27,402 bases of DNA from a virus, in IMG/VR virus record IMGVR_UViG_3300029813_000232, positions 1 through 27,402 of that record. The stretch is one strand, 5' to 3'. Both the position numbers and the translations under genes were made by a program. Each line of letters opens with the position of its first letter. Within the stretch, counting starts at the first letter, position 1. The notes under the pieces were generated by a model. That model was not told the DNA's origin and made no database searches. It saw only the letters and a program-made list of their open reading frames with translations. Shown here piece after piece: positions 1 through 27,402 of the stretch.

Positions 1-90
1 CACCCCGTGGCAAAGCTGCACCCCGTGGCAAAGCTGCACCCCGTGGCAAAGCTGCACCCCGTGGCAAAGCTGCACCCCGTGGCAAAGCTG
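1..90. repeat. Perfect 18-bp tandem repeat, five copies
   Basis: The unit CACCCCGTGGCAAAGCTG occurs five times head to tail with no mismatch, ending at base 90 where unique sequence starts. The period is a multiple of three and the array is in frame with the minus-strand gene starting at 185, where each unit encodes SFATGC. There are no spacers, so this is not a CRISPR array. The total number of copies is unknown because the window begins inside the array. Confidence 0.95.
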
Positions 91-185
91 CCAATAGCAG
101 AATAGTCAGTATCACCGGGGCACTGTTTTATCCCTTTTTCATTAACAGGGAGACCATCAAATTCTATTTGAGTGATTTTCTTCAT
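1..185 (-). CDS. Hexapeptide-array (SFATGC) protein, 3' end beyond the window
   Basis: This gene reads leftward from an ATG at 183-185 and is still open at base 1, so only the first 61 codons are seen. A strong Shine-Dalgarno (AGGAGG on the minus strand, 193-198) lies 7 nt upstream of the start. Residues 1-32 are an ordinary head beginning MKKITQIEFDGLPVNEKG. From residue 33 the protein becomes a perfect six-residue repeat, S-F-A-T-G-C, with five copies before the edge. The reading frame fits the 18-bp DNA repeat exactly. Short-period Gly/Cys/aromatic repeats of this kind suggest a beta-solenoid-like fold; that is inference, and I assign no function. The gene lies beyond the terminator that closes the late block, so it probably has its own promoter. 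The identical DNA copies at a contig end could also reflect assembly slippage. Confidence 0.7.
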   Translation of the reverse strand, partial: MKKITQIEFDGLPVNEKGIKQCPGDTDYSAIGSFATGCSFATGCSFATGCSFATGCSFATG

Positions 186-208
186 TCGTACACCTCCTGG
201 CATGGCTA

Positions 209-238
209 ATAGTAACTACGACACACTAGGACAGGCAA
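209..238 (-). promoter_or_regulatory. Candidate promoter for the hexapeptide-array gene
   Basis: On the minus strand a TTGCCT box (233-238) is followed 18 nt later by TACTAT (209-214). Each matches the sigma70-type consensus at 4 of 6 positions. The site lies between the terminator at 307-332 and the start codon at 185, which is where a promoter would be needed. This is a weak match found by eye. Confidence 0.25.
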
Positions 239-306
239 GAACTCTTTTCAGTCATAGCAATAATGTGTATAGCCACCCGACGGGAAAATAATTTGGGGGG
301 GATAGC

Positions 307-332
307 AAAAAGGGGCCGGATTAACCGACCCC
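307..332 (-). terminator. Rho-independent terminator closing the leftward late block and tRNA
   Basis: Read on the minus strand, GGGGTCGG, a 5-nt loop (TTAAT) and CCGGCCCC form an 8-bp GC-rich stem with one U-G wobble, followed directly by TTTTT. It lies downstream of the lysis genes and the tRNA and upstream of the next minus-strand gene, as expected for the end of a transcription unit. Confidence 0.75.
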
Positions 333-530
333 TGGGCTTTAAGAGGAAGTGGCCCTATAACCCCGTGCACACTAGCCCTGTGGTATTACCCACTAGGCCG
401 GGTTATGTGCCACACCCTATAAGTCAAAGAACATTAGCGAGAGCTGGAAACAAAATATGGATGAAACAATGAAAAGTCCTATATTTGCCAGCGCTCCTCA
501 CGGTTTACGCACTCTCGCCATTTCACGTCT
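333..530. other. Non-coding stretch with one weak inverted repeat
   Basis: I see no convincing gene in this stretch. ATAACCC (357-363) is complementary to GGGTTAT (400-406), and the enclosed loop carries ACTAG twice. On the minus strand this would lie between the hairpin family and the terminator, so it could be part of the tRNA transcript trailer. A 69-codon plus-strand frame (263-472) crosses the terminator and shows no ribosome-binding site. Confidence 0.3.
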
Positions 531-559
531 TGGGCTGATTAAGGCTCAGCCCTAAGCCT
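531..559. repeat. Hairpin-family repeat, copy 1 (identical to copy 3)
   Basis: On the plus strand GGGCTGA (532-538), loop TTAAGGC (539-545) and TCAGCCC (546-552) form a 7-bp hairpin. The 29 bases 531-559 recur without a mismatch at 686-714, on the other side of the tRNA. The loop bases AGGC can also pair with GCCT just downstream (556-559), so a small pseudoknot or an alternative hairpin is possible. Neither strand has a U-run after the stem, so it is not a standard terminator. Confidence 0.8.
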
Positions 560-573
560 GCGCTAATGCACCA

Positions 574-598
574 CCTCGCTGATTACGGCTCAACGAGG
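574..598. repeat. Hairpin-family repeat, copy 2 (variant stem)
   Basis: CCTCG (574-578) pairs with CGAGG (594-598). Inside is a C/A mismatch, then TGA/TCA, around the 7-nt loop TTACGGC. The inner core (TGA, loop TTAMGGC, TCA) matches copies 1 and 3, while the outer stem has completely different but still complementary bases. GGC in the loop can again pair with GCC just downstream (602-604). Confidence 0.65.
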
Positions 599-606
599 AA
601 AGCCAG

Positions 607-681
607 TAGCGGGGGCGGGATTTGAACCCGCGACCTTCGGCTTATGAGGCCGACGAGCTACCTGACTGCTCCACCACCGCA
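607..681 (-). tRNA. Initiator-type tRNA-Met (anticodon CAU) with a bulged acceptor stem
   Basis: The reverse complement folds as a cloverleaf. The D stem is GAGC/GCTC, the anticodon stem TCGGC/GCCGA around loop CTCATAA (anticodon CAT at 644-646), the variable loop AGGTC, and the T stem GCGGG/CCCGC around TTCAAAT. Initiator hallmarks are an unpaired 1-72 (T/T), the A11-T24 pair, three consecutive G-C type pairs at the base of the anticodon stem, and D and anticodon arms close to bacterial tRNA-fMet. It is 75 nt without CCA. The extra base is a T (676) in the 5' acceptor strand that must bulge for the stem to pair. CCA is not encoded. It is probably a phage-borne initiator tRNA; the bulge may be real, a sequencing error or a sign of decay. 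Confidence 0.85.
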
Positions 682-685
682 AATG

Positions 686-714
686 TGGGCTGATTAAGGC
701 TCAGCCCTAAGCCT
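686..714. repeat. Hairpin-family repeat, copy 3 (identical to copy 1)
   Basis: This is identical over 29 bases to 531-559, with the same 7-bp hairpin at 687-707. It starts 4 bases beyond the 5' end of the tRNA. The two identical copies therefore flank the tRNA and copy 2 as a direct repeat about 155 bp apart. This could reflect gain of the tRNA by recombination, or a shared RNA-processing role. Confidence 0.8.
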
Positions 715-836
715 TGGAATACGGAGCAGACTCAGAATCTGCATCTGAATTTACACCCGCAGCCTTATGAAAGCATCCTTTAATAGCGAGTAGCGTTAAG
801 AAAACTTAGGGGGCTATCTTTTCTTTAGCGGATAAG

Positions 837-1253
837 TCATTTCGACCGGCCCGCCAATTTATCTGCCGTCCTAAAAGCGCCGAGACCAAGCATCCCGAGC
901 ACTAACTCCATCAAGCCTTCGACGCCTATTGGATATGCCACTATCTCCCCAGTGCTCACCCATATAGCAGTCCACATTATAGTGGCAACAGCGAAGCGAA
1001 TCGGGAAGTATAGGAATAGGGATACCGCACAGACCCAACCTATTGCAGGTCTCCAGCCCGAGTTGAACCATGATCGGCTTTGGGCTTCCACCTTGTTCAA
1101 TTCCACCTGCAACTCATCTTGGCGCAGCTCCATTTTCTTTATCACAGCCTCAGCCTCAAGGCGTTCCTCGTCAGTGGTTGAAACCACATCTGCAAATTTC
1201 CTGAGCGCGTCGATAGGCCGGGCGAGTTTCTCTGCTTTATCAAAAAATCCCAT
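837..1253 (-). CDS. Holin, 3-TM type
   Basis: A 138-residue protein that probably permeabilises the inner membrane for lysis. Residues 1-60 are charged and coiled-coil-like (DEERLEAEAVIKKMELRQDE). Then comes the SRSWFNSGWRPAIGWV signature typical of the holin_3TM (gene-transfer-agent holin) family, hydrophobic segments around residues 70-95 and 108-127, and a basic tail. Length and architecture fit the family. It is the last protein gene of the leftward late block, one base after the XhlA-like gene and near a lysozyme-like gene, which completes a lysis cassette. The family is recognised by pattern only. Confidence 0.8.
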   Translation of the reverse strand: MGFFDKAEKLARPIDALRKFADVVSTTDEERLEAEAVIKKMELRQDELQVELNKVEAQSRSWFNSGWRPAIGWVCAVSLFLYFPIRFAVATIMWTAIWVSTGEIVAYPIGVEGLMELVLGMLGLGAFRTADKLAGRSK

Positions 1254-1254
1254 A

Positions 1255-1482
1255 TCATTTAACCCCCATGTTGGATTTTATCCACACTATCACTGCACCG
1301 GCTATGATCCCGATCCCGGATGAAAGGCCGAGGAAAGCCTTTCTTGTAACGTTGATCCGGTGGTGCAACACCTTGTCCTCAGCCTCAAGTGCTGCCAGCC
1401 TACGATCGTGGCTCTCCTTCATAGCTTCCAGCAATGCGGCAGTCCGGGCCAGCAGTGAACGGTCGTCATCGGTAAAAGCCAT
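1255..1482 (-). CDS. XhlA-like small membrane protein of the lysis cassette
   Basis: A 75-residue protein with an N-terminal charged coiled coil (about residues 5-45), one C-terminal transmembrane helix (LGLSSGIGIIAGAVIVWI, about 52-69) and a short basic end. This architecture matches the haemolysin XhlA-like accessory proteins that sit beside phage holins; a spanin-like or antiholin role is also possible. Its ATG overlaps the stop of the upstream lysozyme-like gene (TAATG), indicating translational coupling. It ends just before the holin start. Confidence 0.65.
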   Translation of the reverse strand: MAFTDDDRSLLARTAALLEAMKESHDRRLAALEAEDKVLHHRINVTRKAFLGLSSGIGIIAGAVIVWIKSNMGVK

Positions 1483-1979
1483 TATGCACCCGCCGCCGCT
1501 GTTACTTTGACAAAGCCTTCGGAGGCTCCTTTACCACCAGAAGTGTTGTAATGTTCCTTGTAATAACGGCCTTGGGCCATTCTGTCATCCCTTGAGGGCA
1601 ACGGTTCAGGGATCATTCCATACTTCAACCGGCAAAGCACTATTCCCAGGATCATGTTTCCCTGGAGTTGCAGGTCTATCTGGTAATCATCATCAGCCAG
1701 GGGCACAGGATCGAATCTCAATATGACATGAACTCTCTGTCTCAATTCGACTTTCCGCTCCAACCCCAGATACCGCCCTAAAATATCCTTGGCCGTACTG
1801 AGTTCGACTTGGGGAAATCCCCTGGCCGGGCCACCGCCTACCTGTTTCAGGTGGTAAAGATCAGACTCGTAAACACAAGTCCTTATCACCAAGGAAATCG
1901 CATCGGCACTAACATAGGGATGCCCTAGTTCATTGAGAACGTGAGTCGTTAACGCTCTGAAATCCGTTAGCGAGATCAT
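1482..1979 (-). CDS. Lysozyme/transglycosylase-like protein, probable endolysin
   Basis: A 165-residue protein. Residues 36-59 carry a pattern reminiscent of lysozyme-like folds: a Glu-Ser pair (E38-S39), then Q46, the turn GGGPARGF (48-55), and Q57-x-E59. E38 would be the catalytic acid by analogy with the ES...GxxQ motif of transglycosylases. It has no signal peptide, so it would need the holin to reach the wall. Its position directly upstream of the XhlA-like protein and the holin supports a lytic role. The assignment rests on motif resemblance and context; a structural virion protein with a related fold is the main alternative. Confidence 0.5.
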   Translation of the reverse strand: MISLTDFRALTTHVLNELGHPYVSADAISLVIRTCVYESDLYHLKQVGGGPARGFPQVELSTAKDILGRYLGLERKVELRQRVHVILRFDPVPLADDDYQIDLQLQGNMILGIVLCRLKYGMIPEPLPSRDDRMAQGRYYKEHYNTSGGKGASEGFVKVTAAAGA

Positions 1980-1980
1980 T

Positions 1981-2133
1981 CTAACCTCCCTGCATCTTTT
2001 TGAATATCCCCATTACGATTTTCCAAAATCGCTTTGACCCCTCTTTCACATCGGGGTACTGCTCTCGAGCCGCAGCCTTGGCCTTAGCCCACAGAGCAAC
2101 CTCGCGAGGTGTTTCTACCACACCCTTCGGCAT
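1981..2133 (-). CDS. Small phage protein, 50 residues
   Basis: The ATG at 2131-2133 starts 2 bases after the stop of the upstream gene, with a GGAGGAAGAG Shine-Dalgarno inside the end of that gene. The product begins MPKGVVETPREVALWAKAKA and ends FWKIVMGIFKKMQGG. The alternation of charged and aromatic residues and the coupling on both sides (the next start is 2 bases past its stop) argue that it is a real gene. I recognise the general shape from other phage genomes but cannot give a function. Confidence 0.7.
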   Translation of the reverse strand: MPKGVVETPREVALWAKAKAAAREQYPDVKEGSKRFWKIVMGIFKKMQGG

Positions 2134-2135
2134 AG

Positions 2136-2579
2136 CTATTTCTCTTCCTCCAGTAGCCAGTGGATGCCTTCAAGGATGAACGGCTCGATCACGGCGTCCC
2201 CTTCGATAGGTTTGCTGTCACTGTCCTTTTCGGGAGGGATCGCCGCCAGGAGTTCGTCGAGCGTGAATCTCTTAAGCCCCGTAAGAGATATTTCGGTCTT
2301 GAGTTGCTCTTCCTCATATTGCTCCAGCTCGGCCCGGGCCTTCTTGTAGTTTTTGGCTTCCGGGTCCAGCCTCAAATTTCCGTCTCCGTCCGCCTTAGCG
2401 TTGTGGGCCTCCATGATGCCCCGCACGCCCTTCCGGTAATCCTCGACTTCAGGCTTGACCTTCCGGGACGCCTTGGCGATCTGATACGCCACCTTGCCCT
2501 TCAGCGGGCGCCCTGACAGCACCACCAGGGCCACCTCGCCCCGCACAGCGTCTTTCAGGGTAATTGTGATGTCTGACAT
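2136..2579 (-). CDS. Hypothetical phage protein, DUF1617-like
   Basis: A 147-residue soluble protein with the pattern ITLKDAVRGEVALVVLSGRP, then KGKVAYQIAKASRKV and a long charged helical middle (about residues 45-100), ending in an acidic helix. The start (leading amphipathic segment, 'kvaYqIaK', then a helical hairpin) resembles DUF1617-type phage proteins of unknown role. It lies between the tail fibre and the lysis genes and may be a tail or fibre accessory factor. That is only contextual. Confidence 0.6.
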   Translation of the reverse strand: MSDITITLKDAVRGEVALVVLSGRPLKGKVAYQIAKASRKVKPEVEDYRKGVRGIMEAHNAKADGDGNLRLDPEAKNYKKARAELEQYEEEQLKTEISLTGLKRFTLDELLAAIPPEKDSDSKPIEGDAVIEPFILEGIHWLLEEEK

Positions 2580-2596
2580 TGATAAGTCTCCTTATG

Positions 2597-5455
2597 CTAT
2601 TGCCCCGCTTCCCCCGCTTCCCCCGCTTCCTGCGGGACCAGTCCCGCCAACAGTCCCGCCAACGGCGGGGCCAACGGCGGGGCTGCGGGACCGGTTTCGC
2701 TAGGCGGTAGGGCAATTTGTTGTTTCAGGGTTGCTACTTGGGATTCCAGACCAGAAATTCTATCTCGTAACTTTTTCATCTCCGGGAGCATCAATACTGG
2801 GAGCATCTGATACTGCACCCAGTCAGGCTCACCTTTTTCGTTGTAGCCGCAGAGGTTTGGTAGTGTCTCATGGACTTCCTCTGCAATAAGTCCAAAAAAT
2901 CCATCAATCGGTTTGCCCTTCCTATCCAAGTCTAGTTTAGAAGCAAAGGATATAGGGTTCAAGTCGTAGACTTTGTTGGTGTCAATCTCAATGCTTCTGA
3001 TATTTGCCTTGTCTGCACGTCTTCCAGCCGTTGATCGTTTTATAGAACTAAGTGCCCCAGAACAGTATAAATTAGCCGCACTTGCCGTTGTGCCAAGAAC
3101 CGCTGGGTAGATCCCCTCAACGCTAAACAGAACTGAGACTACCCCGTTTGCGGTTATACCTAGAGCGTCAGCACTATAACGATAAATCCCTGTATTAGGA
3201 TCGTTGGTGAACGTATACACTGGAGCGCCTGCGGTACCATTAGGGGCTCTAAGAGCATTAACAAGATCGCCGTACAAATGGAGAGGTCTTACTGCGCCAT
3301 CTTCAGTTTGAGCACGTAAAGTTACGGCTCCGTTATCAAAGATTTTTAAGTATGCAGCATCGTCAGTTTGGGGGATCCCTGTCTCTGCATGAGAGGATAG
3401 AATGAAGCCATCGCTGTCTCTTCTTATGTCTGCTCTATAAATATCAGTAATAGAACCGAAGACAATACCAGGTACGCCACCTGGCGCCCCTAAAGTAACA
3501 TGTCCAGACGCAGCACTACCAGGAGCATCCATATTCAACACGCCACCGGTAACTTTCATGCCAGGGTACTCGCCCCAGACGCTGGCACCTACCTCAACAA
3601 GTACAACCTCAGATAGACGAAAACGAATCCCTAGAGTAGGGTCTATCGTAAGATTTGCCCCTGCTGGATTGCCTGCTGCAAAGCCATATACTTCAGTATC
3701 ATAGCCATAAACCCCATTGAGATTGCCAAGGGCGGCCACTATCTTGGTAATTCCATTCCACTCGGCCACTGAATGCACACCGTCCTTGAATCTTATGAAG
3801 GGGTTGTTGGTCTCTGACGCACTCAGAAAAATGCTGGCGTCTCGGCCAGTTGTTCCATTTGCGCCCTCAATATTCCCCAGGATAACCAGAACATCTCCCG
3901 CTTGAATGTTTGCATTATCCTCTCCGCCTGCTGTCGCCTCCAGGGGAATTGTCAAACCGGAAGTATAGGTCTCTTTAACCTGCCGCTGCTCTTTCCTGAC
4001 AACGGACGTTTCATCAATGGCGACCCGCTGAACCATTACAATATCCCCCTTTTTGAAAGGAGACGCCCCGTGAGCAGATGGGTCTTCAATTACAATAACT
4101 TCATTAGGATGAGTTCCTGAAGCAACAGATGCAACCCTGGCATGGGCTTTGCTGATTATCATGCCGCCATCAACAGAGTGGATCGTGTTGATGATCATTT
4201 CATAGACATTCAATGGGCCTCTTATGGTCATACTTTCCAATTCCAGGTGATATTTATGAGTATCTAACCAATCGAGATACCACCCCGTCCCAGCCCAGCC
4301 AGGCGAGAACGTCTTGGAACCAGTGTCGCCCTGGTCTGCCAATGTCAGTAATTTGTCGGGGGCAGATTCGCTAAGGCCAACGTAGCCACCATGAGTAATG
4401 CGTACTTTCTCAACAATTGGCTCGGCACTACTTGCAGATGGGTGTACATAGAGAGCTAAACCAGTTTGGGCATCGTAAGTAGCATCAGTTATCACAGCCG
4501 CAATAGCCGCAGCACGTCTGGAAGTAGGTGTACCATAAACTCTAGTAAATCCTATCGAACCCCCAACCGCGTTAAGGCCAGTAGCAGCGACTCTGGAAAC
4601 ACAGACATTATCAATTTGGGAATCATAAGCAGTGTCAAATGCAGACGGTTGCCATACAAATAATTTTGCGTAAGGACTAATCGTCCCGATGCTGACATAC
4701 CCTCCATCCTTGACAAATATCCCATTCCCACCGTCATCGTAGAGCTTCAGGCCAGCCCCGCTTGCAGCCTTAACTTCAGGGGTATTCAAAACTCCACTTA
4801 GTGTTAAATTGACAAATGTCGGACTGGCTGCCTGTTTAAGGGTTTGATCTAACTCACCCAAGTATCCCCACTGGGCAGCCGAAATCGTAGTTACACCGAT
4901 GGTTTCCAATTGCTGAACCTCAGCATCGGTCAGATTATCAAGTCTCTGGCTTAGGTCGGTGATATTAGCAAGTGTATGCTCATGCCCCGTCCCCGAGATC
5001 CCCGCCTCTGCTAGGCTCCGATCAACCCAGTTTGTACCATTGTATTGCAGCACGTCCAGGTTTACCGGCCCTGCAAAGGCCACATCCGCATGGTCGCTAA
5101 GCGAGTGCGCCTCACCCTCTGCCGCCAGCCCCATATCGCTTTGCATCTGCGCCGCTGTCCGGTACCTCAGCATCCCGCCGTCGCTTACCAGGAACTTGTC
5201 GTAATCCGCCGTACCTGCCGGGATGTCGTTGACCTGTACGGTGCTCGGGAAAACCTCGGCGAAGTCCACCTTGCTCATGTCCTTTGCCGTCCAGGACAGC
5301 AGCTTACCGCCGACCCGCATGTACTGCCGGTACTGGTTCTCCGCCGGTGCACCGCCGCCCAACTGCTTCGGAAAGAGTAGTACAGTTACCGCCTGGCCCT
5401 CTTTGAGTTCGGCCAGTTGCGGCGGTCGCTTCAATATGCCCAGTGTGTTATTCAT
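2597..5455 (-). CDS. Tail fibre/spike with C-terminal S74-type chaperone domain
   Basis: A 952-residue receptor-binding-type protein. Residues 6-60 form a domain that recurs in the 87-residue protein at 12067-12330 and are probably for virion attachment. The long middle is rich in Gly, Ser, Thr and Asn with fibre-like repeats (for example TLANITDLSQRLDNL, SPTFVNLTLSGVL). Residues about 805-930 match the peptidase S74 intramolecular chaperone: ADKANIRSI, YDLNPISF, FGLIAEEVHETLPNL, then a coiled coil. The chaperone normally trimerises the fibre and cuts itself off at a Ser/Lys dyad. Here K816 is present, but the position five residues before it is G811 rather than Ser, so self-cleavage is uncertain. 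The last 30 residues are a low-complexity Pro/Ala/Gly tail encoded by palindromic repeats. The start overlaps the upstream stop by 8 bases. Confidence 0.9.
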   Translation of the reverse strand: MNNTLGILKRPPQLAELKEGQAVTVLLFPKQLGGGAPAENQYRQYMRVGGKLLSWTAKDMSKVDFAEVFPSTVQVNDIPAGTADYDKFLVSDGGMLRYRTAAQMQSDMGLAAEGEAHSLSDHADVAFAGPVNLDVLQYNGTNWVDRSLAEAGISGTGHEHTLANITDLSQRLDNLTDAEVQQLETIGVTTISAAQWGYLGELDQTLKQAASPTFVNLTLSGVLNTPEVKAASGAGLKLYDDGGNGIFVKDGGYVSIGTISPYAKLFVWQPSAFDTAYDSQIDNVCVSRVAATGLNAVGGSIGFTRVYGTPTSRRAAAIAAVITDATYDAQTGLALYVHPSASSAEPIVEKVRITHGGYVGLSESAPDKLLTLADQGDTGSKTFSPGWAGTGWYLDWLDTHKYHLELESMTIRGPLNVYEMIINTIHSVDGGMIISKAHARVASVASGTHPNEVIVIEDPSAHGASPFKKGDIVMVQRVAIDETSVVRKEQRQVKETYTSGLTIPLEATAGGEDNANIQAGDVLVILGNIEGANGTTGRDASIFLSASETNNPFIRFKDGVHSVAEWNGITKIVAALGNLNGVYGYDTEVYGFAAGNPAGANLTIDPTLGIRFRLSEVVLVEVGASVWGEYPGMKVTGGVLNMDAPGSAASGHVTLGAPGGVPGIVFGSITDIYRADIRRDSDGFILSSHAETGIPQTDDAAYLKIFDNGAVTLRAQTEDGAVRPLHLYGDLVNALRAPNGTAGAPVYTFTNDPNTGIYRYSADALGITANGVVSVLFSVEGIYPAVLGTTASAANLYCSGALSSIKRSTAGRRADKANIRSIEIDTNKVYDLNPISFASKLDLDRKGKPIDGFFGLIAEEVHETLPNLCGYNEKGEPDWVQYQMLPVLMLPEMKKLRDRISGLESQVATLKQQIALPPSETGPAAPPLAPPLAGLLAGLVPQEAGEAGEAGQ
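2604..2694. repeat. GC-rich palindromic/tandem repeat block in the fibre gene end
   Basis: The block contains a 9-bp unit repeated three times (CCCCGCTTC-type), a CCCGC...GCGGG palindrome, two CCCGCCAAC units (2643-2651, 2655-2663) and inverted partners GGCGGGG. It encodes the in-frame tail of the fibre (PPLAPPLAGLLAGLVPQEAG and two more EAG units). The same palindrome pair ends the portal gene (20299-20335), and the CCCGCCAAC core also occurs near 17000 and 20225. Confidence 0.8.
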
Positions 5456-8400
5456 CTTTTGGAGACTCTCGGGATGGGAGTCGTTTCTCCTCTGTAACGA
5501 GTTTTATTGCCCTGTTGTAATCGGCAAGCCATGCCTTTTGAAGTTTCTCTGCCTCGTCCTTGTCCCTCTGGCTGAAGGAGCTGAAAAACTCCCGTCTGTT
5601 TTTGAGTGCCACCGGGCCAAGCGGTGACCTGCGTGCCCTTGACTGCTTCAGGCCCGACCAAAGTTTCTTTCGCTCTTCGAAGGTATCCTTCTTGCTGAAA
5701 AGTATCTCAATGTATTCGGCGGCGCTCTCTATATCATTAGCGGTTATGTTACGGGCAATCAGTTCGTATACCAGCGAATTCTTTCCTACGGGGTAACTTG
5801 GCGGGCCCATTATCGCTTTTTCAACTTTCTCATACAACCCAACGTGTTGCTCCCGCCAGTATTCGTTAGCCCGGAACCGCCACCTGTTGTACAGCACCGC
5901 CCGTTTGCCGTCTTTTCCAACCAACACCCCAACCTTATTCAGGATGCCCTCTGCCTGTCTGATCGCCGACACATCCCGTCTCATGGCCTTTTTCAGGGCG
6001 TGGATCGTAAGCCCCGGCCGCCGGAGTGCAGCTAGCATCGTCTTGCCTAATTCTCCTATGGTTCCCGCCGTCGGCCCCAACACCCAGTCAGTAAGTCCCC
6101 ATGTCAGGTCTGCAAACATCCCGATCATTCCACCATCAAGTGCATCCTTGTAGAGAATCCATGCTATATCTTTAACATTATGTTTGTCCGGCCTTCTTCT
6201 CAGATTGGTAAGTAATGCCTCTTCCTTCTCGTAAACGTAGTCTCTGGCAATGTTGTATAGTTCTCCAGCGATTGTTACCCCGATAATGAATCTCATAAGC
6301 GGGACCACGTTGCCCTTAATCGCCTGTTTCATCGCTGATCGGTAAATAAAACTTAGCTGCTCAACCGGCCATACCTTGAACTGTGCCAGGACCTTCATAA
6401 GAGGACTGTCATCCCACCACAGGCGCTTGGTGCTCAGGATAACCGGGAAAGCTTGGTCCCGAGCTGCTCTGTGCATAACAGCCTGAACTTCAATAGGTGG
6501 CATGTCGGCGCCCTTCGACTTTATCAGTATATCCACCATCTCCTCAGTGGTTTTGCCAGCCAAACCCGCTTCTTTAATCCTTTCGGCTATCTGAGCCTCT
6601 GTATTTTCTCCAAGATTCTGAATTGCCTTGAAAAGATTCCCCAGGCGACTATCTGGTTTGGCATTGAGATACAATTGGATGTCTCTCTCAAGTTTCATCT
6701 TTGCCCCCAGCGCCTCCATTACCTGGTTTCCCCTCTCGGATGAAGTAAAGGGTTTGCCGATCATACTCATAACGATTGTCCCTGGCTCGACCCCCTCTGC
6801 TATTGATCCGTGTGAGAACACCGCTCCCGACCGTATCATTTGTTCCTTAACCCTCCGAGCAGACTTAATCCAGACATTCAAATATGGCGGGAACTTCAGT
6901 GTTGCGCGCAATGTTATTGAAAGCCCTGCTGTGGTATACACTTTGGCAAAGCGGTCGATCATGTTTCGGGTAATAGTCAACGGACTCACGGCAATCTTCC
7001 CTATGAACTGCACCGCTCGAAGGTCACGGGAAATGCGCTGGGCCGATTCTGACGCTTTGGAGCCAAGCCCGAATGACGATCTTATGAACTGGTGAACCAC
7101 ATCAGCATCAAAAGGATGCTCCTGAGCTATCTTGCCAATCAATTCATTTGCTTTTGGAAATGACATCCCCAACTCATCCCACCCCCATTTTCTGATCCCT
7201 TCTATAGTCATCCAGTTTCTTTCCATAGAACCTGACAGTACTTTGAAGGGGTCCCACTCACGCAAATATGTCGGTAGAGGAGTTCTCGTTCGCTCAAAGT
7301 ATGGATTGATACTCCTGAGCTGTACTTCCTTGTTTTTAATAAGTTGAAAGACAGCCTCGTCATAATTCTTTGCCCAGCCCATTTCTACAAGCCATTCCAC
7401 AGCTTTAGCAACCTTGGGAGTCATGTCCCAGCCAGGCTTCATTGCACCTGCTGCTACTTCCTGAAGAACGGCGCGCCCCTCTTTATTGGGCACCTGCGGA
7501 AAAGCGCGTCCTCCCCCGCCAGCGGGAATCTTCTCTTCCCCCGGGCCTCCAAGTCGCCTTTGCCCACCGACTGCGGCAAATTCCTTAAGTTGCCTGTCCA
7601 GTATCTGCCGCAAATGCTCAGACCGCTCAACAACTTTCTCAGTCTGGGTATTGGCCGGAATCTCTTTGTCAGTTACCATCGCCGCCCTGGTGCGTTCTTT
7701 CGGGGTCAAACCCCTCATTGCTTTGCGGATGTCAAGATCATCATTATTGGTCTCACGTCGCACATCGAAGGCTATCTCGTCAATGTCTTTGGCTAGTTCA
7801 GCGCCGCCCTCACCTAATTTCCGCATGTGTGTAGCTCCCCGCCGCACAAGGCGCTCCGCAATTTTCTTGCCTGCGACTCCAAGGGACTGAGCCTCTCTTA
7901 TGCCTGATCTGACCAATTCCGGGTCAATCGGCCCAGTGGCAGCATAGAGTTTGGTAACTTCTGCATCACTCAAGGAAGGAAGCTCGACTTGCCTTTTCTC
8001 GGCCTCACGGGCAGCTTCTTCTTTCCTGGCTTCCCATAAGGGAGCACCTTCCTCTGGCGCAGGGGCACCTTCTGGCGCTCGGATCCCCTCGGCCGGAATC
8101 TTTGCCTGTACCCCAAGTCCCAACGCAACCTGTTCACGTTTCGGCTTGATCTTACCAACCTCTTGAACTTCCATTCTTAGCGCCGGAGCTTTGGGCGCTT
8201 CTACAGGCGTTACAGATTCCACAGATATAGGTCTATACACCCCCCTTTTTGTTTCAACCGAAAAGTCCATTCTCTCACCGGCGAAAATGTCATCCGGGTT
8301 CAAATCTCTGGCATCTACTCGCACACGGATAACTGTCCCGTCGCCATAATCTTGGGCAACAGACTTGCTACTACTGAGATAAACTCCGTACGAATCGGGA

Positions 8401-10421
8401 GTATCTTTTGGCCTGCGGAGTAGTCCCTCTTTCATTATCTGTTGGGCCTTTTCTTTTGTAGTGGCATGATATAGGGAAACAGTGCCCCCCTTTTCAATTT
8501 TCCCGCCAACAGATTCCAGTTCGTTAGCCCAAATGGGTCGTCTCTCTTCGCCGGGACGTTTCGCAACAGCCCCGACTGGTACTTCGGGGCGAATCTCAGG
8601 CTTTATTGCCTTAGCGGACTTCTCAGGCGGCTTCTCTGTGATTTCCTCGATACGCCCTTCCTCTGGAACTGGTGCATATTCTCCCATCTTGGAAGTAACG
8701 TCGTGAAGCTCCTGCTCTGCAAGTGCAACCAGTTTGTCAAAATCAATATCCCCGGTACTCCTGTCAACAATAGCCTCTTCTCCATAACGCTCTATGAAAC
8801 TCTGGGGCAATTCGCCTGAGTCCATTACATCATAGTCCTGCTTTATGCTCTTGTCCCGACTGACAATGCCGTATGATCCAACAGGGCTTTTCCCCTTGAG
8901 TCCCCACCTGACTCCCTCTAACAGGCCAGGATAATCCTTAGCAGCCTTGACTCCTGTTATTGCTTGTAAAGCTGGCATTTTGTCGGCTTTACGTGGATCA
9001 AGTATAATCTCCCCGGCATATTTCCCCTTCCCGGTAGCGAAAAGCGGCTCTCGTGCAGGAACTTCAGCGGTTGCCGGTGCGATTTCCATACCCTTTGCAA
9101 CAGCCCTCGGAACTGGCTCTGCCTTCCCTACTGGTAATTCCTTAAGAGCTTCTGTGTATCGAGCTTCCTTTCGGATCAGGGCCGCAATGTCATCTTCAAG
9201 TTTGATAAAATCGTCAAGGGTCGGATTTACTTTCGCTGCGTAGCGTCGGTACATCTCTCGCTGCACACCTTTGGATATTTCTGAGGGAATGCCATTTCCT
9301 CTGAGGACATCATCCAGTTCACTCATTTTCCTCTTCATTATCGTATTCTTAACCTCAAACGAAATGTCTCTGCGAGTCATCACGCCAAAAAGCATGAAAA
9401 CCGCAGCAGTAACAGCAGAATCAACCTGGCTGGCCCCCGACAATCGGCTCACCAAATAACCATACATAGCTGTCGCTGGCACCCTTATGGCTTTGTTGGG
9501 CACAGCAAGAGTACCACCCAACCCCGCACCCATAAGTGTCATGTTCGTTATATGCTTGGCAGCATCTTCAGGAGACATTTCCTGTGCGGTAGCCTCCTGT
9601 GCGCCCCTTAATCCAAATGTTGCTCCTCCCCCTATAGCTCTACCCCCCATCTCGGCCAACTTTTCAGGCAAACGGGCACGCCTGAGACTTAGTGCTGTGC
9701 GCCCGGTAACGCCCCCCGCTTGGACAATTTTTGATGGTAGGACGAAGCCTGTAACCATTCCAGCAATATCAGCCGCAACCTTTTCCGGCCCAGTCAGTAA
9801 CTCTTGCTCCATAATGCCAGCCTTCTTACCAACGACGGCATTGAAAAACCGCTCTACTATCGGCTCTTTTTGAAGTAGACCGGTGTCTTGTAGATACTTC
9901 TTCGCTCCGTGGGCGCCTTTTTCATCCACTAGGTCGCTAATCATAAGATACATTCGGGCCTGATTAACTTCTTGAGGCGTGGCTTCTTCCAAAGGTTTGG
10001 TTTCTGGCGCTGTAGCCTTAGCCATAAAGCCACCTGCGGGCCTTCCACCCATTGCTCCCATTCCATAGCCCCTCTCCGCCTGAGTATTGTAGTAACGCTC
10101 GTTCTCCTCGTCGATTTGCTCATCCGGCGTGGGTGCCGTTATGGAAATTTCCCGTCCATCACCCATCGCCAGCCGTTCCTGCTCATCCCGATCATCAATT
10201 ATCCGTTGCACCCTTGTCTTCGGTGGCTCTACTGCGGTAGACACCGGCGTTGCTGGCTCCGTAGCCGCTAGTAGCAGTCGGGACATCTCCGCTGCCCGGT
10301 CTTGGTCTTCCGTTGTAGCTGGCTTATGCTTGGGCATTTCTTGGAGTGGAATATCCCTGAAAGGGACAGGTCCCGCCTTTTTTATATCAACGAGTGGAAT
10401 ATCTCTCCAGGGTGTACTCAT
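5448..10421 (-). CDS. Giant multidomain internal-virion/polyvalent protein with ADP-ribosyltransferase-like domain
   Basis: A 1657-residue protein. Residues 1-28 hold two copies of an (W/F)RDIPL motif. Residues 40-150 are disordered, and 200-350 contain hydrophobic Gly-rich stretches (MTLMGAGLGGTLAVP, AVFMLFGVM). Residues about 645-740 resemble an ADP-ribosyltransferase of the kind found in polyvalent proteins: SLYHATTKEKAQQIMKEGL (H652), SYGVYLSSS (Y681), VIRVRVDARDL. A long helical C-terminal third has several apolar segments (RFIIGVTIAGELYN, GGMIGMFADLTWGL). This layout fits proteins packed in the capsid and injected with DNA, which can modify host targets and help cross the membrane. It overlaps the upstream gene by ATGA and the fibre start by 8 bases. 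The third ART motif is not clear to me, so catalytic activity is inferred. Confidence 0.8.
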   Translation of the reverse strand: MSTPWRDIPLVDIKKAGPVPFRDIPLQEMPKHKPATTEDQDRAAEMSRLLLAATEPATPVSTAVEPPKTRVQRIIDDRDEQERLAMGDGREISITAPTPDEQIDEENERYYNTQAERGYGMGAMGGRPAGGFMAKATAPETKPLEEATPQEVNQARMYLMISDLVDEKGAHGAKKYLQDTGLLQKEPIVERFFNAVVGKKAGIMEQELLTGPEKVAADIAGMVTGFVLPSKIVQAGGVTGRTALSLRRARLPEKLAEMGGRAIGGGATFGLRGAQEATAQEMSPEDAAKHITNMTLMGAGLGGTLAVPNKAIRVPATAMYGYLVSRLSGASQVDSAVTAAVFMLFGVMTRRDISFEVKNTIMKRKMSELDDVLRGNGIPSEISKGVQREMYRRYAAKVNPTLDDFIKLEDDIAALIRKEARYTEALKELPVGKAEPVPRAVAKGMEIAPATAEVPAREPLFATGKGKYAGEIILDPRKADKMPALQAITGVKAAKDYPGLLEGVRWGLKGKSPVGSYGIVSRDKSIKQDYDVMDSGELPQSFIERYGEEAIVDRSTGDIDFDKLVALAEQELHDVTSKMGEYAPVPEEGRIEEITEKPPEKSAKAIKPEIRPEVPVGAVAKRPGEERRPIWANELESVGGKIEKGGTVSLYHATTKEKAQQIMKEGLLRRPKDTPDSYGVYLSSSKSVAQDYGDGTVIRVRVDARDLNPDDIFAGERMDFSVETKRGVYRPISVESVTPVEAPKAPALRMEVQEVGKIKPKREQVALGLGVQAKIPAEGIRAPEGAPAPEEGAPLWEARKEEAAREAEKRQVELPSLSDAEVTKLYAATGPIDPELVRSGIREAQSLGVAGKKIAERLVRRGATHMRKLGEGGAELAKDIDEIAFDVRRETNNDDLDIRKAMRGLTPKERTRAAMVTDKEIPANTQTEKVVERSEHLRQILDRQLKEFAAVGGQRRLGGPGEEKIPAGGGGRAFPQVPNKEGRAVLQEVAAGAMKPGWDMTPKVAKAVEWLVEMGWAKNYDEAVFQLIKNKEVQLRSINPYFERTRTPLPTYLREWDPFKVLSGSMERNWMTIEGIRKWGWDELGMSFPKANELIGKIAQEHPFDADVVHQFIRSSFGLGSKASESAQRISRDLRAVQFIGKIAVSPLTITRNMIDRFAKVYTTAGLSITLRATLKFPPYLNVWIKSARRVKEQMIRSGAVFSHGSIAEGVEPGTIVMSMIGKPFTSSERGNQVMEALGAKMKLERDIQLYLNAKPDSRLGNLFKAIQNLGENTEAQIAERIKEAGLAGKTTEEMVDILIKSKGADMPPIEVQAVMHRAARDQAFPVILSTKRLWWDDSPLMKVLAQFKVWPVEQLSFIYRSAMKQAIKGNVVPLMRFIIGVTIAGELYNIARDYVYEKEEALLTNLRRRPDKHNVKDIAWILYKDALDGGMIGMFADLTWGLTDWVLGPTAGTIGELGKTMLAALRRPGLTIHALKKAMRRDVSAIRQAEGILNKVGVLVGKDGKRAVLYNRWRFRANEYWREQHVGLYEKVEKAIMGPPSYPVGKNSLVYELIARNITANDIESAAEYIEILFSKKDTFEERKKLWSGLKQSRARRSPLGPVALKNRREFFSSFSQRDKDEAEKLQKAWLADYNRAIKLVTEEKRLPSRESPKDE

Positions 10422-11356
10422 CTTAACAACCTACGATGGAGTTCCTTACGTGCTCTTCGCATAGTTTCTTCTTTTCCTAGGTATTCCTCCGGGACATTTT
10501 TTGGCTCAATTGGTTGGCCTGTTTGTTCTGAAAACCAATCCTCCCAATTAAATGTCCAGATATATCCTCCATCTATATTTGAGTACCTTCTAGTAGCGCC
10601 TTCTGGTGCTGGGAAACTAATCTCAGATTGAGGATATAGTAGTGTAGATGAAGATGTCTTAACCGCAGAAGCGGGTGGCTCAATTGATGTTTTTGCTTTT
10701 GTTTCTCTGGGCGGTTTCTCGCGAGCCTTTCCTGGGGGATCGCCGGGAAGACGAAACCATGCGCCAGACGGAAGTGCGTCAAACTGTTCCTGGCTTTCCC
10801 GAATCTCATAGGGATGGTCTGAAGTTCCATCACCAGCAGTAATTTCCCCCGGAGCCTCTGCTTCCGGGACTTTTGGACTTATTGTTATTCTGGTGACGGG
10901 CCGGGCCGTCTTCGGTGGCCCCAATGGTTCGGCGCTGATTCCCGTGGCAGGGACCCTCCCCGCCTGCTGCCCGGTAAGTTTCACCAGTAACTTATTATCT
11001 GCCCTGTCTTTGACATCCAGGCTGGCCAATTGGCGCTTATACACACTAATGGCGGTCTTGGGGGGAAGATTATAGTGATAACCTTCAAAGCTATCGTCAG
11101 TTACCTTTTTACCTTTGAGTTTCCCCTGAATCGTTTCCCTTTTGCCTTGGCGGGCATACATGCGATCGTCAATCCTGGCAATCCGCTCCTCAACGGTCGG
11201 TTTCGGCTCCAACCCTTCGCGGATTTTACCCCTTAGAATCTTTTCCTCCTCCTCCCCGCGAATCCGCCCTTCAATGGTCGGTTTCGGCTCTTCGGCGGGA
11301 GCCTTCACCCAAGGCGGTGGGGGTGGCAAACTTCTCGTTCTTGTTTGAGGCGGCAT
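10418..11356 (-). CDS. Pro-rich hypothetical, probable internal virion component
   Basis: A 312-residue protein of largely low complexity. It has a poly-Pro start (SLPPPPPWVKAP) and an internal duplication (EPKPTIEGRIRG at 23-34 and EPKPTVEERIAR at 50-61). A compact motif follows around 175-206 (AGDGTSDHPYEIRESQEQF, then LPSGAWFRLPGDP), of the 'LP.GawF...' kind common in phage internal or tail proteins, and the C-terminus is basic (RRARKELHRRLLR). It lies between two ejection-type genes and overlaps the giant gene by 4 bases (ATGA), so it is probably carried inside the virion. I do not recognise an enzymatic domain. Confidence 0.65.
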   Translation of the reverse strand: MPPQTRTRSLPPPPPWVKAPAEEPKPTIEGRIRGEEEEKILRGKIREGLEPKPTVEERIARIDDRMYARQGKRETIQGKLKGKKVTDDSFEGYHYNLPPKTAISVYKRQLASLDVKDRADNKLLVKLTGQQAGRVPATGISAEPLGPPKTARPVTRITISPKVPEAEAPGEITAGDGTSDHPYEIRESQEQFDALPSGAWFRLPGDPPGKAREKPPRETKAKTSIEPPASAVKTSSSTLLYPQSEISFPAPEGATRRYSNIDGGYIWTFNWEDWFSEQTGQPIEPKNVPEEYLGKEETMRRARKELHRRLLR

Positions 11357-11357
11357 A

Positions 11358-12065
11358 TTAGTAATTCACCCACTGAGCATTGGGGGGTACCCTTCCTCCC
11401 CATAAAACCCACTTGCTCCCATTCCAGCCGTATGTCTGGCCTTGGGGGTTCTTCGTGAAGAAAGTAGCGCCCCGCTGCCCTCCCTGCATCCCCGCAAAGC
11501 CGCTCACGCCTTCGCCAATATCTTCAGCCGCTCCTGTTATGCCGCCGTAATAGCGGCTTCGGATGTCCTCACCGGCTCCGTATTTCATGGTGGCCAACTG
11601 GCGGATCAGGTCGCTTTCGCTAAGGGCGTACCGGCCAAATTCCCGCTGGGCCCCTGTTTTGGTCGCCTCGTTCTGAATGGCAATCGCCCGCGCTTGGTCA
11701 GCTATTGATCGCAGCATCCCAGCCTCTACTTTCCCGACCATGCTGGCCGCCACCCCGGAGTGCTCCAATCCCCGCGATGCGGCGTATCCCATAGTTTTCT
11801 GCCGGGCAACCTGGCCGGCCTCTCCGACTTGGCTGGATACCCGCTGCATCATCTCCCGTGTCGGTAATGCACCCTCTGTCATTCGTTTGCGAAGCATCGA
11901 CAACCATTCCTGCTCATATGGGCTTCTCTGCTGGAATGCTGTGGAGAACTGCCCCAGCGCCTTTTTCGATTCTTTCTTCTGCTTGCTGGCGCCCCACGCT
12001 TTCGACAATGCGGAAAAAGCCTTACCGCCAAGGTACAGGCCACCCCAGAATAAAGGTCCTGGCAT
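11358..12065 (-). CDS. Internal virion/ejection-like protein
   Basis: A 235-residue protein. A short Gly-rich apolar N-terminus (PLFWGGLYLGGKAFSAL) is followed by a long Ala/Gln/Arg-rich helical region (about 30-165) with the pattern of small podoviral internal proteins. A Gly-rich linker leads to a C-terminal beta piece FTKNPQGQTYGWNGSKWVLW. It starts 1 base after the stop of the upstream gene and ends 1 base before the next start. Together with the two following genes it would form the set of proteins ejected into the cell. The family is not certain. Confidence 0.6.
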   Translation of the reverse strand: MPGPLFWGGLYLGGKAFSALSKAWGASKQKKESKKALGQFSTAFQQRSPYEQEWLSMLRKRMTEGALPTREMMQRVSSQVGEAGQVARQKTMGYAASRGLEHSGVAASMVGKVEAGMLRSIADQARAIAIQNEATKTGAQREFGRYALSESDLIRQLATMKYGAGEDIRSRYYGGITGAAEDIGEGVSGFAGMQGGQRGATFFTKNPQGQTYGWNGSKWVLWGGRVPPNAQWVNY

Positions 12066-12066
12066 T

Positions 12067-12330
12067 TTACTTCACCTCCTCCATCACCTGGAAGAACAGC
12101 CTGTCCCCCCGGCGGACGTACCGGCGCCGTTCAGGCCGCAGCGGATCCCCTGGGCCCACTTGGGCCGGACGAAGGTCGACCTCCATTTCCTGGCCATCCT
12201 CCAACTCCTCCAGAAAAGGAGGTTTATCCAAAATCCCGACCGGTCTCGCCTGTCCGTTCTTCCGCCGCTCAAACGCTTGGCGGATCATCTGGGCCACTTG
12301 ACGTTTGGTTACACGTGTTTCCTGGGTCAT
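12067..12330 (-). CDS. Small protein sharing the tail-fibre N-terminal domain
   Basis: An 87-residue protein. Residues 1-30 are basic and helical (VTKRQVAQMIRQAFERRKNG). Residues 32 to about 86 align without large gaps to residues 6-60 of the tail fibre: both share GIL..PP.L.EL..GQ, then P.Q.G, and an R-Y-x-R-x-G-x-x-L ending. By eye about 20 of 53 positions are identical. It may occupy the same binding site in the virion as the fibre, or act as a fibre adaptor. It starts by overlapping the stop of the nozzle gene by one base. Confidence 0.65.
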   Translation of the reverse strand: MTQETRVTKRQVAQMIRQAFERRKNGQARPVGILDKPPFLEELEDGQEMEVDLRPAQVGPGDPLRPERRRYVRRGDRLFFQVMEEVK

Positions 12331-14750
12331 TATCCAACCTCCAATTCGATTCCGCGTATTTCGTGGTCTTCGTTCGCAGAGGCCGCTGAAACCAGCTCCA
12401 GTGCTATATTTCTTCCTCTACGCTTGATTTTGATAACCCTCTCCTCCCCGTTGGCCGCCGCGGCAATGGCCGTCAGGGTATCGCTCTTTGCCCCATCGTT
12501 CAGGTATACCTTCGGTGTTATGGCGTCGCTGCCCTTGTGATTGAGCCGGGCATACCGGATAAGGCTCTCCCACTCCATTGTTCCCGGATGGATATAAGCC
12601 GTCTTCAGTTTCGTTCCGAAAACTTCCGTCCCTGTCAGCGCTTGGTGCACCTGGTAGATCGCCGTCCCCTCCCACTCGTGCAGGTAGAAGTAGCCATTCT
12701 CGTCCACTGCCGACCGTTCCGGCTTAACCTGGACAGCCGACACCGTCCCGTATGGAAGATTGAACCACTTAGGATACTCTCCGAACACGCTGTCGATCTC
12801 CAGTGCCCAGGTCTCGGTGTCGGTTCCCAGGTTGAATTGCACGATCCGCCGCTCGGACAGGTACATGGCCGAGAAGTCATCGCTCCCGGCGGTCACCGCC
12901 GCCCGGTAAACGTCGTCTATCGGGAATGATACCGCCCTTTCCTTTATGCGCCCATCCAAGCCCATAAAGTAGACACCGGTGTCGTAGCAAAAGAAGTACC
13001 CGATGGGTGTCCTCACAATGGCGGCGTCGTTAATCAGTCCAATATCACCCTCATGCTCGTGTTTCTCCCACGCCGTCGGGTCGGCTCGGGGTACACCCAA
13101 GTAGGCTATATCATGCCGGTAAAACACCGCTAAGGCTTCTGTCCTCTCCAGCGGGAATATCCCCATACCTTCGCCGCCACGGCCGCTGTCGGGCATGATG
13201 AAATTCTTGTTTGGTATCACGTCCGGTTGATCGATCTCGCTGAACCCTACCCAGTCCGGGTACTGATCGTTGTCCCCGCTGGGGTTAAACGCCAAGTTCA
13301 ACACGTACAACCTGCCCCTGAACCATGTACTGTACTTGTAGTACGCCTCAATCGAGGTAACGCCCGCCAGCGGGTGGTAGCCCTTATCCAGCAGGCCCGC
13401 GTCTACAACCCTCAGCGTGATGTTAGGTGCGGAATAGTCCCACATAACCTTGCCGATTCTAAGCGCTTCTGCAGCTCCGTTGGTTGGGTTGCCATCCAGG
13501 CAGAGAACCTTGTCGTTGTTGGCTAATATCACCCGGTATGCACTCTGTTCCTTTATGAGATATTTCAGGTACTCATTGTCCTCATAGGAAGCCGCAGTAA
13601 CGTAAAAGGCCCGCTGCCCCCCCCAGCCATTGGTTCCTGTATCTTCGTCAGACTGATAAACCCATCCTCCGGAAACATACTTGTACTTTTTTATGGTGTA
13701 GCTTTGGTCGTCGTAATACATATCGCCTGCGTCTTCGTGGAGAATCAACATTGTTGCCGTGTTATCGTCGATGTCGTATTCACTCAATCCAATGACCAGC
13801 GTATATTTGAGATCGTTTTCCTCTTCCGCGCCCCATTCCCCTGTCGGTGCCCATTCACTGGGCGTCCAGCTCTTGTCCCGGTCGTAAAACTTCTTCTCCA
13901 TTGTTGCACCCGTTCCGGTTACCACCGCAGGATCGTTCTGCGTCGAGACCATCTCAACCAGTTGGTAAAGGGCATCATCATCGTTCTTGGCATCGACATT
14001 GATCTGCCGGTAGACCTTCAGGTGGGTTATGCGCGGGTTCCAGTCATTACTGTTGAACATCATTTTGAGTAAAAGTATATTGGCCGTACCCTCAGTATAG
14101 TAGTAGAATTTGCCATCGGGAAAGAGCACCTCCTGACCGCCGTCAAACACTGGCACGACCTTGTAAAAGTAGTGCCCGGCTTTCAACTCTCCACCGGTGG
14201 TTGATTGCCTCGAAATATAGTTGTGGCTCCACGTTGCGGGGTATTTCAGCGCCGCATCGCAGTCGTACCAGACCGGGGTAGTGTAGGAATGATCCCATAA
14301 GTCATGGAAAAACTTACGCTTTATGTATCCATACCATACGGGAGAAATGCTCTGACTAAACGCCAACCTCAGCACGACACCAATTACCAGCGCCCGCATC
14401 TCGTCCCCGGCGGCGACAGCCCCGATGTCCTCAACTAGCGTCCAGGAAGTACCTGCGGCATTACTCACATATATCTTACCTGTTTCAACCTCAGCCACCG
14501 TTTCCTGCCACAACGAAAGCCATACCGCGCCACCGGTCAAGTCCTTGTGTACAAACCGGAACAGGTTTCTCAGGTATAAACTCGCCGGAAAACCGCTCCC
14601 ATAGGCCAGCACGCCGTCCCGTTTGCGTATCTTCCCCGGTCGGTCGAGGTAAAAGTTTTCCAACTCCGATGCGAAGCCAGGGGGTAAGTCGTCCTGATCG
14701 GCGGCGGTGAACACACCCTTGCCAGAATCGTATATAGGAATTAAGTTCAA
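12330..14750 (-). CDS. Tail nozzle/tubular protein B-like
   Basis: About 806 residues. The N-terminus (NLIPIYDSGKGVFTAADQDD, then LPPGFASELENFYLDRPGKI, then KRDGV) is the typical beginning of podoviral nozzle or DNA-stabilisation proteins, whose bulk is a beta-propeller-like platform at the tail tip. The body is Trp/Tyr-rich beta sequence in keeping with that. I chose the TTG at 14748-14750 as start. It follows a strong GGGAGGGG by 5 bases, overlaps the upstream stop (TTGA), and yields the expected start of the family. An in-frame TTG at 14765 lies within the Shine-Dalgarno region. Confidence 0.8.
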   Translation of the reverse strand: MNLIPIYDSGKGVFTAADQDDLPPGFASELENFYLDRPGKIRKRDGVLAYGSGFPASLYLRNLFRFVHKDLTGGAVWLSLWQETVAEVETGKIYVSNAAGTSWTLVEDIGAVAAGDEMRALVIGVVLRLAFSQSISPVWYGYIKRKFFHDLWDHSYTTPVWYDCDAALKYPATWSHNYISRQSTTGGELKAGHYFYKVVPVFDGGQEVLFPDGKFYYYTEGTANILLLKMMFNSNDWNPRITHLKVYRQINVDAKNDDDALYQLVEMVSTQNDPAVVTGTGATMEKKFYDRDKSWTPSEWAPTGEWGAEEENDLKYTLVIGLSEYDIDDNTATMLILHEDAGDMYYDDQSYTIKKYKYVSGGWVYQSDEDTGTNGWGGQRAFYVTAASYEDNEYLKYLIKEQSAYRVILANNDKVLCLDGNPTNGAAEALRIGKVMWDYSAPNITLRVVDAGLLDKGYHPLAGVTSIEAYYKYSTWFRGRLYVLNLAFNPSGDNDQYPDWVGFSEIDQPDVIPNKNFIMPDSGRGGEGMGIFPLERTEALAVFYRHDIAYLGVPRADPTAWEKHEHEGDIGLINDAAIVRTPIGYFFCYDTGVYFMGLDGRIKERAVSFPIDDVYRAAVTAGSDDFSAMYLSERRIVQFNLGTDTETWALEIDSVFGEYPKWFNLPYGTVSAVQVKPERSAVDENGYFYLHEWEGTAIYQVHQALTGTEVFGTKLKTAYIHPGTMEWESLIRYARLNHKGSDAITPKVYLNDGAKSDTLTAIAAAANGEERVIKIKRRGRNIALELVSAASANEDHEIRGIELEVG

Positions 14751-15826
14751 CTTATCCCCTCCCAATCGCTTATGATCTGCTCAGGGTAAGCTCTAGCTGC
14801 CCTTTCTCCAGCCACTTCTTCCCGCAACCGCACATACTCCGCCATCCAGTAGTCCCGCTGGGCCGTATTGCCTATGCTGGCATAGCCTGCGGCCAGTGCA
14901 CGTGGAACCAGCCGATCTACGTAAATCTCCGGTATCATCGGCACATACTCGTGCACGTCAATCTCGATCTCGTCGCCCGCAACCTGGCCGGTGATGGCTT
15001 CTGTGCCAACGTATTCAAGTGCTTCTGACCCACCGGTAATGACCGTTACTCTGAAAAGGTCATTGGCTGCCGGAGCACTTTCCTTTGCCGCCGCCAAGTC
15101 TTGAACGGTCTTGAAATCGCCGGTGCCCAGCACCTTAAAAACATCACCAACTGCCGCAGCCGCTCCCTTGGCAATACCTATCTCGCCAGTCACCTTGTAG
15201 GAATCTGCTATGGTCTCACTGGCATCGGTTATCGTTACTTGAAAATCACCGCCAATGGTATACTTATGGCGGTTCCCATCCAGGGTATAGTCATTACAGA
15301 TCCGTGTGGCGTCCCTTGTTACGTTGAAGAACGCCACCATGTCGGTCTTCAAGTCCTCACCTATCGCCAGGTCAAGATAGACTGCGGTGGTTGTGGTACC
15401 CGCAAGCGCTCGATAACGCTTTTTAGCGTAGGTCGGGAGCGAATAGTACGATATTCGCAGGTTCTCTACCGAGCTCGGCGCTGGCAGCAGGTGGATGCGG
15501 TCGTTTTCCAGGAAATACTTCCAGGGTGTCCCTTTCCGTATGGTTCCACTGGAATCGTACCGCTCCTGATATACCAGGTTGCCCACGCTGGTCTCTTTGA
15601 GGGGTACCCCCCGCCAGGTGGTTTCCTTGATCTTCACCAGCCCCAGGGGCATCTCGTAGTCCGGTGTGTCTATAACAGTGGCAATAACCGTCTCTGCGTC
15701 AATGCACTTTGTCGCCCTGGCAAAGTCCGGCTCAGCCAGGTCTTTCAGCGCCCGCTCGAAAACCCTTGGAGCTACATTATCAATCTGATCCTGGCAAATG
15801 GCTATCAGTTCGTCCCAGGTTAGCAT
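14747..15826 (-). CDS. Head-tail adaptor/tubular protein A-like, with inserted AKG module
   Basis: A 359-residue protein. The N-terminal helical part (MLTWDELIAICQDQIDNVAP), 'RGVPLKETSVGNLVYQERYD' and the C-terminal helices (VDRLVPRALAAGYASIGNTAQ) fit phage adaptor proteins between portal and tail. Between roughly residues 210 and 280 is an insertion containing two AKG-type hairpins (IAKGAAAAVGDVFKVLGTGD and LAAAKESAPAANDLFRV) followed by EYVGTE. The larger decoration protein at 17088-17795 carries the same module. The following gene overlaps its stop. It is a paralogue-type partner of the next upstream gene, which has the same overall plan. Confidence 0.7.
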   Translation of the reverse strand: MLTWDELIAICQDQIDNVAPRVFERALKDLAEPDFARATKCIDAETVIATVIDTPDYEMPLGLVKIKETTWRGVPLKETSVGNLVYQERYDSSGTIRKGTPWKYFLENDRIHLLPAPSSVENLRISYYSLPTYAKKRYRALAGTTTTAVYLDLAIGEDLKTDMVAFFNVTRDATRICNDYTLDGNRHKYTIGGDFQVTITDASETIADSYKVTGEIGIAKGAAAAVGDVFKVLGTGDFKTVQDLAAAKESAPAANDLFRVTVITGGSEALEYVGTEAITGQVAGDEIEIDVHEYVPMIPEIYVDRLVPRALAAGYASIGNTAQRDYWMAEYVRLREEVAGERAARAYPEQIISDWEGIS

Positions 15827-15835
15827 CTCAATCCC

Positions 15836-16762
15836 TTATGAGCGGCCCGTGCCAATTCCCGGTGGCCCCTCGCTCTCGTAACGGGTGTTGCGCAGCCCGA
15901 TTTCCGCTACAGCCCCATCGTAGGTAGCCTTGGAGCGGTCAGTCTGTCCATCATGCCGCCACAGGTGAGACTCGGCCAGGTCTACCACAAAACCATGCAG
16001 ACTCGGGTTCAGCTCACAACTGGCACTGGAAAGACTGTCGAGAACGCCATCAGCCGTTACAAAGTGAATCACATCGCCGGCTTCATATATTGAGGTTTCG
16101 TCCTGGTTGACAACTTTAAGTACCGTCGTAGTATTATCTACAATGATGAAATAATTGTCCTTAGTCTCATTGTATCCGATTTGACCGTTGAACTCATCAG
16201 CCGTCCATCCTGGAGCGGTGAATGTGAGATCAATATAGTAGGCGTCAAGGTCTGGGGCAGAGACTACAGCACCATTTGCCACGCTGACTACAGTAAATTT
16301 AGCTACCATCGGCTCAGGCTCACGCAAGTACCAGACATCAATGTGTTGGGTGTCATCGTCGGCAGCAACGTAGATGCGATTGTTACGAACGTAAGCCAAT
16401 GGTCGCTTGTTAGTACCCTGGTGCCACGCGTTGACAGTCTTCCTCACCTCGTCCGGCTTGATTATGTGGGCAAAAGCGCCATCGTGAATTTTAACTTGCT
16501 GAATGCCGTTGATTAACGGCTGATACGTGAGTTCGCTGAAGGCTATGGAACCCTCGTCGTCATTGTTGGCCAAGGCACAGGTGATGTCGAATTGCTTTTC
16601 CTCCAACTCCTTCAGATAGGCCGGGTGGATCAGGTTGGTCAGTTGCAGTTGCGCCCAGTTAAGGGCAGACAGTTTTAACGCTGCGGAAAACTTGTCCTCA
16701 TCGGCATCCTCCAGCCGCAGCCCCAACATATCAACCATTTCCTGAGAGGTAAAACCTGCCAT
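15836..16762 (-). CDS. Head-tail adaptor-like protein
   Basis: A 308-residue protein with helical ends and a beta middle. The N-terminus has SALNWAQLQLTNLIHPAYLK and the C-terminus VVDLAESHLWRHDGQTDRSK, which resemble the helical bundle of phage adaptor (connector) proteins. The middle (about residues 155-250) is a different beta insertion (FTAPGWTADEFNGQ, YFIIVDNTTTVLKVV) that may decorate the connector. A strong AGGAGGAG precedes the ATG. The assignment comes from the plan and its position between capsid and nozzle genes. Confidence 0.65.
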   Translation of the reverse strand: MAGFTSQEMVDMLGLRLEDADEDKFSAALKLSALNWAQLQLTNLIHPAYLKELEEKQFDITCALANNDDEGSIAFSELTYQPLINGIQQVKIHDGAFAHIIKPDEVRKTVNAWHQGTNKRPLAYVRNNRIYVAADDDTQHIDVWYLREPEPMVAKFTVVSVANGAVVSAPDLDAYYIDLTFTAPGWTADEFNGQIGYNETKDNYFIIVDNTTTVLKVVNQDETSIYEAGDVIHFVTADGVLDSLSSASCELNPSLHGFVVDLAESHLWRHDGQTDRSKATYDGAVAEIGLRNTRYESEGPPGIGTGRS

Positions 16763-16783
16763 ATCTCTACTCCTCCTCTTTTA

Positions 16784-16936
16784 TCAACGTTTTTTGCCGC
16801 CGCCACGTCCCCCGCCAGCACTTCTCCCTGGCCCGGAACTCGGACATGGATTAGGGTTACGGTTGCGGCGGCCGCCACCTGGCTGACCTTTGCCTTTTCC
16901 GCTCCCATCCCGCAACGGTCGTCTACATGTTGCCAT
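16784..16936 (-). CDS. 50-residue Gly/Arg-rich basic protein
   Basis: ATG at 16934-16936 with AAGGAAA upstream; stop TGA at 16784-16786, 21 bases before the next start. The product has MATCRRPLRDGSGKGKGQPG at the start and SAGGGRGGGKKR at the end, so it is very basic and disordered and has two Cys. Short 'RDGSGxGxGQPGG' proteins occur in phage structural regions, but I know no function. A nucleic-acid-binding or condensing role inside the head is possible inference. Confidence 0.6.
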   Translation of the reverse strand: MATCRRPLRDGSGKGKGQPGGGRRNRNPNPCPSSGPGRSAGGGRGGGKKR

Positions 16937-16953
16937 TAGATTTCCTTTCCAGT

Positions 16954-17081
16954 CCCCGACGCAAGGTCGGGGGCCTTTTCTATATCACCCCGGCCAGGCC
17001 CCGCCAACCAGTGACGGGGCCCTTGGGGATGGGTTATGGTTTCACCGTCTCCTAAACGGCTTCTCGCACACCTAGTGCGAG
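16954..17081. other. Three consecutive hairpins between decoration and downstream genes
   Basis: Hairpins lie at 17063-17081 (CTCGCAC/GTGCGAG, 5-nt loop), at 16998-17021 (a GGCCCCG/CGGGGCC-type stem containing the CCCGCCAAC core) and at 16954-16972 (CCCCGAC/GTCGGGG, 5-nt loop). None is followed by a U-run on the minus strand, the direction of the flanking genes; the leftmost has CTTTT after it only on the plus strand. They may stabilise the capsid-gene mRNA 3' end or cause partial termination. Confidence 0.5.
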
Positions 17082-17087
17082 TCTGGC

Positions 17088-17795
17088 TTACATAGCCTCG
17101 TTGTGCGCGTACGGGTAAGCAAGGCTTACGCCAAGCAACCCGCTTGCTTCCGTGACGCCAATTACAGCACCAATGATCAGATCGCCGCTATCGACTCCGG
17201 GCGTCATCACCTCTCCGGCAACTCCGCTGTAGAGCGCGAGACCGGCGACGAGATGAATACCCTTGTACTCGACCGTCGCGGCCGCAGTGATCTTGTTGAC
17301 ATTGAAGACATCGCCAGCCGCAACGGCGCTGCCCTTGGCGGTCGCCAGAGCATTGTCGGTCACGTCGCCCGTGGCTCCCACCAGGAAGTGATCACCAACT
17401 TCAATGGCAGATCCCTTGGCAACGTACAGTTCGCCAGCCTCGGCGGCGATAAAGGCATCAATGTCAGCATCTGCCTCGTCGGTCACCGTCAGTTGGATGG
17501 TGTCGTGTACGCCTCTGGCTATCACGTTATGACCTGCAATCTGGTACCAGCCGAACTTGTCGGCCCCGATCGCGGCCATTGCGATGGCGACCAGCCCCTT
17601 GGCACTGGCCACCAGCCGTGCTGTTACGGCTACGGCGGTGCTTGTGATGTAATACGTCACCCAGTCGCCCGCCACGGTGCCTACGATACCTTGCAGGTAG
17701 ACGAAAATATTACCGTCTCCGTCTTCGTGGCGGGTGCCGATGTCGAACCGTGCAGTGCTGTCAACGTCAGTAAGTCCGCGAATTAATGTAGTCAT
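17088..17795 (-). CDS. Capsid decoration-like protein, long paralogue with inserted module
   Basis: A 235-residue protein. Residues 1-95 and 180-235 align closely with the 157-residue neighbour (DVDSTARFDIGTRHEDGDGN; SAKGLVAIAMAA; KFGWYQIAG; GDLIIGAVIGV). Between them sits an extra segment of about 80 residues with two AKG hairpins (YVAKGSAIEVGDHFLVGATGD; ATAKGSAVAAGDVFNV) and EYKGI, matching the insertion in the adaptor at 14747-15826. It is probably displayed on the outside of the capsid. Its placement just after the major capsid gene supports this. A minor capsid or stabilising role is an alternative. Confidence 0.65.
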   Translation of the reverse strand: MTTLIRGLTDVDSTARFDIGTRHEDGDGNIFVYLQGIVGTVAGDWVTYYITSTAVAVTARLVASAKGLVAIAMAAIGADKFGWYQIAGHNVIARGVHDTIQLTVTDEADADIDAFIAAEAGELYVAKGSAIEVGDHFLVGATGDVTDNALATAKGSAVAAGDVFNVNKITAAATVEYKGIHLVAGLALYSGVAGEVMTPGVDSGDLIIGAVIGVTEASGLLGVSLAYPYAHNEAM

Positions 17796-17807
17796 CAGTT
17801 CACCTCC

Positions 17808-18281
17808 TTACGCTGTTGGTGTTACGTCATTGACGCTCGGGTAGTTAAGGGATACGCCACCCTTATTGCCAGCCCCCAGTACACTGCAAACCGCGCCAAC
17901 AATCAAGTCGCCGGTGCCTTTAGCATCATCAACCCTCGCTGCTGTTGCAGTCGAGTAAATGGCGGCACCTGCGGCGCACCCCGTGAGCACGCTGGCCGTC
18001 AGGAGATTGCCCGCGATCATGTACCAACCGAACTTGTTGGCCACGGTCGCAGCCATTGCGATGGCGACAAGCCCCTTAGCGCTTTGCACCAGCCGCGCTG
18101 TTACCGCAGCGGCAACGCTCGTGATGTAATACGTCACGAAGTCCCCTGCCGCAGTGGTTACGATACCCTGAAGGTACACGTACACGTTGCCGTGCTTGTC
18201 CGACCGGCGCGTGCCGATGTCGTACTTAGCGGTGCTGTGAACGTCAGTGATCGCACCATGAGTCAATACAGGACTACTCAT
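17808..18281 (-). CDS. Capsid decoration-like protein, short paralogue
   Basis: A 157-residue protein, Ala/Gly/Thr-rich and beta-type. It shares with the next gene the blocks STAKYDIGTRRSDKHGN, VYVYLQGIVTTAAGD, TARLVQSAKGLVAIAM, KFGWYMIAG and GDLIVGAV. It lacks the AKG insertion and therefore shows the basic fold. It lies directly downstream of the major capsid gene, with AAGG-type Shine-Dalgarno sequences before both paralogues. The pair looks like a tandem duplication in which one copy gained a module. Confidence 0.65.
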   Translation of the reverse strand: MSSPVLTHGAITDVHSTAKYDIGTRRSDKHGNVYVYLQGIVTTAAGDFVTYYITSVAAAVTARLVQSAKGLVAIAMAATVANKFGWYMIAGNLLTASVLTGCAAGAAIYSTATAARVDDAKGTGDLIVGAVCSVLGAGNKGGVSLNYPSVNDVTPTA

Positions 18282-18292
18282 TGTGCACCCCC

Positions 18293-19267
18293 TTACGCTG
18301 TCGGGATGCTGGTAAGTGCGGTCTGGCGTCTACGCTGAGAGCAGACAAACTGCCCCATCCAGTAGATCCGGGCCACCTTGGCATCCTGGTTACGGTTTTC
18401 GAGGAATGGCGCGAAACTGAAGTTCCGCTTCGGATGCACCTTGAAATACAGATACCGGGTGTTCAAAAAGTACATAATCCCGGCGGTGCATTCCTTATCA
18501 GACACCATCTCAGCGCCTTTGTAATTGAACACAGTCCAGCCAGCGTCAGCCAGCCTACCGTTGCCTTCCCAACGTGCCTGTGCGCCCACAATTGATTCGT
18601 AGGCTCCCATAGCATCATCGGTGGTAACGATAAGGTCCGGTGCGTCCGAGCCGTCTGCGGCTCCCCTGAACTGCGTCGCCATGTCCAGAAGCAGAAAATC
18701 CGCATCGGTCACGGTTCTCAGCTCGGCCAAGCTTGCCGCCCCGCTCGCTAGGGCAGTATGTGGTGCCCACCACGAGTAATCGCTCGAGTCGATTCCGCCG
18801 ATCGGTATTGTCGGATCAGCGGCGATGATGTCATTGAGCGAGGTAATCTCGGTGGCTGCATTCGCCTCGGCTGCGGCGAACATATGGGTTGTGAACAGGT
18901 ATTTCAGGCTGGCCTCCGCATTGGCCATCCGGGTTTCGATGAGGTCCACTACACCATCAGGTCCAGTGTTCATCATCTCGTCCCGCCCTGAAATGTTGAT
19001 CGGGCAAGTTCCCTGCACCCAGTCATACTTCGCGGTATCAATGATCTCAGGCTGGGCAGTGCCCAGAAGCTGATACCCCGAGTAAAACTCGGCTTCGGTG
19101 TTCCGCCCGTACATTACGGGCACACGCAACTGCAGGCCGCCGTTTTGATCCTTCGCCTTCCCAAGTAAAATCTTCAGGATGGCATTGGAATTGAAGATAT
19201 TATCCACGACTTGCGGCAGGTAGTGCTCCCGTATGGCGGTTTCGATGTCTCCGTATGGAAACGCCAT
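18293..19267 (-). CDS. Major capsid protein (HK97-fold type)
   Basis: A 324-residue protein with the usual features of a phage major head protein: an N-terminal helix (IETAIREHYLPQVVDNIFN), NAILKILLGKAKDQNGGLQL, an E-loop-like piece (YGRNTEAEFYSGYQLL), the segment AKYDWVQGTCPINISGRDEM and a C-terminal beta region (YLYFKVHPKRNFSFAPF). There is no obvious delta domain, which agrees with the separate scaffold gene upstream. A GGAAGGAG Shine-Dalgarno, 9 bases before ATG, and a hairpin just before it suit a highly expressed gene. Confidence 0.85.
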   Translation of the reverse strand: MAFPYGDIETAIREHYLPQVVDNIFNSNAILKILLGKAKDQNGGLQLRVPVMYGRNTEAEFYSGYQLLGTAQPEIIDTAKYDWVQGTCPINISGRDEMMNTGPDGVVDLIETRMANAEASLKYLFTTHMFAAAEANAATEITSLNDIIAADPTIPIGGIDSSDYSWWAPHTALASGAASLAELRTVTDADFLLLDMATQFRGAADGSDAPDLIVTTDDAMGAYESIVGAQARWEGNGRLADAGWTVFNYKGAEMVSDKECTAGIMYFLNTRYLYFKVHPKRNFSFAPFLENRNQDAKVARIYWMGQFVCSQRRRQTALTSIPTA

Positions 19268-19287
19268 AGTAAAAACTCCTTCCGTTC

Positions 19288-19316
19288 AACCCGCCACAGT
19301 AAAAAACAGGCGGGTT
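19288..19316 (-). other. Hairpin between scaffold and major capsid genes
   Basis: AACCCGCC (19288-19295) pairs with GGCGGGTT (19309-19316) in a perfect 8-bp stem. On the minus strand the 13-nt loop contains TTTTTT and the stem ends about 5 bases before the capsid Shine-Dalgarno. It may stabilise or allow processing of the capsid mRNA. It is not a normal terminator because no U-run follows the stem. Confidence 0.55.
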
Positions 19317-19318
19317 GG

Positions 19319-20206
19319 TTATTTACCAAAACTCTCGATAGTAGCCTTCCGAGCCGCGTCGTAACCAAAGTCGCCCGTAACAGGCTTGAAGCCGGACTTG
19401 ATGTCCTTTGCCCCCGGCTTTGCTGGAGCCTTGGGCTTGGGCTTCCCGCCCTTCTCCTCTGCCTCTTCAAGGGCTTTCTTGGCTGCTTTGAGTTGTTCCG
19501 CCTGGGTGTGCAGTTCGTATGCCTTGTCCATATCAAGCAGATTGTTCTCCACCATGAACTTCAGGAACGCTTGGCGCTTCTCGGGCGTACCAAGTGCCTT
19601 CCGGTGGTCCTCGTCCTTGTCGGTGAGCTCCCTTAGCGCCGCCATAAACTTCAAATCGTTCAGTTCGGCCCTTACCTGCTCCATGTCCTCATCGGTCTCT
19701 GGCTTCTTATCCCTATCCGGGATGGTTTGCACGTTCTTTGTAGCCTCTTTGACCGCTGACAGTGCTTCTTTGTCCAGTTTATGACCCATGTCTTCCAGGA
19801 TTTCCAGCGCATCCTTGTCCTTGAGAATATTCTCCAGCACACCGGTTGCGCCTTCAATCGCTTTGGCCTGAGCAGATAGCGTTTGAGCTCTCTCCGTGTT
19901 AGCCTTGTTCCAGTTTTCGTTCTTCTGGTGTTCTTTGACAATCCTGCCCAAATCTTCAAGGCCGTACTCTTTGCCGCCCAGTTTCACGGAAGTAGGCTCG
20001 GCAGGCTTTTTATCCGTCCCTTTGGGATCACCCTCGGAGGGTCCATTACCCTCACCCTCGCCACCATCAGACTTGCCTTCGGCCTTGGTCCCGGTGTCGC
20101 CGGTGGTATCCTTCGTGGATTCGCCAGCGGAAGTACCCTCTGGTTGCTCGTTCTCTTCGGCCGCAAACGAGTCGCGTACTTCCTGTGGTATTTCGTAAGT
20201 GCTCAT
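19319..20206 (-). CDS. Capsid scaffolding protein
   Basis: A 295-residue, highly charged protein. Residues 15-75 are acidic, Gly/Ser/Thr-rich and disordered. Residues about 95-245 are coiled-coil helices (TERAQTLSAQAKAIEGA; AELNDLKFMAALRELTDKDE; AEQLKAAKKALEEAEEKGGK), and the C-terminus is basic (KPKPKAPAKPGAKDIKSGF) and probably binds the capsid protein. Composition, length and position between portal and major capsid are those of phage scaffolds. No protease motif is seen. Confidence 0.75.
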   Translation of the reverse strand: MSTYEIPQEVRDSFAAEENEQPEGTSAGESTKDTTGDTGTKAEGKSDGGEGEGNGPSEGDPKGTDKKPAEPTSVKLGGKEYGLEDLGRIVKEHQKNENWNKANTERAQTLSAQAKAIEGATGVLENILKDKDALEILEDMGHKLDKEALSAVKEATKNVQTIPDRDKKPETDEDMEQVRAELNDLKFMAALRELTDKDEDHRKALGTPEKRQAFLKFMVENNLLDMDKAYELHTQAEQLKAAKKALEEAEEKGGKPKPKAPAKPGAKDIKSGFKPVTGDFGYDAARKATIESFGK

Positions 20207-20295
20207 AGTTGGTCTCCTTTTTGCCCCGCCAACAGCGGTGGCTCGACGCTATGATTGACCGCTACTTGGCCCGGGAGCGCCTTGCTCCGAGCCTA

Positions 20296-22149
20296 TTACC
20301 CCGCTTCCTGCGGGATTTGTCCCGCCGTTGGCGGGAAGTTTTGTTGCGGGGGGCTGTAAGCACCCCTTTGTTGCAGACTGATTAACAAATTCATAATGGC
20401 ATCCTCGTCATCGCCCTGTAGAACTTCCTGCTCTTCCGGCGATAGATTTTCCATATCCACACCGGCCAGTGCGCCCTCCTTGCGCTTTCTGTTCAATACC
20501 GCCAGTATCATATCCCTGATCTCGGATGGCATCAATTCCAGCAATACGTCCGGCGGCAGTTGAAGCAACGGCGCCAATTCGGTAAGCAGTTGAATAAGTT
20601 CTGCCTTGTTTTCGGTGAGAGGTACACCCGCACGAATCCAGAATTTCTGTTCCTGGAAGTCTCCTGCGGAGTAAGACGACGCTCGGAAATCCCCAGTCGC
20701 CCTGTCCTTCTTGAGGAATGCAATCGGTTTTTTAACGTTGTTTTGGATAAACCGGGCTATATGGTTGTAAATATGCCCCAGCGGCACCCGGACGGAATAT
20801 TGCTCTTTGAACCTGATACGGCTTTGGGCAGCCTGTTGAAGCCGCTCGATTGCCGACGCCGCCGTAACAGCCCCTTCCCTTCGTCCCTTGATGACATCAC
20901 TGACGCCCGAAATGCTGTTTGCCATGTCCATCAGCAGCATAGGCAATGCCAACATCTCCGACGGGAGTCCTTTTGCATCTAACCATTTCACCAGGGACGC
21001 CCTGGTTGGCAACCATATTGTCTCTCGCGGCCCCGTTTTTATGCCGTGCGGGTTCTCAACCTTTAAGTCTTTGGTTGCCGTAAGCGGCGGATTGCCCGCC
21101 AGCACTGCCCCGTCCACAGCCTCGGACAAAATAATGTCGGCTGCCAAGTTCAGCGTTTCAAGCTGCTCCGGTTCGCCTATGCCCCACAGCGAGTTTGGCT
21201 GAGGATAGTTCACGATGTCGGTAAAAGGGGGGTCTTCTATTTCATAGCCCGAGTCCTCCGGCTCAACCATAAGCCTATCGCCGGCTATGGTGGCGTGTAA
21301 GTATGTTTCTCGCGGTGTCGGGGCTTCACCCTGATCCATTCGACTCATGTCGTCTTCCAGATCGTGGGCGCACCAGAGGTCAATCAGCAGATTTTGGCCT
21401 AACCGGTCACCGTAGGCGAGCTCCCCTGTCCTGCCGTAATCTGCGCTCCCGCTCTGCTCCATCAGGTTTCCAGTGGCGGTGGCGCCTCCGCGCTTGCGAT
21501 GCTGCTCTGGGAACAGGTGAAAACTTCGGTACTGGTCCAGTCTACCCTCGCTCTTAAGACCTCTGACCTTATCAATTCCGTATATGCGCGCAATCTCGGT
21601 CTGGTATACCGGCGATGCGGTTACGTACCACTGAGCCTTTCTGAACCTTCCCGCAAACGGATCGGGGAACCAGGAGAAAATATCAAGCAACTCGATGTCG
21701 ATGTATGGATCGCCCGGAAGCATACGGACAGGGGCGTTTCCATAGATAAGCATGGATTTCAGCGCCATCATCCAGATTTCGTCTGCCTCGGCCTTACGCC
21801 ACTGGTGGTATATCCCATCCTCCATCTTCTGGGCATTTTCCATCATCTCATTTATGTTTAGGCTCTCGGTTTGGGTCGGCTCGGGCAGTACATCCGGTTT
21901 GGGCAGTATCTCCGCCAGGTGGGGCATAATAGTCTCAATGGTCTCGAAAATGAGATTCAGGATGATCTGGGACTTGGTCTTATCCAGATTCTTGAATATT
22001 GCGTAGTGATCACCATATGCAAGCTGCTCGTTCCTGCGCCACTGCATGCGCCTCTGCTCCGATTCCTTCAGTGATATATCAAACCGCCGCCGGATCGCCT
22101 TGACTATCCTGGTTTCCTCTTCGCCTGGTATGTAGACTTCGTCTGTCAT
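20296..22149 (-). CDS. Portal protein
   Basis: A 617-residue protein. The helical N-terminus (RIVKAIRRRFDISLKESEQR) and YGDHYAIFKNLDKTKSQIIL match podoviral-type portals, as do the central 'IYGNAPVRMLPGDPYIDIEL' region, the stem and crown helices (QAAQSRIRFKEQYSVRVPLG) and the tail (LLQLPPDVLLELMPSEIRDM). It would form the dodecameric ring through which TerL pumps DNA. The ATG is only 3 bases beyond the U-run of a strong terminator-like hairpin, so its Shine-Dalgarno (GGGGG) is part of that stem. An unusual palindromic repeat supplies the C-terminus. Confidence 0.88.
   Translation of the reverse strand: MTDEVYIPGEEETRIVKAIRRRFDISLKESEQRRMQWRRNEQLAYGDHYAIFKNLDKTKSQIILNLIFETIETIMPHLAEILPKPDVLPEPTQTESLNINEMMENAQKMEDGIYHQWRKAEADEIWMMALKSMLIYGNAPVRMLPGDPYIDIELLDIFSWFPDPFAGRFRKAQWYVTASPVYQTEIARIYGIDKVRGLKSEGRLDQYRSFHLFPEQHRKRGGATATGNLMEQSGSADYGRTGELAYGDRLGQNLLIDLWCAHDLEDDMSRMDQGEAPTPRETYLHATIAGDRLMVEPEDSGYEIEDPPFTDIVNYPQPNSLWGIGEPEQLETLNLAADIILSEAVDGAVLAGNPPLTATKDLKVENPHGIKTGPRETIWLPTRASLVKWLDAKGLPSEMLALPMLLMDMANSISGVSDVIKGRREGAVTAASAIERLQQAAQSRIRFKEQYSVRVPLGHIYNHIARFIQNNVKKPIAFLKKDRATGDFRASSYSAGDFQEQKFWIRAGVPLTENKAELIQLLTELAPLLQLPPDVLLELMPSEIRDMILAVLNRKRKEGALAGVDMENLSPEEQEVLQGDDEDAIMNLLISLQQRGAYSPPQQNFPPTAGQIPQEAG
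20299..20335. repeat. Palindromic repeat pair at the portal gene end
   Basis: Two palindromes stand side by side: CCCGC TTCCT GCGGG (20300-20314) and CCCGCC GTT GGCGGG (20321-20335). They encode the last residues of the portal, PPTAGQIPQEAG. The tail fibre ends in PQEAG encoded by the same palindrome. Such spread suggests a mobile or selected REP-like element rather than homology of the proteins. Confidence 0.75.
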
Positions 22150-22152
22150 AAT

Positions 22153-22186
22153 AAAAAACCCCCACCGCCCGAAAGGGCAGCAGGGG
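22153..22186 (-). terminator. Intrinsic terminator/attenuator immediately before the portal start
   Basis: On the minus strand CCCCTGCTGCCC, a TTTC loop and GGGCGGTGGGGG form a stem of about 12 pairs (three wobbles) followed by TTTTTT. The portal ATG begins 3 bases after the U-run. The structure has the full form of a rho-independent terminator, yet there is no room for a promoter between it and the portal gene. It probably acts by partial termination or by hiding the ribosome-binding site. Confidence 0.8.
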
Positions 22187-22215
22187 CTTGGTTGGTTACA
22201 GTGGCCCTAAACTAT

Positions 22216-22386
22216 TTAAGTCTTAGCACGAATTCTCAAGTAAATTGTGTTCCTGTTTGGTTTTCCTTTGTTAACGTTAAATTCCACATGGCCTGTATAT
22301 TCTTTATCGCCTGTTTGAAAAACAATCCACCGGGCTAAGAGTTCCAATAACCGGTTTAGAAGGCTATCGGTCAAAATTAATCCCAA
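22216..22386 (-). CDS. Small protein, 56 residues, TTG start
   Basis: The open frame from the TTG at 22384-22386 (or a second TTG at 22372-22374) ends at TAA, 22216-22218. The product starts MGLILTDSLLNRLLELLARW and ends NTIYLRIRAKT: an amphipathic helix followed by a beta hairpin around YTGHVEFNVNKG. This composition is not random, and it fills the gap between the HNH-like gene and the terminator. It is in the same frame as the upstream gene's TGA stop. No ATG is available, so expression is less certain. Confidence 0.5.
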   Translation of the reverse strand: MGLILTDSLLNRLLELLARWIVFQTGDKEYTGHVEFNVNKGKPNRNTIYLRIRAKT

Positions 22387-22398
22387 AACCTGTTTATG

Positions 22399-22917
22399 TC
22401 AAATCTCCCCATCTTCCAGCCATCTAAGGTAATTGCGAAACGCCCACTGAAAAAGATCTATTCCCCACGATCTCTCAATTTCTTCTAGGGAGCCAGTATT
22501 ATGTATCTCTTCGTGGTGCTCTCGGCAAACAGGGATTGCCGTGTAATGCCGTACGTCAGACCTTTTCCTGTTGCTACCCATGCCAATTTTTATCAGATGG
22601 TGCGGCTCCGCCCTCCCGGAACACGCTACGACAAAAGGCCTAGCTTCAGTCTTTGAGCCAATGCATGGCAGCGACCGGATATGTTCTAAATATTCAAGAG
22701 ATATGGGCATTGCCAGAGATATAGGCATTGCCAGGGCGCTGCGCTCCTCCTCCGGGAACTCCCCCAAAATCAGCGGGGCGATTTGGTCATAAAGAGATTC
22801 AAGCGCTCCAGTGTCTGGCGCTGTGCGGCGAACGCTGCCCCCCTGGGCATACCAGGAAGTTAAACATCTCCCTATTGCCTCAATTACTTTCTGCCTCGCC
22901 TCCTGCTTGTTATCCAT
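22399..22917 (-). CDS. HNH-like nuclease (Ref/YbcO-type)
   Basis: 172 residues from the ATG at 22915-22917, which overlaps the upstream stop (TGATG) and follows GGGAG. The C-terminal half has RAEPHHLIKIGMGSNRKRSD followed by IPVCREHHEEIHNTGS: an HH pair, then C..HH...H, the pattern of the zinc/metal finger of Ref/YbcO-like HNH proteins. Its place near TerL suits the known association of HNH enzymes with DNA packaging, but a recombination role is equally possible. An in-frame 18-bp duplication gives LAMPIS twice. An ATG at 22941 would add 8 residues but lies inside the upstream gene. Confidence 0.65.
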   Translation of the reverse strand: MDNKQEARQKVIEAIGRCLTSWYAQGGSVRRTAPDTGALESLYDQIAPLILGEFPEEERSALAMPISLAMPISLEYLEHIRSLPCIGSKTEARPFVVACSGRAEPHHLIKIGMGSNRKRSDVRHYTAIPVCREHHEEIHNTGSLEEIERSWGIDLFQWAFRNYLRWLEDGEI

Positions 22918-23165
22918 CAAATGCTCCCTTCTCTCTCCCACCGCCGTTTGTTCCGGTCTTCAGCCTTTCGGTCGATGAACTCACTCAGGGCTGGCCTGAC
23001 CCTGAACGTCGGCGCCGGGAACTGCTCGAACAGCGTCAGCCCACCATTCTGTTTTGTCCGCTTGATCCTATTGGCGGTATTGAACCCTTGACTCTCCAAC
23101 CACCTATGCAGCGCACTTTCGTCCATGCGCAGTAATTTTCTATTGGCAAGCGTTGCGCGGATCAT
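22917..23165 (-). CDS. Hypothetical small basic protein
   Basis: An 82-residue, Arg/Lys-rich protein with a helix-turn-helix-like stretch RMDESALHRWLESQGFNTAN followed by KRTKQNG and a charged helix at the end. The start overlaps the preceding stop (ATGA) and its own stop overlaps the next start, so it is a member of a tightly coupled string. DNA binding is plausible from the composition, but no family is recognised. Confidence 0.6.
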   Translation of the reverse strand: MIRATLANRKLLRMDESALHRWLESQGFNTANRIKRTKQNGGLTLFEQFPAPTFRVRPALSEFIDRKAEDRNKRRWEREGSI

Positions 23166-23353
23166 TTTTCTTTCTCATACAATAATGGAATCCTTATCCG
23201 CTTGTCTGGTGGCAGTGGGCTACTGCTTGTGTCAATTTTCTCGAAAATCTTCAGTAACTCTTTCTCTCTACGAATCATTTGATCCACTTCTATCTTGAAT
23301 TCCTCCATTATGGCCCGCTCAAATTCCCGCAGAGCGGCCCCATCTCGCCTCAT
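23162..23353 (-). CDS. Small coiled-coil protein
   Basis: 63 residues: MRRDGAALREFERAIMEEFK, then a long charged helix up to FEKIDTSSS and a basic C-terminus. The ATG at 23351-23353 is preceded by the perfect GGAGGAGG and overlaps the upstream stop as TAATG. A longer frame to 23425 would overlap that gene by 72 bases and lacks a ribosome site. Function unknown. Confidence 0.65.
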   Translation of the reverse strand: MRRDGAALREFERAIMEEFKIEVDQMIRREKELLKIFEKIDTSSSPLPPDKRIRIPLLYEKEK

Positions 23354-23598
23354 TACACCTCCTCCGTTGTCTTCCACCAGATAAATTGTACGAACCAAAG
23401 ACAGAAACCCCATTTGGTGCTCCAATCCTTAAGAAAACACAAACGCCAAAAGCGTGGGTACCACATAATCCATCCCTGGAAACGACCTTCCTTCCCCCAG
23501 AGAAAAGTGAAGTGCGTCCGGTAAAAATGGACACCACCCTTAAGAAATTCCTCCACAGGGCCAGTTTGCAATAGGTTCCGCAAGCAAGTCAGTATCAT
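23353..23598 (-). CDS. Trp-rich small hypothetical protein
   Basis: An 81-residue protein unusually rich in Trp and Phe (FTFLWGKEGRFQGWIMWYPR, then WSTKWGFCLWFVQFIWWK). The last part is apolar and may associate with a membrane, or the aromatic residues may form a beta core. It starts 4 bases after the preceding stop, and its TAA overlaps the next ATG, so coupling to neighbours is good evidence that it is real. Confidence 0.55.
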   Translation of the reverse strand: MILTCLRNLLQTGPVEEFLKGGVHFYRTHFTFLWGKEGRFQGWIMWYPRFWRLCFLKDWSTKWGFCLWFVQFIWWKTTEEV

Positions 23599-23602
23599 CC
23601 CT

Positions 23603-23818
23603 TCATCCCTTCCCGCCAGACTGGCTGTCTATCGCAAAGACTGGAATCTCCATTATCCACTGTTGAATCATCTTTGGGTCTGCACCTTCGGGACTGGACA
23701 CATACTTATCAACCCTTGACGGCATACTGATAATATCCAAGCGTTCCTGAGGTGTGAGAATCAGTAGGATTGGCTCCAATGCCGAGTTGTAAACGGTATC
23801 GCCGATCTTAACTTTCAC
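23603..23818 (-). CDS. Small hypothetical phage protein, GTG start
   Basis: 71 residues beginning with the GTG at 23816-23818: MKVKIGDTVYNSALEPILLI, then LTPQERLDIISMPSRVDKYV. The initial beta hairpin 'KVKIGDTVYNSALEPI', then 'LTPqEr..I..MP', is a shape I associate with small phage proteins of unknown role. AGGAAAAGG lies just upstream, and the start overlaps the stop of a 32-codon gene (GTGA). Confidence 0.6.
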   Translation of the reverse strand: MKVKIGDTVYNSALEPILLILTPQERLDIISMPSRVDKYVSSPEGADPKMIQQWIMEIPVFAIDSQSGGKG

Positions 23819-23913
23819 TGCCTTTTCCTGCGAAGTTTATCCCGCTTTTTCTTCCTGTCCCGAGAAGCTTGTTTCAAAAGCCTCCCCTGTTGTAACCGCC
23901 TTTTATGCCTCAC
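23815..23913 (-). CDS. 32-residue very basic peptide, GTG start
   Basis: The GTG at 23911-23913 overlaps the end of the upstream gene, and the TGA overlaps the GTG of the next (GTGA). The frame exactly bridges the only apparent gap in this string of genes. The sequence, MRHKRRLQQGRLLKQ followed by SRDRKKKRDKLRRKRQ, has about half of its residues Lys or Arg. A GAGG lies 9 bases upstream. It could bind nucleic acid; it could also be an untranslated linker. No homologue is known to me. Confidence 0.45.
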   Translation of the reverse strand: MRHKRRLQQGRLLKQASRDRKKKRDKLRRKRQ

Positions 23914-24142
23914 CAAACACCGCCTCGCATAGCCACTGCCCCGGTAACGACCCATACAGATTGCGAAACATCTGTCGGCCTATCGGGTGCCCCATAGCCT
24001 GGTAGAGCCGAATCCAGTCTACCGACATAACCGCCCGACCATCATGGTACGCCACAAATATGGTCAGCCAAGGATTGAATAGCACACCCTTGAACTTGGG
24101 TGGGATAGGCATTGCACAGGGACCAAGCCAAACCTGGTTCAT
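23903..24142 (-). CDS. Small hypothetical protein
   Basis: 79 residues: MNQVWLGPCAMPIPPKFKGV, an apolar beta/alpha middle (LFNPWLTIFVAYHDGRAVMS), then a helical end (GRQMFRNLYGSLPGQWLCEA). The start overlaps the upstream stop by 4 bases (ATGA). There is no clear signal peptide or known domain. The coupling supports expression. Confidence 0.55.
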   Translation of the reverse strand: MNQVWLGPCAMPIPPKFKGVLFNPWLTIFVAYHDGRAVMSVDWIRLYQAMGHPIGRQMFRNLYGSLPGQWLCEAVFGEA

Positions 24143-24339
24143 CCTGCCTTCCTCGCTATGAAGCGCATAAATGGGTTATGTTTAAGAACCTTATCAATCA
24201 TCAAGTCCCTAAAGCGTTTGCCAAGTGGCGAAAGCGGTATCCTTCCCCCACACACCTTGCACCGATACTTCCCCCTCCTATACGGTCTATACGGAAAAAG
24301 ATCATGCTTGCACTCACCGAAGAATATGTCTTGTATCAT
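24139..24339 (-). CDS. Small zinc-ribbon-like protein
   Basis: 66 residues from the second ATG (24337-24339), chosen because GGTGAGG lies about 8 bases upstream; the first ATG (24360) would overlap the preceding gene and has no ribosome site. ECKHDLFPYRPYRRGKYRCK, followed by VCGGRIPLSPLGKRF, gives C-x-H...C-x-x-C, a possible metal-binding knuckle. Role unknown; such small finger proteins are common in phage genomes. Confidence 0.55.
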   Translation of the reverse strand: MIQDIFFGECKHDLFPYRPYRRGKYRCKVCGGRIPLSPLGKRFRDLMIDKVLKHNPFMRFIARKAG

Positions 24340-24349
24340 AGCAATGCCC

Positions 24350-24535
24350 TCACCACCCATAATCTATTTGTGAGGGGTATTTTCTTGCGTACTCTTCTAG
24401 TGTCATGTTTAATAAGTCTCTCATCCTTTGTTCTTCCCTCTCTATTGCCCGGCAAAGTAGGGCCACATGATAGTCATTTAGCGGAACGGTTGTTCTTACT
24501 AACTTGGTTACCCAGGGAAATTTAACCCTTACCAT
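24350..24535 (-). CDS. Small helical protein after TerL
   Basis: 61 residues; the start overlaps the end of TerL by 7 bases, with GGGGA 7 bases before the ATG. The content is helical and charged (LNDYHVALLCRAIEREEQRM; NMTLEEYARKYPSQIDYGW). No domain is recognised. Overlap with TerL suggests it is made together with the packaging proteins. Confidence 0.55.
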   Translation of the reverse strand: MVRVKFPWVTKLVRTTVPLNDYHVALLCRAIEREEQRMRDLLNMTLEEYARKYPSQIDYGW

Positions 24536-26037
24536 TCGTACATCCCCGTCGGGCTATCCTCCCGCATCAGCTCCTCGATCTCCTGGCGAAGTTGCGGCAC
24601 AGGCTCCGCTGGCTTGATGCCCTGTTGCACGTGCATGATGGCATATCTGGCCGCCTCCAAGGCATCATCCCCACCGTCGGGGATATCCTCCACATCGTGT
24701 GCGTCCCGGACTGCGCTCATTATCTGTGCCTCAAGATTAGGGCACTTACCCTTGATGATGTAAAATTGAGGGGTCTTGGTTAACTTTGTCGCAATATCGC
24801 CCTCCCAATCCATCATCCGGTGCATTAATGCCCAGCCCTGCTTGCGATCCTGGTTGGCCGCAACGATGTTTATTCCACCCGCAGCAAACGCTGCAGCCTC
24901 ATGCTTTGCTACGTACTCCGGGGTATCCTCTCGATTCCAGGCCATTGGATTACGTATCCAGAAATCCCGGCCTCCGTAAGTGTAATCAATCCTGTCGTTG
25001 CCCGTGTGCCTGTGAATCTGCTCACATAACCATTGGGGACTCTTTTCGGTCTCGTGGATCTCATCATAAAAATAGACATTACCATCGCCGTCTACTCTCA
25101 TAAACTCGCAACAAAACGGTGCGGCAAAGCCTCTGTCAAGACCCCTGATCCCAGTCCACCAATCCGGTATATCGAACTCAGGGATAATGTGAATCTGCTT
25201 ACGGAACTTGGTAAAGAACTGCCCTACAAACAGGTCCCAGTTGCCGGTCAGGATCGCCTCTGCCAGGAGCGGCTCGCTCATGCCCCTGATACGTCCCTCA
25301 TAGCCTGGATCAGATAACATCAGTGTGGGATTATCGAACCGACTTGCCGGGATGAACGCTCGGGAGTAAGAATCTTTGGTACCTTGGGGAACCTCTATCT
25401 CCTCCCACTCATCAGTCTCCGATACACGCCCTCCCCAGAAGAACTTTGGGACCGGTCTCCGGCTAGGGCTAGCCGGAACCTTATCAATAAATCTGTCCTT
25501 GACCCACTTATGCCCCGGGCCGCCAGGCATCGCCGATGATCTCACGTAGCACCTGAGACTAGGATCAGTCGTCCGGCACCGACTAAAAAGATAAGTGTAC
25601 TGGGCCTCGGTGAAATGTGTAACTTCATCAAAACCAATAAATTGAAACTCTCGCCCCTGGTATTTAAGCCGATCTATCTCATACTGCATGTAGCGGAGCC
25701 ACACTCGGGCGCCACTGGGGAATATACCTGTATTATCCGACTCCCGGTAAATACCTCCGGCTGCCGGGAACATCTTCCGAGCCTCGATCTTGATCTGCTC
25801 CAGCTCATCATTAGTACGCCGGAATATGATCGCGCGGTAATTGGGGCTGTTAACCTGGCGGAGAGACTCGGATGTAAGTGCAGCGGTCTTACCGCCACCT
25901 GCCTCACCACCATAAAGTAGCTCGAAAATATCGTATGACAGGTGAAAAAGGGTCTGCTGACCCTCATGGGGTATGTAAGTCGGCGGAAGTGCTCCGGGAG
26001 AGCTAATCATCAGTGCCAGGATCAGGACCCTCAACAT
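24529..26037 (-). CDS. terL: Terminase large subunit (packaging ATPase/nuclease)
   Basis: 502 residues from the ATG at 26035-26037, which has AAGGAAGG just upstream. The ATPase has Walker A GGEAGGGKT (residues 43-51) and a Walker B FIGFDE (D137-E138). The RNase H-like nuclease half contains GIRGLDRGFAAPFCCEF with its acidic residue and, near the end, DGGDDALEAARYA, the usual closing acidic motif. It drives DNA through the portal and cuts the concatemer. A later ATG (26008-26010), which overlaps the small-subunit stop, would remove an unusual apolar leader (MLRVLILAL) and could be the true start. Confidence 0.92.
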   Translation of the reverse strand: MLRVLILALMISSPGALPPTYIPHEGQQTLFHLSYDIFELLYGGEAGGGKTAALTSESLRQVNSPNYRAIIFRRTNDELEQIKIEARKMFPAAGGIYRESDNTGIFPSGARVWLRYMQYEIDRLKYQGREFQFIGFDEVTHFTEAQYTYLFSRCRTTDPSLRCYVRSSAMPGGPGHKWVKDRFIDKVPASPSRRPVPKFFWGGRVSETDEWEEIEVPQGTKDSYSRAFIPASRFDNPTLMLSDPGYEGRIRGMSEPLLAEAILTGNWDLFVGQFFTKFRKQIHIIPEFDIPDWWTGIRGLDRGFAAPFCCEFMRVDGDGNVYFYDEIHETEKSPQWLCEQIHRHTGNDRIDYTYGGRDFWIRNPMAWNREDTPEYVAKHEAAAFAAGGINIVAANQDRKQGWALMHRMMDWEGDIATKLTKTPQFYIIKGKCPNLEAQIMSAVRDAHDVEDIPDGGDDALEAARYAIMHVQQGIKPAEPVPQLRQEIEELMREDSPTGMYEW

Positions 26038-26407
26038 CACCTTCCTTAACCGGTAGGATCACCGGGCCAAGATTAAGTCCCTCGATCTCCAGCTCTCCGC
26101 GCTGATGGGGTCTGCCACTCTCCCTATCCTGGATCAATTGCATAGCCTTAAGGGCAATGCTACGATCTGCATCAAAAAGAGCCAACAATACCACCCTATC
26201 GGCTATTGCCCTCCGCACCTTGCGTCTGCTTTTACCGGGCAACCCTCCCCGAACAGCAACAGTCCCAACAGCCTCCTCCATAATCTCACCATAAATGTCC
26301 GCCCATGCATCGCCTTTCTTGGGCCTACCCGCCGGGTTACCCGACTGGCCGGGCTGCCAAGGTGCCCTTAGCCCTGTGGTGTTGTGAGGTTGTTTTGCAC
26401 CGCTCAT
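26003..26407 (-). CDS. terS: Small-terminase-like protein (DUF5681 type)
   Basis: 134 residues. The N-terminus contains WQPGQSGNPAGRPKKGDAWA, the signature of DUF5681-type proteins that commonly precede TerL. Helices and a basic KSRRKVRRAIADRV segment, then an acidic tail, follow. It would recognise phage DNA and hand it to TerL. It overlaps both neighbours (ATGA with the upstream gene, 35 bases with the TerL frame). The role is inferred from family and position. Confidence 0.75.
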   Translation of the reverse strand: MSGAKQPHNTTGLRAPWQPGQSGNPAGRPKKGDAWADIYGEIMEEAVGTVAVRGGLPGKSRRKVRRAIADRVVLLALFDADRSIALKAMQLIQDRESGRPHQRGELEIEGLNLGPVILPVKEGDVEGPDPGTDD

Positions 26408-26673
26408 AGGAGATCCGTCTCTTCCGGCGACTTAAATGGAGCCTCCCCCTCTGGCGGTGGCATCACCTCGCCTGGGTGCTCATCCCCACGTGCCTGGGCC
26501 ATAGCCCTTGCGCTCATCACAGTGGGATACTCGATATCAATGTCTCCGGGCGGTGAGGGAGCAAATAGGCCGGGTGGTATCAGAGGGACCCCGGTGGCTA
26601 TCCTAGCCCCCAGCCAAGCGCCCAGCATGGCAATGATAGCTCCGGCAACCAGCATAATCAGATTACTCTCCAT
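26404..26673 (-). CDS. Small single-pass membrane protein
   Basis: 89 residues: a transmembrane helix at the very N-terminus (LIMLVAGAIIAMLGAWLGAR, residues 5-24) followed by a Pro-rich, acidic soluble tail. The stop overlaps the next start (ATGA). The start at 26673 has no obvious Shine-Dalgarno; a candidate minus-strand promoter (TTGCGC 26704-26709, TATATT 26680-26685, 18-bp spacing) would give a nearly leaderless mRNA. It is the first gene of the leftward block. Function unknown. Confidence 0.6.
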   Translation of the reverse strand: MESNLIMLVAGAIIAMLGAWLGARIATGVPLIPPGLFAPSPPGDIDIEYPTVMSARAMAQARGDEHPGEVMPPPEGEAPFKSPEETDLL

Positions 26674-26744
26674 GTTGCTAATATACTATCTCCTAATACC
26701 GAGGCGCAACAGAAATTTCCTAAGCTCTTGTTTTTTAATGCCAA

Positions 26745-26773
26745 GTTAAAAATAAGTGGAAATTATGTATAGT
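26745..26773 (+). promoter_or_regulatory. Candidate plus-strand promoter
   Basis: TATAGT (26768-26773) is preceded by TG and by an AT-rich stretch with TTAAAA (26746-26751) 16 bases upstream. Transcription would begin near 26780 and include the structured leader of the gene at 26946. The -35 box is poor. Confidence 0.35.
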
Positions 26774-26806
26774 GGGTGAAAATAACTCTTGCGGCCCTCT
26801 AGCGGC

Positions 26807-26905
26807 GGGGCTAAGTTGTGATCGTGGATGTAGCGCCAAAATACCCAAACACACAACTTGCCCCCGGGTCCGGTGCAATCCTACCCTCCTTGGTGCTGCA
26901 TCCAC
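26807..26905 (+). ncRNA. Structured leader with two interleaved long helices
   Basis: GGGGC-T-AAGTTGTG (26807-26820) is complementary to CACAACTTGCCCC (26852-26864): 13 pairs with one bulged T. A 16-base segment starting GTGGATGTAGC (26824-26839) pairs with 26890-26905 (ending TGCATCCAC): 16 pairs with two G-U wobbles. The order A-B-A'-B' means the helices either form a pseudoknot or exclude each other. The linker between A and B is only 3 bases. The segment lies between the likely promoter and the ribosome site of the plus-strand gene, and also next to the small-terminase gene. A riboregulator, a small RNA or a DNA packaging site are all possible; I recognise no known family. Confidence 0.6.
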
Positions 26906-26945
26906 AGCCGGGCTTGGGGGTACTATCTCTGAAAGGGATAAGACC

Positions 26946-27218
26946 ATGACACAAAAAACTCATTGCATTGCAATCGAAAAGGAAAATGGCGAGTACGCCG
27001 GAGAGCTCTTAGATGATGGTTGGCAACCACCTCACACAGGCGCCCTCAAAAAGGGAGACCGAGTCTCAGTTGGATTGGATGGTTGGCCCACTCGCCTAGC
27101 GTATACCATAACGTCCCTTACAAGCCGTCAGATCGAGTTGTCCGGCACAGATACTGACCAGGTCTTGAGTGATCTCAGAATCTCTAAGCGGACAGGCAAG
27201 GCAATACTCAGTCCCTGA
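26946..27218 (+). CDS. Hypothetical protein of the divergent unit
   Basis: 90 residues; ATG at 26946 with GAAAGGGA 7 bases upstream. The frame is open upstream to 26772, but that part runs through the structured leader. MTQKTHCIAIEKENGEYAGE, then DDGWQPPHTGALKKGDRVSV, and a final basic SKRTGKAILSP suggest a small beta protein. It is the first gene of a plus-strand unit divergent from the late genes. No family is recognised; the long leader suggests regulation at RNA level. Confidence 0.65.
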   Translation: MTQKTHCIAIEKENGEYAGELLDDGWQPPHTGALKKGDRVSVGLDGWPTRLAYTITSLTSRQIELSGTDTDQVLSDLRISKRTGKAILSP

Positions 27219-27224
27219 TTACCA

Positions 27225-27271
27225 TGCCCCGCCCGACCAGCAGGCTCCCAGGTGCAAGCCCTGGGCGGGCA
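27225..27271 (+). other. Strong hairpin between the two plus-strand genes
   Basis: TGCCCcGCCC (27225-27234) pairs with GGGCGGGCA (27263-27271), nine pairs with one bulged C. Inside, CAGGCT and AGCcCTG can stack on it. No U-run follows, so it is not a simple terminator. It may be an mRNA-processing or stabilising element, or another regulatory leader for the next gene, whose AAGGAG starts 24 bases later. Confidence 0.5.
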
Positions 27272-27307
27272 CGTTGAACAATGACCTAACATCCAAGGAG
27301 TAGAATA

Positions 27308-27402
27308 ATGGCACAGGAGATAACCAAAACAGTAGCCATGCAGCTGATCCTTACCCTACTCGCCGAAGGGGTAGAGCAAGAAGCCCAGGCGATATATTTT
27401 GA
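27308..27402 (+). CDS. Start of a gene truncated by the window end
   Basis: ATG at 27308-27310 preceded by AAGGAG (27295-27300) at 7 bases. The 31 complete codons seen begin MAQEITKTVAMQLILTLLAE and continue GVEQEAQAIYF; they are helical, with no stop before the edge. It belongs to the same plus-strand unit as the preceding gene. Nothing can be said about function. Confidence 0.6.
   Translation, partial: MAQEITKTVAMQLILTLLAEGVEQEAQAIYF

Follow-up and report, generated by a model that had tools for sequence, protein, structure and literature searches.

The divergent gap and its genes

The window, that is the whole stretch of DNA analysed, is an IMG/VR virus record of 27,402 bp and probably represents a fragment of a phage genome. 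It encodes an SU10-like portal together with an Mx8/BUCT555-type capsid protein, and the phage structural and packaging genes identified in it all lie on the minus strand, left of position 26673. At this end of the window, the minus strand carries the large terminase (24529-26040), a DUF5681-containing protein in the small-terminase position (26003-26407) and a small gene (26404-26673) that is unnamed in PHROGs and Pfam. The product of the latter resembles a membrane anchor, with an N-terminal membrane segment, and could be a packaging or lysis accessory. A divergent unit occupies the + strand from 26946 on, its first gene being an ORF of 90 aa (26946-27218, with its ATG at 26946). In the gap between the two lies a structured element (26806-26940), which an earlier note had assigned to the leader of a divergent gene beside the small-terminase gene. 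The divergent gene is as described, but on the other side it is the membrane-anchor-like gene that adjoins the gap; the small-terminase gene comes next, ~400 to 540 bases away from the structured leader.

The 90-aa protein matches no PHROG, Pfam or phage family. It is predicted, from its single sequence, to form an all-beta domain (pLDDT 75.6), and a fold search with the predicted structure gave no significant match, so that the product offers no functional hint. Upstream of its ATG is a 7-bp hairpin with a GAA loop (26924-26940, + strand; -5.1 kcal/mol alone) which holds the Shine-Dalgarno-like motif AAGGG and has a pair probability of 0.993 in the ensemble. A G+C-rich hairpin that lacks a T run (27225-27272, + strand) separates the 90-aa gene from the + strand ORF that follows; its folding energy is ordinary (z -0.17).

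Elsewhere, the window carries a tRNA-Met (CAT) gene on the minus strand (606-681, with an Rfam tRNA match at 608-680) and related domains that recur in the genes following the capsid gene (ITDVHSTAKYDIGTR / LTDVDSTARFDIGTR). These domains occur in two genes of the window (17088-18281, minus strand) and in three matching stretches of the related contig L222 (9091-10482), and the genes possibly encode capsid decoration proteins.

Three long helices on the + strand

Three pairs of complementary segments crowd the + strand of the gap. Helix B (26824-26839, GTGGATGTAGCGCCAA, with 26890-26905, TTGGTGCTGCATCCAC) consists of 16 pairs, two of them G-U, exactly as noted before. Helix A (26806-26820, CGGGGCTAAGTTGTG, with 26852-26866, CACAACTTGCCCCCG) had been given as 13 bp with one bulge; the pairing itself stands, but it comprises 14 pairs over 15 positions, including one U-G pair, and is interrupted by a C-C mismatch. 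The order A-B-A'-B', the span of 100 bases and the gap of 3 nt between A and B (26821-26823) had been described correctly. Overlooked at that time was helix C, in which 26859-26874 (TGCCCCCGGGTCCGGT) and 26907-26922 (GCCGGGCTTGGGGGTA) form 16 uninterrupted pairs, five of them G-U. Its 5' arm overlaps the 3' end of A', the upper 8 pairs of helix A (26813-26820) being compatible with it, and the full order of elements on the + strand is A - B - A'/C - B' - C'. The ribosome-site hairpin starts one base after helix C.

The GGGGG run close to the ribosome site, which had been suggested to compete for A', sits inside helix C. A pairing of this run with the anti-Shine-Dalgarno strand (26914-26921/26925-26932) was considered and rejected, as it is weaker (-4.2) than the Shine-Dalgarno hairpin itself (-5.1). 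The 5' arm of helix B contains a start-stop pair, ATG TAG (26828-26833, + strand), probably by chance, with no evident ribosome site before it. This arm has no second copy within 2 mismatches in the window, nor an exact copy in the other loci.

That the pairing is beyond chance, as had been supposed, was confirmed by dinucleotide shuffling, with an interleaved score computed from a pair of crossing helices (here B with C). The leader scores 75, whereas 10,000 local shuffles (166 bases) never exceed 57 and 825 whole-window shuffles, covering both strands, never exceed 67; elsewhere in the window, scores peak at 53 and 59. Among 2,000 local shuffles, one gave a helix of 16 and two gave a pair of helices that each reached at least 13. 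Across 3.08 Mb of comparison DNA, both strands included, there is just one other place (in L198) where both crossing helices reach at least 15 bp, and that site is a tandem palindrome repeat; the leader is the only non-repetitive place of this kind in the 3.08 Mb. A score of 78, higher than that of the leader, was obtained with helices of 17 and 14 bp in L005 (Stenotrophomonas phage BUCT555), where dense, crossing, G+C-rich complementary stretches make up a repeat cluster within an annotated gene (264-556). The nested minimum free energy of the leader is ordinary (z -1.2), so that an ordinary folding scan would miss it. It is the crossing helices, and not the nested energy, that are unusual here, and scans for nested energy as well as Rfam look-ups pass over this leader though its crossing helices exceed all shuffle controls.

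One could still invoke coincidence, or inverted duplications that have decayed and have no function, on the grounds that conservation could not be demonstrated from one sequence. We consider this extremely improbable, as none of the 10,000 local and none of the 825 whole-window shuffles reaches the score and as, except for the one C-C in helix A, all non-Watson-Crick positions of the three helices are G-U pairs on one and the same strand. Such strand polarity is weak evidence alone, because each helix was found with G-U pairs allowed, and it counts mainly since helix C is invisible as DNA.

Viewed as DNA, helix C has 11 of its 16 positions matched, with a longest run of five; its five G-U pairs would be mismatches in DNA or in minus-strand RNA, so that the helix exists solely as + strand RNA. 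For helix B, 14 of 16 positions are matched as DNA. The minus strand of the same stretch has a best interleaved score of 38 (vs 75 on the + strand) and folds no better than its own shuffles. A sigma-70-like promoter candidate (TTAAAA, 16 nt, TATAGT; 26746-26773, + strand; 9 of 12 matches) would start an RNA near 26780, a weak indication alone, with 2 such sites found where 0.9 would be expected. A coding function of the leader was rejected, as the upstream extension of the ORF in its own frame has a codon score of -0.309 per codon, compared with -0.003 in the 90-aa ORF. The strand of helix C, the promoter-like site and the poor codon score together argue for a + strand leader RNA and against a DNA site, in agreement with the earlier proposal of an RNA-level feature in the leader of the divergent gene. 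We therefore read 26806-26940 as the structured 5' leader of the 90-aa gene and infer that it is transcribed.

Inverted repeats near terminase genes might instead constitute a DNA signal, either a packaging site, as had also been suggested, or a replication origin. The proximity to the small-terminase gene (~400 to 540 bases) and the 14 of 16 matched positions of helix B would be compatible with such a signal, but the 11 of 16 of helix C are not, there is no sharp change of base composition at the site within the window, and no interleaved inverted repeats comparable to these were found in the corresponding gap of 18 relatives that share the gene order. The packaging suggestion thus found no support, and we regard a DNA signal of either type as very improbable.

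Folding of the leader and access to the ribosome site

With only 3 nt between helices A and B, a classical H-type pseudoknot in which both coexist is barred, because this linker would have to cross helix B; from this short distance, the earlier note had concluded that A and B probably exclude each other and that a switch is favoured. Helix C permits another arrangement. The upper 8 pairs of helix A and 15 pairs of helix C form two directly adjacent hairpins; the 5' arm of B occupies the loop of hairpin A, flanked by 3 nt on its 5' side and 12 nt on its 3' side, and its 3' arm that of hairpin C, with 15 nt and 1 nt on the respective sides, which makes B a helix between the loops of two neighbouring hairpins. 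The linkers of 3 nt and 1 nt are at the opposite end of helix B from the 12-nt and 15-nt linkers (B to A' and C to B', respectively), and as the latter can span a 16-bp helix, coexistence is feasible. The necessary winding is possible because transcription produces the 3' arms one after another (A', B', C'), each with a free end. On such geometric grounds, all three helices can be drawn together, as two hairpins and a loop-loop helix, and the pseudoknot that had been proposed as one reading of the leader is plausible in this form. By rough energies, the two hairpins contribute -34.8 kcal/mol and the loop-loop helix about -32 before any topological penalty, so that the three helices together could beat the best nested fold (-46.8).

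A bistable switch would alternate between hairpins A and C on one side and helix B with 26811-26817/26911-26917 on the other, with a ligand, a protein or temperature selecting the state and so altering access to the ribosome site. Two nested folds do nearly tie, within 0.5 kcal/mol (-59.2 vs -58.7), but 76% of shuffles show an equal or smaller gap in a fold-gap test on 26801-26925. The ribosome-site hairpin, with its pair probability of 0.993, is drawn in the B-forced fold as well, which leaves the switch without a visible output, and the ribosome site was rejected as output on the basis of nested folding. Nested folding also gave no riboswitch-like folds that alter access to the ribosome site or to a terminator (no + strand terminator was found), and there is no match to a riboswitch family. 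As A, B and C may in addition coexist, the argument from mutual exclusion is not upheld, and we consider a switch unlikely.

The reading that we favour, with slightly better than even confidence, is that of a kissing-hairpin leader RNA (26806-26940) which acts in cis to control the divergent unit. Hairpins A and C would form side by side in the + strand RNA and their loops would pair over up to 16 bp (helix B), resulting in a compact pseudoknotted domain that is directly followed by the ribosome-site hairpin of the 90-aa gene. With the 3' arms emerging in the order A', B', C', folding could proceed stepwise during transcription. We infer a regulatory role: the compact block, separated by one base from the ribosome-site hairpin that follows it, would set translation initiation and mRNA stability, and probably be tuned by a bound protein or the ribosome. 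A bolder proposal is that the leader constitutes a novel class of fold among phage leader RNAs, where adjacent hairpins are locked co-transcriptionally by a 16-bp loop-loop helix and control the first gene of the divergent operon; taken jointly with control by protein binding, antitermination or translation, we put this forward as tentative and rather doubtful.

Relatives and known systems

The leader matches none of the 4227 families of Rfam 15 at E values up to 10. No homologous leader was found in IMG/VR, phages or plasmids, and DNA similarity searches of phages and plasmids returned only two short chance matches. A covariance model built from the single sequence and run over 0.8 Mb recovered only the leader itself, the second match (E 0.88, on the opposite strand at the same place) not being significant. 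IMG/VR was scanned with the terminase, the capsid, the 90-aa protein and a helix-B DNA pattern, which yielded one fairly close relative only (L222, identical to L297, the same contig); its large terminase is 54-57% identical, its capsid 50%, and the contig has 55% GC. A scan of genome contigs gave distant capsid relatives only, and none of the sequences found is near enough for the leader to be aligned.

Scans with capsid motifs revealed a group of phages that share the gene layout. A profile search detected the small membrane gene, with weak sequence conservation, in many related loci (including L208, L209, L213, L214, L216-L219 and L222), several loci in this search being the same contig under two ids. 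Where the gene order was mapped, this gene precedes the small-terminase gene, and the divergent gap between it and the first opposite-strand gene is a location conserved in relatives. In the 18 related loci compared, the gap extends over 147 to 439 bases from the membrane gene to the first opposite-strand ORF, and these first ORFs mostly differ from one another. Among the 19 divergent leaders scored, that of the window has 75, and none of its 40 shuffles exceeds 50, while the interleaved helices in the gaps of all 18 relatives are within the range of their own shuffles. The leader fold is therefore not essential to the phage group, as 18 relatives have the same layout without it. The three-helix leader appears to be specific to the lineage of the window and is most likely a lineage-specific cis-acting RNA.

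The gaps are AT-rich in 17 of the 18 loci, the exception being L222. There, the leader has another hairpin design and precedes a different first gene; it is 270 nt long and, over 220 nt, more stably folded than its shuffles whichever strand is taken (z -2.7 and -2.3). Judged by its motifs (CNMACEHCC, FSGGEPSL, CxxxCxxC), the first divergent gene of L222 (1-357, minus strand) looks like a radical-SAM QueE-type enzyme.

The variability of the first divergent genes, as in a region of accessory exchange, would also suit a stable non-coding RNA or decoy that is released from the leader and acts in trans, for example on host defence or by intermolecular B/B' pairing. A compact fold would serve such an RNA, and its 16-nt complementary loops could pair between molecules. 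We nevertheless find this quite unlikely, as the ribosome-site hairpin and the ATG follow just one base after helix C, with no Rfam family match and no sign of processing.

Should the three-helix fold of the cis-acting leader prove true, it would represent a natural loop-loop RNA, compact and unusually long, in a phage of an uncultured host, with a regulatory role open to direct test; if false, it would usefully caution against relying on complementarity in one sequence without relatives. The case is that of one sequence, testable and so far without family membership or comparative support.

Complementary loops are known from another phage RNA. The packaging RNA of phi29 has two of them, and their pairing is short and occurs between molecules. 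The leader shares the complementary loops, but forms a 16-bp loop helix, has no Rfam match and is found in a phage with an ordinary terminase pair.

The put elements of HK022 (putL and putR) suppress pausing and termination via the zinc-binding domain of RNA polymerase and, like the leader described here, consist of an adjacent pair of hairpins in a nascent phage transcript. By analogy, the leader might be an antitermination or anti-pausing element that acts on RNA polymerase at the head of the divergent unit. Its compact double hairpin lies just downstream of the weak promoter-like site (26746-26773), and putL, with ~70 nt and two stem-loops, is located directly 3' of PL (PMC9378689). The architecture, however, is unlike that of put, whose published description includes a triplex in stem I but mentions no loop-loop helix of 16 bp, whereas the leader would have such a helix and spans 117 nt. 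As the window stops 457 bases past the ATG, there is also hardly room to examine downstream terminators. We rate an antitermination element as decidedly improbable.

A further comparison is with the gene 32 leader of T4 and RB69, an autogenous translational operator in which a pseudoknot precedes the ribosome site of a phage mRNA. The leader of the window likewise has the complementarity to form a pseudoknot ahead of its ribosome site. There are clear differences: the gene 32 pseudoknot comprises ~28 nt, compared with ~117 nt and three long helices here; the ribosome site there lies after it, in a UUAAA-rich stretch with less structure, whereas here the ribosome site is in a hairpin and 26923-26945 (CTATCTCTGAAAGGGATAAGACC) has no UUAAA; and the gene 32 product is a single-strand-binding protein, to which the 90-aa product has no detectable relationship. 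The gene 32 pseudoknot is itself not kept in all relatives, no indication of it having been reported for the T4-like phage RB49 (PMC535899). By the same token, absence of the three-helix fold from distant relatives of the window does not refute a function of this leader.
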